Shown: piece after piece, positions 1 to 64,000 of the stretch
Position numbering within the stretch: the stretch's first letter is position 1
Layout of the letters: each line of letters opens with the position of its first letter
NCBI RefSeq assembly: GCF_009909205.1
Contig: NZ_JAAAPN010000002.1
Span: 186,001 to 250,000 of the forward strand
Direction: 5' to 3'
DNA from: Aquabacterium fontiphilum
GTDB lineage: Bacteria > Pseudomonadota > Gammaproteobacteria > Burkholderiales > Burkholderiaceae_C
DNA: 64,000 nt
Program-made: the position numbers and the translations under genes
Notes under the pieces: model-generated
What the model saw: only the letters and a program-made list of their open reading frames with translations
What the model was told of the DNA's origin: nothing
The model's database searches: none

Positions 1-2
1 AG

Positions 3-1898
3 CTGGTCGATGGCCTGACCAAGCTGGACAAGCTGCAGTTTTCGACGAAGGAAGAGTCGCAGGCGGAGTCCTTCCGCAAGATGCTGCTGGCGATGGCCCG
101 CGATGTGCGCGTCATCCTCATCAAGCTGGCCGACCGGCTGCACAACATGCGCACGATGGACGCGATGGCCGGGCACAAGCGCGCCCGCATCGCGCGCGAG
201 ACGCTGGACATCTATGTGCCCATCGCGCACCGGCTGGGCCTGAACCAGACCTACCGCGAGCTGCAGGAGCTGTCCTTCCAGTACATCAAGCCCTGGCGCT
301 ATGGCGTGCTGGCCAAGGCGGTCAAGAAGACCCGCGGCAACCGGCGCGACCTGGTCGAGCGCATCCGCAAGGAAGTCGAAAGCGCGTTTGCGCATGCCGA
401 CATGCACGTCGAGGTCTACGGGCGCGAGAAGACCATCTTCTCCATCTACAACAAGATGGTCGAGAAGAACCTGAGCTTTGCGCAGGTCAGCGACATCTTC
501 GGCTTTCGCATCGTCACGCGTGAGCTGCTGGATTGCTACCGGGCGCTGGGCGTGCTGCACCAGCTGTACAAGCCGCTGCCGGGCCGCTTCAAGGATTACA
601 TCGCCATCCCCAAGGCCAACGGTTATCAGTCGCTGCACACCACGCTGGTCAACCCGGTGGGCACGGCGGTGGAGTTCCAGATCCGCTCGCAGGCCATGCA
701 CGCGGTGGCCGAGAAGGGCATTGCGGCGCACTGGATGTACAAAGAGCACAGCGAGCCGGAAGACAGTAGCCCACAACAGGCCGCCGTGTGGCTGCAGTCG
801 CTGATCGACATCCAGCACGAAACCCGAGATTCGGCCGAGTTCCTGGAGCACCTGAAGATCGACCTCTTCCCCGAGTCGGTCTATGTGCTGACGCCGAAGT
901 CGCGCATCGTGGCCCTGCCCAAGGGCGCCACGCCGGTGGATTTCGCCTACGCCATCCACTCGGGTGTGGGCGACCGCTGCGTGTCGGCCAAGGTCAATGG
1001 CGAGCCGGTGCCGCTGCGCACCGAACTGCGCAGCGGCGACGTGATCGAGATCGTCACCGCGCCGGGCGCTCGCCCGAACCCGGGTTGGCTGAACTTCGTG
1101 CGCACGGGGCGCGCGCGCTCCAAGATTCGCCACTACCTCAAGAACATGGAGGCAGAAGAGTCGCTGTCGCTGGGCCGCAAGCTCTTGAGCCAGGCCTTGC
1201 GCGCCGAGGGCCTGACATTGCCTGCCGGCGACGAGCAGAGCACGGGTCGCGAAGGCGAGCTGTGGCAGGCGCTGACGCGCTGGGGCGGCAACCGCACGGT
1301 GGACGAGTTGCTGGTCGACATCGGCCTGGGCCGCAAGATCGCGACCATGGTGGCCAAGCGGCTGGCGCAGTTCATGGCGGAATCCGGCGAGCGCCCGGAC
1401 GCGCTCACCTTGAGCCTGGGGCGCTTCTCGGACGAGGCGCCCACGCAGGGCGCGGTGGTACTCGATGGCAGCGAGGGCGCCACAGTGCAGCTTGCACCCT
1501 GCTGCACGCCGGTTCCGGGCGATGCGATTGCCGGCTATCTGGGGCGCGGTGAGGGTCTGGTTGTGCACCGCCACACCTGTGGCGTGGGGCAGCGTTTGTT
1601 CGAGCGCGACCGCGACCGCTGGATCGATGTCAGCTGGTCCGAAGAGCCAACTCGCCTGTTCGAGACGGTGCTGCGCGTCATGGTCACCAATGGCAAGGGC
1701 GTGCTGGCGCAGGTGGCCTCTGCCGTCAGCCGCGCCGAGACCGACATCACCCACATCGAGATGGGCAATGAGCGCCTGGGCGAGACGGCCGAGCTGCGCC
1801 TGACCGTGTCGGTCCGCGACCGTGTGCACCTGGCCGATGTGATGCGTACGCTCAAGCGCTGTCCGTCGGTGCTGCGCGTCGAGCGGCTCTGCGCCTGA
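3..1898 (+). CDS. spoT: Bifunctional (p)ppGpp synthetase/hydrolase, 5' end outside window
   Basis: Makes and degrades the alarmone (p)ppGpp in the stringent response. The open frame runs in from the window edge, so the N-terminal part of the HD hydrolase domain is missing; the visible part begins with the end of that domain (LADRLHNM). Then come the synthetase domain (YGREK, and RFKD in PGRFKDYIAIPKANGYQSLH), a TGS domain (VYVLTPKSRIVALPKG), a Cys-Cys region (PCCTPVPGD) and a C-terminal ACT domain. The RxKD motif, rather than the ExDD of monofunctional RelA, is the family marker for bifunctional Rel/SpoT enzymes, so spoT is preferred over relA. The stop codon is two bases from the convergent greB stop, a common arrangement in Burkholderiales. 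Confidence 0.95.
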   Translation: MVDGLTKLDKLQFSTKEESQAESFRKMLLAMARDVRVILIKLADRLHNMRTMDAMAGHKRARIARETLDIYVPIAHRLGLNQTYRELQELSFQYIKPWRYGVLAKAVKKTRGNRRDLVERIRKEVESAFAHADMHVEVYGREKTIFSIYNKMVEKNLSFAQVSDIFGFRIVTRELLDCYRALGVLHQLYKPLPGRFKDYIAIPKANGYQSLHTTLVNPVGTAVEFQIRSQAMHAVAEKGIAAHWMYKEHSEPEDSSPQQAAVWLQSLIDIQHETRDSAEFLEHLKIDLFPESVYVLTPKSRIVALPKGATPVDFAYAIHSGVGDRCVSAKVNGEPVPLRTELRSGDVIEIVTAPGARPNPGWLNFVRTGRARSKIRHYLKNMEAEESLSLGRKLLSQALRAEGLTLPAGDEQSTGREGELWQALTRWGGNRTVDELLVDIGLGRKIATMVAKRLAQFMAESGERPDALTLSLGRFSDEAPTQGAVVLDGSEGATVQLAPCCTPVPGDAIAGYLGRGEGLVVHRHTCGVGQRLFERDRDRWIDVSWSEEPTRLFETVLRVMVTNGKGVLAQVASAVSRAETDITHIEMGNERLGETAELRLTVSVRDRVHLADVMRTLKRCPSVLRVERLCA

Positions 1899-1900
1899 AC

Positions 1901-2464
1901 TCAGTGCCCCACCGGCGGGGGCGGGTAGCGCACGGCCAGGATCTCCAGCCGCTCCAGACCCCCGGGGGTCATCAGCGCCACCTCGTCGCCCTCGCGAGCC
2001 CGCAGCAGGGCGCGCGCGATCGGTGACACCCAGCTCACCTCGCCTCGCAGGTTGTCGACCTCGTCGATGCCTTTGATCGTGATGGTGCGCTGTTCGCCTG
2101 CCTGGTTCTCGTAGGTCACCGTGGCGCCAAAGAACACCTGGTCGTTGCCGTGGTGCACGCTCGGGTCCACCACCTCGGCGATGTCCAGCCGCCGGGTGAG
2201 GTAGCGGATACGCCGGTCGATCTCGCGCAGGCGCTTCTTGCCATAAAGGTAATCGCCATTCTCGGAGCGGTCGCCGTTGGACGCGGCCCAGCTGACGATG
2301 TCGACCACCTTGGGGCGCTCCACGTCGATGAGGTTGAGCAGTTCGGCCCGCATGCGCTGGTAGCCGTCGGGCGTCATGTAGTTCTTGCCGCCGGCTGGCA
2401 GTGCGGGCAGGGCGACGTCTTCGTCGTCATCGGCCTCGGTTTCCTTGGTGAACGCTTTGCTCAT
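1901..2464 (-). CDS. greB: Transcription elongation factor GreB
   Basis: Binds RNA polymerase and stimulates cleavage of backtracked transcripts. The 187-residue protein has an acidic N-terminal extension (ETEADDDEDVA), then the Gre coiled coil beginning at GGKNYMTPDGYQRMRAEL and a C-terminal FKBP-like half containing GEVSWVSPIARALL. The start at MSKAFTK was chosen because it matches the family N-terminus; an upstream in-frame ATG would add 15 residues of unrelated sequence. The GreB rather than GreA assignment rests on YLYGKKRLREIDRRIRYLTRRLD-type sequence and on the neighbouring spoT. The gene is convergent with spoT. Confidence 0.93.
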   Translation of the reverse strand: MSKAFTKETEADDDEDVALPALPAGGKNYMTPDGYQRMRAELLNLIDVERPKVVDIVSWAASNGDRSENGDYLYGKKRLREIDRRIRYLTRRLDIAEVVDPSVHHGNDQVFFGATVTYENQAGEQRTITIKGIDEVDNLRGEVSWVSPIARALLRAREGDEVALMTPGGLERLEILAVRYPPPPVGH

Positions 2465-2638
2465 GCGGGCGATTGTGCCCAAAACGCTCGCGCACTGGCA
2501 AAGCGCCACTTGTTCACGGCTTGCGCGCTTTTGTCATTTTTCGCGCGTTTCCGGGCCGCCGCACATCTCGCAAAAATGAAATACCTGCCGATATCCCACA
2601 TGAGCCAGTCCACCTGGCATGCATTGGAGGTATGAACG

Positions 2639-3277
2639 ATGTCACGTGTGATTCCGCTCGGTCCGGGCTCCCGCATGCTGACCACCCGTGAGGCCGCTCA
2701 GCGGCTGGGGGTGTCCCTGCGCACGGTGCAGTTGTGGGTGGAGGCCGACATCCTGCCTGCTGCCCGCACCCCGGGTGGCCATCGGCGTATCCCCTACAAC
2801 GCGGTCGAGGCACTGGCCCTGAGTACCGGCCTGGGTGGTGATCCCAGCACGATGCGTGGCCGCCGCGACGGGGAAATGGCAGCACGCAGCCGCCCCATGG
2901 ATGTGCTCATCGTCGCAGATGACCCGCAGTGGCAGGCGCAGTGTGACCAGGCGCTGGCGCCGTTCGGCTCGGCCGTGACCCTGCGTTATGCCGAGACCGG
3001 CTACCTGGCACTGCTACAGATCGGCCAGAAGGTGCCGGATCTGCTGATCACACACCTGGAGCTGCCGGGCATGGATGGCATGGCGATGCTGCACACGCTG
3101 GAGCGGGCCGAGTCGATTTCGGGCCTGCGGGTGCTGGTCATGACACCGCTGGACGACCATGAGCTGGCCCGTCGTGGCGGGCTGCCGCCTTCGGTCGAAC
3201 GCATGCCATGGCCAGCCTCGGCCGAGGCCGTGGCGGTCCGCGTGGGCCGATGGTTACTGGGGCAACGGGTGTCCTGA
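2639..3277 (+). CDS. MerR-type helix-turn-helix protein with degenerate receiver domain
   Basis: A 212-residue protein with two parts. Residues about 13-60 are a MerR/excisionase-type winged helix (LTTREAAQRLGVSLRTVQLW, then TPGGHRRIPYNAVEAL). Residues about 84-205 fold like a response-regulator receiver (DVLIVADD at the start, PGMDGMAML after the active-site strand), but the phospho-acceptor aspartate position is His139 (LLITHLELPGMDG) and the usual Lys-Pro reads Met-Pro. It is therefore a pseudo-receiver, probably a protein-interaction module. The GGAGG at 2626-2630 lies 8 bases before the ATG. It is the first gene of a co-directional cassette with a kinase-like protein, a true receiver and a LOV kinase, and is the only one of them with a DNA-binding domain. 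Confidence 0.75.
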   Translation: MSRVIPLGPGSRMLTTREAAQRLGVSLRTVQLWVEADILPAARTPGGHRRIPYNAVEALALSTGLGGDPSTMRGRRDGEMAARSRPMDVLIVADDPQWQAQCDQALAPFGSAVTLRYAETGYLALLQIGQKVPDLLITHLELPGMDGMAMLHTLERAESISGLRVLVMTPLDDHELARRGGLPPSVERMPWPASAEAVAVRVGRWLLGQRVS

Positions 3278-3307
3278 GCCACCCGACAAGGCACGAGGAG
3301 GCCGATC

Positions 3308-4417
3308 ATGAACGACGCATTCAGGCTGCTGTTTGATCAAGTCAAGAGCGGGGTGGTCTGGGTGCAGCGCAACGGCACCGTGCGCTACGCCAACAAGGCG
3401 GCGGTGCAGATGACGCCGGTGATGCTGGGTCAGCCCATGATGGACCCGGTGGCCGAGCGCACGGTCAAGGCGGCCGGTCAGGGCATGCTCACTTTGCCCT
3501 TCCCCTTCGAGTTGACCACGCAGGAAGCCCACCCGGACAGCATCCGCGCGGTGGTGATCAATGCCCCGGTCGGGCAGGACCTGATGGTCGTGATGAACAA
3601 CGTCTCGGAAGAGCGTTGGTATTCGCAGGCCCTCGAGAACCTCATCGGCTACATCGAAGCCGAAATGGCCGAGCCCATCGAGCTGCTGTCACGGCAACTG
3701 CCACAGATCGAGCGCATGGCCAAGCAGCCTTCGCAAGGCGAGATCGAGCAGATGGCGCGCAACGCCCGCGCGTTGTCGAGCAAGCTGGGCAAACTGCGCG
3801 ACCTGGTGGCGGTGTTTGGCGAAAGCGCCATCCAGCGAGACGAGCGTGTGCTGGTCAACGAACTGATCCAGGCCGCGCTGGTCGATGTGATCCACCAGGC
3901 CCGGGCACGCAACATCACCGTGGCCACCCAGGGGCTGGAAGACGAGATGCCCCCCGTCTACGGCAGTCGCCATTGGCTGGTGCGGGCCATGTCGGAGTAT
4001 CTGGAGCAGTCCATCCGTAGCGCGCAGCCCGGCGGGCTGATCGAGCTGTCGGTTCAGGCAGTGGGCACTCGGGTGATCGTGCGGGCACGCAACCGCGGCC
4101 TGTTCGTCTCCAACCACGAACGACGCAGTGCCTTCGTGCCCTTCGGCGTGGGCGACAACGCCCGCCCGCAGGCCGAGCGCACCAGCATCGGCCTGGCGCT
4201 CAGCGAACGCATCGTGGCGCAGCATGGCGGCTCGGTGCGCATCGAAGACGAGTTCGACGCCGTGGATTTCGTGCTTGAGATCCCGGCCGGTGCCCCGGCC
4301 ACCCAGGACGCCCAGCTGTCGGTGGAACAGGCCCAGCGGTATGCGCGGGATATGGCGCAACTGCTGGCACGCAGCATGAGCAAGCGGGTCGCTCCTGAAG
4401 CGCCTGCAAAGGAGTGA
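3308..4417 (+). CDS. PAS/histidine-kinase-like protein without phospho-acceptor histidine
   Basis: A 369-residue soluble protein. Residues about 10-110 resemble a PAS domain (SGVVWVQRNGTVRYANKAAVQM). Residues about 115-175 are a helical dimerisation-like segment (ALENLIGYIEAEMAEPIELL) with no H-box histidine. Residues about 185-330 resemble a HATPase_c domain (a G2-box-like IGLALSERIVAQHGGSVRI), but the N-box asparagine and the DxGxG box are poorly kept (ARNRGLF). It is probably a pseudokinase or scaffold rather than an active kinase. The ATG follows GAGGAGG at a good distance, and the next gene, a CheY-like receiver, begins 3 bases after its stop, so the two are likely co-translated. Confidence 0.65.
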   Translation: MNDAFRLLFDQVKSGVVWVQRNGTVRYANKAAVQMTPVMLGQPMMDPVAERTVKAAGQGMLTLPFPFELTTQEAHPDSIRAVVINAPVGQDLMVVMNNVSEERWYSQALENLIGYIEAEMAEPIELLSRQLPQIERMAKQPSQGEIEQMARNARALSSKLGKLRDLVAVFGESAIQRDERVLVNELIQAALVDVIHQARARNITVATQGLEDEMPPVYGSRHWLVRAMSEYLEQSIRSAQPGGLIELSVQAVGTRVIVRARNRGLFVSNHERRSAFVPFGVGDNARPQAERTSIGLALSERIVAQHGGSVRIEDEFDAVDFVLEIPAGAPATQDAQLSVEQAQRYARDMAQLLARSMSKRVAPEAPAKE

Positions 4418-4420
4418 ACC

Positions 4421-4798
4421 ATGACACACCGCATCCTCATCGTGGAAGACCAGTCAGACATCTGCAAGCTGATCCGCATGACGCTGGAGTTCGGCGACTT
4501 CGAGATCCACGAAGCCCATGATGGCGAAACCGGCCTGAACATGGCTCGCGCGATCAAGCCGCATGTGATGCTGCTGGACGTGATGATGCCGGGGCTGCTG
4601 GATGGCTACCAGGTCTGCAGCCGCATCAAGGCCGACCCCGCCCTGCAGCAGATCCAGGTGGTGATGTTGACTGCGCGTGGGCAGGTCACCGACATCGCCG
4701 CGGGCGAGGCTGCAGGGGCAGATGCCTACCTGGTCAAGCCCTTCAGCCCGCTGGAGCTGATCGAGCGCGTGGAAGCCATCGCCGCTGCCTCGGTCTGA
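4421..4798 (+). CDS. CheY-like single-domain response regulator
   Basis: A stand-alone receiver of 125 residues with all key positions present: the acidic pocket (VEDQSD), the phospho-acceptor Asp53 (MLLDVMMPG), the switch Thr (VMLTAR) and the Lys-Pro pair (LVKPFSPLEL). It has no output domain, so it must act by protein contact or pass phosphate on. It has its own strong ribosome site (AAAGGAG) and sits between the kinase-like protein and the LOV kinase; the latter is the likely phospho-donor. Confidence 0.88.
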   Translation: MTHRILIVEDQSDICKLIRMTLEFGDFEIHEAHDGETGLNMARAIKPHVMLLDVMMPGLLDGYQVCSRIKADPALQQIQVVMLTARGQVTDIAAGEAAGADAYLVKPFSPLELIERVEAIAAASV

Positions 4799-4831
4799 CG
4801 GCCTGCCTTCACCCGCCATGGGGAGACTGCC

Positions 4832-7600
4832 ATGGGCGATGCCAATGCGAACGACGAGCTGCCGGAGCAGGTGCTGCGGCTGATGGGCCGGCTGGAGCGC
4901 TTCACGGGCAAGATGTCGGTGACGCAGGCCGTCTCGCTGATCGTCTTGACCGGCGCGCTGGTCACGACCCTGATCACCGGGCCAGTCTGGCTGGCCGAGC
5001 AGCATCGCCAACAGGCGTCCTTCGAGTCGGAGGTGCGGCGCTGGCAGACGCAGTTGCAGGATCGCCTGGATTACCGGGCACTGATGCTGCACCAGATGGC
5101 GTCCATGGCCTGGCTTGCGCCGTCGGCGCAAGCGTCGGGCGATGTGGCGCCTGCCTGGCTGCCCCCTGCGGCGGTGATCTTGCCTGGATCTCCAGGTGGC
5201 CAGATGGACTGGCCGACCTTGACGGCTGGCTGGCGTCTTGCGCCCGATCAGGTTGCAGCGATTCACAGTTGCCTGTCGCGTGACCAGCGCGGCGTTCAGA
5301 CGCGCCTGTGCGACATGGGCGGTGCAGGGGCTGATGAACTGGGTGTGCTGGCCGCCCCACTGCCCACCCAAGGTGGTGGCTGGCTGCTGTGGAAAGTCGC
5401 AGCCCGGGACGTGCTGCCCGTCGCGCCCAGAACCGCAGCGCGATGGCAGCTTACCGGGCGCTTCGTCAGCGGGGCGCAACTGCACGGCCCGACGAGCGGG
5501 CCGTATCACATGCAACTGACCGTCACGCTGGCCGGCCAGCCGATGGCCGTGAGCGTGATGGGCACCCCGGTATCACGCAGCTTGTCCGAGCAAACGTCCC
5601 AGTGGATGGGGGTGGCAGCGGCCGGTGTCGCGGGGTTGATCTTCACGCTCAGTGGCATTCACGTCTACTTGATGCTGATCTCGACCCGACGGCGCGCGCG
5701 CGAGATGGCTCGAGACATGAATCTGGCGTTGCAGCGCACCCAGTCGCGCAACCAGGTGGTGATGGACACGGCGCCGGATGCGATCGTGATGACCGATGCT
5801 CAAGGGCGAGTGAGCTGGTGCAACCAGGCCACCACGAGCATCTTTGGCCGCACCACCGAGGATCTGATGGGACACGCGGTGTCCGAGGTGTTGCCCAGTC
5901 TGGGCCACAGCGAGCTGACGGCCTGGTTCGAGCAACACGGGTTTTCGAACCGCGTGATCGGCTTTGAAACCGTGGGCCTGCGCAATGACGGGAGCACGGC
6001 CTTTCCAGTATCGGTGTCGGCCAGCCGGGCCGAACTCGACGGCGAGTGGATCCTGACTTTCATCGTGCGCGACACGACCGACGCCAAGTGGGCTGAGCAA
6101 GAGTTGCTGTTGCGCGACCGCGCCATCTCATCGTCGGCCGACGGGGTGGTGATCGTGTCCATGACGCTGCCCAACTCGCCCATCATCTACGTTAACCACG
6201 CCTTCGAGGAAATCACTGGCTATGAGGCGCATGAGGCGCTGGGTATGAACTGCCGTTTCCTGCAGGGCAGCGACACCGACCAGCCGGCCATCGAGGTCAT
6301 ACGGAAGGCGGTTGCCAGCGGAGAGGCTTGCCACGTGGTGCTGCGCAACTACCGCAAGAACGGCACCATGTTCTACAACGAGCTGGCGCTGTCGCCCGTC
6401 GCCAATGCCGAAGGGCAGATCACGCACTATGTGGGTGTGCAGACCGACATCACCGAGCGTATTGCGGCCGAGCAGGTGCTGCACCTGCGCACGGAGCGTC
6501 TCAACGCGGTGTTCGACCTCAGCCCGGATGGCTTTGTCGTGCTTGACAAGCGCGGCGAGGTCAGCATCGTCAACCCGTCGTTCGAGCGCATGACCGGCCT
6601 GATGGCGGGCGATCTGGTGGGGCTGTCGCGCGATGCCTTCGAAGAGCAGTTGATGGTGCGTTGTCACGCACCTGGCTCGGTCGAGGCGCATGCCGCCGGC
6701 ATCATTCCGGCCTCCGACGGCGATGATGCGCAGGCGGTACGCCGCGAGGTGCTGCAGATGCACACGCCGTGCCCACGGACGCTGGTGCGCAGCGTGCGTC
6801 AGGGGGGACATGACAACGAGACGGTCATGTACTTCCGCGACATCACGCACGAGCTGGAGGTCGACCGCATGAAGAGCGAGTTCCTGGCGATGGCGGCGCA
6901 CGAGCTGCGCACGCCGATGGTCAGCATCTTCGGCTTCACGGAGCTGCTGCTCAAGCGGCAGTTCAACGACGAGCGCCGCAATGACATGCTCGGCACCATC
7001 CACCGGCAGGCATCCGTGCTGATCAACCTCGTCAACGAGCTGCTGGATCTGGCGCGCATCGAGGCGCGACGTGGCAAGGACTTCAAGCGTGTGGCGCAGC
7101 CACTGCAGCCCCTGGTGCAGGCGGTGATCGATGGCCTGCTCGTTCACAACGACAGCCGCAAGGTGATGAGCGAGCTGCCAGCCGAGCCCATCTGGGTGGA
7201 TGTGGACACGGAGAAGCTCTCACAGGCGCTGACCAATGTGCTGTCCAACGCCTACAAGTATTCGCCGCACGGCGGTGAGATCGAGCTGGATGTGGTCTGG
7301 CGGGACCGGGATGGCCGGCTGGAGGCCGGCATGCGGGTCACCGACCACGGCATCGGGATGACACAGGAGCAGTTGTCACGTGTGTTCGAGCGCTTCTATC
7401 GCGCCGACACCTCGGGCAACATCCCGGGCACCGGTCTGGGCATGACCATCGTGAAGGAGATTGTCGAGTTGCACGGGGGGCAGGTCAGCATCAACAGCGA
7501 GCACGGTGTGGGCACGACGGTGACCCTGTGGGTGCCGGTGCGACCGGAGGCGGCTGCCCTGGCCAGCCAGGTCACCTCCGAGCCTGCCGAGGTGAACTGA
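4832..7600 (+). CDS. Membrane sensor histidine kinase with LOV (blue-light) and PAS domains
   Basis: A 922-residue kinase. Two membrane helices (about 30-54 and 258-283) enclose a periplasmic region of about 200 residues. Three PAS-type domains follow: about 300-420, 428-555 and 557-680. The second is a LOV domain: GMNCRFLQG contains Cys474 at the flavin-adduct position, followed by RNYRKNG, FYNELALSPV and GVQTD, which supply the conserved flavin-contacting Asn and Gln residues. The HisKA domain carries His690 (AAHELRTPMVSIFGF) and the HATPase domain has DHGIGM and GTGLGM. There is no attached receiver; the CheY-like protein just upstream is the likely partner. In the LOV family blue light forms a cysteine-FMN adduct that changes kinase activity; for this protein that is inference from the conserved residues. 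GGGGAG precedes the ATG. Confidence 0.88.
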   Translation: MGDANANDELPEQVLRLMGRLERFTGKMSVTQAVSLIVLTGALVTTLITGPVWLAEQHRQQASFESEVRRWQTQLQDRLDYRALMLHQMASMAWLAPSAQASGDVAPAWLPPAAVILPGSPGGQMDWPTLTAGWRLAPDQVAAIHSCLSRDQRGVQTRLCDMGGAGADELGVLAAPLPTQGGGWLLWKVAARDVLPVAPRTAARWQLTGRFVSGAQLHGPTSGPYHMQLTVTLAGQPMAVSVMGTPVSRSLSEQTSQWMGVAAAGVAGLIFTLSGIHVYLMLISTRRRAREMARDMNLALQRTQSRNQVVMDTAPDAIVMTDAQGRVSWCNQATTSIFGRTTEDLMGHAVSEVLPSLGHSELTAWFEQHGFSNRVIGFETVGLRNDGSTAFPVSVSASRAELDGEWILTFIVRDTTDAKWAEQELLLRDRAISSSADGVVIVSMTLPNSPIIYVNHAFEEITGYEAHEALGMNCRFLQGSDTDQPAIEVIRKAVASGEACHVVLRNYRKNGTMFYNELALSPVANAEGQITHYVGVQTDITERIAAEQVLHLRTERLNAVFDLSPDGFVVLDKRGEVSIVNPSFERMTGLMAGDLVGLSRDAFEEQLMVRCHAPGSVEAHAAGIIPASDGDDAQAVRREVLQMHTPCPRTLVRSVRQGGHDNETVMYFRDITHELEVDRMKSEFLAMAAHELRTPMVSIFGFTELLLKRQFNDERRNDMLGTIHRQASVLINLVNELLDLARIEARRGKDFKRVAQPLQPLVQAVIDGLLVHNDSRKVMSELPAEPIWVDVDTEKLSQALTNVLSNAYKYSPHGGEIELDVVWRDRDGRLEAGMRVTDHGIGMTQEQLSRVFERFYRADTSGNIPGTGLGMTIVKEIVELHGGQVSINSEHGVGTTVTLWVPVRPEAAALASQVTSEPAEVN

Positions 7601-7618
7601 TTCAGCGCGCAAAAAGAA

Positions 7619-7644
7619 AAACCGCAGCCCGAAGGCTGCGGTTT
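7619..7644 (-). terminator. Rho-independent terminator of the tRNA-Arg pair
   Basis: A perfect 11-bp stem (7619-7629 with 7634-7644) around a CGAA loop. Read on the minus strand it is followed by TTTTTCTTTTTG, so it ends the tRNA transcript. On the plus strand it may also stop reading from the LOV kinase gene, though the T run there is short. Confidence 0.85.
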
Positions 7645-7651
7645 GCAAGAT

Positions 7652-7728
7652 TGGCGCGGCTGGCAGGATTCGAACCCACGACCCCTTGGTTCGTAGCCAA
7701 GTACTCTATCCAACTGAGCTACAGCCGC
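7652..7728 (-). tRNA. tRNA-Arg (anticodon ACG), copy 1
   Basis: A 77-nt cloverleaf on the minus strand: acceptor GCGGCTG pairs with CAGCCGC, D-arm contains TAGCTCAGTTGG, anticodon stem CTTGG/CCAAG holds the loop CTACGAA with anticodon ACG, T-loop TTCGAAT, and an encoded CCA end. It reads CGN arginine codons after A34-to-inosine editing (known for this tRNA family). It is identical to the copy at 7755-7831. Confidence 0.97.
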
Positions 7729-7754
7729 GCGGACCTGTTTTCACAGGAGGTATC

Positions 7755-7831
7755 TGGCGCGGCTGGCAGGATTCGAACCCACGACCCCTTGGTTCGTAGC
7801 CAAGTACTCTATCCAACTGAGCTACAGCCGC
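7755..7831 (-). tRNA. tRNA-Arg (anticodon ACG), copy 2
   Basis: Identical in sequence to the copy at 7652-7728, 26 bases away and in the same orientation, also with an encoded CCA. The pair is probably transcribed together from a promoter above 7831 and stopped at the hairpin at 7619-7644. Confidence 0.97.
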
Positions 7832-7869
7832 GGCGACAGAAGACCGAGACTATAGCATGTTTTTGGCGG

Positions 7870-9126
7870 TCAACGCGTGTCTTCCGCCAGTGCGGCTTGT
7901 CGGAAACAGCGCATGGCTTCATCGGGTTGCTGGTTCTGCTCTGCCAGACGACCCAGGGCGGCCCACGCCTGTCGGCGCAGCGGGCCTGCGAGGTCGTTGT
8001 CGTTGGCCGCGGACAACAGCAGCGTGCGCGCCTTGCCCCACAACTGTCGCTCCATCAGTGCCAGACCCACGCTGAGGGCGAGCGCCGGGTTGCGCAGCGC
8101 CAAGGTGGCTGCCGCGTCCAGCCGAGGCAGCCAGTCGCTCTCCAGTCCAGCGCGCGCCTGCAGCAAGGCCCTTGCCATGGCGTCCTGCCCCTCTGCATGC
8201 AGGGAGCCCAGCTTGTCCCAGAAGGGGGCCAGCCATTGACGGGCCTCGGCCGCCGCACCCAACTGGGCCATGCGCTCCGCAGCGCGCGCTGCGACCAGCG
8301 GGTCCTTGCGGTCTTGCGCATCCAGCTCAAGCCAGAGTTGGCGCAGTTGGTCGGCGTCGCGCGCCTGATCCAGCGTCTCGAGCGCCAGCGTGCGCAACAG
8401 GCCCTCGGCGGCGACGGCCGTGAAGCCCTGGTGCTTGGCCAGCAGGCGGGCGGTGCGCAGCGCTTCGAGGGGCTGGCGAGCCAACCGGGAGGCCTGCAGC
8501 TTCATCCGCAGCGCCTGTGTGCGCCGGCCTACACCGGGGGGCAGTTCAGCCAGGTCACGCAGTGCTCGGGCAGCATCCCGGTCTTCGAGCGCACATTCGG
8601 CCGCAAGCAGCCGCGCGCCTTCCTCCGCGGCGCGGGCCCCCTTGGCCAGGCGGCCCAGTTCAACGGCGCGCTGCAAGTGTTCGTCGCGTCGGGCGCGGTC
8701 CTGTAGGCGGTGCAGGCTGCCGGCCGACAGCAGGTGAGCCAGTGCGGTGAACTCGGCATCCAGCTTCAACTCCGGGGTGTCCGCCTGAATGGCGACAGCG
8801 CGCTGACAGGCCTTGTGGGCCCGGGTGTAGCGGCCTGCCATGTACAGGGCCAGGGCGTCGCGCAGCGCGGCCTGAGCCAGTCGATCACGTTGGCTGAGGC
8901 GCCAGCGACGTGCCTTGTCGGGCAGCGTGAGCAGGCCACCCAGCCCGCGGATCAGTGTGTGGATGGCCAAAAAGGCCAACACCAGCGTCAGCAGGAACAG
9001 ATTGAATGACACGTCGGCTCGCCAGCCCAGCCAGTAGATGCTGACGATGCCGTCGTTCTGCCCGAGGGCGGTGGCGGCCACCACGGCCAGTACGGCCAGC
9101 AGGATAAGCCAGACGATCGCGCGCAT
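7870..9126 (-). CDS. hemY: HemY, membrane-anchored TPR protein of the heme operon
   Basis: A 418-residue HemY-family protein of proteobacteria, thought to support late steps of tetrapyrrole synthesis; its exact biochemical role is not settled. Two N-terminal membrane helices (IVWLILLAVLAVVAATALG, and FNLFLLTLVLAFLAIHTL) are followed by the HemY_N region and TPR-like helical repeats rich in Ala, Leu and Arg. It is the last gene of hemC-hemD-hemX-hemY. It should not be confused with the Gram-positive protoporphyrinogen oxidase that has the same symbol. Confidence 0.93.
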   Translation of the reverse strand: MRAIVWLILLAVLAVVAATALGQNDGIVSIYWLGWRADVSFNLFLLTLVLAFLAIHTLIRGLGGLLTLPDKARRWRLSQRDRLAQAALRDALALYMAGRYTRAHKACQRAVAIQADTPELKLDAEFTALAHLLSAGSLHRLQDRARRDEHLQRAVELGRLAKGARAAEEGARLLAAECALEDRDAARALRDLAELPPGVGRRTQALRMKLQASRLARQPLEALRTARLLAKHQGFTAVAAEGLLRTLALETLDQARDADQLRQLWLELDAQDRKDPLVAARAAERMAQLGAAAEARQWLAPFWDKLGSLHAEGQDAMARALLQARAGLESDWLPRLDAAATLALRNPALALSVGLALMERQLWGKARTLLLSAANDNDLAGPLRRQAWAALGRLAEQNQQPDEAMRCFRQAALAEDTR

Positions 9127-9157
9127 GCCGTGTGTGTCCTAAGGCGAAGGCGCCGCT

Positions 9158-10300
9158 TCAGCGACGCGCCGTGAGGGCTGCCAGGGCAGCCAGCGTGTCA
9201 TCAGGGCGGGGTAGGTCGGTCTGACGTGCCTGCACGGCGACGTCGGCCACCAGGCTCGCCACCCGCTTGCCGCGGCGCGACTGCATGTCGAAGTAGCGTG
9301 GCATGCTGTTCTGAACGCCCTGCAGGTCGTTGAGCGCCGTGGCGGTTTGTCGGCTGAGCAGGGCCAGTCGGGCATTGAGCAGGCGCAGCTTGGTGTTCTC
9401 CCGCAGGAAGAAGGCCTCATCGGGTGCGAGCAGCATGCTTTCGGGTTGCTCGATGCGCGTGAGCCGAATCAGGCCGCGCGTTTCGTGCCACACCGACTGC
9501 GCCATGTCTTGGCTCCAGAGCCAAGCGCGTCCAGGCCATGAGGCCTCGTTGGCGTCAGCCGGGTTGGCGCGCGTGCCTGCCGGCTGCGCAGCCGGACGGC
9601 GCGCCGTGGGTTCGCGCTGCGACGGCATGGACAGCAGGGGCACATCGTCCACCAGACGGATGGCCTCGTCCAGCCGCTCGCTGAGCGACGCCAGGTCGGC
9701 CACGCGGGTGCCTCGCAGGCGCTCCAGATCCTTGTTGACCGCCCGCTTGACCGAGTCAAGACCGGCCTGCTGGACGCGGGCCAGACGCTCCGAGGCCGAC
9801 TGAAGGGCCGCCAGCAGGGGTTCGGTGCTGCCGGTGAGGCTGGCCTGCTGGGTGGCAACCCGCAGGCTGGATTCGATCTCTGCTACCAGGTTCTCGTCGC
9901 GCGACAGGTTAACCGACCGAATCAGGTCTTCCACCTGGCTGCGCTGCAGCGCGACTTCCGCCACGCGGGCTTCCAGCAGGGTGGCGCGGGCCGCGGCTTC
10001 TCGGGAGAGTTCTTGCGCTTGCTTGGCCGCGACGCGGGCCTCGACGGCCTGGGCCTGGCTGTCTTGCTGCCGGCGCACCAGTTCCTGCTCGAGCGCCTTG
10101 ACGCGCTGCTGTGTCTGCCAGGCCAGCGTGCCGGCTCCCGCGGCCGCGAGCCCGAGCACGAGCAGCGCGGCTTTCAGCCATCCTGGGGCACGTGCGTGCG
10201 GCACGGCCTGCACGCCGCCATCAGCCAGTGCAGGCAGGTTGGCGGTCGTCTGCACGCTGCCAGCGTGGGCATCGGAGTCAGGGCGGGTGGTGTCGTTCAC
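9158..10300 (-). CDS. hemX: HemX, membrane protein of the heme operon
   Basis: A 380-residue HemX-family protein, often annotated as a putative uroporphyrinogen-III C-methyltransferase, although it lacks a visible methyltransferase domain. It has an N-terminal cytoplasmic tail, one membrane helix (LKAALLVLGLAAAGAGTLAW), a long coiled coil (residues about 65-125) and a C-terminal conserved domain with FFLRENTKLRLLNARLALL. The start codon is GTG. It lies between hemD and hemY and probably organises heme enzymes at the inner membrane. Confidence 0.9.
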   Translation of the reverse strand: MNDTTRPDSDAHAGSVQTTANLPALADGGVQAVPHARAPGWLKAALLVLGLAAAGAGTLAWQTQQRVKALEQELVRRQQDSQAQAVEARVAAKQAQELSREAAARATLLEARVAEVALQRSQVEDLIRSVNLSRDENLVAEIESSLRVATQQASLTGSTEPLLAALQSASERLARVQQAGLDSVKRAVNKDLERLRGTRVADLASLSERLDEAIRLVDDVPLLSMPSQREPTARRPAAQPAGTRANPADANEASWPGRAWLWSQDMAQSVWHETRGLIRLTRIEQPESMLLAPDEAFFLRENTKLRLLNARLALLSRQTATALNDLQGVQNSMPRYFDMQSRRGKRVASLVADVAVQARQTDLPRPDDTLAALAALTARR

Positions 10301-10366
10301 AGTGGGGGAATTGTATCGATGCCGAGTGAGGATCCGGCATGGGGGGCCTTCAGAGCGGGCCGCCCT

Positions 10367-11185
10367 TCAGTTCGCGTGGTGTCCCGCCAGCGCGGCCACG
10401 GCCGCCGGCACCGGCTGACACACGGTCACGTGGCCAAATCCCAGCGCACGTGCCTGCTCTGCCACCCGGGGATGGGTGCACAGCGCATGGGCGCGTGACC
10501 AGTCCACCGCGGTGTCGAGGCCCAGTGCGGGGATGTGGTGGCCCTGCAGATGCTTGAGCGCCTCCGAGGCGCTGAACAGCCACAGGTGGGAGGAGGGAGC
10601 TGCGAGGGCCGCACGGGCCAGCGCCTGCTGTTCAGGTGTCCACGTGCCTGCCGCGCGCTGGTAGCAGACCAGTGGCTCCACCGTTGCTCCCCGGGCCTGC
10701 CATTGCTGCGTGAGCCAGGGGCGGCCGGCAGGCTGACCGTCCTGACCGCCGCACGCCAGCAGCACGTGGGCGCCAGCCCAATCGAGTGGCGCCAGCAGCG
10801 GCCAAAGATGCTCGGAATCGAACTGCTCGGCGTCCGCCTGAGGGGAGACGATCTGGTCGAGCGGCAGGCCGGCTGGTTCGCCGCAGCGCGCGAGCACGCG
10901 CCGCGTGCCAGGGCCCGGGGCCGCTGCAAGCGTGCCAGCCGGCCAGTGGGCCTCCGGGGGGCGGTGGGCGAAAAAGCCATGCACGGCCGCTGGGCTCACG
11001 AACATCACAAGCCGGGTACGCGCCAGTGCTCGCCACGCCTGGTTCACCGCCGCGGGGTCGCTTGCGGGCAGCGTGGCGATCAGGGGCAGCGCGCAGGCCT
11101 CGTGGCCTGCCTGGCGCAGCGCAGCCACCCACTCGTCGGCCTGCGGTTGCGGCCGGGTGACGAGCAGGCGAGGCTGGTGGCTCAC
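10367..11185 (-). CDS. hemD: Uroporphyrinogen-III synthase
   Basis: Cyclises hydroxymethylbilane to uroporphyrinogen III, with inversion of ring D. The 272 residues match the family length, with the N-terminal [23 protein letters not shown] and a later [11 protein letters not shown]. HemD is poorly conserved, so the call rests on this pattern and on operon position. The start is a GTG whose last bases overlap the hemC stop (GTGA), implying translational coupling. Confidence 0.93.
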
Positions 11186-12138
11186 AGCGCGGCCAGCCAG
11201 TCCGGTCCGGCCTGCTCACGCAGCGCGCGAGCCACGTTCTGGCCGAGTCGCTCGGCGGCGTGGTCATCGTCCACAGCCTCCAGCGCATCGGCGCTGACAC
11301 AACCGGCCGCGTGAGGATGGCCCAGCAGCCCGCGCAGGCGCAACACGGCCCGGCCGGTCGCATCTGTCTGCCAGTCGGCATGGGCCGCCAGCGGCATCGA
11401 ACAGCTGCCGCCCATGGCGCGCGAGACCGCTCGCTCTGCCAGACAGGCCAGCCACGTGGGCCGGTCGGTCAGTGTGGCAAGGGCCTGCTGCCAGTCGCCC
11501 CGATCGGCACGGATCTCCAGCCCCAATGCGCCTTGGCCGGCGGCAGGCAGCATCTCTTCTGTGGCCAGCACGCACCGGATGCGCTCGGCCAGCCCAAGGC
11601 GCTTGAGGCCGGCGGCAGCCAGCACGATGGCGTCGTACTGGCCCTCGTCGAGCTTGCGCAGCCGGGTGTCGAGGTTGCCCCGCAGCGGCTCAATGCGAAG
11701 GTCTGGCCGAATGTGGCGCAGTTGAACCAGTCGACGCAGGCTGGAGGTGCCCACGATGGCCCCTTCGGGCAGCGCGGCCAGACTGGCATGGCGGTTCGAG
11801 ACGAACGCGTCGCGCGGGTCTTCTCGTACGAGGATGGCGGCGAGCTCGAAGCCTGGCGGCAGTTCCATGGGCACGTCCTTGAGTGAGTGCACCGCCAGGT
11901 CGGCGCGGCCTTCTTCCAGCGCAGTTTCAAGTTCTTTGACGAACAGGCCCTTGCCGCCGACTTTGGACAGCGCTCGGTCCAGGATCTGATCGCCCTGGGT
12001 GGTCATGCCCAGCAGCGTCACTTCGGTGCCCCACCGGGTATGCAGCAGGTCGCGCACATGGTGGGCTTGCCACAGGGCAAGCCGGCTTTCTCGGGTCGCG
12101 ATGGTGCAGCGGGCGGGGCGGGAAACGGAGACGGTCAT
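11182..12138 (-). CDS. hemC: Porphobilinogen deaminase (hydroxymethylbilane synthase)
   Basis: Joins four porphobilinogens into hydroxymethylbilane. The 318-residue protein has the family N-terminus ([16 protein letters not shown]), the substrate-binding Arg/Lys regions ([18 protein letters not shown]) and the dipyrromethane-cofactor cysteine in [16 protein letters not shown]. First gene of the hem operon; the downstream hemD start overlaps its stop. The ATG follows a short region holding a perfect 18-nt GC palindrome (12158-12175). Confidence 0.97.
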
Positions 12139-12183
12139 CCGGCGATGCTAACCCGAAGCGCGCCCGCGGGCGCGCAGGGCAGG

Positions 12184-12912
12184 TCAGGCCTTGTTGGCGG
12201 CCAGGGCGAGCTGGCGCTTTTGCGTCTGGTTGATGTAGAGCTGCAGCGTGCGCTCATGCTGGCGGTCGGCGCGCAACTCGCAGCCCAGCCGAATGCCCTG
12301 GCCGGTCGGCGCCAGCGGGGTGACGTGGTGAATGAACAGGCCGACCTCGAGCTCGGTCGCGTCGTCCAGCCGCAGCAGGGCGTGGCCGATGCGCACCCCC
12401 GGTTCGATGGGTGGCACATTGGCGGGCAACAGCAGCCCGACACCGGTGAGGCTGATGTCGAGCATGCGCAGGCGCAACTGCATGTCTGGCAGGGCCGGGT
12501 GAGGGAACGATGCCAGCGGCGACTGGCTGGCAAACGGCCGCACGCGGAAGGCCGCGCGGCGCTGGAAGCGGTAGACCACCGTCGGCAAGCGGGCGGTGAT
12601 GACGGCGTCATCGCCCGAGCCCACCAGCATGGCCGCGTCAATGTCGAACTGCACCTTGATGCTGTCCAGGTAAGACACGGCCACCACCTCGCCGCCTTCG
12701 AGCAGCAACTGCAAGGAGCGGATGTCGCGCGGAGCGTCGAGCTGGACAACCCCGCGTGCGCGGTCCACGAGGCGCAGCATGGTCGTGCAGTGATGGCCCT
12801 GGGGGCCGCTCAGCGTGACGAGCGCATGCGCGTTGAGCAGTCGGCTCAGCAGGCCATCGACCTCGGCAATCGAGGTCAGGCGGAACTCATCCAGAGACGT
12901 GTCGTCCGGCAT
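12184..12912 (-). CDS. PilZ-domain (YcgR-type) flagellar brake protein
   Basis: A two-domain protein of about 242 residues: an N-terminal YcgR-like domain and a C-terminal PilZ domain with the c-di-GMP-binding motifs RRAAFR (RxxxR) and DISLTGVG (DxSxxG). In this family c-di-GMP binding slows the flagellar motor. It directly follows fliT in the flagellar cluster. The ATG giving MPDDTSLDEF was chosen; a TTG five codons upstream overlaps the fliT stop and is possible. Confidence 0.85.
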   Translation of the reverse strand: MPDDTSLDEFRLTSIAEVDGLLSRLLNAHALVTLSGPQGHHCTTMLRLVDRARGVVQLDAPRDIRSLQLLLEGGEVVAVSYLDSIKVQFDIDAAMLVGSGDDAVITARLPTVVYRFQRRAAFRVRPFASQSPLASFPHPALPDMQLRLRMLDISLTGVGLLLPANVPPIEPGVRIGHALLRLDDATELEVGLFIHHVTPLAPTGQGIRLGCELRADRQHERTLQLYINQTQKRQLALAANKA

Positions 12913-12923
12913 GCGCCACCGTG

Positions 12924-13271
12924 TCAATGCATCTTCTGCGGGTCGGTCTGGCCTTCGATCATGCGGCTCAGGTCATTGAGCCAGGGCTCGGCCAGGTTGC
13001 GGATCTCGGCGTCGTTGACCAGGATGCGCTGCATGATGCGGCTCTTGAGGGCGAGCTCATCGGTGTTGAGCGGATGCTGTTCAGCCGCGTGCTTGAGTTG
13101 GGAGATCAGCACGGCGCAGGCGCCTTCCAGCTTCACCACGGTGTCCCAGTCACCCGCGCGGGCGGCGCTGAGCATGTCGTGGCTGGCGTGTTCAATGGCT
13201 TCGTAGTAGCTGATCAAGTTGGCACCCAGGAGTTCTTCTTCGGCTGCGGCAAGGGTTTCGGGGGCGTTCAT
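12924..13271 (-). CDS. fliT: Flagellar chaperone-like protein FliT
   Basis: A 115-residue helical protein located after fliS and before the PilZ gene. FliT-family proteins bind the filament-cap protein FliD before export. Sequence similarity is weak in this family; the call rests on size, helical character (ELLGANLISYYEAIEHASHDML), acidity and position. The start overlaps the fliS stop by 4 bases (ATGA). A longer open frame upstream of the ATG is fliS read in another frame and is not used. Confidence 0.78.
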   Translation of the reverse strand: MNAPETLAAAEEELLGANLISYYEAIEHASHDMLSAARAGDWDTVVKLEGACAVLISQLKHAAEQHPLNTDELALKSRIMQRILVNDAEIRNLAEPWLNDLSRMIEGQTDPQKMH

Positions 13272-13786
13272 GCCTTGACCTCCATGCCACCTCTCACCAC
13301 TTCGGCGTGAGCAGGTTGAATGGCGGCCCAGGCTTCCTTGACGGGCTGGATCAACTGCGCGCATTCGTCAAGAGCCGTGATGTCGTTGCGAAGGTTTGCT
13401 TGCGTCAGACGCAGGCTGATGTAGGTGTAGAGATCCCGCAGGTTCATCGCGAGTTCTCCGCCGGCATCCACATTGAGGCTGGCCTTGAGGCCTTCGTCGA
13501 TGATGCGGATGGCGCGGGTCAGGGCCTGGCTCTTCTGGCCCAGTTCCTTGGCCTGCATCGCGCCGCGGGCTTCGGTCAGGGCATCCAGGAAACCGTCGAA
13601 CAGCAGGCTGACCAGATGATGGGACGAGGCGCCGGTTACGCTGGTTTCGAGGCCAACTTGCCGGTACATCCCGGACAGCGCTTTCGCACCGGCGGGAATG
13701 GGACGAGAGAAGGGGCTGGCAGGTGCGTACATCTGTGTGCTCTGCATGGTGACGTTGATGTTTCTGTTATCGGCTTGCGGTGCCAT
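13268..13786 (-). CDS. fliS: Flagellin export chaperone FliS
   Basis: Binds flagellin in the cytosol and prevents early polymerisation. The 172-residue protein has the family core (LVSLLFDGFLDALTEARGAM, then INLRDLYTYISLRL-like sequence ending in LDECAQLIQPVKEAW) after a longer than usual N-terminal tail of about 35 residues (PQADNRNINVTMQ). A later ATG (MQSTQMYAP) is an alternative start. It is followed by fliT with a 4-base overlap and preceded by fliD. Confidence 0.93.
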   Translation of the reverse strand: MAPQADNRNINVTMQSTQMYAPASPFSRPIPAGAKALSGMYRQVGLETSVTGASSHHLVSLLFDGFLDALTEARGAMQAKELGQKSQALTRAIRIIDEGLKASLNVDAGGELAMNLRDLYTYISLRLTQANLRNDITALDECAQLIQPVKEAWAAIQPAHAEVVRGGMEVKA

Positions 13787-13852
13787 CGCTTGACCCCTTG
13801 AGCCCTCAAACAGCCCTGTTCAGCCTGCCCTTATTCGAATCTTTTCAAACGC

Positions 13853-15292
13853 TTACGAAGACTTGTTGAGCTGCGCGAGCTGCTGCGAGACATACGATTG
13901 CAGCGCCGTCAGATTGCCCATGTTGGTATCGAGCGCGGTGTACTGCTTGCGCAGGCGAGCTTCGATCAGCGCCACACGGTCTTCCAGCCTGCTGATCTTC
14001 TCGTCGTTGCGTTTGATCGTGGCCCGCAGGCCGTCGGTCCGCGTGCTGATGGCGCCGTCACTGCCGACCACCTTGGCCGCAATCTCGCGGAAGCGCTGCG
14101 CGATCCCGTTGGCGGCCGGGTTGCCATCGTCGCTGTTGCTGAAGAATCGAGCCAGCTCGGGCAGCTTGCCCATGGCCGACTGCAGCTTGGTGCTGTTGAC
14201 CTTGAGCGTACCGTCCTTGTTGAGCTCCAGTCCCACATCGGACAGGCGTTCGAACGCGCTGGTCGCACCGGTGCTGGTGCTGGCCAGGCGCCGGATCTGA
14301 CTGAGCAGGCCTGTTGCAGTGGAATCGCCCTGCAGCGGCCCGGCGGTCTTGCTGGCTTCGTCATACAGGGTCTGCACGCGAATGAGGCCGACCAAGCTGT
14401 TGTAAGCCCCGACGAAATCGTCGATGCCCTTGCGCATGGCCGCCGTATCCTGGGCCACTGTCACTTCCACCGGCGAAGCGGTGACCCTGCTGACTTGCAG
14501 GCTCATGCCATCCAGCACGTCGGAGAAGCTGTTGGTTTCAGACGAGACGCTCAAGCCGTTGATGGTGGCTTGCGCGTTCGAGGCCGATTGCGTGCGCGTC
14601 ATGCTGCTGGTGCCACCTGTGCTGGCATCGTAGGCCAGCGCCGAGAGGCCCGGTGATGCGCCTTCGGCGACCTCGACCTTGAACGCGTTGGACGCGCCGC
14701 TGGGGCCGCGCATGACCAGCCGGGTGCCGGCGGCATCGGTGATCAGGGCTGCCGTCACGCCCGCGTTGGCGGAGTTGATGCGGTCGCGGATCTTCTCGAG
14801 CGTGTTGTCGCCAGGTCCGATCTCGATCTCGATGGCCTGCGCGGCCGCCTTGGCCGCAAAGGTGATGGCGGGTGGCTCTCCCCCGTCGGATTCGTATGTG
14901 CCCAGGCTGATGCGCAGTGTGCCTTCACCGACCGGGGACGCCTTGCTGGCAAACGCCCCGGAGCTGACGAACTGGGATGTGGCCAGCGCGTTGACCTGGA
15001 CGCTGTAGCTGCCAGTGGGGGTGCTGTTGCCAGTGGTAACCGACACTGCCGTGGCGTCGCTGCTGGTGGCGGTGGTGGCGCGCCAGAAGTCCGGACGATT
15101 CAACGCGGCCGAGGCGTCGCGCAGGGCCGCGAACGCGCTCTGAACACGGCCCCAGGTCGACAGCTTGGTGTTGAGCTTGCTGTTTTCGCTCTGGATCTTC
15201 TGTGCGGGGGCTTTTTCCAGCGCGACCAGCTTCGACACGACCGATTCCGTGTCGAAGCCCGCGCCAACGCCCAGTGAACTCAGTGTGGCCAT
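13853..15292 (-). CDS. fliD: Flagellar filament cap protein FliD (hook-associated protein 2)
   Basis: Caps the growing filament and folds flagellin subunits. The 479-residue protein has the FliD_N domain at the start (ATLSSLGVGAGFDTESVVSKLVALEKAP) and the FliD_C domain near the end, with a C-terminal coiled coil (ISRLEDRVALIEARLRKQYTALD). GGAGAGG lies about 9 bases before the chosen ATG; the longer frame adds 10 unrelated residues. A sigma-28 promoter lies about 70 bp upstream at 15361-15387. fliS and fliT follow. Confidence 0.95.
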   Translation of the reverse strand: MATLSSLGVGAGFDTESVVSKLVALEKAPAQKIQSENSKLNTKLSTWGRVQSAFAALRDASAALNRPDFWRATTATSSDATAVSVTTGNSTPTGSYSVQVNALATSQFVSSGAFASKASPVGEGTLRISLGTYESDGGEPPAITFAAKAAAQAIEIEIGPGDNTLEKIRDRINSANAGVTAALITDAAGTRLVMRGPSGASNAFKVEVAEGASPGLSALAYDASTGGTSSMTRTQSASNAQATINGLSVSSETNSFSDVLDGMSLQVSRVTASPVEVTVAQDTAAMRKGIDDFVGAYNSLVGLIRVQTLYDEASKTAGPLQGDSTATGLLSQIRRLASTSTGATSAFERLSDVGLELNKDGTLKVNSTKLQSAMGKLPELARFFSNSDDGNPAANGIAQRFREIAAKVVGSDGAISTRTDGLRATIKRNDEKISRLEDRVALIEARLRKQYTALDTNMGNLTALQSYVSQQLAQLNKSS

Positions 15293-15360
15293 GATGGGTA
15301 CCTCTCCATCTGCAATGCACAACCGTCCGGGCGCTCAGACGAGACACCCAGACGACGTGG

Positions 15361-15387
15361 GAATCGGCAGCATGTGAAGAAACTTGA
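15361..15387 (-). promoter_or_regulatory. Sigma-28 (FliA) promoter of fliDST
   Basis: On the minus strand TCAAGTTT-N11-GCCGATTC, close to the flagellar sigma-28 pattern (TAAAGTTT-N11-GCCGATAA) with exact N11 spacing. It gives a predicted 5' leader of about 60 nt before the fliD ATG. Confidence 0.75.
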
Positions 15388-15412
15388 GGGGGTGACGCAC
15401 TGGCGCCCCCTC
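15386..15412 (-). terminator. Possible weak hairpin after the first flagellin gene
   Basis: Seven perfect pairs (15386-15392 with 15406-15412) around a 13-nt loop lie just after the flagellin stop at 15418. The following bases AAGTTTCTTC are only moderately T-rich, and the stem overlaps the -35 region of the fliD promoter, so this is a weak terminator candidate. Confidence 0.35.
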
Positions 15413-15417
15413 TGCCG

Positions 15418-16416
15418 TCAGCGTCCCAGCAGGCTCAGCACCTGTTGCGGCAGCTGGTTGGCTTGCGACACCATGGCCGTACCAGCCTGCTGGAGGATCT
15501 GGGCGCGTGACAGATTGGCGGTTTCCGCTGCGAAATCGGCGTCCATGATGCGGCCGCGGGCGGCCGCCTGGTTCTCGACGTTGACCTGCAGGTTGGCGAT
15601 CACCGCCTCGAAGCGGTTCTGAGCGGCACCGAAGGTGGCGCGCGCATCATTGATCTTGTCCAGCGCACCGTCGATCACGCGGATGGTCTCGTCGATGATG
15701 GTGCCATCCACCGGGGTGGTGCCGTCATCCTGGAAGCCGCCGATGGCCAGACCTTCCGCATTCGCGGCTGTGCTGCCGTCTTGGGCCACGTTCATCACCA
15801 CGGTCTGAAGCACGTCCGCAATGGAGGCATCCGCGGTAGGGGGCGGGTTGCCCTCTGCGCCGAGGGTGGTGCGGCTGGCTGCCACCGGCGTCGTGTCGCC
15901 CGCGGTGTTGCTCACCATGTTGACCGAAGACAGCTCGATGCGGTCGTACTCGGTGGTGCCGGCGCCCACCTGGAACGACATCGTCTCTTCAGCCGAACCG
16001 TCAAACAGACGCTTGTTGTTGAACGAGGTGCTGTTGATCGTGCGGCTGATTTCCTTTTGCAGCTCGCGGAATTCTTTCTGCAGGTTGGCGCGGTCGCCAT
16101 CGCTGTTGGTGGCGTTACGGGACTGGATGGCCAGTTCGCGCATGCGCTGCAGGTTGTCACCAATTTTGCCGAGTGCACCTTCCGCGGTCTGCGCCAGCGA
16201 GATCGCGTCGTTCGCATTGCGGATCGCGACATTCATGCCGCGTACCTGGCTGTTCATCCGTTCGGCAATCGCCAGGCCGGCAGCATCGTCTTTCGCCGAG
16301 TTCACGCGCAGACCTGAGGACAGGCGCTGCATGGACGTAGCCAGCGACGTCTGCGAGGTGTTGAGGTTGCGCTGAGCATTCAGCGAAATGATGTTGGTGT
16401 TGATCGTTTGGGGCAT
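15418..16416 (-). CDS. fliC: Flagellin, copy closer to fliD
   Basis: Filament subunit of 332 residues. The conserved N-terminal D0/D1 (INTNIISLNAQRNLNTSQTS, then RINSAKDDAAGLAIAERM-type sequence) and C-terminal D1/D0 (ARGRIMDADFAAETANLSRAQILQQAG ending QQVLSLLGR) flank a short variable centre (about residues 165-235) rich in Thr and Ala. It is a close paralogue of the flagellin at 16664-17632; the centres differ. TAGGAG precedes the ATG. No convincing sigma-28 site lies in its own leader, unlike the other copy; the leader instead has two overlapping hairpins. Confidence 0.97.
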   Translation of the reverse strand: MPQTINTNIISLNAQRNLNTSQTSLATSMQRLSSGLRVNSAKDDAAGLAIAERMNSQVRGMNVAIRNANDAISLAQTAEGALGKIGDNLQRMRELAIQSRNATNSDGDRANLQKEFRELQKEISRTINSTSFNNKRLFDGSAEETMSFQVGAGTTEYDRIELSSVNMVSNTAGDTTPVAASRTTLGAEGNPPPTADASIADVLQTVVMNVAQDGSTAANAEGLAIGGFQDDGTTPVDGTIIDETIRVIDGALDKINDARATFGAAQNRFEAVIANLQVNVENQAAARGRIMDADFAAETANLSRAQILQQAGTAMVSQANQLPQQVLSLLGR

Positions 16417-16442
16417 GGTGCACTCCTAAGAACTCATGACTC

Positions 16443-16476
16443 CCGGCCGAGAAGGCCGGCCTGCGGGATGCAGGCC
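16443..16476 (-). other. Overlapping hairpins in the leader of the first flagellin gene
   Basis: Two perfect inverted repeats lie 27-60 bases upstream of the flagellin ATG: 16443-16448 with 16454-16459 (6 bp), and 16458-16464 with 16470-16476 (7 bp). They share bases 16458-16459, so they can compete. They may stabilise the leader or affect translation. No T run follows, so they are not ordinary terminators. Confidence 0.4.
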
Positions 16477-16594
16477 AAAGTCGTCATGAACCGTTGCTTC
16501 GACCTGTTGCCGTCAGTATTCGGCAGCGGCGCGCTCGGCAATCCGGCGATGAAGTGCGGTTTCTCCGCCCATTTCCCAACTGATCAAAATGAAA

Positions 16595-16616
16595 AAGCCG
16601 ACCCTGAGGTCGGCTT
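16595..16616 (-). terminator. Rho-independent terminator after the second flagellin gene
   Basis: A perfect 9-bp stem (16595-16603 with 16608-16616) around CTGA. On the minus strand it is followed by TTTCATTTTGATC. It lies about 50 bases after the flagellin stop at 16664, so the two flagellin genes are probably mostly separate transcripts. Confidence 0.8.
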
Positions 16617-16629
16617 GTGGTGCGGGCGT

Positions 16630-16654
16630 CATCCTGGCCCGAGAGGCCAGGATG
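16630..16654 (-). repeat. Second hairpin just after the flagellin stop
   Basis: A perfect 10-bp stem (16630-16639 with 16645-16654) around CGAGA, only about 10 bases after the flagellin stop and before the terminator hairpin. There is no T run. It probably protects the abundant flagellin mRNA from 3' decay. Confidence 0.6.
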
Positions 16655-16663
16655 ATGGCGTGC

Positions 16664-17632
16664 TCAGCGCAGCAGCGACAGGACCTGCTGGGGCAGCTGG
16701 TTAGCCTGGGCCACCATCGCGCTGCCGGCCTGCTGCAGGATCTGCGAGCGCGACAGGTTGGAGGTCTCGGTCGCGAAGTCGGCGTCCATGATGCGGCCGC
16801 GGGCAGCCGACTGGTTCTCGATGTTGACCTGCAGGTTCGAAATCACGGCTTCGAAGCGGTTCTGGGCTGCACCGAAGGCTGCGCGCTTTTCGTTGACGAT
16901 GTCCAGGGCCTTGTCGATCAGGTTGATGGCATCAGTGGCATTGGACGCGGCGGCCTGGGTGTCGGAGGCGTTCTTGCCGCCGATGCCGATGCCGTCATCG
17001 GTGTCCCAGTCTTCCTTCATGATCGCAGCCATGATGTTCTGCTCGGCCGTCACCTTCTCGGCGTCGGTCGTGGCGTCGTCATAGGCGCTGGTCAAGTCGG
17101 CCACGGCACCAGCCGAGTCGCCGCCACCCAGGATCGCACCCTTGATGTCGATCGTGTCCTGACCGGCGGTGGTGCCTGCGCCCACCTGGAAGGTCAGCGT
17201 TTCATCCGAGCCGCTGGCAAACAGGGTCTTGCCGTTGAACTTGGTGCTGTTGACCGTCCGGCCGATTTCCTTTTGCAGCTCCAGGAATTCCTTTTGCAGG
17301 TTGGCGCGGTCGCCGTCGCTGTTGGTGGCGTTGGCGGCCTGCACGGCCAGTTCACGCATGCGCTGCAGGTTGTCACCGATCTTGCCCAGTGCGCCTTCAG
17401 CGGTCTGGGTCATGGAGATGGCGTCGTTGGCGTTACGCACGGCGACGTTCATGCCACGCACTTGGGCGCTCATGCGCTCGGCGATGGCCAGACCGGCGGC
17501 GTCGTCCTTGGCGGAGTTCACGCGCAGACCCGAGGAGAGGCGCTGCATCGAAGTGGCCAGCGACGTTTGCGAGGTGCTGAGGTTGCGTTGAGCGTTCAGC
17601 GAGATGATGTTGGTGTTAACTGACTGTGCCAT
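16664..17632 (-). CDS. fliC: Flagellin, distal copy with sigma-28 promoters
   Basis: Filament subunit of 322 residues with the conserved N-terminal (SVNTNIISLNAQRNLSTSQT) and C-terminal (ARGRIMDADFATETSNLSRSQILQQAG ending QQVLSLLR) domains and a variable centre containing GAGTTAGQDTIDIKGAILGGG. AAAGGAG lies 8 bases before the ATG. Two sigma-28 promoter matches lie upstream in the 333-base gap to dgt. The ends are nearly identical to the neighbouring flagellin, while the centres have diverged, so this is a tandem duplication. Confidence 0.97.
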   Translation of the reverse strand: MAQSVNTNIISLNAQRNLSTSQTSLATSMQRLSSGLRVNSAKDDAAGLAIAERMSAQVRGMNVAVRNANDAISMTQTAEGALGKIGDNLQRMRELAVQAANATNSDGDRANLQKEFLELQKEIGRTVNSTKFNGKTLFASGSDETLTFQVGAGTTAGQDTIDIKGAILGGGDSAGAVADLTSAYDDATTDAEKVTAEQNIMAAIMKEDWDTDDGIGIGGKNASDTQAAASNATDAINLIDKALDIVNEKRAAFGAAQNRFEAVISNLQVNIENQSAARGRIMDADFATETSNLSRSQILQQAGSAMVAQANQLPQQVLSLLR

Positions 17633-17789
17633 GATGGGCTCCTTTCGATACCAAAACTGCCTGTTGACTGCGTCTTGAAACTGCTTGCCCGACGCTAGTC
17701 AACCCTGATGCCCCAAGAGGTCTGCGCCCGCTTGAAACGCCTGGCCGGCTAACCGGACCCCGGTACCTTGTCAAGCACCGTTGCTTGGG

Positions 17790-17816
17790 TTATCGAACGA
17801 TCTGGTGTCGACTTGA
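17790..17816 (-). promoter_or_regulatory. Sigma-28 promoter P1 of the distal flagellin gene
   Basis: Minus strand TCAAGTCG-N11-TTCGATAA: the -10 keeps CGATAA and the spacing is the canonical 11. Located about 160 bp before the flagellin ATG. Confidence 0.7.
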
Positions 17817-17884
17817 GTGATTTATTTGCCGTTTTTGAGCCCGTCTTGCGGTGTGTGCTCGCGGCAAATGGGCGCGGTCTGATG

Positions 17885-17912
17885 TTGTCGGCAGCGTCTG
17901 CTGTCGACTTGA
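17885..17912 (-). promoter_or_regulatory. Sigma-28-like promoter P2 of the distal flagellin gene
   Basis: Minus strand TCAAGTCG-N12-GCCGACAA: the -10 matches GCCGATAA at 7 of 8 positions but the spacer is one base longer than in P1. The -35 box is identical to that of P1, 96 bp away, suggesting a local duplication. Confidence 0.5.
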
Positions 17913-17965
17913 GGCCCCATCACACTTGTTTACGCACATCCCCCATGCCTGCGGGGGGAGGTGGA

Positions 17966-19093
17966 TCAGAACAGCCTTGAGCCGGTGAGCCGCTCGTGCT
18001 CGCGCAGCGCGAAGCGGTCGGTCATGCCGGCGATGTAATCGGCCACGGCACGGTGGCGGTCTTCGCGCTGCGCAAAGCCGCTTTGCATCTCGTGGGGCTG
18101 CTCGGCGTACGCGTGGAACAGCTCGGCCACGACCCGCTTCGCGCGAGCCGTGGTGTCGTTGACCTGTTCATGGCGGTAGAGCTCACGAAACAGGAAGCGC
18201 TTGAGCTGGGTGCTGGCCTCGCGCATCTCGGCACTGAAGCGCACCAGCGGCGGGCACAGGCGCGCTTCATCGGCATTCAGCGGCATGTGCTCTGCGATGC
18301 GCGCCCGCGTGGCGTCGATGACGTCGTACACCTGCTGGGACAGCATGCGGCGAATCGCATCGAACAGCAGACGTCGCCCGCGCACCTGGGGGAACTCTTT
18401 CAAGGTCGCATCGCGAAAGCGCACGAACAGCGGCACCGCATCGAGCTGCTCCAGCGTGATCAGGCCGGAGCGCACGCCGTCGTCGATGTCGTGGGCGTTG
18501 TAGGCAATCTCGTCGGCCAGGTTGCACAGCTGGGCCTCAAGGCTGGGCTGCGTGCCGTCGATGAAGCGTCGGCCCACGCCGCGTGGTTCCTGGGCTTCGA
18601 GCATCTCGGCATGCTTGCGCGAGCAGTGCTTGAGGATGCCCTCGCGGGTCTCGAAGCTGAGGTTCAGACCGTTGAAGGCGGGGTAGCGCTCTTCAAGTTC
18701 GTCGACCACGCGCAGGGACTGCAGGTTGTGCTCGAAGCCGCCATGAGGCTTCATGCAGTCGTCCAGCGTGTCCTGGCCAGCATGGCCGAATGGGGTGTGA
18801 CCCAGATCGTGCGCCAGCGCAACGGCCTCGACCAGATCCTCGTTCAGGCCCAATGACCGCGCAATCGAGCGACCCAGCTGTGCCACCTCGAGCGAATGCG
18901 TCAGCCGCGTGCGGAACAGGTCACCCTCGTGGTTCAAGAAGACCTGCGTCTTGTAGACCAGGCGCCGAAACGCCGTGCTGTGCACGATGCGGTCGCGGTC
19001 GCGCTGGAAGTCGCTGCGCGTGGGCGCGGGCGGCTCGGGATGACGGCGCCCACGCGTCTGTTCAGGATGACTGGCGTAAGGGGCGAGCCACAT
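17966..19093 (-). CDS. dgt: dGTPase-like HD-domain triphosphohydrolase
   Basis: Deoxyguanosinetriphosphate triphosphohydrolase-like protein, cleaving dNTPs to deoxynucleoside and triphosphate. The 375 residues (the shorter family form) show the HD-domain metal ligands: RLTHSLEVAQ and LAHDLGHTPFGHAG, then NLADEIAYNAHDIDDG. The N-terminal sequence RSDFQRDRDRIVHSTAFRRL is typical of the family. It is followed in the same direction by the flagellar cluster and preceded by aroB, 33 bases away, as in many Burkholderiales. Confidence 0.93.
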   Translation of the reverse strand: MWLAPYASHPEQTRGRRHPEPPAPTRSDFQRDRDRIVHSTAFRRLVYKTQVFLNHEGDLFRTRLTHSLEVAQLGRSIARSLGLNEDLVEAVALAHDLGHTPFGHAGQDTLDDCMKPHGGFEHNLQSLRVVDELEERYPAFNGLNLSFETREGILKHCSRKHAEMLEAQEPRGVGRRFIDGTQPSLEAQLCNLADEIAYNAHDIDDGVRSGLITLEQLDAVPLFVRFRDATLKEFPQVRGRRLLFDAIRRMLSQQVYDVIDATRARIAEHMPLNADEARLCPPLVRFSAEMREASTQLKRFLFRELYRHEQVNDTTARAKRVVAELFHAYAEQPHEMQSGFAQREDRHRAVADYIAGMTDRFALREHERLTGSRLF

Positions 19094-19126
19094 GGTGTGC
19101 GATCAGTGGGTGAGGGCAGGGCCCAT

Positions 19127-20251
19127 TCAGCGGGTGTAGGTGGCGAGCACATCGCGCACCATGGCCTCCGGTGCGGGTCGCGTGCTGGCCTGCCCGAGCG
19201 GGCCGATCACGACGAAGCGGATCTCGCCGCCTTCGGCCTTCTTGTCGACCTGCATCAGCTCGAGATAGCGATCGGCACCCAGATCAGGCCCCTTGACCGG
19301 CAGACCGGTGCGCGCAATCAGGGCCTGGATGCGCTGCGCGGTGGCCTCGTCGATCAGCCCCAACCGGGCAGACAGGTCGGCCGCCATCACCATGCCGCAG
19401 CCGACGGCCTCGCCGTGCAGCCACTCGCCATAGCCCAGGCCGGCTTCGATGGCATGGCCGAAGGTGTGGCCGTAGTTCAGGATGGCGCGCAGGCCGGACT
19501 CTTTCTCGTCTTGCCCCACCACCCAGGCCTTGATCTCGCACGAGCGCTGCACGGCGTATTTGAGGGCCTGACGGTCGCGGGCGAGCAGGGCGTCCATGTG
19601 CGCCTCCAGCCAGCCCAGGAAGTCGGCGTCCGCGATGGGGCCGTACTTGATGACCTCGGCCAGGCCAGCCAGCAGCTCGCGCTGGGGCAGGGTGTCGAGC
19701 GTGACCAGGTCGCAGATCACCCGCTGCGGCTGGTAGAACGCGCCGATCATGTTCTTGCCCGCCGGGTGGTTGATGGCAGTTTTGCCGCCCACGCTCGAAT
19801 CCACCTGGGCCAGCAAGGTCGTCGGTACCTGCACGAAGGGCACGCCCCGCATGTAGCACGCCGCCGCAAAGCCGGTCATGTCGCCCACCACGCCGCCACC
19901 CAGCGCGTACAACACCGTCTTGCGGTCGGCCGCCTCTTCCAGCAGCTTGGTGAAGACCTGGTTCAGCGCCGGCCAGTCCTTGTACTGTTCCCCATCGGGC
20001 AATTCGACATCCAGCACCTGCTTGTGCAGCGGGGCAATGGCGGCGCGCAGCCGCGCCGTGTACAGGGGGCCGACCGTGGTGTTGGTGACGATGAGCGCCT
20101 TCGACGAGCGGGGCAGGCCGGCAAAGGTGTCGGCTTCCTGCAGCAGGCCCTCGCCGATGAGGATGTCATAACTGCGGTCGCCCAGGTCGATCACGACCTT
20201 GCTGGTGCCGGCGGGGGCGGGGCGCGCGGGAGGAAGCGGATTCAGGGACAT
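19127..20251 (-). CDS. aroB: 3-Dehydroquinate synthase
   Basis: Second step of the shikimate pathway: NAD-dependent conversion of DAHP to 3-dehydroquinate. The 374-residue protein shows the NAD site ([21 protein letters not shown]), [21 protein letters not shown], and the zinc ligands in [27 protein letters not shown]. It lies upstream of dgt. The usual partner aroK is not adjacent here; the SRP RNA gene lies just upstream instead. Confidence 0.97.
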
Positions 20252-20330
20252 GGATGCGGTCAGGTCACGAACAAGGGCCGGTGATCAGGCCGTGTGCGAC
20301 AGGGAGGGCATCCAGCCCGGACAGAAGAAG

Positions 20331-20432
20331 GGTGACGAGCCTTAACCCCGGCACTGAAGGCAAACGGTTAGGGCTGCTTCGTTCCCGACCTGACCCGGTT
20401 GGCCGCGCCCCCATGCGGGGAGGCCCGTCACC
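20331..20432 (-). ncRNA. ffs: Signal recognition particle 4.5S RNA
   Basis: On the minus strand the conserved domain IV is visible: GGTCAGGTCGGGAACGAAGC with AGCAGCC following, which is the Ffh-binding core. The two ends form a 12-bp stem (20421-20432 with 20331-20342, one G-U pair), setting a length of about 102 nt, right for a small bacterial SRP RNA. The exact transcript ends are inferred from this stem. Confidence 0.92.
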
Positions 20433-20476
20433 GTGGATTGTATGCGATGCGCCGCCAGCCCGTTTGTGGCTGGCCG

Positions 20477-23400
20477 TCAGGCGGGTGTGGTCTGTTGCGC
20501 CAGCCAGCACGACAGACTGGCCAGGTGCAGGTCGAGCGAGCCCTGGAGCGCGGTCATGGCGCGCCGTACGGCCGCAGGATCGGCTGTCGCCATGGCGGCT
20601 TCCAGCAGTCCGGCTTGCTCGGCCAGTGCCGTCATGCCCAGGTTGCCTGCAGTGCCTTTTAACCGGTGGGCGAGTTGCCGCCCCCGTTCGGCGTGCGAGG
20701 ACCAGGCATCCTGGCAGCGCACCACGCAATCGGCCTGTTCGTCGCGGAAGCGGGTCAGCAGGGTGCGCAGCAGATCGGCACGGTCGCCGCACCGTCTGAG
20801 CGCGGCGTCGTAGTCAATCGACGGGGCCTGCGCTTCATACCGCGTGGTGGGCGCGCAGCCGGTCGCTTGCAAGGGAGCGGTTGATGGTGTGGCCGATGGG
20901 GCCTCCGGCTGGCGACGCGTGTATCGCAACACCAGGCGCAGCATGTCGTCTGCCTCGAAGGGCTTGCTCAGGTGGCCCACCATGCCGGCTTGTTCGCAGC
21001 GCAACCGCTCCTCGGGCAAAGCGTGTGCGGTCAGGGCCACAACGGGCAGATCGGCATCGATCATGTGCAGCAATTCGGTGGCCTGCAGGCCGTTCATCAC
21101 GGGCATCTGCACGTCCATCAGCGCGATGTCGAAGTAGCCCGGGCCGTGCTGCTTGAGCTGCAGAAGGGCCTGTCGGCCGTCTTCGACGCAGTGCACTTCG
21201 GCCCCCTGCTGGTTCAGCAGCCCCACAAGAATGTCACGGTTGATGTCCACGTCGTCGGCGGCCAGGATGCGCAGCCCTTGCAGGTGAGCCACGCCAGGCC
21301 ACAGTGCACCGGTGCCTTGCGTGGCTTCGGAGGGGGCCGGCGCGTCGGTCACCTGGAGCGGCAGCGTGAGCGTGAAGGTGGCGCCCTGGCCGAGCTGGCT
21401 GCGCAGCGTGAGGTCTCCGCCCATCAGGCGGGCCAGCTGACGGCTGATGCTCAGGCCCAGGCCAGTGCCGCCAAAACGCCGCGAGGTCGAACCATCGGCC
21501 TGCTCGAACGGTGAGAACACCCGCTCGTGCATCTCGGGATGCAGCCCCATGCCGGTGTCTTCCACCACGAAGTGCAGCTGGTCTTCCTCCTGGGTGAGTT
21601 GCAGGACAACGCCGCCTTCGTGCGTGAACTTGATGGCGTTGCTCAACAGGTTGATGAGGATCTGGCGAATCCGCAGGGGGTCGCCCAGCACGGCTGGCGG
21701 CAGGCCCGCGCCGGCATCAAACCGCAGGGCCAGCCCCTTGTCGCGCGCGCGCTGCGAGACCATCGTGAGCGCGTCCTGTGCCACCGCTTGCGGGTCGATG
21801 GCACAGCAGGCGATGGGGAGCTTGCCCGCATCGATCTTGGAGAAGTCGAGGATGTCGTTGATGACGCCCAGCAGATGCCGCCCGGCGTGCTGGATGCGTG
21901 TCAGCGCCTGCCGCACCGGGGGCGGGGCGTCTTCGCGCAAGCCGAGCTGCGTCAAACCGAGCATGCCATGCAGCGGGGTGCGTATCTCGTGACTCATGTT
22001 GGCCAGAAAGGCGCTCTTGACGCTGGCCAGCCGCTCGGCTTCGTTCTTGGCATCGGACAGCTCGCGCTGCAAGGCCTTCTGATCGGAAATGTCCACCGAC
22101 AGGGTGAGCACGGCTTCGGGCTGGCCATCCGCGCCGGGCAGGGCCACCTTGGTGACCAGGTGGTCGCGTTGCTCGCCGTTGCGGCGCGTGCGCGACATCT
22201 CGTAGCGTACGCCCGGCGTGCCCGTCAGCAGCGCATCGTCGTCGCGTCGGATCTGCTCGGCCATGTGGGCCGGGAAGACCTCTTCGGCAGTGCGCCCCAG
22301 CAGTTGGCTGCGGCTCAGACGGGTGGCCTGCTCGAACAAGCGGTTGCACAGCTGGTAGCGCCCATGGCGGTCCTTGATCGTCAGGCTGACGGGCAGCGCT
22401 TCGATGATGGTTTCCAGGCGGCGCTGCTGCTGCATCACCTCGGCCGTGCGCTCGCGAACTTGTTCGGCCAGGTGGGCGCGGTGTTCGATGAGGGCACGTT
22501 CGGCCTTCAGCCGCGCGGTGATGTCGTGGCCGAACGCGACAACATGCGGCTGACCGTCCAGCGACAGCACGTTCAGATTGAGTGCCCACCACATGGGTTC
22601 GCCGTCCGCCCCGCGGCTGCGCCATTGCAGGTCGCGCGCGCCACTGCTCCATGTCTCGCGCACGGCCTGCAGCATGGCCTCGCGGTGGTAGGGGCCGTCG
22701 CTGAAGAGGGCCTGATCGGCCAGATCCTCCAGCGAGGCGACGCCATGGGCCTGCAATGCGTGGCGGTTGGCGTAGCGCAGCGCGCCGTTGTGCTGGTCAA
22801 AGATCATGATGGCCAGCGGGGCGTGGTCGAGCAGGGTGGACAGGCGCTGCTCGCTGTCGAGCAGCTCGGCCCGGGTGCGCTCCAGGGTGTCCACCTGAGC
22901 CTGCAGGTGACCCCGTGCGCCATCAAGCGCCCGTAGGGCCTCCCAGAACACCGTGCTGTAGCGGCTGATCAGCGAGCCAATCACCAGAAAGACAATGATG
23001 TTGACCACGGCATACGACGCCGCCGGCGGGATGTTGCCGCCGCGGATGCCGGGGATGTGCCCGGCGAGCTCCAGGTACAGCAGCGCCACGACGCCGGCGA
23101 TGGCCATGCGCGTCCACCACAGGCCGATGCGGGGCCCCAGCGTGAACGAGATCACCGCAATCATGGCTGCCGGGATCACGGTGCCGGCCGAACCCACCCC
23201 CGTGCCCAGATAGACCGCGATCCCGAAGGCCAGCACATACAGGCCGATGGCGAAAAACACCACGCTGGCGCGCGCGCCCCGCCAACGGGCCAGTGCCAGG
23301 GCAATCAGGGCGATGACGGTAAGGATGATGCAACTGCCCAGCCGCGACTCCTGCATGGTGACCGACTGGTGCGGGATCACCGTCAGGGCGATCAGCAGCA

Positions 23401-23512
23401 GGATGCCACCCAGCGCCGAGATGGCCACCGCCACTCGGACGGATTTCAGAACCTCGCCGTCGATCCGCGACCGAACCTGTGCCAGCGTGGTGTCCAGCAG
23501 ACCGTCATGCAT
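20477..23512 (-). CDS. Hybrid sensor histidine kinase with receiver and HPt domains
   Basis: A 1011-residue phosphorelay kinase. The N-terminal about 195 residues contain six or so membrane helices (MASE-like sensor), then a coiled coil, two PAS domains (about 225-335 and 365-480), HisKA with His508 ([16 protein letters not shown]), HATPase ([16 protein letters not shown]), a receiver ([12 protein letters not shown]) and a C-terminal HPt ([14 protein letters not shown]). It encodes all three relay steps before the final receiver, which is probably the response regulator whose stop is 5 bases upstream of this start. The signal sensed cannot be read from sequence. Confidence 0.93.
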
Positions 23513-23517
23513 CGCTG

Positions 23518-24669
23518 TCAGGCATCACCGTTGAGCTTGCGGATCAGTCGCTGCATGTGCGCATCGATCTGGTTGCTCTGGTCGAAGATGGACATGGCCT
23601 GTTCGAGGTGACGCTGTACCGTGTCCGACAGCAGCTCCTCCTGTGTCTCCGACAGCCCCAGATGGATGTAGGCATGCTCGATTGCGGTCCGCATGCGCTG
23701 GAACACCTGTTCCAGGTGCATGCGGTTGGCGTGCTGTTGTGCGGCGATGTCCACCAGCGTTTCGCGGGTGAGGGCGACGAGACGACGCGCGTGCTCGGCA
23801 TCGTGGTGTTGATTCTCAGCGTCCAGCGCGCGCATGCGTGCCACCAGCCCTTCGGCCAGCAGCGCGACGTTGTCCTTTGCGCGGGCGAGGCGCTCGATGG
23901 TGTCGGGGTCGAATTGCGCCGGAGACGGCGATTGCGGCAGCCCGCGCACCAGCATCACCACGCTGCCGTAATGAAAACTGGTGTTGTCATGGCCGACAGG
24001 CTGGATGCTGGGCCCCTTGTTTTGCTCGATGTGGTCCAGCAGCGAGTTCTCCAGGGCGCTGCATTCGGCGCGCGCCGTGCCCGACCAGACGCCAGCGCGG
24101 CCGACCAGCCGGATGCAGCCATCCAGACCCATCTGGGCCAGCGTGTCGAAGAACGCGTCGGCCAGCGCACGGTAGGTCCGGCATTCAGCCAGTCGGCGCT
24201 GGAAGCTGAGCACCACGCCCACTTCGCCGTACAGGTTGGCCGTGCTCAACACCGCGTTCATCGCCTCGTCGAGCTGGCCGCTCAGCGCGCGCTGGCGTTC
24301 GCGCTGTTCGACGGCGTGCGCGATCTTGGCGTGCAGCTCGGCCACCTCGAATGGCTTGGTGAGGTAGTCGCTGGCGCCGACGCGGTAGCCACGCAGCCGC
24401 TCGTCCAGATTCACGCGGGCTGAGAGGAACAGCACGGGTAGCTCGGCCGTCTCCGGCGCGGCCTTGAGGGCCTGGCACGCGGTGTAGCCGTCCATGTCCG
24501 GCATGTCCACATCCAGCAGGACCAGATCAAAGGCGCGGGATCGGGCGGCCTTCAGCGCCGCCTGGCCGCCGGTGACGGCCACAACCTCATGTTGTGCCGA
24601 CAACGCGGCGTCGAGCATGGTCAGCGTGACGTCATCGTCATCCGCCACCAGCAGTTTTGCACGGTCCAT
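23518..24669 (-). CDS. Response regulator with non-DNA-binding output region
   Basis: A 383-residue protein: receiver at about 5-120 ([35 protein letters not shown]), then about 260 residues with no HTH, GGDEF, EAL or HD-GYP motif. The middle (about 155-270) is GAF-like in pattern and the C-terminus is a long helical/coiled-coil segment ([20 protein letters not shown]). Its output is unknown; it may act by protein contact. It forms an operon with the hybrid kinase immediately downstream. Confidence 0.82.
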
Positions 24670-24789
24670 TGTTCCCTCCCTGGATCGGCCAGCCGCGTCG
24701 TGGCGGTGGCGCTCGCGTCGGGGCCTGCTGCCCCTGGAGGGATATCGTGCAATGGCGCGCCGGACTTGAGCCGCAGCGCTCCCCGCGGT

Positions 24790-25926
24790 TCAGCGCAGCT
24801 GCAACTCGTCTGCGCCGTATGTCACACCCAGCGGCTCGATCACCACCTGCTTGGGGCCGTCTTCCACGCGGCCGGCCACCCAGGCGTCGATGCCCAGGGT
24901 CTTCGAGATGGCCACCACGCGCTCGGCCTGGTCGGCCGCCACATACAGGGCGAAGCCGGCGCCCATGTTGAGCGTGCCGTAGGCTTCGTGGTCGTCCAGG
25001 CCGCATTCCTGTTGCATGAAGGCCAGCACGGGCGTCTTGGGCGGCACGTGGGTGATGCGGTAAGTCAGCTGCTTGGGGTGGCGCAGCAGCTTGCGCCAGC
25101 CGTGGCCGGTGACGTTGGCACAGTAGTTGGGGATGATGCCTTCTTTGGCCAGGGCCTCGGTCACGGGCGAATACAGCACCGTGGGCGCCAGCAGGGCCTC
25201 GCCGTAAGTCTGGCCGTTGCCGATGTCGGTCAGGTAGCCCTGGGGCAGCCGCTCGGCCAGCTTGCGCGCCAGCGACAGGCCGTTGGCGTGGATGCCGCTG
25301 GAAGCCAGGAAGACGATGGCGTCGCCCGCGCCCAATTTGTCGCCCACAGACAGGCGAGTCTTGGGGCTGATGATGCCGGTGCACGAGGCGGCCAGGTCCA
25401 CGCGGCCGTCAGCCACGATGCCCGCCAGCGCGGGGGTCTCGCCACCGCCCCAGGCCACGTTGCAGACCTCGCAGGCCTTCTTCCAGCCCGCCACCAGCGC
25501 GTTGGCGCGTACCTTGTCGCCGAACCAGTCGGAGCCGCCGGCCGCCCAGTAGGCCTGCACGACCAGGGGCGTCGCGCCCACTGTGATGAGGTCGTTGACG
25601 GCCATGGCGATCGTGTCCTGCGCGATGCTGTCGTAGTAGCTCCGGCCCGTCAGCGCGGCCATCTCGTCGGCCACCAGGGTCTTGGTACCCAGGCACTCGA
25701 CGATGGAGGCCAGGTACATCGGGCCCACATCGACCACGTAGGCCGATTCGCCGCGCGAAGCCAGCACCTCGCTGAAGCCATGGCTGCCCAGGTGAGCGCC
25801 CGTTTGGGCGGCGGCGCGCTGGGCGGCCACCTTCAGCGGATCGATCAGGTCGTAGTTGACGCCGGCCTGGTCGTAGGTGAGCGGAGCCTGGTTCGAAGAC
25901 GGGTTCTCGGGCGTGGCGGCGGTCAT
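24790..25926 (-). CDS. purM: Phosphoribosylformylglycinamidine cyclo-ligase (AIR synthetase)
   Basis: Closes the imidazole ring in purine synthesis: FGAM plus ATP to AIR. The 378-residue protein carries the family signatures (LTYDQAGVNYDLIDPLK, GVGTK-type region degenerate as VASRGESAYVVDVGP, ALVAGWKKACEVCNVAWGGGETPAL and FMQQECGLDDHEAYGTLNMGAGFALYV). A 17-residue tail before LTYDQAG makes it slightly longer than the E. coli enzyme. The call rests on the N-terminal GVNYD signature and the C-terminal NMGAGF block. Confidence 0.93.
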   Translation of the reverse strand: MTAATPENPSSNQAPLTYDQAGVNYDLIDPLKVAAQRAAAQTGAHLGSHGFSEVLASRGESAYVVDVGPMYLASIVECLGTKTLVADEMAALTGRSYYDSIAQDTIAMAVNDLITVGATPLVVQAYWAAGGSDWFGDKVRANALVAGWKKACEVCNVAWGGGETPALAGIVADGRVDLAASCTGIISPKTRLSVGDKLGAGDAIVFLASSGIHANGLSLARKLAERLPQGYLTDIGNGQTYGEALLAPTVLYSPVTEALAKEGIIPNYCANVTGHGWRKLLRHPKQLTYRITHVPPKTPVLAFMQQECGLDDHEAYGTLNMGAGFALYVAADQAERVVAISKTLGIDAWVAGRVEDGPKQVVIEPLGVTYGADELQLR

Positions 25927-26018
25927 GGGCAGTCGGCGTCTGAAAGCGGAAAACCCGCAATTATCCCGTACCGTGGCGCGCCCGTGGCGACAATCGGACG
26001 TCTTCCTGGAGTGTCTGC

Positions 26019-26393
26019 ATGACCGGATTCCTTGCTTCTCTGTCCGCGGCCTTGCCTGTTCCCGTTCAGACGGTGGGCCTGCTGGTGCTGTCCAATGTCT
26101 TCATGACCTTTGCCTGGTACGGCCACCTCAAAAACCTGGCGCACAAGCCGTGGGTGATCGCGGCGCTCATCAGCTGGGGCATCGCGCTGTTCGAATACCT
26201 GCTGCAAGTGCCGGCCAACCGCATCGGTGTGCAGCACTTCAGCGTGGCCCAACTCAAGATCATGCAGGAGGTGATCACGCTGAGCGTGTTCGTGCCGTTC
26301 GCCGTGTTCTACCTGGGCCAGCCGCTCAAGCTCGATTATCTGTGGGCGGGGCTGTGTCTGGTCGGGGCGGCTTACTTCATGTTCCGGGGGTGA
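26019..26393 (+). CDS. Small membrane protein of the DUF486/DMT type
   Basis: A 124-residue protein with four predicted membrane helices, matching the DUF486 family (TFAWYGHLKNL, FEYLLQVPANRIG, QLKIMQEVITL and the final AYFMFRG). The family resembles small drug/metabolite transporters but its function is not established. It lies between purM and a TM2-type protein and diverges from purM. Confidence 0.85.
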   Translation: MTGFLASLSAALPVPVQTVGLLVLSNVFMTFAWYGHLKNLAHKPWVIAALISWGIALFEYLLQVPANRIGVQHFSVAQLKIMQEVITLSVFVPFAVFYLGQPLKLDYLWAGLCLVGAAYFMFRG

Positions 26394-26411
26394 GCCCTGG
26401 CGCGGCGCGCC

Positions 26412-26864
26412 TCACTGGCTCATCTTCAGCGCCTCTTCGACCTGGTACTCAAAGTAACGCTGTCCGGAAAACGCAATGGTGGACATCAGCACCGTGGCGC
26501 CGACCAGCAGGGCCACGATGACACCCAGCACGGCGCCCCAGCCGCTGGCCGGTTGGGCGTCGGGCGGCGCATCCGGGTTGTAGCGGGCGTGCCAGCGCTC
26601 GTCTGGCATGAGCCCGAAGACGATGGCCTGCAGCATGGTGGCCGCCACCGTGAAGCCCAGCAGGGGCATCAGCACCCAGGCGAGGCGGTCATCCTGACCC
26701 AGCTCGGCCACGCGGCGCAGCCCCCAGGCGCCCAGCAGCGTGGGCACGGGCAGCAGCCAGCCCAGCCAGTCGTTCAGGCCGTGAAGGTAGAAGCGGTGCA
26801 GGCCAAAAGGCCCGCCGACGACGGCGGCCCAGGTGGCCAGGGTCTTGGATTTCAGGCTCGGCAT
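26412..26864 (-). CDS. TM2-domain membrane protein
   Basis: A 150-residue protein with a TM2-like N-terminal pair of helices around [13 protein letters not shown], followed by two more membrane helices ([22 protein letters not shown], and [22 protein letters not shown]). No enzyme motif is visible. It is convergent with the DUF486 gene and divergent from the rpsP operon. Confidence 0.75.
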
Positions 26865-26907
26865 GGTGTCTGCGAGAAAGAACTACACAAGGACGTTGCG
26901 CGACCAC

Positions 26908-26913
26908 TATAAT
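26908..26913 (+). promoter_or_regulatory. -10 box of the rpsP operon
   Basis: A perfect TATAAT about 186 bases before the rpsP ATG, in the gap before the ribosomal operon. No clear -35 match sits 16-18 bases upstream. It would give a leader of about 175 nt. Confidence 0.5.
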
Positions 26914-27093
26914 GCGCGGTTTTCTGGCCCACGCTGGGTGCGAACCCGGCGCGTATCTAAGTGGGCCGACCGACGTGGTCTTGTCCTGGTTGGGGTGCAG
27001 TGTGCGCTCCCGGGGGCAGGGTGCCACATAGACCGTCGCCCCGGTGTGTCTCCCTCGGGTGTCGGTGGTTTGATTCAACTTGAAGGACACATC

Positions 27094-27351
27094 ATGGTCG
27101 TGATTCGACTCGCACGTGGCGGCTCCAAGAAGCGCCCGTTCTACAACATCGTTGCTGCCGATTCCCGCTGCCGCCGTGACGGCCGCTTCCTGGAGCGCGT
27201 GGGCTTCTACAACCCCGTGGCTTCCGGCCAGGCTGAATCGCTGCGCGTCGCCACCGACCGCATCGACTACTGGGTGAAGAACGGCGCTCAGCTGTCCGAA
27301 ACCGTGACCCGCCTGCTGCGCGAAGCCAAGGCCAAGGCCGCTGCGGCCTGA
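27094..27351 (+). CDS. rpsP: 30S ribosomal protein S16
   Basis: An 85-residue small-subunit protein with the family N-terminus ([19 protein letters not shown]) and the conserved [10 protein letters not shown]. The ATG after GAAGGA gives the usual length; longer upstream reading is leader sequence. It heads the conserved operon rpsP-rimM-trmD-rplS. Confidence 0.97.
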
Positions 27352-27379
27352 GCCAGCACGCCAGCCCCATTCCGGCCGC

Positions 27380-28027
27380 ATGAACAACCGCACCGTCTCT
27401 GATCGCCCTGTGCTCGAAGACGGTGAGGTGTGGCCGGAAGACGCGGTCGAAGTCGGTCGCGTGCTGGATGCCTGGGGGGTGAAGGGCGGCTTCAAGGTGT
27501 TGCCGTTTTCTTCCGAGCCCCAGGCCTTGTTCTGCACCAAACGCTGGTTTCTGCGTCCCGCAGAGGCTCAGCCCGGCGCCGCATTGCCGCGCCCGACTGC
27601 AGCCGCAGCTGCATCGGTTGCCGCTGCGCCTGCGCGCTTGTCGCGCCCCCGTTTTCTGAAAGTCCGGCAGGCACGTGAGCAGGGCGATGCCATCGTCGTC
27701 ACGGCCGAAGGCATCGATGACCGCAACACGGCCGAGTCGCTCAAGGGTGCCCGTGTCTTTGTGTCGCGCGCCGCCTTTCCGACGCCAGACGAAGACGAGT
27801 TCTACTGGGTCGACCTGATCGGCCTGGATGTGTTCAACCGCGACGGCGCCGCCCTGGGTCGCGTGGTTGATCTGCTGGACACCGGTCCTCACTGTGTGTT
27901 GCGCTGCGAGTTCGCCGATGCCGATGGCAAGCCGGCCGAGCGCCTGATCCCCTTCGTGTCGGCCTACATCGACAGCGTCAGTTTGGCCGACCGCCGTATC
28001 GTGGCCGACTGGGGTCTGGACTACTGA
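27380..28027 (+). CDS. rimM: 16S rRNA processing protein RimM
   Basis: Assists 30S head maturation by binding S19. The 215-residue protein has the RimM N-terminal barrel (EVGRVLDAWGVKGGFKVLPF) and the C-terminal PRC-barrel (EFYWVDLIGLDVFNRDGAALGRVVDL). Between the strands of the N-terminal barrel is an Ala-rich insert (about residues 66-88, AAAAASVAAAPARLS), seen in Burkholderiales and probably a flexible loop. It follows rpsP by 28 bases. Confidence 0.95.
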   Translation: MNNRTVSDRPVLEDGEVWPEDAVEVGRVLDAWGVKGGFKVLPFSSEPQALFCTKRWFLRPAEAQPGAALPRPTAAAAASVAAAPARLSRPRFLKVRQAREQGDAIVVTAEGIDDRNTAESLKGARVFVSRAAFPTPDEDEFYWVDLIGLDVFNRDGAALGRVVDLLDTGPHCVLRCEFADADGKPAERLIPFVSAYIDSVSLADRRIVADWGLDY

Positions 28028-28041
28028 CCCGAGGGCCGCCC

Positions 28042-28848
28042 ATGGCCGTCCGTTTCGACGTCATCACCCTGTTTCCTGAGCTGTTCGGGCCGTTTCAGCA
28101 TGTCGGCGTCACGCGCCGGGCGTTCGAGCAGCGCCTGGTCGATGTGCACCTGTGGCCGCTGCGCGAGCACGCCGAAGGCGCCTACCGGCGGGTGGATGAT
28201 CGGCCGTTTGGCGGTGGCCCTGGCATGGTCATGCTGGTGGAGCCCCTGGCGCGCTGCCTGGCCGCCATCCGCGCCGAGCAGGCCGCCAGCGGTGCCCCGC
28301 GCCTGCCCGTGCTGTTGTTCAGCCCCGCTGGCCGCCCCCTGACCCAGTCGCGCGTGGCCGAACTGGCGCAATCGCCGGGCTGCGTGCTGCTGTGCGGGCG
28401 TTACGAGGGCATTGACCAGCGCTTCATCGACGCCCACGTGGACGAAGAGGTCAGCCTCGGCGATTACGTGCTCTCGGGGGGCGAGCTGCCCGCGCTCACA
28501 CTGATGGACGCCGTGGCCCGGCTGCAGCCGGGTGTGCTGCACGACGCCGCCTCGCACGAGCAGGACAGCTTTTCCAACGGGCTGCTCGACTGCCCGCATT
28601 ACAGCCGGCCCGAGGTGTTGCGCCTTGCGGCGCGCGATGCGGCCGCATCGGGTGACGCAGGAGAGACGGTCGAGATGCCGGTGCCGCCGGTGCTGCTGTC
28701 AGGTCACCACGCCGAGATCGCCCGCTGGCGGCGCGAGCAACAACTGGCGCTGACGGCACGCCGTCGCCCCGAGCTGATCGAGGCTGCGCGGGCGCGCGGT
28801 GAGCTCTCGCGCAAGGATGAAGACTTTCTCCGCGGATTGACGCTATAA
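28042..28848 (+). CDS. trmD: tRNA (guanine-37-N1)-methyltransferase
   Basis: Methylates G37 of tRNAs with G36, preventing frameshifts. The 268-residue SPOUT enzyme shows FDVITLFPELF at the start, the trefoil-knot SAM site (LLCGRYEGIDQRF, then SLGDYVLSGGELPAL) and DSFSNGLLDCPHYSRPEV. Third gene of the operon; a promoter-like TATAAT for rplS overlaps its 3' end. Confidence 0.97.
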   Translation: MAVRFDVITLFPELFGPFQHVGVTRRAFEQRLVDVHLWPLREHAEGAYRRVDDRPFGGGPGMVMLVEPLARCLAAIRAEQAASGAPRLPVLLFSPAGRPLTQSRVAELAQSPGCVLLCGRYEGIDQRFIDAHVDEEVSLGDYVLSGGELPALTLMDAVARLQPGVLHDAASHEQDSFSNGLLDCPHYSRPEVLRLAARDAAASGDAGETVEMPVPPVLLSGHHAEIARWRREQQLALTARRRPELIEAARARGELSRKDEDFLRGLTL

Positions 28849-28849
28849 T
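28844..28849 (+). promoter_or_regulatory. Possible internal promoter for rplS
   Basis: A perfect TATAAT spans the trmD stop region, 74 bases before the rplS ATG. No strong -35 is visible. It could give rplS extra transcription independent of rpsP. Confidence 0.4.
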
Positions 28850-28922
28850 CTGCGGTTTTCCGATCCTCTACCCGGCCAACCCGATTTCTTCAGGCGCGGG
28901 CACGATCATCTAGGAGCCTCTG

Positions 28923-29279
28923 ATGTCCAACATCATCCAACAGCTCGAGCAGGAAGAAATTGCTCGTCTGAACAAGAACATCCCCGAGTTTGCCCCTGGC
29001 GACACCGTGATCGTCAGCGTCAACGTGGTGGAAGGTACCCGCAAGCGCGTCCAGGCCTACGAAGGCGTGGTCATCGCCCGGCGCAACCGCGGCCTGAACT
29101 CCAGCTTCATCGTTCGCAAGATTTCGAGCGGCGAAGGCGTCGAGCGGACGTTCCAGCTGTACAGCCCGCTGATCGCCGGCATCGAAGTCAAGCGCCGTGG
29201 CGACGTGCGCCGCGCCAAGCTGTACTACCTCCGTCAGCGTTCCGGCAAGTCCGCACGCATCAAGGAAAAGCTCGCCTGA
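28923..29279 (+). CDS. rplS: 50S ribosomal protein L19
   Basis: A 118-residue large-subunit protein at the 30S-50S interface. It shows the family pattern: [43 protein letters not shown] and the terminal [19 protein letters not shown]. Last gene of the ribosomal/tRNA-modification operon. Confidence 0.97.
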
Positions 29280-29342
29280 TCGGCGGGCGCGTGGCGGTGC
29301 ACCACACGGTCCCGCCACGGTTGCTGCGCTCCTTGCGCTCTC

Positions 29343-29377
29343 AAGCCGCTCTCGCGTTGGCGACGGCGGCTTTTCTC
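29343..29377 (+). terminator. Terminator after rplS
   Basis: AAGCCGC (29343-29349) pairs with GCGGCTT (29366-29372) and is followed by TTCTC; the loop can fold a little further. It lies about 65 bases after the rplS stop and just before the NUDIX start. Confidence 0.55.
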
Positions 29378-29388
29378 ATGGTCGCTTC

Positions 29389-30078
29389 ATGTCGCTGATC
29401 ATTGATCCCCGTCGCGCCGATCTGCTCGGGCTGGACGAGCACCTGCCGCCCGTCGACTCGACCCGCTGGTCGCGCGACGCGCTGCTGGACCGCTTCCGTC
29501 GTCCGCCGGTTTGGCGGCCGGAGGTCGAGGTCGAGCGCTGGGTGCCCGCAGCCGAGCCGGTGGCCGCGGCCGTGCTGGTGCCGCTGGTCATGCGCGACGA
29601 GGCGGCGGTGCTGCTGACCCAGCGCACCTCGCACCTGCGCAAGCACGCCGGACAGATCAGCTTCCCCGGTGGGCGCAGCGAGCCCGACGACCCCACCCCC
29701 GTGGCGACCGCCTTGCGCGAGGCCCATGAGGAGATCGGCTTGGCGCCGGAGCGCGTGCAGGTGCTGGGCAGCTTGCCCACCTACACCACGGCCACCGGCT
29801 TCATCGTCACGCCGGTGGTGGGCCTGATCGAGCCGGCGCCCCATGAGCATCCGCTGCTGGCGCTGCAGCCCGATCCGGGTGAGGTCGAGGAGGCCTTCGA
29901 GGTGCCGCTGCACTTTCTGATGAACCCGCGTCACCACCAGCGCCGCGCGTTCGACTTCGCGGGCAACCAGCTGTCGTTCTTCTCCATGCCCTGGCAGTCA
30001 GCGGCTGACAAGGAGTACTTCATCTGGGGCGCGACTGCGGCGATGTTGCGTAATCTGTACCGATTCCTGTCTGCCTGA
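29389..30078 (+). CDS. NUDIX hydrolase, CoA pyrophosphatase (NudL) type
   Basis: A 229-residue protein. The UPF0035/NudL signature LLTQRTSHLRKHAGQISFPGG directly precedes a NUDIX box ending REAHEEIGL. Family members cleave CoA or acyl-CoA to 3',5'-ADP and phosphopantetheine. The ATG giving MSLIIDPRRADLLGLDEHL was chosen; the open frame extends 64 codons further through the rplS terminator and is not credible there. It lies between rplS and the CbiB-like gene, a common Burkholderiales order. Confidence 0.88.
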   Translation: MSLIIDPRRADLLGLDEHLPPVDSTRWSRDALLDRFRRPPVWRPEVEVERWVPAAEPVAAAVLVPLVMRDEAAVLLTQRTSHLRKHAGQISFPGGRSEPDDPTPVATALREAHEEIGLAPERVQVLGSLPTYTTATGFIVTPVVGLIEPAPHEHPLLALQPDPGEVEEAFEVPLHFLMNPRHHQRRAFDFAGNQLSFFSMPWQSAADKEYFIWGATAAMLRNLYRFLSA

Positions 30079-30133
30079 TGCGGGTGCCCATTTCCGGCCA
30101 TCGGCCGGCGCCCGTGGCAGCTATGATCCCGGC

Positions 30134-31132
30134 ATGAGTTTCTTCGCGGTGCTGTTTGCGCTTCTGGCCGAGCAGCTCAAACCCCTGTCCAACCTCAATC
30201 CCATCCACCACGGGCTGGTGGGCTGGGTGCGCTGGGCCGGTCGCAATTTCGACGCAGGCGACGAGGTCCATGCCAAGGTCGTCTGGGGTGTGACCGTGGT
30301 GGCGCCGGCCGTGCTGGTGGCGCTGGTCTATGTGCTGATCGACCGCTACAGCACGGTGCTGGCCCTGCTGTTCGACGTGGCCATTCTGTATTTCACGTTG
30401 GGCTTTCGGCAGTTCAGCCACCACTTCACCGCCATCCGCGACGCGCTGGAGCAGGGCCGTGAAGACCGTGCGCGCGAGTTGCTGGCCCACTGGCAGAACC
30501 TGGACGCCAGCGAACTGCCCCGCACCGAGATCCTGCGCCACGTGCTCGAGTATTCGTTGCTGGCGGCGCACCGCCATGTGTTCGGCGTGTTCTTCTGGTT
30601 CGTGGCGCTGTCGACCGTGGGCCTGGGCCCGGCCGGCGCGGTGCTCTATCGCATGGCCGAGTTCGCCAGCCGCTATTGGTCGTACAAGAGCCAGGTCACC
30701 GGCACGCCCACGCACGACCGGCTCATGGGTCTGTCGCAAACGCTGTTTTCCTGGCTGGACCACGTCCCGGCCCGCCTGACGGCCTTCGGTTTTGCCGTGG
30801 TCGGCAACTTCGAGGACGCGGTGGATGCCTGGCGGCGCCACGCCGTGCTGTGGGTGCGGGCCAACGAGGGCACCATCCTGTCGGCGGCCTCCGGCGCGTT
30901 GGGCGTGCGCCTGGGTGGGCAGGTGGCACCCAGCGTGGCCGAGCAGGCACGCGATGTCAGTCGCACCATGACCCAGGGCGACACGCCCGACGTCATCCAG
31001 GCGCAAGGCAGCACCTTCGGAGCCGACCCCCAGCCGGCGCACTTGCGCAGCGTGGTGGGCCTGATCTGGCGTTCCGTCGTGCTGTGGATGCTGTTGCTGG
31101 CCTTGCTGTCGCTGGCCAACCTCATCGGTTGA
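30134..31132 (+). CDS. CobD/CbiB-family membrane protein
   Basis: A 332-residue inner-membrane protein. It has the family features: an N-terminal FFAVLFALLAEQLKPL, a helix at ILYFTLGFRQFSHHF, and membrane segments at the centre (FGVFFWFVALSTVGLGPAG) and C-terminus (WMLLLALLSLANLIG). CbiB/CobD attaches aminopropanol in cobalamin synthesis and AmpE is a related protein of unclear role. No other cobalamin gene is nearby and this gene keeps this housekeeping position in the order, so a role in B12 is doubtful. Confidence 0.75.
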   Translation: MSFFAVLFALLAEQLKPLSNLNPIHHGLVGWVRWAGRNFDAGDEVHAKVVWGVTVVAPAVLVALVYVLIDRYSTVLALLFDVAILYFTLGFRQFSHHFTAIRDALEQGREDRARELLAHWQNLDASELPRTEILRHVLEYSLLAAHRHVFGVFFWFVALSTVGLGPAGAVLYRMAEFASRYWSYKSQVTGTPTHDRLMGLSQTLFSWLDHVPARLTAFGFAVVGNFEDAVDAWRRHAVLWVRANEGTILSAASGALGVRLGGQVAPSVAEQARDVSRTMTQGDTPDVIQAQGSTFGADPQPAHLRSVVGLIWRSVVLWMLLLALLSLANLIG

Positions 31133-31166
31133 CGCAGCTGGCCTCGTCTCGCCGCCGGGCCCGCCG

Positions 31167-31439
31167 TCAACAGGCAGGCAGTGCGCGGGCCCGCGTGAGC
31201 CAGTCGCGCAGCGCCCCGACCATGTCGGCCTGGCTGAATGAGCAGCTTTCTTCGGTGAACAGCGCGGCGCTTTCCAACTGGCTCAGCACGCGCTCGAGCA
31301 CTTCCAGATAGCGCGCCGGCAGTGCCGGTTGATGCGCGTGCGCGGCGTCGCGCCACTGGCGGGTCAACTCGCTGACAGGCAGGCTGCCGGCGGCAAAGGC
31401 ATCGAGGGTGGGGGCCAGGGCGGCAAGGCGATCGGTCAT
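31167..31439 (-). CDS. Conserved small protein of unknown function
   Basis: A 90-residue, probably helical protein (LDAFAAGSLPVSELTRQWRDAAHAH, then LPARYLEVLERVLSQLE), without membrane segments or metal motifs. It lies just after rsgA on the same strand, so is probably cotranscribed. I do not recognise a function; it is kept because it fills the gap neatly and has good codon use. Confidence 0.6.
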   Translation of the reverse strand: MTDRLAALAPTLDAFAAGSLPVSELTRQWRDAAHAHQPALPARYLEVLERVLSQLESAALFTEESCSFSQADMVGALRDWLTRARALPAC

Positions 31440-31457
31440 GGCGTGACGGGGCGGGGG

Positions 31458-32417
31458 TCACCAGCGGGGCTGGCTGAGTTCATCGAACAAGGCGGTATAC
31501 AGGCCCAGCCGCGTCGGGCTGATGTCGCCACGCGCCGCGGCGGCCTGTACGGCGCAGCCCGGTTCCTGGCGGTGTGTGCAGTTGTGGAAACGGCAGTCGG
31601 CCACGTGGGGCGCCAGATCGGGCATCAGGCGGGCCAGGTCCATGGGCGCGATGTGGTGCAGACCGAACTCTTGAAAGCCCGGCGAGTCGATCACGGCAGT
31701 GGTATGGGCCGCATCCAGCCAGTACCACAGCGAGCTGGTCGTGGTGTGGCGGCCGGAGTTCAAGGCCTGCGAGATCTCGCCCACGGCCGCGGCGGCGTCA
31801 GGCAGCAGCGTGTTGATCAGCGTGCTCTTGCCGGCGCCCGAGGGGCCGAGCACCAGCGTGGCGCGGTCTGCCAGCAGCGGCATGACCTGGCTGCGCGCGG
31901 CCTCAGCCTCCTGCTTGAGCGAGAGTTCGACCACGCGGTAGCCCATGGCGGTGTAGGGCGTCAGGCGCGCCCGGGCCTGCGGCGCGCCGGGCAGGTCAAT
32001 CTTGTTGAGCACGATGGTCACCGGGATGTCGGCGGCCTTGGCCGCAATCAGCGCGCGCGTGAGCTGCACCTCGCTGAACACGGGCTCCACGGCGATCCAC
32101 ATCAGCAACTGGTCAAGGTTGGCGGCAAACGATTTGCTGCGCCATTCGTCCTGCCGATACAGCAGGTTGCGCCGGTCGTTGACCGCCACGATGACGCCCT
32201 CGTCACCGCCTTCGAGCGTGGGCTGCCAGATGACCCGGTCGCCCACCACAGCTTCGGATTTCTTGCCCCGTGGGTGACAGATCAGGCGCTGCCCGTCAGC
32301 TTGCTCGACGATGACGTGGCGCCCATGGGTGGCCACCACCAGGCCCGTCTGACCACTGGCCGGTGCGGCGCGTTCGCGGCCCTTGCGCCCCTGCGCGCCG
32401 TGCTGGCTGCGCTTCAT
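31458..32417 (-). CDS. rsgA: Ribosome small subunit-dependent GTPase RsgA
   Basis: Circularly permuted GTPase acting late in 30S maturation. The 319 residues hold an N-terminal OB fold (GLVVATHGRHVIVEQADG), the permuted G motifs (NKIDLPG as G4, then the P-loop GPSGAGKSTLINTLLP, then DSPGFQEFGL as G3) and a C-terminal zinc knuckle (CRFHNCTHRQEPGCAV). Its start overlaps the phhB stop (ATGA). Confidence 0.96.
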   Translation of the reverse strand: MKRSQHGAQGRKGRERAAPASGQTGLVVATHGRHVIVEQADGQRLICHPRGKKSEAVVGDRVIWQPTLEGGDEGVIVAVNDRRNLLYRQDEWRSKSFAANLDQLLMWIAVEPVFSEVQLTRALIAAKAADIPVTIVLNKIDLPGAPQARARLTPYTAMGYRVVELSLKQEAEAARSQVMPLLADRATLVLGPSGAGKSTLINTLLPDAAAAVGEISQALNSGRHTTTSSLWYWLDAAHTTAVIDSPGFQEFGLHHIAPMDLARLMPDLAPHVADCRFHNCTHRQEPGCAVQAAAARGDISPTRLGLYTALFDELSQPRW

Positions 32418-32764
32418 GCAGCCAGGGCGTCCACGTGGGCGGCGCAGATGAAATCGTTGATCGACAGGCCACCGACCGAGTGGGTGGACCAGCTCAGTGT
32501 GCAGCGGTTGTAGCTCACCTGCATGTCGGGGTGGTGATCCTGTTCGTGGGCAATGGCGGCCACGGCGTTGACGAAGGCCATGGTGGCGTGGAAGTCGGCA
32601 AAGGTGAACGTGCGGGTGAGCACGGCGGTGCGGCCATGCCCTTCGAGCGACCAGCCCGCCAACTGGGGCAACAGCGCGGCCTGGGCATCGGGCGCCAGTG
32701 CGGGGCCGCTCTGGTGGCTGCAGCGTTGTTGCGCCAGCGGAAGGGGGGCGATAGGGGGCGTCAT
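32414..32764 (-). CDS. phhB: Pterin-4a-carbinolamine dehydratase
   Basis: Recycles the pterin-4a-carbinolamine made by aromatic amino acid hydroxylases. The 116-residue protein has the family core (FTFADFHATMAFVNAVAAIAHEQDHHPDMQVSYNRC, whose HHPD is the catalytic region, and LSWSTHSVGGLSINDF). The start at MTPPIAPL was chosen; the open frame runs on upstream opposite the protease gene in a different frame. It is part of a run with M48 protease and rsgA. Confidence 0.93.
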   Translation of the reverse strand: MTPPIAPLPLAQQRCSHQSGPALAPDAQAALLPQLAGWSLEGHGRTAVLTRTFTFADFHATMAFVNAVAAIAHEQDHHPDMQVSYNRCTLSWSTHSVGGLSINDFICAAHVDALAA

Positions 32765-32769
32765 GGTGC

Positions 32770-34047
32770 TCACGTCGGTGCGGCCTGGGCCTTCATTGCG
32801 GCCAGGCGCTCGATGGCCGGAGGATGGGAGTAGTAGAAACGCACGTACAGCGGATCGGGCGTCAAGGTGGACGAGTTGTCCTTGTACAGCTTGATCAGCG
32901 CCATGGCCAGGTCGTGGCCGCTGGCCTGCTGGCAGGCATAGGTGTCGGCTTCGTACTCGTCGCGGCGCGACAGCGCCGAGAACACGGGCGCCACGAAGAA
33001 CATCACCGGTGGCAGCGCCAGCATGAACAGCAGCAGGGCGAGCGCATCGTTGGGTGCCTGCAGATTGGGCATGACGCCCAGCCCCTGGTAGAAGCCGACC
33101 TGGTTGGACAACCAGCCCAGCAGCGCAAAGCCCGCCAGGCTGATGCCAAACATCATGACCATGCGCTTGAGCACGTGGCGGTGCTTGAAATGGCCCAGTT
33201 CGTGGGCCAGCACGGCCTCGACCTCGCCATGCGAGAGCTTGGCCAGCAGCGTGTCGAAGAACACCACTCGTTTGGCGCGACCCAGGCCGGTGAAATAGGC
33301 GTTGGCGTGGGCCGAGCGCCGGCTGCCGTCCATCACGAACAAGCCCTTGGACTGAAAGCCGCAGCGTTGCATCAGCGCCTGCACGCGCTCGGCGAGGTAA
33401 GTGTCCTTCAGCGGCTCGAACTTGTTGAACAGCGGCGCGATGAACAGCGGGAAGATCACCATCAGCAGCAGGCTGAAGGCCACCCAGGCCGCCCACGCCC
33501 ACAGCCACCACAGGTCGCCCGCCGCCCCCATCAGCCACAGGATGAGCGCCGCAATCGGCCCCCCCAGCAGCACGCCGACCAGCACGCCCTTGAACTGGTC
33601 GCCCAGCCACGTGCCCCACGACATGCGGTTGAAGCCGTGGCGCTGCTCGATGCGGAAGGTGTTCCAGGCATCGAGCGGCAATTCGATGAGCCCACCGATC
33701 AGCAGGAAGGCCCCCACCAGCACCAGCTGATAGGCCAGACCGCCCCATTCGGGATACACCGCCTCGCGCACGACGCCGTTAAGCCAGCCCAGACCGCCCA
33801 GCAAGGTCCAGCCGAGCAAGACGGCGGTGGACACGGCGGTGTTGACCAGGCCGAAGCGCAGCTTGTCGAGCGTGTAGTTGGCGGCGCGCTGGTGGCTGCT
33901 CAGCGACACGTCCTGCGCGAAGGCTGGCGGTACGGCGTCGCGGTGCCGCGCGACGTGACGGGTCTGGCGGCCATCCAGCCACAACCGCGTCAACAGGGAG
34001 GCGACCACGAAGAAGGCAAAAATCAGGGTGACGGTGCTGGCATCCAT
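32770..34047 (-). CDS. M48-family (Ste24-type) membrane metalloprotease
   Basis: A 425-residue multi-spanning zinc protease. N-terminal membrane helices ([20 protein letters not shown]) are followed by the Peptidase_M48 N-terminal region, the zinc site HELGH in [16 protein letters not shown], and the third ligand region [10 protein letters not shown]. Ste24 homologues in bacteria are linked to membrane protein quality control; CAAX processing is not expected here. It diverges from orn and is followed by phhB. Confidence 0.93.
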
Positions 34048-34082
34048 GGAGCGAGAGTGTACGTTTGCCGCACAATCCGTTC

Positions 34083-34679
34083 ATGACCGAAGCCTTTACC
34101 TCCGATTCGACGCCCGACGGGGCACCGGCCACCCTGGCCAAGAGCGACCAGAACCTGATCTGGATCGACCTCGAAATGACCGGCCTGAAGCCGGAGAGCG
34201 ACCGCATCATCGAGATTGCCGTGGTGGTGACCAGCCCCGATCTGGCGGTGCGCATCGAAGGGCCGGTGTTCGCGGTGCACCAGACGGATGCTGTCCTTAA
34301 CGGCATGGACGCCTGGAACAAAGGCACCCACGGCCGCAGCGGCCTGATTGACCGCGTCAAGGCGTCTACCGTCAACGAAGAGCAGGCGGCCAAGGCCGTG
34401 ATCGATTTCCTCAAGCAGTACGTGCCGGCCAACAAGTCGCCGATGTGCGGCAACTCGATCTGCCAGGACCGGCGCTTTCTGGCCAACTACATGCCCACGC
34501 TGGAAGCCTTCTTCCACTACCGCAACCTCGATGTCAGCACGCTCAAGGAACTGGCCAAGCGCTGGAAACCGGGTCTGGCCGAGGGTTTCAAGAAGGCGCA
34601 GAAGCACACCGCGCTGGCCGACATCCACGAGTCCATCGACGAGCTGGCGTACTACCGCGAGCACTTTCTGGTGAAGTAA
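34083..34679 (+). CDS. orn: Oligoribonuclease
   Basis: DEDDh 3'-5' exoribonuclease that finishes degradation of 2-5-nt RNA, including pGpG from c-di-GMP turnover. The 198 residues include [21 protein letters not shown] (first Asp-Glu), [16 protein letters not shown] and the C-terminal [14 protein letters not shown] (His and Asp). An N-terminal tail of about 20 residues before the domain makes it slightly longer than the E. coli enzyme. ATG at 34083 was chosen; a start six codons earlier is possible. Confidence 0.97.
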
Positions 34680-34684
34680 GGGCC

Positions 34685-35047
34685 GTGACCGTGATCGTCC
34701 GCTTCGATGCCCCGACCGGCGCCGGGACCATCGATCATCCTCGCCCGGATCGGCTGGAGCAAGGCAACCCGCGCCGCGAGACCTGGGCGCTGTATGAATC
34801 GGCCGACGGGGTGATGAGCAGTGGCATCTGGGCCTGCGAGGTCGGGCGCTGGCGCATCGTGTTTCCGCCCGGCAAGCACGAGTATTTTTTCGTGCTCGAA
34901 GGTCTGGTGCGCCTGCACGACCAAGACGGCGGCTACACCGAGGTGGCTGCGGGCCAGGGCGCCGTGATCCCGGGCGGCTTTGAGGGTGCGTTCGAGGTGG
35001 TGGCGCCCGTGCGCAAGCATTTCGTGGTGGTCACCCACCCGGGCTGA
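34685..35047 (+). CDS. Small cupin-domain protein
   Basis: A 120-residue cupin like the DUF861 group: GIWACEVGRWRIVFPPGKHEYFFVLEG then VIPGGFEGAFEVV. These often bind a metal or small ligand; the substrate is unknown. The GTG start lies 5 bases after the orn stop, so it is probably co-translated with orn; the ORF extends further upstream over orn but that part is not used. Confidence 0.8.
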   Translation: MTVIVRFDAPTGAGTIDHPRPDRLEQGNPRRETWALYESADGVMSSGIWACEVGRWRIVFPPGKHEYFFVLEGLVRLHDQDGGYTEVAAGQGAVIPGGFEGAFEVVAPVRKHFVVVTHPG

Positions 35048-35080
35048 TCGCGCCGTGCGCGGCCATCACGGCCTGCCCGA

Positions 35081-35977
35081 TCACGTCCTGCGCCAGGGCC
35101 AGGCCGCGACCGCCCCGGCCAGCAGCTCGCCCAGGGTCGCGCCTGACGCGTTCACACCCAGCACGGCGGCGGCCTGCTGGACGGCGGCCACAGGGTCGCG
35201 CAGATCGAGCGCCTGCGCGCCGTTCTGCTTCGAGAGTTTTTCGCCGTTGTCACCGCACACCAGCGGGGTGTGCAGGTAGGCCGGCGTGGGCGCCCCCAGG
35301 CAGCGCTGCAGCCAGATCTGGCGGGGCGTGTTGTCGGCCAGGTCTTCGCCCCGCACGACATGGGTGATGCCCTGTTCGGCGTCGTCGACCACCACGGCCA
35401 GCTGGTAGGCCCACAGCCCGTCGGCCCGGCGGATCACGAAGTCGCCCACCGCGTCGTGCAGCACCTGGTGCTGCGCGCCCAGGCGCCGGTCTGTCCAGGC
35501 GATGTGGCCGTGCGGGTCGTCGGCATCCGGCACGCGCAGGCGCCAGGCGCGGGCTGGCCGACCCTGCAGCCCGCCTTGCTCGGGTCGGCAGGTGCCGGGA
35601 TAGGTCAGTTCGCCGTGACGCGGCTTGAGTCGCCCCAGCGCCGCATTGGCGCGGGCGATGTCGGCCCGGGTGCAGGCGCAGCCATAGGCCAGGCCGGCGT
35701 CGACGAGGCGGTTCAGCGCCGCCTCGTAGGCCGCACCGCGCCGGCTTTGCCACATCACGTCGCCATCCGGGTGCAGGCCGCAGCGCGCGAGCTGATCGAG
35801 GATCAGCGCATCCGCCCCCGGCACACACCGGGGCGTGTCCACGTCTTCAATGCGCACGCGCCACTGGCCGCCGTGCGCGCGCGCATCCAGCCAGCTGGCG
35901 AGCGCCGCCACCAGCGAGCCGGCATGCAACGGGCCGGTTGGCGAGGGAGCAAAACGCCCCACGTAGGACACGCTCAC
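35081..35977 (-). CDS. gluQ: Glutamyl-Q tRNA(Asp) synthetase
   Basis: Attaches glutamate to queuosine in tRNA-Asp. The 298-residue protein resembles the glutamyl-tRNA synthetase catalytic core without an anticodon domain: [22 protein letters not shown] contains the HIGH equivalent, GCACTRADI gives zinc-site cysteines, and [10 protein letters not shown] matches KMSKS. The GTG start overlaps the LysR stop (GTGA), and the longer open frame upstream is not credible. Confidence 0.93.
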
Positions 35978-36921
35978 AGCACCAGCCCCTCGTGCAAATC
36001 CAGCAAGGCGCGTCGCGTGGTGGCGCTGCCGAGCTGGTGCAGCCACCAGCTCAGGGCCATGCCGGGCGGCAGGTCGCCCTGGCGCCAGGCGTAGTGCGGC
36101 CGGGCGATGCGGGGCGGACAGTCCACCTGCTTGCACACCAGCCGGCCTGCGGCCACGTGGGGCCGCACGATGGGCTCGGGCAGAAAGCCGCAGCCGATGC
36201 CGCGCAACTGGGCTTCGAGCTTGGCGGCCATCGAGGGCACAGTGAGCACGTCCTGGCCCGGCAGGATGCCCACCGTGGTCGGCTCCAGCCCGCGCGCCGT
36301 GTCGGCCACGGCCACCACCCGATGTCGGGCCAGCTCGGTGGTGGACACGGGTTCAGGCGCCTGGACGAGTGGGTGGTGAGGGGCCACGGTCAGCACGAAG
36401 TGGATGTCGCCGATGGCTTCGGCGCGGATGCCGGGGATGGCGGCCCGGTCGGCCGCCACACCGATGGCCAGGTCGGCTTCGCCCGAGACCAGCGCTTCCC
36501 AGGTTCCGGTGAGCACCTCGCTGCGCATGCGCAGCCGGGTGGGCGGCGACAAGGTGTAGAAGGCCTCTATCAGATCGAAGACGGCGTGTGGCGCGATGGC
36601 CTTGTCGACCGCAATCGTGAGCTCGGCCTCCCAGCCGGAGGCCACGCGCTTGACCCGGTTGGCCACGGCGTCCATCTGTTGCAGCAGCAGTCGGCCTTCG
36701 CGCAGCAGCTCATCGCCGGCGGCGGTGAGTCGGGCCTGCCGGCTGCTGCGGTCGAACAGCAGCACATCCAGCGCGTCTTCCAGCTGGCGCACGCTGTAGG
36801 TCAACGCCGACGGCACCTTGCCCAGCTCGCGGGCCGCTGCAGCAAAGCTGCCCGTGCGGGCAATCGTCACCATCATCTGGAGCGCTTCGGGGGTGAGCAC
36901 GTGGCGGCGGTCTTGCGGCAT
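35974..36921 (-). CDS. LysR-family transcriptional regulator
   Basis: A 315-residue regulator with the N-terminal LysR helix-turn-helix ([36 protein letters not shown]) and a LysR substrate-binding domain from about residue 90. It diverges from the pirin gene, with 118 bases between; such divergent LysR/pirin pairs are common and the regulator probably controls the pirin gene. Its stop overlaps the gluQ start. Confidence 0.93.
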
Positions 36922-37039
36922 ACGGGCATTCAATTGTTTTGAACGGTGCCGACAGTGTGCCTCAGCCCGAGCCGGGGCGGTGGTCCGTACAGTGAATCCA
37001 TGGCCGCACCGCTGCCACCTCACACGAAAGGAGCCCACC

Positions 37040-37741
37040 ATGATGACCCTGCGCCGCGCCGAAGACCGAGGCCATGCCGACCACGGTTGGCTGCAAAGCC
37101 ATCACAGCTTCTCGTTTGCCGAGTATCAGGATCCGGCCCATGTCCAGTTCGGGCCGCTGCGGGTGATCAACGACGATGTGATCGCGCCCGGCGCAGGCTT
37201 TGGCATGCACGGCCACCGCGACATGGAGATCGTGACCTACGTGCTGCAAGGCGCCATCGCGCACAAGGACAGCCTGGGCAATGGCGAGACCGTGCGCCCT
37301 GGTGAGGTGCAGCGCATGAGCGCCGGCAAGGGCATCCTGCACAGCGAGTTCAACCCCTCGCTGCGCGAGCCCACACGGCTGCTGCAGATCTGGATCCACC
37401 CGACGGAAACCGGGCTGCGCCCTGGCTACGAGCAGAAGGCCTTTGCCGAGGCCGACAAGCGCGGGCGCCTGCGTGTGGTGGCCTCACCCGACGGCCGAGA
37501 CGGCTCGGTGCGCTTTCATGCCGATGCGGTGATGTACGCCGGGCTGTTCGATGGCGAAGAGGCCGCCGAGCTGACGCTGGACCCGGCGCGCAAGATCTAT
37601 GTGCACGTGGCACAGGGCGAGCTGGTCGTCAACGGCGAGCGCCTGCGCGATGGCGATGCCCTCAAGCTGGAGGGCGAATCGCGCCTGACGCTGGGCGCCG
37701 GTCAGCAGGCCGAGGTGCTGGTCTTCGACCTGGCCGCCTGA
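37040..37741 (+). CDS. Pirin-family (YhhW-type) bicupin
   Basis: A 233-residue two-cupin protein with the metal ligands at HGHRDMEIVTYVLQG and HSEFN (pirin-type His, His, His, Glu). E. coli YhhW has quercetinase activity in vitro. AAAGGAG (37027-37033) precedes the ATG. Divergent LysR upstream is the likely regulator. Confidence 0.9.
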   Translation: MMTLRRAEDRGHADHGWLQSHHSFSFAEYQDPAHVQFGPLRVINDDVIAPGAGFGMHGHRDMEIVTYVLQGAIAHKDSLGNGETVRPGEVQRMSAGKGILHSEFNPSLREPTRLLQIWIHPTETGLRPGYEQKAFAEADKRGRLRVVASPDGRDGSVRFHADAVMYAGLFDGEEAAELTLDPARKIYVHVAQGELVVNGERLRDGDALKLEGESRLTLGAGQQAEVLVFDLAA

Positions 37742-37780
37742 AGCGGCAGCACGGTCTGAACACGCGAGGCCCCGGCCATG

Positions 37781-38647
37781 TCAGTTCTGCTGCGCTTCCA
37801 GGCTGTAGGCCGCGTGGTCGTCCTGCCCGAGCTGCTCGACCAGCCAGGGCAGGGCTTCCTCCAGGCGCTCGTACAGCGTCCACGGCGGGTTGATCACGAA
37901 CATGCCGCTGCCGTACAGACCTCGGCCATCCGCCTCGGCCCGCTTGACGCGCAGCGTGGCGTGCAGCCAGTCGACCTTGGGCAACTGGCCCGCCAGCGCC
38001 TTGAGCTGGCTGGGCAGCTGCTGCGATTCGCGGCGCGCCACCTGGGGATACCAGATGGCGTAAGTGCCGCTCGGAAAGCGGGGCACCATGTCGCGAAGCG
38101 TCTGCACCACGCGGCGGTAGTCTTCCTTCATCTCGTACGGCGGGTCGATGTGGATCAGGCCGCGGCGCGGAGGCGGCGGCAGGCAGCTCTTCAGCCCCGT
38201 GAAGCCGTCTTCGGCATGGATGGTGATGCCGCGTTTGACGTCGCCGAAATGCTTGGCCAGCAGGCTCAGCTCGGTTGGATGCAGTTCAAACAGCCGCAGG
38301 TGGTCGCCCTCGCGCAGCATCTGGGCCGCCAGTTGGGGCGAGCCGGGATACCAGCGCAGTTGCCCCCCGTCATTGATCAGGGCGACCTGATCCAGCAGCG
38401 CCCGCACGGCGCCAGGCATCGCCGGATCCTGACGCAGCGCCCACAACTGCGTGATGCCGCTGTCGGCCTCGCCGCTGGTGGTGGCGTGGCGCCCGCCCAG
38501 GTCGTACAGGCCGCTGCCCGCATGGGTGTCGACCACCCAGAAGGGCTTGTCCTTGTGCAGCAGGTGCTTGAGCGTCTGCACCAGCACGATGTGCTTGAGG
38601 GCATCGGCATGGTTGCCCGCGTGGAAGCTGTGTCGGTAACTGAACAT
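37781..38647 (-). CDS. rlmJ: 23S rRNA (adenine-2030-N6)-methyltransferase
   Basis: Methylates A2030 of 23S rRNA. The 288-residue protein has the family N-terminus (MFSYRHSFHAGNHADALKH), the SAM site (VVDTHAGSGLYDL) and the N6-methylase motif DPPYE. It is convergent with the pirin gene and divergent from the flavodoxin gene. Confidence 0.96.
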   Translation of the reverse strand: MFSYRHSFHAGNHADALKHIVLVQTLKHLLHKDKPFWVVDTHAGSGLYDLGGRHATTSGEADSGITQLWALRQDPAMPGAVRALLDQVALINDGGQLRWYPGSPQLAAQMLREGDHLRLFELHPTELSLLAKHFGDVKRGITIHAEDGFTGLKSCLPPPPRRGLIHIDPPYEMKEDYRRVVQTLRDMVPRFPSGTYAIWYPQVARRESQQLPSQLKALAGQLPKVDWLHATLRVKRAEADGRGLYGSGMFVINPPWTLYERLEEALPWLVEQLGQDDHAAYSLEAQQN

Positions 38648-38771
38648 GGGCCAAGGGTAGCCGGTTTACGGGCGGCGTCCCTGCCTGTCGTGTGACTTTT
38701 TTCTTTCCCGGACACTGGCGCGAGCCTGCGTCCCGCCTTCCTCCCCCCTCCTTGTCTGAAAGGACTGCACC

Positions 38772-39329
38772 ATGAGCAAGAAGATCGTGATCGTGTACTT
38801 CAGCGGCTACGGCCACACCCGCCGCATGGCCGAAGCCGTTGCCCAGGGCGCGGGCGGCACCCTGCTGGCCGTCGATGCCGAGGGCAACCTGCCCGAAGGT
38901 GGCTGGGACACCCTGGCCGCGGCCGACGCCATCGTGTTTGGCTCGCCCACCTACATGGGCAGCGTGCCCTGGCAGTTCAAGAAGTTCATCGACGCGAGTT
39001 CCAAGCCCTGGTACAGCCAGGCGTGGAAGGACAAGCTGGCCGCCGGCTTCACCAACTCGGCCTCGATGAATGGTGACAAGCTGTCGACACTGCATTACCT
39101 GTTCACGCTGGCCATGCAGCACAGCATGATCTGGGTGGGCACCGGCCTGATGCCCAGCAACAGCAAGGCGGCCACGCGCAACGACGTCAACTACGTGGCG
39201 TCGTTCAGCGGCGCCATGGCGTCGACGCCCTCGGACGCGAGCGTCGACGAGATGCTGCCAGGTGACCTGGAAACCGCGCGCCTGTTCGGCCAGCGCGTGG
39301 CCCAGGTGGCAGCCCGCTTTCAGGCCTGA
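38772..39329 (+). CDS. Flavodoxin/WrbA-like NAD(P)H:quinone oxidoreductase
   Basis: A 185-residue flavodoxin-fold protein: the FMN phosphate loop is VYFSGYGHTRRMAEAVAQG and the ring-binding region FGSPTYMGSVPWQFKKFID. WrbA-type enzymes reduce quinones by two electrons. AAAGGA precedes the ATG. The next gene, an FMN reductase, begins 3 bases after its stop. Confidence 0.85.
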   Translation: MSKKIVIVYFSGYGHTRRMAEAVAQGAGGTLLAVDAEGNLPEGGWDTLAAADAIVFGSPTYMGSVPWQFKKFIDASSKPWYSQAWKDKLAAGFTNSASMNGDKLSTLHYLFTLAMQHSMIWVGTGLMPSNSKAATRNDVNYVASFSGAMASTPSDASVDEMLPGDLETARLFGQRVAQVAARFQA

Positions 39330-39332
39330 ACC

Positions 39333-39950
39333 ATGGCCCAGCACGACACTCCTGTGAAGCTGCTGGCCATCGCTGGCAGCGCCCGCGCCGGTTCGCTCAA
39401 CCGTCAGCTGGCCGAGGTGGCCGCGCACAAGGCCCGCGCGTTGGGCGCCGCCGTCACGCTCGTGGACTTGCGCGCCCTTGACTTGCCGCTGTACGACGAG
39501 GACTGGGCACAGCAGCACGGCAAGCCCGAGGGCGCTCGGCGCCTGCGGGCGCTGTTTGCCGAGCACGACGGCCTGCTGCTGGCCAGCCCGGAGTACAACG
39601 CCCTGCCCACGCCGCTGTTGATCAATGCGTTCGACTGGCTGTCGGTCGTGCCGGCCGAATCGGGGGAGGGCGGGTTACCGGGTGGCACGGCTGTCACCGC
39701 CGGCAAGCCGGTCGGCCTGATGGCCGCGTCGCCTGGGGCGCTCGGGGGCATCCGGGCTTTGCCCATCGTGCGCACCTATCTGAGCACCAACTTTGCGATG
39801 GTGGTGGTGCCCGAGCAGCTGGGCCTGCCTCTGGCTGATCAGCATCTTGGCGAGCCGCACGCGCTGAAAGACAGCAAGCTCGACGGCATGCTGGATCGCG
39901 TGGTGGCGGCTGTGGTCCGCCAGGCGCGCTGGCGGCTGCAGGCGGCCTGA
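39333..39950 (+). CDS. NADPH-dependent FMN reductase family protein
   Basis: A 205-residue flavoprotein of the FMN_red family: IAGSARAGSLNRQLAEVAA (phosphate loop) and SPEYNALPTPLLINAFDWLS are typical of chromate/azo/quinone reductases. It forms an operon with the flavodoxin-like gene and the two probably handle quinones or xenobiotics. Confidence 0.87.
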   Translation: MAQHDTPVKLLAIAGSARAGSLNRQLAEVAAHKARALGAAVTLVDLRALDLPLYDEDWAQQHGKPEGARRLRALFAEHDGLLLASPEYNALPTPLLINAFDWLSVVPAESGEGGLPGGTAVTAGKPVGLMAASPGALGGIRALPIVRTYLSTNFAMVVVPEQLGLPLADQHLGEPHALKDSKLDGMLDRVVAAVVRQARWRLQAA

Positions 39951-39974
39951 ACGTCGCCTGGCTTCTCGTCCGCG

Positions 39975-40925
39975 TCAGCGGCCGCTGCCGAGAAACTCGC
40001 GCAGCGGCAGCAGCGTGGCCCGCGGGTCTTCCTCTTGGGGGATGTGGCCCAGCCCGGGCAGCATCACCAGCTTGCACTGTGCGATGTCACGGCAGAACAG
40101 GGTGCCCTGGTCGGGCGAGATCATCTCGTCCCGGGTGCCCCACAGCACGAGCGTGGGCTGCTGAATGCGGCGAATCAGCGCCGCATTGCTGCCAAACTCG
40201 GCCTGGTCCATGCGCTGGAACAGCGCGCGCCGGTTGCCCACGCGCAGCGCCAGCTCGAAATAGCGGTCGATCTTTTCGGGTGTGGCGCGGGCCGGGTCAC
40301 CGAACACGCTACGCACGCTGGAGGCCACCAGCGACTTGGGCAGGATGCGCTCGGACACCCAGCGCAGCCACCGCGAACTCGCCACCTGGAACGCGATCGG
40401 CATGGACAACACCGAAGGTTGATAGCCGTCCGAGGCGATCAGCACCAGGCGCTCGACCCGGTCGGGCGCAAGCACGGCCGTCTGCCAGGCCACCTCACCG
40501 CCCAGGGCATTACCCACCAGCACCACGCGCTTGAGGCCCAGCGTGTCGAGCAGGCGCAGCAGAAAGCGGGTGTAGGCGTCGATGCGGTAATCGCCCTGGG
40601 GGCTGGGCCCGGTCAGGCCGAACCCGGGCAGATCGACGCTGATGACGCGGCGGTCTTGTTGCAGCGACTGTTGCCAGCCTTCATAGGTGTGCAGGCTGGA
40701 CGACATGCCGTGCAACAGCACCAGCGGGGTGGGGTCGTCACGCGGGCCGGTGTCGCGGATGTGGACCTGCATGCCGTCGAGCTCCAGAAAGCTCGACGGA
40801 TCGGCACCCCAGCGCGCCACGAGCGGGCCGATCTGACGGTCGGGCTCCCAGGTGGTGAACACGACGGCGGCCAGGCCGAGCGCAAACAGCACGGCCGTCC
40901 ACCACAGGCGCTTGAACCACTTCAT
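39975..40925 (-). CDS. Membrane-anchored alpha/beta-hydrolase-fold protein lacking the catalytic serine
   Basis: A 316-residue protein with one N-terminal membrane helix (LWWTAVLFALGLAAVVFTTW) and an alpha/beta-hydrolase domain: HGMSSS, DLPGFGLTGP, LWGTRDEMI (acid) and GLGHIPQEEDP (His). The nucleophile elbow reads VGNALGGEVA, so the usual serine is Ala140. If the read is right the protein cannot be a normal serine hydrolase. It is the last gene of the Baeyer-Villiger operon. Confidence 0.85.
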   Translation of the reverse strand: MKWFKRLWWTAVLFALGLAAVVFTTWEPDRQIGPLVARWGADPSSFLELDGMQVHIRDTGPRDDPTPLVLLHGMSSSLHTYEGWQQSLQQDRRVISVDLPGFGLTGPSPQGDYRIDAYTRFLLRLLDTLGLKRVVLVGNALGGEVAWQTAVLAPDRVERLVLIASDGYQPSVLSMPIAFQVASSRWLRWVSERILPKSLVASSVRSVFGDPARATPEKIDRYFELALRVGNRRALFQRMDQAEFGSNAALIRRIQQPTLVLWGTRDEMISPDQGTLFCRDIAQCKLVMLPGLGHIPQEEDPRATLLPLREFLGSGR

Positions 40926-40944
40926 CGTTGCAGGGCGGGGCAGG

Positions 40945-41811
40945 TCATGCGGTCGAGCGGGCAGGCTGACGCGGTTTGTTCATCTTGCGCAGCTGGCGCA
41001 TGATCAGCACCTGGTAGCTGGCGCCCAGCAGGCGCACGACCTTGTCGAGGAACTTTGCGTCCGGGCCGACCAGCACGCGGCGGGCGTTCTTCTCGACCGC
41101 CGTGAGGATCTGCAGCGCAGCCGAGTCGGCCGTCGTGGTGCTGATCATCTTGTTGGCGCGGCGTTTTTGCTGCTCCTCGGTCACGCCGGTGAGTTTTTCC
41201 ATCACCGGGTCGACCTTGCCGGCCATCGCGATGTTGGTCGCGATGCCACCCGGGTGCACGCAGGTGGCGCTCACGCAGGCGCCTTCCATCTCCAGCTCCA
41301 TGCGCAGCGCCTCGGTGTAGCCGCGCACGGCGAACTTGGTGGCGTTGTAGCAACCCTGGGTGGGCACCGACATCAGACCGAACAGGCTGGAGGTGTTGAT
41401 GATGTGGCCTTCGCCCGAGGCCTTCAGATGCGGCAGGAAGGCCTGGGTGCCGTAGACCACGCCCCAGAAGTTGATGCCCACGATCCATTCGAAATCGCTG
41501 AGCTTGACGTGCTCCAGCGGGGCGGTCAGGGCCACGCCGGCATTGTTGAAGATCAGGTTGACCTTGCCATGGTCGCGCACGACCTGATCGGCCCAGGCGT
41601 AGACCGCCTCCTTGTTGGCCACGTCCAGCCGCGTGACCGTGACCTTCACGCCGTGGCGGCCAGCGAGTTCCGCCGTCTTGACCAACTCGGTTTCATTGAC
41701 GTCGCTCAGCGCGAGATGGCAACCGCGGCGGGCCAGTTCGACGGCCAGGGTGCGGCCCATGCCCGATGCGGCGCCGGTGATGGCCGCGACCTTGTTCTTG
41801 AAGTCTTTCAT
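40945..41811 (-). CDS. Short-chain dehydrogenase/reductase
   Basis: A 288-residue SDR: NAD(P) site TGAASGMG, NNAG, Ser-Tyr-Lys active site with YNATK in TQGCYNATKFAVRGYTEAL. It is likely to oxidise or reduce an alcohol/ketone. Third gene of the operon with the monooxygenase and esterase; it could make the ketone substrate from a secondary alcohol. Confidence 0.9.
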   Translation of the reverse strand: MKDFKNKVAAITGAASGMGRTLAVELARRGCHLALSDVNETELVKTAELAGRHGVKVTVTRLDVANKEAVYAWADQVVRDHGKVNLIFNNAGVALTAPLEHVKLSDFEWIVGINFWGVVYGTQAFLPHLKASGEGHIINTSSLFGLMSVPTQGCYNATKFAVRGYTEALRMELEMEGACVSATCVHPGGIATNIAMAGKVDPVMEKLTGVTEEQQKRRANKMISTTTADSAALQILTAVEKNARRVLVGPDAKFLDKVVRLLGASYQVLIMRQLRKMNKPRQPARSTA

Positions 41812-41829
41812 GGTGGTGTCAGCGGGTGA

Positions 41830-42732
41830 TCAGCGGGTGCATTGGGCGATGAAGTCGCCGCATTCCTTGAGGGTCTGGCGCGCTTCGGGCAGCACCAGCA
41901 TCGTCGGCCACACGTGCGGCATCTTGGGCTTGAGGTGCAGCGTGCTGCGGACACCTTGGGCCTTGGCGCGTTCGTGCAGGCGCGTCGAGTCGGACAGCAG
42001 GATCTCGTGCTCGCTGGCGTAGATCAGCAGGGGCGGCAGGCCGGTCAGGTCGGCAAACAGCGGCGAGGCCAGCGGCGTGTCAGTGGGCTTGCCCGCCAGG
42101 TACAGCGCAGCGGCTTCTGGCAGCGATTCAGGGTTGAACATCACATCGGCGTCGGCCAGCGAGCGCATGGTCTCGCCCGAGCAGCTGAGGTCCGTCCAGG
42201 GTGAGAACAGCACGGCGCCCGCAGGCAGCGGCAGGCCCTCGGCCTTGGCCGCCAGCAAGCAGGCCAGTGCCAGCCCGCCGCCAGCCGAGTCGCCACCGAA
42301 CACCACGTTCTTCGGGTCCACGCCCTGGGCCAGCAGCGCCTTCCACCAGGCCAGTGCGTCGTCCACTGCGGCGGGGAAGACGTGCTCCGGCGCCAGCCGG
42401 TAATCCACCGACAACACCTTGGCCTCGGCTGTGCGGGCCAGGTAGGCGCAGGTCGGGCGGTGGGTTTCGAGGCCACAGAAGAAGTAGCCGCCACCGTGGA
42501 AGTAGACCACCGTGCGCTTCGGGTTGGCCACGCTCAGCCATTCGGCCGGGCACAGGCCCTGGTCGGGCTGGGCCGGCACGGGCGTGTGGCGGATCTCCTT
42601 GGGCGGCGGCGGGTAGCGCCGGGCCATCTGGTTGATCTTGCTGCGCGCCTTCTTGACGTTGAGCGGGCCCCGCCCCGCGCGCTTGAACTGCCAGCGCAGG
42701 ACGAGGTTGGTGAGGACAGCCTGGATGCTCAT
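41830..42732 (-). CDS. HSL-family esterase/lipase (alpha/beta hydrolase)
   Basis: A 300-residue hydrolase of the hormone-sensitive-lipase group: oxyanion motif HGGGYFFCG and nucleophile elbow GGDSAGGGLA, with later SEHEILLSDS (acid) and PHVWP (His). It would cleave the ester made by the adjacent monooxygenase. The start at MSIQAVLTN overlaps the monooxygenase stop by 4 bases (ATGA). Confidence 0.92.
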   Translation of the reverse strand: MSIQAVLTNLVLRWQFKRAGRGPLNVKKARSKINQMARRYPPPPKEIRHTPVPAQPDQGLCPAEWLSVANPKRTVVYFHGGGYFFCGLETHRPTCAYLARTAEAKVLSVDYRLAPEHVFPAAVDDALAWWKALLAQGVDPKNVVFGGDSAGGGLALACLLAAKAEGLPLPAGAVLFSPWTDLSCSGETMRSLADADVMFNPESLPEAAALYLAGKPTDTPLASPLFADLTGLPPLLIYASEHEILLSDSTRLHERAKAQGVRSTLHLKPKMPHVWPTMLVLPEARQTLKECGDFIAQCTR

Positions 42733-44252
42733 GCGCGTTCGGTGCGGTAAGGTTGAAGCCGGAAGCGGCGGGTCTTGAGACGGTACGCAAATGTAAAGCC
42801 TGGCCAGGCCGCCGTGTTGCGACCGCGTTCGTTGAGGTACCAGCTCTTGCAGCCAGAGTTCCACACCGTGCCGGTCAGCGCCTGCTGCACGTGGCTCACG
42901 AACTTCGCCTGGGCCTCGGGTTTCACCTCGATCGTGCGCAGGCGGCGCTCTTTCATGACCTTCAGCGCCTCGATGATGTAGTGGGCCTGCGACTCGATCA
43001 TGTAGACCATCGAGTTGTGGCCCAGGCCTGTGTTGGGCCCCATGAGGACGAAGAAATTCGGAAAGCCCGCCACGGTGATGCCGAGAAAGGCTTCGGGGCC
43101 CTCACGCCACAGGTCGACCAGGTCCACGCCGCCCCTGCCGAAGATGGCACCTTTGGGTATCGGGTCCTGCACCTTGAATCCGGTGCCGTAGATGATCACG
43201 TCTGCCGGGTGCTCGCGGCCGTCCTGCGTCACCACGCCGCGGGCCGTCACCTCGCGGATGCCCTCGGTGATCACGCTCACGTTGGTGCGTGCCAGGGCAG
43301 GGTAGTAGTCGTTCGAGATCAGCAGGCGCTTGCAGCCCGGCGTGTAGCTGGGCGTGAGTTTGGCCTGCAGGGCCGGGTCCTTGATGTGCTTGCGGATGCG
43401 GTGTTTGCCGACCTTGGCGACCAGGCCCATCCACTCCGGCTTGTACTTGAAGGCCAGAAAGCGGGCCTCCAGCATCCAGTAGAGCTTGTTGCGCGCGATG
43501 CGCTGGCGCCATGGGTTGGCCTGGAAGTCGGCGCGCTCGCGCGGGGTGACCGGACGGTCCATCTTGGGCACGACCCATGGCGGCGTGCGCTGGAAGTAGC
43601 TCAGGTGCGCCACCTTGGGGGCGATCTGCGGCACGAACTGGATGGCGCTGGCGCCGCTGCCGATCACGGCCACGCGCTTGTCGTTCAGGTCCACATCGTG
43701 GCGCCAGGTGGCCGAGTGGAACTGCGGCCCTTCGAAGCGGTCGAGCCCAGGGATGTCGGGGTAGGCCGGGTTGCTCAGGCCGCCCATGCCGGACACCAGC
43801 ACCTCGCCTTCGAAGACACGGCCGTCTTCTGCCCTCACGACCCACAGGCGCCGGGCTTCATCCCAGCGCGCACCGATGAGGTTGGCGTGAAAGCGGATGT
43901 GGCGCATCAGGTCGTACTTGCGCGCCACGTGCCGCAGATACGCAAAGATCTCGGGCTGTGGCGCATACAGGCGCGACCAGTTCGGGTTGGGCTCGAACGA
44001 GAAGGAGTAAAGATGCGACTCCACATCGCAGGCGCAGCCCGGATAGGTGTTGTCGCGCCAGGTGCCGCCGACTTCGCCGGCGCGCTCGAGCAGGACGAAA
44101 TCGTCTTCGCCCATCTCACGCAGCTTGACGCCCATGCACAGGCCGGAGAAGCCGGTGCCCACCACGATGATGCGGTGGCGCGACGCTGGTTGGGTGGTGG
44201 GAGAAGGCGGCGTGGCTGTGGGGGCCTCAGGATGGGGGGCTGTCTGCCTCAT
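42729..44252 (-). CDS. Type I Baeyer-Villiger monooxygenase (FAD, NADPH)
   Basis: Inserts oxygen next to a ketone to give an ester or lactone. The 507-residue protein has FAD Rossmann GTGFSG (residues 32-37), the NADPH Rossmann VIGSGASAIQ, and between them FEGPQFHSATW (173-183), which fits the Baeyer-Villiger fingerprint FxGxxxHxxxW although the next residue is Arg rather than Pro/Asp. The ATG at MRQTAPHPE was chosen; a TTG ten codons upstream would put operator 1 inside the gene. First gene of the operon 44252-39975 and divergent from tetR. Confidence 0.9.
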   Translation of the reverse strand: MRQTAPHPEAPTATPPSPTTQPASRHRIIVVGTGFSGLCMGVKLREMGEDDFVLLERAGEVGGTWRDNTYPGCACDVESHLYSFSFEPNPNWSRLYAPQPEIFAYLRHVARKYDLMRHIRFHANLIGARWDEARRLWVVRAEDGRVFEGEVLVSGMGGLSNPAYPDIPGLDRFEGPQFHSATWRHDVDLNDKRVAVIGSGASAIQFVPQIAPKVAHLSYFQRTPPWVVPKMDRPVTPRERADFQANPWRQRIARNKLYWMLEARFLAFKYKPEWMGLVAKVGKHRIRKHIKDPALQAKLTPSYTPGCKRLLISNDYYPALARTNVSVITEGIREVTARGVVTQDGREHPADVIIYGTGFKVQDPIPKGAIFGRGGVDLVDLWREGPEAFLGITVAGFPNFFVLMGPNTGLGHNSMVYMIESQAHYIIEALKVMKERRLRTIEVKPEAQAKFVSHVQQALTGTVWNSGCKSWYLNERGRNTAAWPGFTFAYRLKTRRFRLQPYRTERA

Positions 44253-44276
44253 GTCGTACAAGCAGTCCTTGATATT

Positions 44277-44294
44277 TGACAAAGTTTCTTGTCA
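44277..44294. promoter_or_regulatory. Predicted TetR operator 1
   Basis: Perfect inverted repeat TGACAA-N6-TTGTCA in the gap between the monooxygenase and the regulator, 25 bases before the monooxygenase ATG. It contains the core TGACA-N8-TGTCA that recurs at operator 2. Confidence 0.75.
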
Positions 44295-44302
44295 CAATAT
44301 CT

Positions 44303-44322
44303 TTGACAATGCTTCGTGTCAA
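44303..44322. promoter_or_regulatory. Predicted TetR operator 2
   Basis: Perfect inverted repeat TTGACA-N8-TGTCAA, 14 bases before the tetR ATG. Its core TGACA-N8-TGTCA is 27 bp from the equivalent core at operator 1. TTGACA may also be part of a -35 box for tetR. Confidence 0.75.
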
Positions 44323-44335
44323 CATAGGGCCATCT

Positions 44336-45001
44336 ATGGATGCATCAATTCCCGACACCCCCGCCCCCAGCCGCCGCCGCTATGGCGGGGTGCTGCCCGA
44401 AGAGCGCCAGCGCCTGCGCCGCGCCAAGCTCATCGAGGGCGCACTGGAGGTGTTCGGAACGCGGGGATTCCATGCGGCCACTGTGCGCGAGATCTGCGTG
44501 GCCGCCCACCTGACCGAACGCTACTTCTACGAGTCGTTCAAGACGCTGCCACAGCTGTTCCTGGCCACCTATGCCGAGTTGCGTCACCAGCTGATGGCGC
44601 GCACGCTGGCGGCCTTGTCCAAGGCCGAGCCCACGCCGATCGGCATGCTGGAGCCCGCCATTCGCGTGTTCCTGGAGTTCATCGAAGACGATCCTCGCCG
44701 GGGGCGCATCATGCTGGTCGACTCGTTTGCGGTCGATGACCAGGTGGCCGCGCTCAGTGACGCCACCGCGCGCGACTACTCGGCCATGCTGCGTCAGCAT
44801 CTGGACAAGCTGGTGCCCGATGTGAAGCTGACCGGGCCCATCAGCCTGGACTTGCTGGCCGACGGCATGATCGGCTTGAACGTGCTGCTGGCCGCCCGGT
44901 GGATGCAGGGCGGATTTGCCGAGCCCATCGACCAGGTGGTGCAGACCAATCTGCTGCCTTACCGGGGCCTGCTGTCGCTGGTGACGACACCGGCCCCGTG
45001 A
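44336..45001 (+). CDS. TetR-family transcriptional repressor
   Basis: A 221-residue regulator: N-terminal TetR helix-turn-helix (RAKLIEGALEVFGTRGFHAATVREICVAAHLTERYFYESFK) and a variable ligand-binding domain. It diverges from the monooxygenase operon and has two matching inverted repeats before it, so it very probably represses the operon and itself. The ATG at MDASIPDTP was chosen; a start 20 codons earlier would lie within the operators. Confidence 0.93.
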   Translation: MDASIPDTPAPSRRRYGGVLPEERQRLRRAKLIEGALEVFGTRGFHAATVREICVAAHLTERYFYESFKTLPQLFLATYAELRHQLMARTLAALSKAEPTPIGMLEPAIRVFLEFIEDDPRRGRIMLVDSFAVDDQVAALSDATARDYSAMLRQHLDKLVPDVKLTGPISLDLLADGMIGLNVLLAARWMQGGFAEPIDQVVQTNLLPYRGLLSLVTTPAP

Positions 45002-45037
45002 TGGGGCCAGCGGGGCGGATCGCAGCGCGTCGGGCCG

Positions 45038-46240
45038 TCAGACCTGGGCGGTGGCCTGTGACGTGGCCGTGTCCTTCATGCCATAGGCCGTGACCAGGCG
45101 CTGACGTTGCGCCGGCAGAAAGTTGATGCGCGCCGCATCGCCCCCGGTGGCCTTGACCACCCTGGGGTCCATCACCTTGAACCACAGCGGTGGCACATAG
45201 GCGATCAGGAACATGCCCGTGTAGCCCAGTGGCAGAAAGGTCGGGATGTCGTGGAAGCTGCGCAGCGACTGGTAGCTGCGGGCCGGGTTGGCATGGTGGT
45301 CCGAATGGCGCTGCAGCTGGAAGGTCAGGATGTTCGACAGCACATGGTTGCTGTTCCACGAGTGGTGGGGCTGGCAGTGCTCATAACGGCCATCGGGCTT
45401 CTTCTGGCGCAGCAGGCCGTAGTGCTCGATGTAGTTGGCCGAGGTCAGCATGAAGGCGCCCAGGAAGGCCAGCACCATCAGCAGCATCAGCGCCTGCGTG
45501 CCCAGCCAGGCCGTCATGGCGCCCCACACGATGGCGGTGCCGATCCAGCCCTGGATGATCTCGTTGTCCAGGCTCCAGGCCGACTTGCCCTGACGCGCCA
45601 GACGCTCGACCTCCAGATCCCAGCCTCGGAAATAGGCGCCGGGCATCTCCCGGAACATGAAGCGGTAGATGGTCTCACCCATCTTGGACGAGGCCGGATC
45701 TTCCGGCGTGGCCACGTGGCGATGGTGGCCACGGTTGTGCTCAATGCAGAAGTGCGTGTAGGCGCCGAGTGAGAGGTTGAACAGCGCGGCCTTGCGCGGC
45801 AGCCACTCTTTCTTGTGGCCGAGTTCATGGCTCATGTTCATCACCAGGCCCAGCATGAAACCGTTGATGACCAGAGTGGTGACCATGCCATACCAGGGCA
45901 CGGCGTGGGTGGACAGAAACCACACGTTGAACAGCGTGGTGGCCCAGCCCACGGGGATGGCCAGATAGATCATCCAGCGGTAGAAGCTGCGCGACTCCAG
46001 GTCGGGCACAGCGGCTTCAGGCGGGTTGCTGGTGTCGTCGCCGATCAGCCAGTCCAGCAGGGGCACCAGCACGAACATCACCAGAAAGGGCAGCACATAC
46101 CAGGCCGCGTGTTCATGGCCCAGCCAGGCGGCCATGGGGCCGGCCGCGACGATGGCGGGGATCAGGGTGGGCAGGATCCAAAGGGGCTTCTTTCGGTCCT
46201 GGTAAGGGACAGCCATCGGATCGGGCAGCACAGCGCTCAT
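45038..46240 (-). CDS. alkB: Alkane 1-monooxygenase
   Basis: Membrane di-iron hydroxylase converting n-alkanes to 1-alkanols. The 400-residue protein has several membrane helices and the eight-histidine signature: HELGH (138-142), HNRGHH (168-173) and HSDHH (312-316), plus NYIEHYG, which is typical of AlkB rather than desaturases. GAGGAG precedes the ATG. AlkB needs rubredoxin and its reductase; neither is fused nor encoded nearby. The AraC gene diverges from it. It could also act on medium-chain or other hydrophobic substrates. Confidence 0.93.
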   Translation of the reverse strand: MSAVLPDPMAVPYQDRKKPLWILPTLIPAIVAAGPMAAWLGHEHAAWYVLPFLVMFVLVPLLDWLIGDDTSNPPEAAVPDLESRSFYRWMIYLAIPVGWATTLFNVWFLSTHAVPWYGMVTTLVINGFMLGLVMNMSHELGHKKEWLPRKAALFNLSLGAYTHFCIEHNRGHHRHVATPEDPASSKMGETIYRFMFREMPGAYFRGWDLEVERLARQGKSAWSLDNEIIQGWIGTAIVWGAMTAWLGTQALMLLMVLAFLGAFMLTSANYIEHYGLLRQKKPDGRYEHCQPHHSWNSNHVLSNILTFQLQRHSDHHANPARSYQSLRSFHDIPTFLPLGYTGMFLIAYVPPLWFKVMDPRVVKATGGDAARINFLPAQRQRLVTAYGMKDTATSQATAQV

Positions 46241-46330
46241 GTTTGGGTCTCCTCGGTGGGTGGGATGCCCCGATCTTGCGAAACCACACCCGAATGGGAT
46301 ACCGTCGCTGCTGGCAACTTATCGTCATTT

Positions 46331-46353
46331 GGTGACACGCTCTGGTGACACGC
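46331..46353. repeat. Direct repeat between alkB and the AraC gene
   Basis: Two copies of GGTGACACGC (46331-46340 and 46344-46353), 13 bases apart start to start. Direct repeats of this sort are typical AraC-type operators. The second copy overlaps the predicted GTG start of the AraC gene, suggesting autoregulation or a later real start. Confidence 0.5.
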
Positions 46354-47430
46354 CCCGCCCCCTCTGCACCGACTTCCGCCCAGGCCGCCGACTGGCTGGC
46401 GCCCGCGCTGCACCCCATTTATGCCCGGCTGATCTGTGCCGAGATGCGCCGCCGTGGCTTTGATGAGGCACAGATCCTGGCTGGCACGCGCCTGAACTGG
46501 GCGGCGTTGCATGAAGGCCAGCGCCATCTCAGTCTCGATGAGGTCAGCCGACTCATTCGTCGCGCCATTCACCTGACGCAGGCGCCCTGGCTTGGCATCA
46601 CCGTGGGATGGGGCACGCAGCTGTCTGCCCACGGGCCGGTGGGTGTGGCCGCCATGTCCTGTGACAACGTGGGCCAGGCCCTGGCGCTCATCCAGCGTCA
46701 TGTGGGGCTGAGGCAGTCGCTGATCGCCCTGACGGTGCAGCCAGATGGGCAGGATGTCGCCCTGGTGGCGCAGGAGCGTCTGCAGGCCCCCGACGTGCGC
46801 GAATACATCCTGGGCCACTTGATGGGCGCCGGCCTGCGTCTGCTGGACACGCTGACAGGCCTGGACATGACCCGCCTGGCGCGGGTGGAGTTTGCCTTTC
46901 CCGAGCCACCGTGGGGTGAGGCCTACCGGCAGTGGGGGCCCGACGTGCGCTTTGGTGCAGAACACACCGCCTTGATCCTGCCCCTGCGTCTGCTGGCGCA
47001 TCCCGGCCTGGCCCCCGATCCGCAATCGCACCGCATGGCCCTGCGCGAGTGCGAGCGCCTGTGGGCACAGCAAAACGACCCACGCGACAGGCTCGGGCCG
47101 GTCGGCGACCGCATTCTCAAGGCCCTGCTGCGCTGCGAAGGACGCTACCCGCGGCTGGACGAACTCGCTGAACGGGAGCATGTGTCACCCCGAACGCTGA
47201 TCCGCAAGCTGCGCGAGGAGGGGCTGACCTACCAGCAATTGCTCGACCGTGTCCGTGAAGACCTGGCCTGCTGGTGGCTGCTGCACTCGGACAGCAGCGT
47301 GGATGCGATTGCAGACCGGCTGGGCTACCAGGACACGTCGAACTTCAGCCGCACCTTTCGGCGCTGGGTGGGCATGACGCCCAGCGACTTCCGGCGCTCG
47401 GCCCGCGCTCAGCCCACCTTCACACCTTGA
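46345..47430 (+). CDS. AraC/XylS-family regulator, probable alkB activator
   Basis: A 361-residue regulator: an N-terminal arabinose-binding-like domain found in the OruR/AlkR group (about 20-230) and a C-terminal AraC DNA-binding domain ([23 protein letters not shown] and [31 protein letters not shown]). AraC-type AlkR activates alkane monooxygenase in Acinetobacter (family knowledge), and this gene diverges from alkB. The GTG start has no clear ribosome site, so a later start is possible. Confidence 0.85.
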
Positions 47431-48964
47431 ATACGGCCACCGACTGAACCAGCTCGGCCGCCTGCTGGCGCAGGCTTTCGGCGGCCGCGGCAGACTCCTC
47501 GACCAAGGCGGCGTTCTGCTGGGTGGACTGGTCCATCTGTTCGATGGCCGTGCCCACCTGCGACACGCCTTCGCTCTGTTCGCGGCTGGCAGCACTGATG
47601 TCTGTGACGATGAGGCTGACGCGCTCGATGGCCTGCACGATGTCCTGCATGGTGCTGCCGGCTTGCTCGACCAGGCTGGCGCCCTGGGCGACCTGCTCGG
47701 TGCTGGCCGAGATGAGCGTCTTGATCTCGCGCGCCGCCTCGGCGCTGCGTTGGGCCAGCAGGCGGACCTCACCGGCCACGACCGCAAAGCCTCGGCCTTG
47801 TTCGCCGGCGCGGGCGGCCTCGACGGCGGCGTTGAGCGCGAGGATGTTGGTCTGAAAGGCGATGCCGTCGATCACGCCGATGATGTCGGCAATCTTGCGC
47901 GACGCCTGCGAGATGCCCTGCATGGTGTCAACCACCTGGGATACCACCGCGCCGCCTTGCTGGGCGACCTGGCTGGCCGACTGGGCCAGCGTGCTGGCTT
48001 CCTGCGCGTGGTCGGCGTTGTGGCGCACCGCGGTGCCCACCTCGTTCATGGTGCTGGCGGTCTGCTGCAGCGCGCTGGCCTGGTGCTCGGTGCGGGCCGA
48101 CAGATCCTGGTTGCCCAATGCGATCTGGGTGCTGGCGGAGGCCACGCCTTCGGCGCTCAGCCGCACATTGCGCACCACGCTGGACAACGACTGCTGCATG
48201 CCGGCCAGATCGGCCAACAGCGGCCGGAACTCGTCATGGCTGGTGTGGTCGGTCGGGCCGGACAGGTCACCCTCGCGCACCCGTTGCGCGACCGCGCAGG
48301 CGTACGCCACCCGGCGCTTGAGCATGCGTCCGACCAGCCAGGCCGATGCGATCTGCCCCACCACGATCGCGGCGAAGGCGACCAGCAGCACCGCCAGCGT
48401 CGCCTCGACATCCGCGCGCACTTCCGAGATGTCCTCGGTGATGCGCTCTTTCTGATAGTCGACGTTGTGCTTGAGTTGAGCCAGCAGGGCGTTGCGAGCC
48501 GGGATGGTGTGATCCACCAGATAGGCAAAGGCCTCTTCTTTCTGGCCGGACTCGATCAAGGCAATGTTGGCCTCGCCGGCTTGCCAGAACGCCGCCATCA
48601 GCGGTGGGATGCCTGAGAAGTTGTCCTTGCCCGTTCGCGTGAAAAGACGCTGTTCGTATGAGCGCAGCAGTGCATCGATCTGGACTCGTTTGGACTGGAT
48701 ATCGGCAAAGGCAGCGGCGCGCTCCTGCGGCGTGCGGGAGAGTATGGCGTGGCGCAACTGCAGCGAAACGCGGGTGACGTTGAGCTCGAGGGCTGCCATG
48801 TCGCTGAGTTGCGGCATGCGCACCTCGGCGGTCCGCTCGGTTACGGCGATGGCGTCCTTGAGTTCGCGGTGTGAAAACAGGGCCACCAGGACCAGCGCGG
48901 CGGCCAGCAGCAGCGCGAGGCCAAGCAAGCGACCCGAGATGCCGAGATGAGAAAGGCGGGGCAT
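47420..48964 (-). CDS. Methyl-accepting chemotaxis protein
   Basis: A 514-residue chemoreceptor: two membrane helices ([20 protein letters not shown] at the N-terminus, and [20 protein letters not shown] at about residue 190), a periplasmic four-helix-bundle-like domain, HAMP, and the signalling domain ([38 protein letters not shown]). The ligand is unknown. AGGAG precedes the ATG and a sigma-28 promoter lies upstream. Its 3' end overlaps the AraC gene's end by about 11 bases, in opposite orientation. Confidence 0.95.
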
Positions 48965-48992
48965 GGTTGCTCCTGACAAAAGCCATACCGTG

Positions 48993-49019
48993 ATATCGGC
49001 CTTTCCCTGTTGGAATTTA
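48993..49019 (-). promoter_or_regulatory. Sigma-28 promoter of the chemoreceptor gene
   Basis: Minus strand TAAATTCC-N11-GCCGATAT, matching the flagellar pattern with canonical N11 spacing and 7 of 8 bases in the -10. It gives a short leader of about 20 nt before the chemoreceptor ATG. It puts the gene in the motility regulon. Confidence 0.8.
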
Positions 49020-49120
49020 GGACACCCCTCTCAGGGGAGGTCACCAGTGTGCGAAAACCGATGACAGTGCAGGCATCTTCTGGCGAAAGAGTCACAGTCC
49101 GCGGTTCTTACAATCCTCGT

Positions 49121-52100
49121 ATGGCATTCGTTCACCTTCGCGCCCACACCGAGTACTCCGTCGTGGATGGCACTTTGCGCATCGACGACCTGGTCAAGGC
49201 AGCGGCCCAGGACGCCCAGCCCGCTGTGGCTGTCACCGACCTCAGCAACCTGTTCGGCGCGGTCAAGCTCTACAGCGGGGCGCGCAAGAAGGGTGTTCAG
49301 CCCATTTTGGGCGCCGATGTCTGGCTCGAGCCGGAAGAGGCAGGCAAGGCGCCCACCCGGCTGCTGCTGCTGATTCAGAATCGCGCCGGGTACCTGCGGC
49401 TATGCGAGTTGCTGGGCGAGGCCTGGACGGCTCCCGGCCAGCGCACGCACGCCTGGGTGTTCTGGCAGTCGCTGGTGGCCAATAACGAAGGCCTGATCTG
49501 CCTGTCGGGGGCCGACCTGGGCCCGGTGGGCCAGGCCCTGCTGATGGGCGATCAGACCAAAGCCGAAGCGTGGGCCCGCAAGCTGGCCGAGGCCTTTCCG
49601 GGCCGCTTCTACATCGAGCTGCAGCGCGGCGGCCACGCCACCAACGAGCCCCACATCCGTGGCGCCGTGCCATTGGCGGCCAGGCTGCAACTGCCGGTGG
49701 TGGCCACCCATCCCATCCAGTTTCTGGCGCCAGATGATTTCGAGGCCCATGAAGCCCGTGTGTGCATCGCTGAAGGCGAAACCCTGGGTAACCCAAAGCG
49801 CGTCAAGCGCTTCACCAAAGAGCAGCACTTCAAGACGGCCGCGCAGATGGAGGCCCTGTTTGCCGACATCCCCTCGGCCATCGCCAACACCCTGGCCATT
49901 GCACGCCGCTGCTCGCTGACGCTGGTGCTGGGCAAGCCGCAGCTGCCCGACTTCCCCACGCCCATCATGCCCAATGGGCAGCCCCAGCCCATGGAAGACT
50001 ACTTCCGTGAGTTGTCGCACCAGGGCCTGGAAGAACGACTGCTGCACCTGTTCCCCGATGCAGCCCAGCGGGATGCCGAGCGCCCGCGCTATGTGGAGCG
50101 CCTGGACTTCGAGATCAACACGATCCTGAAGATGGGCTTTCCGGGCTACTTCCTCATCGTGCAGGACTTCATCAACTGGGCCAAGAACAACGGCTGCCCC
50201 GTGGGGCCAGGCCGGGGCTCGGGTGCCGGCTCGCTGGTGGCCTATGCGCTGAAGATCACCGACCTCGACCCGCTCAAGTACAACCTGCTGTTCGAGCGCT
50301 TCCTGAACCCGGAGCGGGTGTCGATGCCCGACTTCGACATCGACTTCTGCCAGGGCAACCGTGACCGCGTCATCGACTACGTGAAAGACCGCTATGGCCG
50401 CGAGGCCGTCAGCCAGATCGCCACCTTCGGCACCATGGCGGCCAAGGCCGCGCTGCGCGACGTGGGTCGTGTGCTGGGCATGGGCTATGGCCATGTGGAC
50501 AGCATCGCCAAACTGATCCCGGCGCCACCGGGCAAAACGGTGACGCTGGCCAAGCTGCCGCCCGACTTCGACCCCGAGAAGGCGAAGGTGATCTACGCGC
50601 GCCATGAGGCCCCCGAGCTGAACGAGCGCGAGAAGGCCGAAGAAGAAGTGGCCGCGCTGCTGGAGCTGGCCGAGCGCGTCGAAGGCATGGTGCGCAACAT
50701 CGGCATGCACGCCGGGGGCGTGCTGATCGCACCGGGCAAGATCACCGATTTCTGCCCCCTGTACCAGCAGCCGGGCAGCGACTCGGCCGTGAGCCAGTAC
50801 GACAAGGACGACGTCGAGCAGATCGGTCTGGTGAAGTTCGACTTCCTGGGCCTGGCCACGCTGACGATTCTGGAGACGGCCAAAGAGTTCATCATGGCCC
50901 GCCACCCGGACCAGAAGGACTTCGACTTCGCCAAGATCCCGCTGGACGACGCGGCCACTTACCGGCTGCTGTCCGAGGGCAAGACCGTGGCCGTGTTCCA
51001 GCTGGAATCCCGCGGCATGCAAGGCATGCTGCGCGACGCCAAGCCCAGCGTGTTCGAGGACATCATCGCCCTGGTGGCGCTGTACCGTCCGGGCCCCATG
51101 GACCTGATTCCGTCTTTCTGCGCCCGCAAACACGGCAAGGAAGAAGTCACCTACCCGCATCCGCTGATGGAGTCGGTGCTCAAGGAGACCTACGGCATCA
51201 TGGTCTACCAGGAGCAGGTGATGCAGGTGGCCCAGATCGTCGGCGGCTACTCGCTCGGTGGCGCCGACCTGCTGCGCCGCGCCATGGGCAAGAAGAAGGT
51301 CGAGGAGATGCAGCACCACCGCGGCCTGTTCGCGGAAGGGGCGGCCAAGAACGGCATCAGCGAACAACTGGCCAACGAGATCTTCGACTTGATGGAGAAG
51401 TTCGCGGGCTACGGCTTCAACAAGTCGCACGCGGCCGCTTACGCCTTGCTGGCCTACCACACCGCCTGGCTCAAGCAGCACTACACGGCCGAGTTCTTCG
51501 CAGGCAACATGACGATTGCCAGCGACGACACCGACAAGCTCAAGATCTTCCACGACGACGCCACACAGAACTTCGGCATCCGCTTCACGCCGCCCGACGT
51601 GAACCAGGGCCAATGGCGCTTCATCCCCATTGACGACAAGACCATCTGCTACGCCCTGGGCGCCGTCAAGGGCACGGGGCAGGGCGCGATCGAAGCCATC
51701 GTGCGCGAGCGCGAGGCCAACGGCCCGTTCAAGAGCTTCTTCGATTTCTGCTGCCGGGTGGACCGCAAGCTGGTCAACAAGCGTGTGGTCGAGGCGCTGA
51801 TCAAGGCGGGCGCCTTCGACACGCTCCAGCCCCGGCGCTCGGCCCTGCTGGCCAGCGTGGCCCTGGCCTTCGAGTATGCCGACACCCTGGCCGCCAACGC
51901 CGATCAGGGCGGTCTGTTCGACTTTGGCGACAGCCACGCGGCGTCGACCAACGAACCCGATCTGGTGCCCACCGAGGACTGGACCACCAAGGAGCAGCTG
52001 ACGCTGGAGAAGACCGCCATCGGTTTCTACCTGACCGGCCACCTGTTCGATGAACACGAGCGCGAGGTGCGCCGCTTCGCCAAGCGCATCGGCGACTTGC

Positions 52101-52660
52101 AAGACAGCCGTGAGCCCCAGATGGTGGCCGGCATCCTCAGCGAGCTGCGCATCATCAACGGCCAGCGCGGGCGCGTGGCCATCTTCAAGGTCGATGACAA
52201 GACCGATGCCATCGAGGCCGTGGCCAACCAGGATGTGCTGGACGCCCACAAGGACCTGATCAAGGACGACGAGCTGGTGGTCATCCAGGGCAAGGTGCAG
52301 ACGGACCGCTTCTCAGGTGGGCTGCGGCTGAATGTGCAACAGGTGTTCAGCCTGGCGGCGGCGCGCTGCCGCTTCGCCCGCTTTGTGCGCGTGGTCGACC
52401 GCGATGGCCGCCTGCCACTCGACGAGGTCTTGCGCGAGTTCCCCGCCCGGCGCGTGCCCGCGGGCGACCCCGGCCTGCCGGATCTGATCCAGGGCCTGCC
52501 CATCCGGCTGGTGGTCGAGCGCCATGTGGATGGCCTGTCGGCCCGCGGTGAGTTGGAGCTGGGTGACCAGGCCCGCGTGTTCCCCAGCGACCAGGCGCTG
52601 CGCCGCGCGCGCGAACTGATGCCGGGGGCGGAGCTGGCCCTGGTCTACGGCGAGGGCTGA
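49121..52660 (+). CDS. dnaE: DNA polymerase III alpha subunit
   Basis: Replicative polymerase of 1179 residues, normal DnaE length. It has the PHP domain at the start (FVHLRAHTEYSVVDG), GPGRGSGAGSLVAYAL, the catalytic aspartates in SMPDFDIDFCQGNRDRVI, a helix-hairpin-helix/finger region and an OB-fold near the end. The ATG giving MAFVHLRAHTEYS fits the family. This is the housekeeping DnaE1, not the mutagenic DnaE2. Confidence 0.97.
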   Translation: MAFVHLRAHTEYSVVDGTLRIDDLVKAAAQDAQPAVAVTDLSNLFGAVKLYSGARKKGVQPILGADVWLEPEEAGKAPTRLLLLIQNRAGYLRLCELLGEAWTAPGQRTHAWVFWQSLVANNEGLICLSGADLGPVGQALLMGDQTKAEAWARKLAEAFPGRFYIELQRGGHATNEPHIRGAVPLAARLQLPVVATHPIQFLAPDDFEAHEARVCIAEGETLGNPKRVKRFTKEQHFKTAAQMEALFADIPSAIANTLAIARRCSLTLVLGKPQLPDFPTPIMPNGQPQPMEDYFRELSHQGLEERLLHLFPDAAQRDAERPRYVERLDFEINTILKMGFPGYFLIVQDFINWAKNNGCPVGPGRGSGAGSLVAYALKITDLDPLKYNLLFERFLNPERVSMPDFDIDFCQGNRDRVIDYVKDRYGREAVSQIATFGTMAAKAALRDVGRVLGMGYGHVDSIAKLIPAPPGKTVTLAKLPPDFDPEKAKVIYARHEAPELNEREKAEEEVAALLELAERVEGMVRNIGMHAGGVLIAPGKITDFCPLYQQPGSDSAVSQYDKDDVEQIGLVKFDFLGLATLTILETAKEFIMARHPDQKDFDFAKIPLDDAATYRLLSEGKTVAVFQLESRGMQGMLRDAKPSVFEDIIALVALYRPGPMDLIPSFCARKHGKEEVTYPHPLMESVLKETYGIMVYQEQVMQVAQIVGGYSLGGADLLRRAMGKKKVEEMQHHRGLFAEGAAKNGISEQLANEIFDLMEKFAGYGFNKSHAAAYALLAYHTAWLKQHYTAEFFAGNMTIASDDTDKLKIFHDDATQNFGIRFTPPDVNQGQWRFIPIDDKTICYALGAVKGTGQGAIEAIVREREANGPFKSFFDFCCRVDRKLVNKRVVEALIKAGAFDTLQPRRSALLASVALAFEYADTLAANADQGGLFDFGDSHAASTNEPDLVPTEDWTTKEQLTLEKTAIGFYLTGHLFDEHEREVRRFAKRIGDLQDSREPQMVAGILSELRIINGQRGRVAIFKVDDKTDAIEAVANQDVLDAHKDLIKDDELVVIQGKVQTDRFSGGLRLNVQQVFSLAAARCRFARFVRVVDRDGRLPLDEVLREFPARRVPAGDPGLPDLIQGLPIRLVVERHVDGLSARGELELGDQARVFPSDQALRRARELMPGAELALVYGEG

Positions 52661-52675
52661 GCGGTTGTCATCGCG

Positions 52676-52689
52676 CCCCTCTTGAGGGG
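52676..52689 (+). terminator. Hairpin after dnaE
   Basis: CCCCTC (52676-52681) pairs with GAGGGG (52684-52689), 15 bases after the dnaE stop. No T run follows, so it is a weak terminator or decay-blocking hairpin. Confidence 0.4.
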
Positions 52690-52827
52690 GATATGCGAGC
52701 TTGATCGTCTGGCTAAGATTGGTCGATCCGTTTTGGATGATGTCATCTCCGTGTTGACCCGGGGTGAGAGGTCCGTCCCAGCAGTTGTGTGAACGTTGGT
52801 CGTCAGTCTATTGACGGGGCGCAATGA

Positions 52828-53171
52828 GTGTGCCTGATGACGCCGTTGGTCGCATGTCTGATGCTCACCGGCTGTTTCGGTGATGGCGAGGCGAGTGATC
52901 CAGAGCCTTCTGCAATAGCTGGCGATGTGGGCAATACGTCGGGTGTCGAGCAGCCCCCGTCCAAAAAGATCATCACGAGCGCCTCAGTCCTGGATTGCGC
53001 GGTGTGGAGGCCAACCGGATACACAGGAGCAGCTCAGTTACTGGGAAGGCACGTCCAAAGACATCGATGCGTTGACGGCGACTACCGAAGAACGCTTCAG
53101 GGCCTATTGGGCCGCTGAGCGACTCAAAAGTGGCGCCGTATTCCGTTAACCGGATGGCCGCGTTTGTGAGT
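52828..53171 (+). pseudogene. Decayed copy of the lipoprotein at 53211-53795
   Basis: The N-terminal part still reads as a lipoprotein signal (LMLTGC) followed by GDVGNTSGVEQPPSKKII, which matches GEVGDTSGVEQPSSEKII of the next gene. It then goes out of frame, lacks about 190 bases of the middle, and resumes as SKDIDALTATTEERFRAYWAAERLKSGAVFR, matching the paralogue's C-terminus, with a TAA replacing the next codon. Even the bases after that stop match the paralogue's end (PDGRVC). So this is a tandem duplicate broken by deletion and frameshift. Confidence 0.85.
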
Positions 53172-53210
53172 TAGGCCGAGCGCCGTTTTTTCAAAACAAA
53201 CCCAGGATTC

Positions 53211-53795
53211 ATGATCGTGATCTTTCAGTGGTGTTCAGTCTGGCGTGTGTCAGCTATTCGATGGCTTGCCAGCTTGTTGCTGTGTGGGATGCTGGCCGGC
53301 TGCCTAGGTGGTGGCGATTCGAGCGATGTGCCGCCTGCGCAGGTTGGCGAAGTGGGCGACACCTCAGGTGTCGAACAACCCTCGTCCGAAAAGATCATCG
53401 ACAACGAAGACCTCAGCCCCGGATTGCGTGGTGTGGATGCCAACCGCAACGACATCCGCGATGACATCGACCGGTTGATCGCGCAGAAGTACGCGCGCAC
53501 CCCCGAGATCCAACGTGCGGCGGAGCAGAAGGCCAGGGCCTTGCAGCGGAACATGGAGGCGACGACGCGGGAAGAGGCGCTGCGTGCAGGGGATGCGGTC
53601 GAACGTGCGGCGGAATGTGCGTATCAAACGCTGCCCCGTGCCACCAGGGAGCAAGTGCAGTTCCGCGAGGACATGTCCAAAGACATCGAGGCCCTGACCG
53701 CTAATACCGAAGAGCGCTTCAGAGCCTACTGGGCAGCCAACCGCCTCATGAGTGGCGCCGTGTTCCGTCAGCCAGATGGCCGTGTTTGCGACTGA
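53211..53795 (+). CDS. Predicted lipoprotein with a DxNxNDxRDD motif, intact copy
   Basis: A 194-residue protein. The N-terminal signal ends in a lipobox (LAGC, Cys31), so it is probably lipid-anchored. GVDANRNDIRDDIDRLI (about residues 74-90) resembles a calcium-binding loop of the DxNxNG type; the rest is charged and helical (EQKARALQRNMEATTREEALRAG) with two late cysteines. I do not recognise a family with a known role. The next gene, a secreted hydrolase, starts 6 bases after its stop, so the two are probably co-translated. A decayed copy lies just upstream. Confidence 0.7.
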   Translation: MIVIFQWCSVWRVSAIRWLASLLLCGMLAGCLGGGDSSDVPPAQVGEVGDTSGVEQPSSEKIIDNEDLSPGLRGVDANRNDIRDDIDRLIAQKYARTPEIQRAAEQKARALQRNMEATTREEALRAGDAVERAAECAYQTLPRATREQVQFREDMSKDIEALTANTEERFRAYWAANRLMSGAVFRQPDGRVCD

Positions 53796-53801
53796 GCCAC
53801 C

Positions 53802-55520
53802 ATGAAAGCCCTGCGCATGTTCCTCTCCATTCGCTCTGCAGCCTCTGCGCTGTTCGTGGTGCTCATGGCCTGCCTTGGTGGTGCCGAGGCCGGTACCTGC
53901 CCCAGCCACCCCCATCAGGTGGTGGTGTACTTTGGCAACGGGATCAATACCAGCCCTGAGTCGGCCAGGCGGTCTCGTGACCTGCTGAGAGACAACCTCG
54001 GCACCACCTACAACGACAAAGCCCTCCGCTATGACACGGCCTACAACGCCACAGACGGCATGGTGGATGATCTCAAGCAAGCCGCCCAGCAGGCTGGAGT
54101 CCAGTGGACCAGCGACCTGGCGAACTGGCTGATTCGGGAGCGGCGCGCGCCGCCGTGGTTCAATCGTTGGCACCGCGCGCAAATCGAACGATTTACCCTG
54201 GGTTTGTTGCCTGAAGTGGACCAGCACGTAGACAGCTACCGCCATGCAATTACCCAGGGGCAAAGTGTCTTGGTGGTGGCGCATTCGCAGGGTAACTTTT
54301 ACGCCAACGACGCGCGTCGGTTGTTGCAGTCACAACTCAGCCCCGAACAGCTCAGGCGCTTTGCCATTCATGGGGTGGCGGTGCCAGCCAACAACGTTGG
54401 CGGAGAACCTGGGCCCTACTTGACCAACCACCGCGACTTCATCACGGAGGTACCTGGTGCGCTGCCCGCCAATTTCACACTGCGCCGAGGTGCTGGTGGC
54501 GCGAGCGCTGATGATGTGGGAGCGATTCAGGCGCACCTTTTCAACGACACCTACTTGTCGGATGATTTCAATGTCAAACAGCCGTTGTTACAGGGTCTGC
54601 GTGCTGTCCTTGATCGATTTCAAGCGGAGCCTCCGGCGTTTTGCCAGGACGAGGTCAGGGCGTACATTTTGGGTCTGGTCGGAGGCAGCTACACGTGTTT
54701 TGCCATCGATGATCAAGGTGACGAAGTGCCAGTGGGTCAGGCCACCGTGGGGTCGGATGGGCGCATTTCCGTGCAGTCCAAAGGTATGTTCGTCGGGTCG
54801 TCTGGGCAGGTGACTGACGTGCCTAGCCTGACGCTCGCGTTTGACGTCACACACCCGGACGTCTTGATGGACATTTCCGGGCCTTCCCCTGCGAAGGGCT
54901 TCGCAATCAGCCTGACGCGGGAGTACGAAACGTTGCAGGGGGCGGACGGCCCAAGGCCGCTGCGCACCGCCGACCTCCAGTGGGGCGGGGCGGGGGAGTT
55001 CTTGGGCTTCTCGATCACAGAAGGTGACGTGTCTGGTCTAAACCAGCACAGCGTCAGTTGTGACCCCACGAAAAGGCGACCAAACCGTCAGATCATCCAA
55101 CTGCCAGACCATGCGCAACTGTGGGCGGGCGCCATGCGCGTGCTGACGGGGCCGCGCCGGCTTCGTTTTGAGTCTGGGCAGTGCGTGAACATGAACACAC
55201 TGCGACCGCTTCAGGGCCCAGTTGAGGTCGACATGAGCGCCCGACTGGTCCGGATTAATGAGGTAGAGATCGCTGGCTTGTGGCCGGGGCAACGGGATTC
55301 TGGTCTCGTTTTTCAGCGCGCCATGACGGGAGCAGGCACTTTTCACCGTGTGGATGATTTTCTTCCGCGGCTGGGCTTCTTACTTGGCGACGATCCTGCG
55401 GTGTCGTTACTCGCCGATGCTGCACGTGGGCTGTACGGTTTGACGGTTTCCCATGCCGATGCCAGTCTGAGCTTCAGCTGTTTCAAGCCAAGTCAAACTG
55501 AGCTATCCGCAGGTCGGTGA
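53802..55520 (+). CDS. Secreted serine hydrolase with lipase-like elbow and unknown C-terminal half
   Basis: A 572-residue protein with a signal peptide (SAASALFVVLMACLGGAEA, probable cleavage after AEA). Residues about 35-270 fold like an alpha/beta hydrolase: VVVYFGNGINTSPESARRS at the first strand and the nucleophile elbow VLVVAHSQGNFYAND with Ser162. The form AHSQGN is common in lipase/esterase-like proteins. Residues about 290-572 match no family I know. The gene is directly coupled to the lipoprotein gene. Codon use is less GC-biased than in neighbouring dnaE. Substrate and cellular role are unknown. Confidence 0.7.
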   Translation: MKALRMFLSIRSAASALFVVLMACLGGAEAGTCPSHPHQVVVYFGNGINTSPESARRSRDLLRDNLGTTYNDKALRYDTAYNATDGMVDDLKQAAQQAGVQWTSDLANWLIRERRAPPWFNRWHRAQIERFTLGLLPEVDQHVDSYRHAITQGQSVLVVAHSQGNFYANDARRLLQSQLSPEQLRRFAIHGVAVPANNVGGEPGPYLTNHRDFITEVPGALPANFTLRRGAGGASADDVGAIQAHLFNDTYLSDDFNVKQPLLQGLRAVLDRFQAEPPAFCQDEVRAYILGLVGGSYTCFAIDDQGDEVPVGQATVGSDGRISVQSKGMFVGSSGQVTDVPSLTLAFDVTHPDVLMDISGPSPAKGFAISLTREYETLQGADGPRPLRTADLQWGGAGEFLGFSITEGDVSGLNQHSVSCDPTKRRPNRQIIQLPDHAQLWAGAMRVLTGPRRLRFESGQCVNMNTLRPLQGPVEVDMSARLVRINEVEIAGLWPGQRDSGLVFQRAMTGAGTFHRVDDFLPRLGFLLGDDPAVSLLADAARGLYGLTVSHADASLSFSCFKPSQTELSAGR

Positions 55521-55663
55521 TCTGCAGGTGGACTGGCTCACGATTGAGTCCAGGGTTCCGGCGGTTCCCGCTATGTCGACCCGGCACAAGGTGCCTCGCG
55601 CCGTAATGTTTGTGGACGCTGATCGTGGTTTCGCTGGAGCAACGCAGCCGAGGGCTTCGCGGC

Positions 55664-57445
55664 TCAAAACTGGTCGTCGGCCAGCGCGAGCGTGCTGGCA
55701 GCACCATTGACCACCCGGTCGCGCCAGGCAGGCGCGCTCACCAGCATGTGGTGGTGGTAATGCTGGGCCACCACCAGGCGGGCTTGCAGAAACGCCGCAT
55801 CGGCGTCAGCACCCTGGCGGCGCAGCACGGCGCCTTCGGCCGCCCGGTTCATCAGCCAGCCTGCCACCACCGTGCCGCACAGGTGCAGATACGGCACGGC
55901 TGCCGCTGCCGTTGCTGCAGGTTGTCGGGCGGCCTGGGTCAGCAGCCAGTCAGTGGCCTGCGAGAGTGCGTCCAGCGCACGCTGCAGGCTCTGGCCGAGT
56001 TGACGCAGCGACGCGTCGGGGCTGTCGCTCTGGCGCTGCGCCTCGGCCGACATCGTGCGCCACAACGCCTTCATCGTGGCGCCCTCGTCGCGTACCAGCT
56101 TGCGGCCGATCAGGTCGTTGGCCTGGATGCCGGTGGTGCCTTCGTAGATCGTGGTGATGCGCACGTCGCGCACATACTGGGCCGCGCCGGTCTCTTCGAT
56201 GAAGCCCATGCCGCCGTGCACCTGCACACCGTCGGCTGCGACCTGCTGGGCCGTCTCGGTGCACCAGCCCTTGACGATGGGGATGAGCAGGTCGACCAGC
56301 GCCTGTGCCTGGGCCCGCACCGCCTCGCTCTCGTGCGCATGCGCGCGGTCCATCTGGGCCGAGGTGAAGTAAGCCAGGCCGCGCATGGCTTCCACACGGC
56401 ATTTCATGTCCATCAGCATGCGGCGCACATCGGGGTGGCCGATGATGGCAGCGTGGCCAGTCAGCGTGCGGCCCTGCACGCGGTCCAGCGCATAGGCGCG
56501 GGCGCGCTGGTAGGCCCGATCCGACACGGCCACGCCCTCCAGGCCGACGTTGAGCCGGGCGTGGTTCATCATCGTGAACATGTAGCCCAAGCCCTTGTGA
56601 GGCTCTCCGACCAGGTAGCCGATGGCGCCGGGTCCGTCGCCAAAGGACATCACGGCCGTGGGGCTCGCATGGATGCCGAGTTTGTGTTCGATCGCGCTGC
56701 ACACCAGGTCGTTGCGCGCGCCCAGCGTGCCATCTTCGTTGACCAGGAACTTGGGGCACACGAACAGCGAGATGCCCTTGACGCCTTCAGGCGCGTCGGG
56801 CAGGCGGGCCAGCACGAGGTGGACGATGTTCTCGGCCATGTCGTGCTCGCCCCAGGTGATGAAAATCTTGGTGCCGCTGATGCGGTAATGATCGCCCTCG
56901 GGGGTGGCCCGGGTGCGGATGGCCGACAGATCCGACCCGGCCTGGGGTTCGGTCAGGTTCATCGTGCCTGTCCACTGCCCGGACACCATCTTCGGCAGGA
57001 AGCGCTGCTGCAGCGCGGGGCTGCCATGGCGCACCAGGGCCTCGACAGCACCCATGGTCAGCATCTGGCACAGCGAGAACGCCATGTTCGATGCCTTCCA
57101 CATCTCCATCACCGCGGTGGACACCAGCGTGGGCAGGCCCTGGCCGCCGAATGCTGGCGCTGCCGGCATGCCGTGCCAGCCCGCTTCGCAGAACTGGGCA
57201 TAGGCCTCGCGAAAGCCGTCCGCGGCGCGCACCACGCCTTGGTCCCACCGTGCGCCCTGCTGGTCGCCTGGCCAGTTCAGCGGGTCGAGCACGCCCGACG
57301 CAAACCGGCCCGCCTCTTCGAGGATGGCCTCGACCAATTCGGGCGAGGCGTCTTCATGGCCGGGCAGGGCGCAGACGTCCCTGAGGCCGGCCACCTCTTG
57401 CATCGTGAAGCGCATCTCGCGCAAAGGGGCGTGGTAGCTGGACAT
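55664..57445 (-). CDS. Acyl-CoA dehydrogenase, long form (DmdC-like)
   Basis: FAD enzyme forming a 2,3-double bond in an acyl-CoA. The 593-residue protein has the acyl-CoA dehydrogenase N-terminal, middle (NLTEPQAGSDLSAIRTRA, then ISGTKIFITWGEHDM) and C-terminal domains plus the extra C-terminal domain (about 470-593) of the DmdC group (3-methylmercaptopropionyl-CoA dehydrogenase). Many such proteins are general fatty acyl-CoA dehydrogenases, so the substrate is open. It follows the acyl-CoA ligase by 51 bases on the same strand. Confidence 0.9.
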   Translation of the reverse strand: MSSYHAPLREMRFTMQEVAGLRDVCALPGHEDASPELVEAILEEAGRFASGVLDPLNWPGDQQGARWDQGVVRAADGFREAYAQFCEAGWHGMPAAPAFGGQGLPTLVSTAVMEMWKASNMAFSLCQMLTMGAVEALVRHGSPALQQRFLPKMVSGQWTGTMNLTEPQAGSDLSAIRTRATPEGDHYRISGTKIFITWGEHDMAENIVHLVLARLPDAPEGVKGISLFVCPKFLVNEDGTLGARNDLVCSAIEHKLGIHASPTAVMSFGDGPGAIGYLVGEPHKGLGYMFTMMNHARLNVGLEGVAVSDRAYQRARAYALDRVQGRTLTGHAAIIGHPDVRRMLMDMKCRVEAMRGLAYFTSAQMDRAHAHESEAVRAQAQALVDLLIPIVKGWCTETAQQVAADGVQVHGGMGFIEETGAAQYVRDVRITTIYEGTTGIQANDLIGRKLVRDEGATMKALWRTMSAEAQRQSDSPDASLRQLGQSLQRALDALSQATDWLLTQAARQPAATAAAAVPYLHLCGTVVAGWLMNRAAEGAVLRRQGADADAAFLQARLVVAQHYHHHMLVSAPAWRDRVVNGAASTLALADDQF

Positions 57446-57496
57446 GGAAGCGGGCCTTTCTCAGGATGACAGAAAGCAGGGCAGTCCGCAGGGCGC

Positions 57497-59140
57497 TCAT
57501 TCGATGGCGCTGGCAGACTTCATTTGCTGGCGCAACACGAACTTCTGGATCTTGCCGGTGGCCGTTTTGGGCAGCGGACCGAAGATCACGCGCTTGGGCA
57601 CCTTGAAGCGCGCCAGGTGGTTGCGGCAGAACGCGATGAGTTCCTCCTGGCTCACCTCCTGGCCAGGCTTGAGCTCGACAAAGGCGCAAGGCACCTCGCC
57701 CCACTTGGTGTCGGGCTCGGCCACGACGGCTGCCGACATCACGGCCGGGTGGTGGTAGAGCGCGTCCTCGACCTCGACCGACGAGATGTTCTCGCCGCCC
57801 GAGATGATCACGTCCTTGCTGCGGTCCTTGATCTTGATGTAGCCGCTGGCGTCGCGCACCGCCAGATCGCCGGTGTGGAACCAGCCGCCGGCAAAGGCCT
57901 CTTGTGTGGCCTTCTCGTTCTTGAGGTAGCCCTTCATGACGACATTGCCGCGGAAGCACACCTCACCCACCGTCACGCCGTCGCACGGCACCGGTTGCAT
58001 GGTGAGCGGATCCAGTACGGTCACGTCTTCCTGCAGCGCATACGGCACGCCCTGGCGGCCCTTCAGCCGCGCACGCTCATCGAGTGGCAGACTGTCCCAG
58101 TCGGCCTGTGGTGCGCAGATGGCCGCTGGCCCGTAGACCTCGGTCAGGCCATAGACGTGGGTGATGTGGATGCCGGCGGCCTCGCATCCCTCGATCACGG
58201 CGGCCGGTGGTGCGGCCCCGGCGATCAGGCCATTGACCGGGTGGGCGATGCCGGCGCGCAGCTCAGGTGGCGCGCTGATCAGCAGGTTGTAGACAATGGG
58301 CGCGCCACACATGTGCGTGACCTGGTGGGTGCGGATCAAGTCGTAGATCAGCTTGGGGTCGACGCGGCGCAGGCAGACGCTGGTACCGGCCACGAGGGCC
58401 AGCGTCCAGGGAAAGCACCAGCCATTGCAATGGAACATCGGCAGCGTCCACAGGTAGACGGCGTGCTGCGGCATCGACCACGAGATCGCGTTGCTCGCTG
58501 CGTTCAGGTAGGCACCGCGGTGGTGGGTGACCACCCCCTTGGGGTTGCCTGTGGTGCCTGAGGTGTAGTTCAGGCTGATGGCATCCCACTCGTCATCGGG
58601 CAACGACCACACATGCTTTGGATCGCCTTCTGCCAGCAAGGCTTCGTAGGTGAGCGCGCCCAGGCGCTCGCCGTGGGGGCCTTGTTCGTCTTCCACATCG
58701 ACCACGAGCACGTCGTGGTGCCCCAGCATGTCCAGCGTGGTGCGGATCACGCGGGCGTACTCTGGATCCGTCAGCAGCACCCGGGCGTTGCCGTGCTCCA
58801 GCTGGAAGGCCAGCGCTTCGGCGTCCAGGCGTGTGTTGAGTGTGTTGAGCACCGCACCTGTCATGGGCACGCCGAAGTGGGCCTCCAGCATGGCGGGCAC
58901 ATTGGGCAGCATGACGGCCACGGTGTCGCCCTTGCCGATGCCGCGTTGGCGCAAGGCGCTGGCCAGGCGCCGACAGCGGGCCTCGGTCTGCGCCCATGTC
59001 TGGCGCAAGCTGCCGTGGATGATGGCCACCCGGTCCGGGTAGACGCGCGCAGCGCGCGTCAGGAAGCTGAGGGGCGAGAGGCTGACGTGGTTGGCCGGGT
59101 TCTTGTCCAGACCCATGGCGTAGGGATTGGCGCTGATCAT
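57497..59140 (-). CDS. Acyl-CoA ligase (AMP-forming, DmdB-like)
   Basis: Activates a fatty acid with ATP and CoA. The 547-residue protein has the AMP-binding P-loop YTSGTTGNPKGV, VYGLTEVYGP, GWFHTGDLAV and the C-terminal KTATGKIQKFVLR. This subgroup includes 3-methylmercaptopropionate-CoA ligase and medium-chain ligases. It forms an operon with the acyl-CoA dehydrogenase. The 53-bp element at 59165-59217 lies 25 bases before its ATG. Confidence 0.92.
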   Translation of the reverse strand: MISANPYAMGLDKNPANHVSLSPLSFLTRAARVYPDRVAIIHGSLRQTWAQTEARCRRLASALRQRGIGKGDTVAVMLPNVPAMLEAHFGVPMTGAVLNTLNTRLDAEALAFQLEHGNARVLLTDPEYARVIRTTLDMLGHHDVLVVDVEDEQGPHGERLGALTYEALLAEGDPKHVWSLPDDEWDAISLNYTSGTTGNPKGVVTHHRGAYLNAASNAISWSMPQHAVYLWTLPMFHCNGWCFPWTLALVAGTSVCLRRVDPKLIYDLIRTHQVTHMCGAPIVYNLLISAPPELRAGIAHPVNGLIAGAAPPAAVIEGCEAAGIHITHVYGLTEVYGPAAICAPQADWDSLPLDERARLKGRQGVPYALQEDVTVLDPLTMQPVPCDGVTVGEVCFRGNVVMKGYLKNEKATQEAFAGGWFHTGDLAVRDASGYIKIKDRSKDVIISGGENISSVEVEDALYHHPAVMSAAVVAEPDTKWGEVPCAFVELKPGQEVSQEELIAFCRNHLARFKVPKRVIFGPLPKTATGKIQKFVLRQQMKSASAIE

Positions 59141-59164
59141 GGTGTTCTCTGCGTGAGAAGGTGG

Positions 59165-59217
59165 ATGATCGGGGAGGACTTTTTCACCACCCCCGATCGA
59201 ATGTGACCAATGTTTGC
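59165..59217. repeat. 53-bp element, copy 1 (upstream of the acyl-CoA ligase)
   Basis: Aligns without gaps to 60780-60832 at 46 of 53 positions. Contains GGGAGGAC, TTTTCACCAC and the direct repeat AATGT-N4-AATGT (59200-59204, 59209-59213), and can form a perfect 8-bp hairpin (59167-59174 with 59191-59198). Probably a regulator site or structured leader. Confidence 0.8.
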
Positions 59218-59220
59218 GGG

Positions 59221-60636
59221 TCAGTTCCGGACGACGCCTTGCGGGTCACTGGCTTCGATGTCGGCTGTGTTGTCGGCCAGCATCGAGCGGTCCTGTTTGG
59301 AGCGCTGCGCTGCATTTGGCCGCTCGATCAGCCAGTACAGAATGAGACCGATGACCACGGCGTACACCGTCGACTTCGGGTCGGGCATGGCCAGGGTCAC
59401 GGCCACGATGCCAGCCACACCTCGCTCGGTGGAGTTCTTGAGCTCCTCCATGCCGACCATGATGCAGATGTAGGCTGTGAGCACCAGGGTGAGCGACAAC
59501 GCGATTGGCAGCACTGGCTTGAACACTGTCACCAGCGGCAGGATGAAGATGGCGATGAGTCCGGTGATCCAGAAGGTGCCGCCACCGCTGTAGATCGAGT
59601 CCATGGCCTTGCGACCCAACGCGTAGCGTTCTGCGATCGTGGCGTGTGCAGCGGTCCACAGCGGGCCGGCCAGGCCGGGCCAGGGCGCAAACAGGGCGTG
59701 CAGCGCATTGCGAATGGCGGTGACCAGGTGCACGCGGGTGACATTGAGCTCGATCTTCTCGTCGGTGCGCAGGTGGTCGACACGCTGACACAGCGTGAAG
59801 CCCACGAGGATGTCACCGAAGGCGATCACATAAGCAATCAGCGCGGTCGGAATGGCCAGCAGGAACATGTCGGCGCTGGGCATGCCCACGTTGAAGACCA
59901 GGAAGTTGGCCATCAACGCAAAGTCGGGCTGCGTGATGCCCCACTGCACATCGGGCAGCGGGTACTCGCTCACGGCCCAGCCCACCAGCATGGCCACGAC
60001 CATGCCGGGGATCATGCCGAAATTGGAGATGGTCTTGGCCACGCGGCTGGTTTCGACGAAGTGCTTGAACGACAGCGAGAACAGCACGTAGGCCGACACG
60101 ATGCAGCCAATCAACAGCGAGACGGGGGTGTTGTCGATGCGGCCCCCGGTCTTGAGTTCGCCCATCATGGCCGCGATGCCAGCACCGATGATGATCCCTG
60201 ACTTCAGCGAGTTCGGAATCACCTTCACCAGCTTGTTGCCCAGCCCGGTCAGCCCCAGGAACAGGAAGATGATGAACACCAGGATCTGCAAGGCAATCAT
60301 TGCCTTGACGGCCTCGGGTCCGGGCTCGAAGGCCTGCAGGTACAGCAGCACCACCGGGATGGCCGGCGTGATCCAGCCGGGCACGAGCGGCACGCCCATC
60401 AGCGCGGGCAGCAGGTAGCCGATACCGGCGACCACGCAGAAAGCCAGCGCGGCTTCGTACGGCATGCCCAGGTATTTCATCAGCAGGGGGATCATGCCCA
60501 GGCTGACCACGAACATGATCAGCCCCTGGATCATCTCGGGGAATTCCCAGCGGTAGTGAATGAACGGGAGGCGGATCTTGAATGGGCCCAAAGCCCAGAA
60601 GGGGTGTTCAGCCCCGTGCTCGCGCTGCAGCGCCAT
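59221..60636 (-). CDS. Multi-pass permease, NCS2-like
   Basis: A 471-residue inner-membrane protein with about 12 predicted helices (PEMIQGLIMFVVSLGMIPLLMKYLG, FIIFLFLGLTGLGNKLV, FWITGLIAIFILPLVTVF). Overall pattern is like nucleobase/ascorbate (NCS2) permeases, but the family assignment is tentative and the substrate unknown. It lies between an acyl-CoA ligase and a two-component system, so an organic acid substrate is plausible. A 53-bp element lies on each side. Confidence 0.65.
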   Translation of the reverse strand: MALQREHGAEHPFWALGPFKIRLPFIHYRWEFPEMIQGLIMFVVSLGMIPLLMKYLGMPYEAALAFCVVAGIGYLLPALMGVPLVPGWITPAIPVVLLYLQAFEPGPEAVKAMIALQILVFIIFLFLGLTGLGNKLVKVIPNSLKSGIIIGAGIAAMMGELKTGGRIDNTPVSLLIGCIVSAYVLFSLSFKHFVETSRVAKTISNFGMIPGMVVAMLVGWAVSEYPLPDVQWGITQPDFALMANFLVFNVGMPSADMFLLAIPTALIAYVIAFGDILVGFTLCQRVDHLRTDEKIELNVTRVHLVTAIRNALHALFAPWPGLAGPLWTAAHATIAERYALGRKAMDSIYSGGGTFWITGLIAIFILPLVTVFKPVLPIALSLTLVLTAYICIMVGMEELKNSTERGVAGIVAVTLAMPDPKSTVYAVVIGLILYWLIERPNAAQRSKQDRSMLADNTADIEASDPQGVVRN

Positions 60637-60779
60637 GGTGTGCTCCTGTGGTGTCAGGGTAAAAACGCAATCGACCTGTACAAACCCATGGATTAGGGTT
60701 TACACTGATCATGCTGGTCTCCGTGTGGGTGCCAGTTGGCGCAGCCGACGGGTGATCGTGCTGCGTGGCGCCGGGCCGC

Positions 60780-60832
60780 ATGATCCGGGAGGACCTTTTC
60801 ACCACCTCCCAGCAAATGTGACGAATGTTTGC
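60780..60832. repeat. 53-bp element, copy 2 (between the permease and the kinase gene)
   Basis: 46 of 53 positions match the copy at 59165-59217, in the same orientation. The direct repeat AATGT-N4-AATGT is kept (60815-60819, 60824-60828), and GGGAGG (60787-60792) can pair with CCTCCC (60805-60810). It lies about 55 bp before the kinase ATG and 145 bp before the permease ATG, so it could control both. Confidence 0.8.
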
Positions 60833-60886
60833 AACCCGGGTGCGGGGTGGGACGGCGGGCAGGGCCGTGCCTAGAATCCACGGGTC

Positions 60887-62854
60887 ATGAGCGACACCAC
60901 CATCCCGAGCAGGCCCGACAACGGCAACTGGCGGCAGTTCACACTGCAGGCTGGTGTGGATCTGCTGGACCGCGGACTGTCGGTCTTCGATGCCGATTTG
61001 CGGATGGTGGCGTGGAACCGGGCCTTTCTGGAATTGCTGGATTTCCCGCCTGAACTGGCCTTCGTGGGCGCCAGCTTCGAGAGCTTCATCCGCTACAACG
61101 CCAGGCGCGGCGAGTATGGCGATCAGCCTGAAGATGAGGCCGTGCGCGAGCGCGTGGCGCTGGCCATGCAGTTCCTGCCGCACGACATCGAGCGCATGCG
61201 GCCAGACGGTCGCATCCTGCGCATCACGGGCCAGCCGCTGCCGGGCCATGGCTTTGTGACCCTGTACTCCGACGTGACCGAACAGCGACGTGCCGAAGAA
61301 GCCCTGCTGCAGGCCAATGCCGAACTGGAGTCGCGTGTGCTGGCTCGCACGGCCGAACTGCAGCGCAGCGAGCACCAGATGCGGCTGGTCACCGACTCCA
61401 TCCCCGCGCTGATCGCCTACTTCCGGCAAGACCGAAGCTACACCTACATCAACCGCGGCTACCAGGACTGGTTCGGGCTGGATCCGGCGCGACCCGAGAC
61501 GGTGAGCGCGCGCAGCTTTCTGGGCTCGGAGGTCTACGAGCGCATCCGGCCTTTCGTGGCCCGGGCGCTGACCGGCCAGCCCGTCACCTTCGACTACGAG
61601 TTACAGAACCGCGCCGGGCGCACGCTGGCCGTGCGCACCTCGCTGATTCCGGACCGCGCACCGGACGGCGAGGTGCTGGGTTGCTTCGAGCTCACCTTCG
61701 ACATCACGCAGGAAAAGCAGTCGCAGGCGCTGGTCGTGCGTGCCCAGAAGATGAAGGCCATGGGGCAGCTCACTGGCGGGCTGGCGCACGATTTCAACAA
61801 CATTCTCACCATCATCATCGGCAACCTGTCGGCGCTGGCCGACGCGCGGCCCGACGACCCCATGGTCAGCGAGTTCACGGGCCCGGCCATTGCGGCGGCC
61901 CGTCGAGGGGCGGAGCTGATCCGCGGGCTGATGACCTTTGCCCGACAGCAGCCGCTTCAAGCTGGCGCAGTGGATGCGTGCAGCCTGGCCGATGCCGTCG
62001 TGCGTTTGGTGCGGCCTGCGCTGCCCGCCAACCTCACGCTGGAATGTGATGTGCCGGACGAACCGGTCTGGATCTGGATCGACCCGACGCAGCTTGAGAA
62101 TGCGCTGGTCAACCTGCTGCTGAACGCGCGGGACGCCACGCGGGGGCATGGACGCATCGACGTGGACGTGTCGGTGCAGACGCTGGATGTGGGCCAGGCC
62201 GATGCGCTGATGTTGAGCCCGGGTGCGTACGCGCGGCTGTCCGTCCAGGACGACGGGGTGGGCATGGACGCGGCCACGCAGGCGCGCATTTTCGAGCCGT
62301 TCTTTACCACCAAGCGGCCCGGCAGCGGGACAGGCCTGGGCATGTCGATGGTCTACGGCTTTGTGCGGCAGTCCGGCGGTGCGGTCGAGTTGCACAGTGC
62401 GCCCGGCGCGGGCACCACGGTGAGCCTGTATCTGCCCCTGGCCGACATGCCAGAGGATGACCTGCCGCTGGCTGAAGCACCATTGATGGCGGGTCAGACG
62501 GCACATCGCGGTGTGGCGCTGCTGGTGGAAGACGATGCCGACGTGCGCCGCGTGGTCCGCCGCAACCTGCTGGACCTGGGCTATGCCGTGCTGGAAGCCG
62601 CCCATGCGCAGGAGGCGCTCGACATCCTGGCCCAGATGTCGGACATCCGGCTGCTGCTGTCCGACATCGTCATGCCCGGCGAGGTCGATGGCGTGATGCT
62701 GGCCCGCCATGCACGCCAGCGCCACCCTGGCATGCAGGTCCTGCTGATGAGCGGCTACGCGCCCGACGTCGAGGCGTTGACCGATCTGCCCGTGCTGTCC
62801 AAGCCCTTCACCGCGGCCGAGCTGGCCGCTGCCCTGGGCGGAGGCAGCGCATGA
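60887..62854 (+). CDS. Soluble hybrid histidine kinase (PAS-type sensor, receiver)
   Basis: A 655-residue cytosolic kinase without membrane helices. It has a PAS_7-type N-terminal domain (LDRGLSVFDADLRMVAWNRAFLELLDFP), a coiled coil, a PAS domain (about 165-290), HisKA with His301 (GGLAHDFNNILTIIIGNLS), HATPase (DDGVGM, GTGLGMSMVYGF) and a C-terminal receiver with Asp593 (LLSDIVMPGEVDG). PAS_7 kinases often respond to internal metabolic state. Its stop overlaps the OmpR-type regulator start (ATGA). Confidence 0.92.
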   Translation: MSDTTIPSRPDNGNWRQFTLQAGVDLLDRGLSVFDADLRMVAWNRAFLELLDFPPELAFVGASFESFIRYNARRGEYGDQPEDEAVRERVALAMQFLPHDIERMRPDGRILRITGQPLPGHGFVTLYSDVTEQRRAEEALLQANAELESRVLARTAELQRSEHQMRLVTDSIPALIAYFRQDRSYTYINRGYQDWFGLDPARPETVSARSFLGSEVYERIRPFVARALTGQPVTFDYELQNRAGRTLAVRTSLIPDRAPDGEVLGCFELTFDITQEKQSQALVVRAQKMKAMGQLTGGLAHDFNNILTIIIGNLSALADARPDDPMVSEFTGPAIAAARRGAELIRGLMTFARQQPLQAGAVDACSLADAVVRLVRPALPANLTLECDVPDEPVWIWIDPTQLENALVNLLLNARDATRGHGRIDVDVSVQTLDVGQADALMLSPGAYARLSVQDDGVGMDAATQARIFEPFFTTKRPGSGTGLGMSMVYGFVRQSGGAVELHSAPGAGTTVSLYLPLADMPEDDLPLAEAPLMAGQTAHRGVALLVEDDADVRRVVRRNLLDLGYAVLEAAHAQEALDILAQMSDIRLLLSDIVMPGEVDGVMLARHARQRHPGMQVLLMSGYAPDVEALTDLPVLSKPFTAAELAAALGGGSA

Positions 62855-63597
62855 GCGCGCCCAACCAGCCCTCCGTGTCGGTGCCCTCACAGCGGCCCGC
62901 CTTGATCTATGTGATCGAAGACGACGCGTCGATTGCACGGCTCGTGGTCTCGGTGTTGCAGGAGTTCGGCTTCGAGGCCGAGAGCCATGCCTCGGGGGCG
63001 GCGGCCCTGCGGCGCCTGCAGGTACGGCGGCCGGATCTGTGCATCGTCGACCTGGGCCTGCCCGACATGGATGGCATCGAACTGGTGCGCCAGATCAGCC
63101 AACAGACGGCCGCGGGCCTGCTTATTCTGAGCGGGCGCGGACACGCGGCCGACCGCATCATGGGGCTGGAGCTGGGCGGCGACGACTACGTCACCAAGCC
63201 CTTCGAGCCGCGCGAACTGGTCGCCCGCGTACGCAGCATCCTGCGCCGGCGGGCCGTGGCCCCCGGCGGCGTCCAGCCCGAGCCACGGCGGCTGGCGCGT
63301 TTCCCGGGCTGGACGCTGGATTGCGCCGCCAACACGCTGCGGTCTGATGAGGGCGTCGAACACGTGCTGGGCGTGGCCGAAGTGCAGGTACTGCGGGCCT
63401 TTCTGGAGCGCCCGCACCAGATCCTCACGCGCGAGCAACTGATGGGGCGGCGCAACCTGTCGCCCATGGACCGGAGCATCGATGTGCGCATCTCGCGCCT
63501 GCGCCGCAAGATCGAAGACGACCCGATGGACCCGCGCATCATCAAGACGGTCTATGGTGCAGGCTATGTGTTTTCCGCCTCGGTGACCTGGTCCTGA
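62851..63597 (+). CDS. OmpR-family response regulator
   Basis: A 248-residue regulator: receiver (IEDDAS, Asp67 in CIVDLGLPDMDG, LSGR, YVTKPFEPREL) and a winged-helix output (about 150-245, RSIDVRISRLRRKIEDDP then IKTVYGAGYVFSA). Coupled to the kinase by a 4-base overlap. Sites for such regulators are usually direct repeats, so the AATGT repeats in the two 53-bp elements are candidates. Confidence 0.93.
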   Translation: MSAPNQPSVSVPSQRPALIYVIEDDASIARLVVSVLQEFGFEAESHASGAAALRRLQVRRPDLCIVDLGLPDMDGIELVRQISQQTAAGLLILSGRGHAADRIMGLELGGDDYVTKPFEPRELVARVRSILRRRAVAPGGVQPEPRRLARFPGWTLDCAANTLRSDEGVEHVLGVAEVQVLRAFLERPHQILTREQLMGRRNLSPMDRSIDVRISRLRRKIEDDPMDPRIIKTVYGAGYVFSASVTWS

Positions 63598-63620
63598 GAA
63601 GCCGCTTGCGGTGGCCTGAA

Positions 63621-63640
63621 TACTGTATGAAAATACAGTA
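63621..63640. promoter_or_regulatory. LexA (SOS) box over the radical-SAM start codon
   Basis: TACTGT-N8-ACAGTA, a perfect 6+6 inverted repeat matching the LexA consensus ends (CTGT-N8-ACAG). Its last A is the A of the ATG at 63640, so bound LexA would sit on the start site. Confidence 0.85.
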
Positions 63641-64000
63641 TGCGCAAGACCCGCCCGCCCGTGGCGCCCTTCACACCGACCGCGCCAGATGGCGCACCGG
63701 ACGCGCGGCGCCTGGCGGCCCCAGCCAAGGGCCGCGGCACGGCCACCCGGCTGGCCCATCGCTTTACCTCATGGCAGCGTGAGGCTGAAGACGATGGCTG
63801 GGCGCCGCTGGCGCCACAAGCCAGGGTCGTATCGACGGATGGCGATGGCGACAATGACAGCCGAGATGACGACGCCTGGGCGAGCCGCAGCGCGGTGCCA
63901 GGGCGCACCCAGGTCGTGGCCGAGCAGGCCCGCAGCATCCTGTCGCGCAACGACTCTCCCGACATCCCGTTCACGTTGGCGATCAATCCATATCGTGGCT
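63640..64000 (+). CDS. Radical-SAM protein, SplB/PA0069 type (3' end outside window)
   Basis: The visible 120 residues begin MRKTRPPVAPF, with a basic, disordered start, and reach SRNDSPDIPFTLAINPYRG, the conserved lead-in to the CxxxCxxC iron-sulfur motif of SplB-like radical-SAM proteins (the PA0069 group, COG1533, annotated as DNA repair photolyase); the cysteines lie beyond the window. The activity of this subgroup is not known. The LexA box overlaps the ATG and there is no ribosome site in front, so the mRNA may be leaderless or a later start may be used. Confidence 0.8.
   Translation, partial: MRKTRPPVAPFTPTAPDGAPDARRLAAPAKGRGTATRLAHRFTSWQREAEDDGWAPLAPQARVVSTDGDGDNDSRDDDAWASRSAVPGRTQVVAEQARSILSRNDSPDIPFTLAINPYRG

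Follow-up and report, generated by a model that had tools for sequence, protein, structure and literature searches.

The window, a 64,000-nucleotide stretch of an Aquabacterium genome, carries four genes, here termed A, B, C and D, at 2639–7600, all in one direction (plus strand) and with intergenic gaps of 30, 3 and 33 nt for A–B, B–C and C–D, respectively. Gene A (2639–3277; 212 aa) encodes a MerR/excisionase-type helix-turn-helix (HTH) and a pseudo-receiver; gene B (3308–4417; 369 aa) encodes a PAS domain and a pseudo-histidine kinase, as assigned by Pfam, structure modelling and alignment; gene C (4421–4798; 125 aa) encodes a CheY-like single-domain response regulator; and gene D (4832–7600; 922 aa) encodes a PAS-LOV-PAS histidine kinase for which membrane placement is predicted from sequence. 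All four open reading frames lie where a preceding sequence-only reading had placed four co-directional genes. In the genus, greB (1901–2509, minus strand; NCBIfam greB equivalog above its cut-off) flanks the locus on its left, and two tandem tRNA-Arg(acg) genes (7652–7831, minus strand) lie between the locus and hemY. A tRNA-Arg gene is also present downstream of A in the loci L079, L080 and L096.

Gene A and its upstream region

Gene A has Pfam matches to HTH_17 (9.6e-13), MerR (4.9e-9) and Response_reg (2.3e-10), consistent with its first description as a MerR-type HTH plus a receiver-like domain. The MerR families PF00376 and PF13411 both score above their cut-offs, and PF12728 scores better. 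MerR transcription factors have a dimerising coiled coil and bind to a stretched promoter spacer. The HTH domain (residues 13–60 by Pfam; 2675–2818, plus strand) is 74–96% identical across the genus loci. The structure model of A has a mean pLDDT of 89.5. About residues 87–205 (2897–3253, plus strand) form a receiver-like domain, in which key phosphotransfer residues are missing, with His139 (3053–3055) at the phospho-acceptor place and Trp191 (3209–3211) at the Lys place. Among 36 genus copies, 34 have a residue other than Asp at the phospho-acceptor place and 35 a residue other than Lys at the Lys place, whereas MerR-receiver proteins encoded near B or C outside the genus have Asp in 29/29 copies and Lys in 26/29. 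Judging from these alignments, the apparent loss of the phospho-site of A within one genus is one of the two unusual features of the locus. Having lost the Asp, Aquabacterium A might answer to direct contact with the B or C protein, or might act constitutively.

Regulators with pseudo-receivers or aspartate-less receivers include RitR, ChxR, HP1043 and FrzS (PMC4395418, in excerpt). Like these, A has a receiver fold lacking the phospho-acceptor Asp, and the top Foldseek match of the A model is FrzS (2i6f), with true receivers close behind. Unlike these, A has an N-terminal MerR/excisionase-type HTH, and its Asp has been lost within a single genus. The receiver of 3cnb, a MerR-family DNA-binding response regulator as far as the PDB name alone tells, also matches the A profile. 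A search of the open-licence literature for BldC together with a response regulator receiver and an excisionase HTH returned no paper.

Comparison of greB–A intergenic regions in the genus revealed a conserved block, TCTCGCAAAAATGAAA (2566–2581, plus strand), which is a candidate operator or promoter element. With up to three mismatches, it is found 2–89 nt before A in 32 of 35 regions, and it has a single match across the whole window. A second sequence, GCCGATAA, occurs in 13 of these 35 regions and resembles the −10 element of sigma-28 promoters; in L089–L091, a fitting upstream element accompanies it. Exact GCCGATAA is absent from the region upstream of A in the window. A search of the window's own genome for the sigma-28 pattern with up to two mismatches found 150 places as against 42 for the reversed control, many of them codon-like in make-up; the single exact match lies close to an open reading frame that is presumably bacterioferritin-like. 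Flagellar sigma-28 control of A is a candidate, suggested by motif resemblance. A conserved leader peptide was also considered, as a short in-frame open reading frame ends 3 nt before A; it was rejected because by-eye comparison showed no conservation of that sequence among relatives.

Pseudokinase B, receiver C and LOV kinase D

Gene B has a HATPase_c match (1.3e-8) and a PAS_8 match slightly below its cut-off, and no HisKA match is detected by Pfam up to an E-value of 1. The secondary structure of its model (pTM 0.60) includes a DHp-like two-helix region (residues 99–171; 3602–3820, plus strand), in which Ala118 (3659–3661) replaces the H-box His, and this is followed by an ATPase-like domain (residues 181–327; 3848–4288, plus strand), in which the N-box Asn is replaced by Gln234 and the G1 Asp by Asn262. 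The HATPase_c match, the kinase-fold model and the missing phospho-acceptor His together define B as a pseudo-histidine kinase predicted to be inactive. Ala118 in B and His139 and Trp191 in A thus bear out the proposal that two of the partners are defective. Of 49 B-family sequences, 48 lack the H-box His and 40 the N-box Asn. The only member with His at the H-box place is that of L177; in the far homologue L271, an HEL lies four residues downstream of this place, and the N-box Asn is kept in 9 of 30 B proteins outside the genus. Some B proteins may therefore have retained activity or ATP binding.

A conserved C-terminal helix of B (residues 335–361; 4310–4390, plus strand), defined by the model and alignment and containing QAQRYARDMAQLLAR, is a hallmark of the family. 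Outside the genus, conservation is 0.74 in the tail core, compared with 0.40 in the PAS domain, 0.40 in the DHp-like region and 0.50 in the ATPase core; the last part of the ATPase domain (0.63) is about on a par with the entire tail (0.64). A recognisable tail is kept even in two far homologues. The dN/dS values of B (0.066–0.122) indicate purifying selection. As far as sequence comparison tells, this conserved pseudokinase with its C-terminal helix is the other unusual feature of the locus. The sequence-only reading called the combination of genes unusual; what stands out instead is this pseudokinase and the phospho-site loss in A.

Gene C (Response_reg, 1.1e-25) is a CheY-like single-domain regulator with an Asp pocket, a phospho-acceptor Asp, Thr and Lys, and no output domain. 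Asp10, Thr84 and Lys106 are present in 50/50 family members, and Asp53 (4577–4579) is present in all 50 rows of the alignment, so that C, as proposed earlier, would be a working receiver by its residues.

Gene D has PAS matches over three stretches, HisKA (3.5e-18) and HATPase_c (1.1e-28). Its kinase part (residues 680–904; 6869–7543, plus strand; His690 at 6899–6901) contains the HELRTP H-box, NVLSNAYKYS (N), DHGIGM (G1) and GTGLGM (G2), and HELRTP is present in 48/48 family members. The LOV domain (residues 428–550; 6113–6481, plus strand) best matches, among solved structures, 7r5n ('Sensory box protein'; 3.9e-36), and contains GMNCRFLQG with the adduct Cys474 (6251–6253), numbered correctly in the sequence-only reading, as well as RNYRKNG, FYNEL and GVQTDIT. 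Based on these motifs, D is a probable blue-light sensor kinase. The N-terminal sensor region (residues 1–300; 4832–5731, plus strand) evolves fast (dN/dS 0.24–0.50) and matches no NCBIfam family.

It is unlikely, yet consistent with several observations, that LOV has no light-sensing role in this kinase and that the N-terminal domain drives D, LOV being vestigial or a redox-type flavin domain. Gln is the residue of classical LOV signalling, and it is absent from 9 of the 19 genus D copies. The adduct Cys is present in 18 of these 19 and, by alignment, in only 12 of 29 D kinases outside the genus (missing in 17), four of which have no LOV-like match whatever; the N-terminal sensor is also the fastest-evolving part of D. 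Against this, D of the window has Cys474 and the other FMN-site residues (the Asn, Arg and Gln positions of the flavin site), and dN/dS of the LOV domain stays low (0.07–0.20). These comparisons indicate that LOV is a replaceable part of D and does not define the cassette.

The Alphaproteobacterial kinases LovK and LOV-HK are soluble HWE/HisKA2 kinases, whereas D is of the membrane type and its kinase part belongs to HisKA (PF00512). To our knowledge, neither LovK–LovR nor LOV-HK has a pseudokinase or a MerR-type partner. What D shares with LovK–LovR of Caulobacter and LOV-HK of Brucella is that a LOV kinase is paired with a response regulator (PMC4844311, in excerpt). No paper in the open-licence literature searched combined a LOV histidine kinase, MerR, a response regulator and blue light.

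Distribution of the cassette

The locus is carried by 36 of 42 Aquabacterium genomes. In 19, B, C and D are present together at one site; in the other 17, A is retained and B-C-D is missing, nearly always as one block. B-C-D is therefore one unit, and the order and position kept in 19 genomes, including the window, indicate that the cassette is more than a chance assembly. The expectation that the four genes stay together in relatives holds for 19 of the 36; the four are not inseparable, as B-C-D move together and A stays behind in 17.

Outside the greB site, all 29 mapped B loci in Burkholderiales include a C-type CheY gene and a D-family kinase gene, and B and C overlap or lie no more than 65 nt apart in 28 of them. 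The D-family kinases of these loci score 299–394 bits and extra D-family copies 252–349 bits, compared with 46–148 bits for other kinases there. In 150 family genomes, profiles detect C (E ≤ 1e-35) in 34 and D (E ≤ 1e-70) in 20, and a single-sequence search detects B (E ≤ 1e-15) in 7; the wider spread of the C and D types suggests that B is an add-on. Within the scans made, B is found solely in Burkholderiales. In a class-level scan (E ≤ 1e-35), B was found in 1 of 274 genomes, namely that of the window, and in 72,556 plasmid records there was no match at E ≤ 1e-10, both scans scoring the best few candidates per genome, so that some may be missed. Within the scope of these scans, plasmid spread and class-level spread of B were rejected.

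These data bear on whether B is a decaying kinase copy and the remainder an ordinary two-component system whose neighbours are there by chance. Its catalytic residues are lost with the fold retained, and C- and D-type genes occur in many genomes lacking B; however, dN/dS of 0.07–0.12, the conserved tail and the presence of C and D at 29/29 mapped B loci make this idea very improbable.

Of the 36 genus genomes with A, 17 have it without B-C-D, so that A may not be the output of these genes. B-C-D might instead be a light/membrane two-component unit with protein–protein output elsewhere, and A a regulator that has become independent and needs no phosphorylation, acting on its own locus and on the membrane gene with a VTT domain (PF09335) following it in most of the genus, an arrangement that is possible if somewhat doubtful. 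In loci lacking B-C-D, the VTT gene comes after A in 15 of 17 (in one locus lacking the block, L072, it comes after a leftover C-like gene), A is under purifying selection (dN/dS 0–0.026 for the HTH and 0.059–0.092 for the receiver), and the TCTCGCAAAAATGAAA block is kept in 14 of 17. Among the 19 cassette loci, 16 have the VTT gene after D, and the missing phospho-site in 34 of 36 copies of A fits such independence. However, the VTT gene is absent from the window locus and its sister L070, and far outside the genus a MerR-receiver gene lies near B in 17 of the 29 B loci (the stretches retrieved for the other 12 contain no A) and, among 20 mapped loci having no close B, near C in 12, which suggests that an old functional tie exists.

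Comparison with DivL and a possible circuit

DivL has Tyr in place of the H-box His, retains its other boxes and binds DivK~P without kinase activity (PMC4211667, in excerpt). The B profile matches DivL (4q20) in the PDB at 1.3e-16, tenth in the list, and in Foldseek the chain 4q20_B has the top target-normalised TM-score (0.75) among the 50 matches listed, of which 20 are better by E-value. The locus also resembles the DivL-DivK-DivJ/PleC-CckA system of Caulobacter in its components, a pseudokinase with PAS and a His-less DHp/ATPase-like core (B), a CheY-like single-domain regulator (C) and an active-looking HisKA kinase (D). Genus B differs from DivL in that the N-box and G1 residues are lost as well, a C-terminal helix of its own is present, its partners are encoded beside it, the locus contains no output of the CckA/CtrA type, and, within the scans made, it is found in Burkholderiales only. 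With Ala118, Gln234 and Asn262, B falls outside the DivL family proper, which is Alphaproteobacterial, has the His replaced by Tyr (or, in one species, by Ala), keeps the other boxes and acts on CckA. By analogy, B may work like DivL without being a member of its family. B and C are co-conserved, and a DivL-like binding of C~P by B is predicted. No paper on a histidine kinase with a pseudokinase and a single-domain response regulator was found in the open-licence literature under Burkholderi-.

We tentatively consider it plausible that D, C and B form a DivJ-DivK-DivL-like circuit that uses a LOV sensor and is accompanied by the DNA-binding protein A. In this circuit, D would sense periplasmic or membrane signals and, via LOV, blue light, and would set the phosphorylation of C at Asp53. 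B would not autophosphorylate and most likely could not use ATP; its DHp-like face would read C~P, and the conserved C-terminal helix would relay the C~P state, to D or to an output. A would be the DNA-binding output, acting in related genera as a response regulator with Asp in place and steered in Aquabacterium by contact with B or C, or constitutive; having its own job where B-C-D is lost, it would be partly autonomous.

It is a more speculative possibility, to be taken with some reserve, that Burkholderiales evolved a DivL/DivK-type logic of their own. A dedicated family of pseudokinases, recognisable by the C-terminal helix, would read a CheY-like regulator, which in turn would be fed by a membrane kinase that is exchangeable and often carries LOV. 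The output of MerR type would later have lost its phospho-site in Aquabacterium, so that the light or membrane signal would reach DNA by protein contact and not by phosphotransfer, or the output would have been freed altogether. If so, the DivL/DivK trick of a dead kinase reading a response regulator would be no Caulobacter curiosity and would have arisen in a second lineage, and the compact gene set with its light-sensing input would be handy for bench work. The genus offers natural experiments in several losses of B-C-D with A retained, in LOV domains with Gln replaced (9/19) and in the loss of Asp from A, and thereby lends itself to studying how response regulators survive the loss of their kinases.

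The greB-linked locus in Aquabacterium

ORF and domain searches bore out the sequence-only reading that four co-directional genes lie at 2639-7600: gene A for a MerR/excisionase-type helix-turn-helix plus receiver protein (MerR-REC), gene B for a PAS pseudo-histidine kinase, gene C for a CheY-like single-domain receiver and gene D for a membrane PAS-LOV-PAS histidine kinase. In the window (G000:C2:186001-250000, part of a 3.65 Mb genome), this cassette is flanked by a RelA/SpoT-family gene (81-1898) and greB (1901-2509, minus strand), and to its right by two tandem tRNA-Arg(acg) genes (7652-7831, minus strand), with hemY and a hemX-like gene (match below its curated cut-off) also in the right flank. 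A terminator-like hairpin (7619-7644) lies behind the tRNA genes.

The named relatives of B come from three Aquabacterium MAGs and one Burkholderiaceae MAG. Matches to B at E<=1e-10 are found in 24/42 Aquabacterium genomes: 19 genomes including that of the window hold orthologues (71-100% identity), one (G176) holds a distant B (28% identity), and four give partial matches (ORFs of 750-987 aa, E 1e-11 to 1e-14). Gene A is matched in 38/42 genomes; G169 and G178, with matches of only 33-35%, were set aside, and the greB–A neighbourhoods of all 36 genomes with a greB-linked A were mapped.

The expectation that the four-gene order is kept in related genomes holds at 19/36 of these greB sites (the contig ends within A in L102 and within D in L094) and fails at 17/36, where A stands without B and D, many of the genomes being drafts and several of the 17 loci lying on short contigs. 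A search reaching at most 5 kb past the end of A in the 17 loci recovered no remnant of B-C-D apart from C-like genes in L072 (77%) and L085 (54%). On a RelA/SpoT plus GreB tree of 36 rows (35 from the genus, L102 omitted, and one outgroup), the presence of B-C-D requires at least seven changes, four of them forced by well-supported branches. Because A-B-C-D also occupy the corresponding greB site in the outgroup MAG (L016), the distribution is most simply explained by repeated loss of B-C-D within the genus. Across genus loci L071-L104, a membrane gene with a VTT domain (PF09335) is the usual next neighbour, after D in 16/19 cassette loci and after A in 15/17 loci lacking B and D; it is absent from the window locus and its sister L070. 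The greB site of G176 is without B and D, and a distant B-C-D set, with D upstream of B, lies elsewhere in that genome (L118).

The MerR-REC protein and its upstream block

The phospho-acceptor place of A is occupied by Asn in 23, His in 7, Thr in 4 and Asp in only 2 (L087, L103) of the 36 genus rows, and 35/36 lack Lys at the Lys place. In MerR-REC proteins outside the genus site, near B (17) or near C (12), Asp is present in 29/29 and Lys in 26/29 (exceptions L172, L175 and L268); seven A paralogues of same-genus genomes (L111-L117) also retain Asp. In nearly all Aquabacterium copies, A can no longer be switched by Asp phosphorylation. The remaining modes of control are contact with another protein, self-association or constitutive activity, all of the kind reported for certain pseudo-receivers (PMC12632262, PMC4395418). 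In the fold search the A model matches the FrzS pseudo-receiver best, and numerous true receivers score almost as well. In L111-L114, paralogous MerR-REC proteins with Asp and Lys adjoin long kinases bearing receiver domains, and a receiver-bearing protein of about 234-287 aa adjoins MerR-REC in outgroup loci L109, L110, L180, L181, L267, L269, L270, L272 and L273.

Gene A remains under selection without B-C-D, dN/dS in such genomes being 0-0.026 for the helix-turn-helix and 0.059-0.092 for the receiver. The strongest rival to a circuit ending in A holds that A became independent of B-C-D in this genus.

Between greB and A, the window carries the block TCTCGCAAAAATGAAA (2566-2581). With up to 3 mismatches, the block recurs 2-89 nt before A in 32/35 genus regions, gene starts in the mapped loci having been set mechanically, and is present upstream of A in 14/17 genus loci without B-C-D; in L081-L084 just 2 nt separate it from the A start codon. 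The rest of the 1.04 Mb scanned gave four matches, each with 3 mismatches (L078 inside the cassette, L175, L178 and L185), close to the expectation from the shuffled window (0.11 per 64 kb); that in L175 lies directly upstream of the A of this locus, on the other strand. A may bind this block, or the block may form part of a promoter. Another element, GCCGATAA, is found upstream of A in 13/35 genus regions, and its exact form is absent upstream of A in the window. It resembles a flagellar sigma-28 promoter, in L089, L090 and L091 together with a TMAAG-like element further upstream.

The pseudokinase B, its tail and its neighbours

Among 49 B proteins (19 from the genus, 30 from outside), the H-box place is non-His in 48. 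The exception, L177 (G691), has an H-box His (HDLRDP) and a degenerate N-box, and represents either an intermediate or a reversion. The N-box Asn is retained in 0/19 genus and 9/30 outside proteins, and the G1 Asp in 0/19 and 13/30. In four groups of close relatives, B dN/dS is 0.066-0.122.

The C-terminal stretch of B, P-[TA]-G-A-P ... QAQ-YA-D...L..R, contains 8/12 invariant columns of a 36-row alignment and 12/24 of a 13-row alignment. In 25 outside B proteins (five partial, odd or near-duplicate rows, L106b, L148, L173, L179 and L188, being omitted), the tail core has a mean majority frequency of 0.74, against 0.64 for the tail as a whole, 0.63 at the end of the ATPase domain, 0.50 in the ATPase core, and 0.40 in both PAS and DHp. 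A tail profile gave no further strong hit among the ORFs that had been mapped at that stage, the best remaining one having E 0.0034. The AlphaFold model of B (mean pLDDT 80.1, pTM 0.60) has a PAS domain, a DHp of two helices, an ATPase-like domain whose lid (residues 266-289) is modelled with low confidence, and a tail helix. HK853 and similar kinases are the best PDB sequence matches, DivL, a Caulobacter pseudokinase, being tenth (1.3e-16); in the structure search, DivL 4q20_B is 21st by E-value and has the highest target-normalised TM-score (0.75) among the 50 matches listed.

In genome scans scoring only some candidates per genome, B was found at E<=1e-40 in 26/399 family genomes and 15/141 genera (13-sequence profile), at E<=1e-20 in 23/399 genomes of the order scan, and in 1/274 of the class scan, that of the window. 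Only 7 of the 23 order matches are strong (E<=4e-60), the remaining 16 being partial (E 1.7e-24 or weaker). Mapping covered 29 B loci outside the genus greB-type site (the outgroup MAG L172, the second G176 locus and 27 more), with D and A identified from their profile scores in stretches no longer than 19 kb. A C-type CheY and a D-family kinase (>=299 bits) are each present in 29/29, and MerR-REC in 17/29. B and C overlap or are separated by at most 65 nt in 28/29 (768 nt in L188), and D is mostly downstream of C, the exceptions being upstream of B (L118), divergent (L144, L145) or about 4 kb off (L148). One locus, L106 (G133), holds a full-length B gene and a second, shorter B gene abutting C, together with MerR-REC and two D-family kinases.

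Receiver C, LOV kinase D and a probable working scheme

In C, D10, T84 and K106 are present in 50/50 rows, a set that includes the C-like genes at L072 and L085, and Asp53 is likewise present in each of the 50 rows shown; in D, HELRTP is present in 48/48 copies. In 150 family genomes, C-type CheY (profile, E<=1e-35) was found in 34, D-type kinases (profile, E<=1e-70) in 20 and B (single-sequence search) in 7. Twenty stretches without a previously known B, chosen from the D list and the C list of 50 places, were mapped: MerR-REC is present in 12/20 and a D-family kinase (>250 bits) in 13/20, and in two (L258, L271) a far B homologue (98-100 bits) with a recognisable tail lies between A and C. 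The L258 homologue has no His near the H-box place, and in that of L271 HEL stands four residues beyond this place. This occurrence of C, D and MerR-REC without a close B makes MerR-REC, CheY and D-type kinase look like an old core, to part of which B is an addition, so that any case for an essential B becomes weaker and the link between A and C stronger. A C-type CheY at G011:C20:44077-44442 (209.8 bits) scores within the range of those linked to B; its genome gave no B match.

The working scheme probably runs from D through C~P to B, with A as the DNA-binding end of the circuit; we infer its phosphotransfer and contact steps. D would set C~P according to its sensors, and B would read C~P, as Caulobacter DivL reads DivK~P (PMC4211667), and would act through its tail.

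The N-terminal sensor of D evolves fast: dN/dS is 0.24-0.50 there, 0.07-0.20 in LOV and 0.10-0.27 in the kinase (few pairs per group). LOV residues were read by alignment to a LOV profile, the best D-family kinase being counted at loci without a LOV-like kinase. Of the 19 genus copies, 18 have the LOV Cys (L093 has Gly) and 10 have both Cys and Gln; outside the genus site, the corresponding counts are 12/29 and 7/29, four of the 29 kinases lacking a LOV-like match. Four other PAS domains in the genome of the window resemble the LOV of D, and by eye none has Cys at that place. The LOV Gln is replaced by Ala or Thr in L087, L092-L095 and L097-L100 (in L093 along with the Cys), and all of these loci except L092 fall in one clade of the RelA/SpoT plus GreB tree. 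These LOV domains offer a natural test of the role remaining to LOV there.
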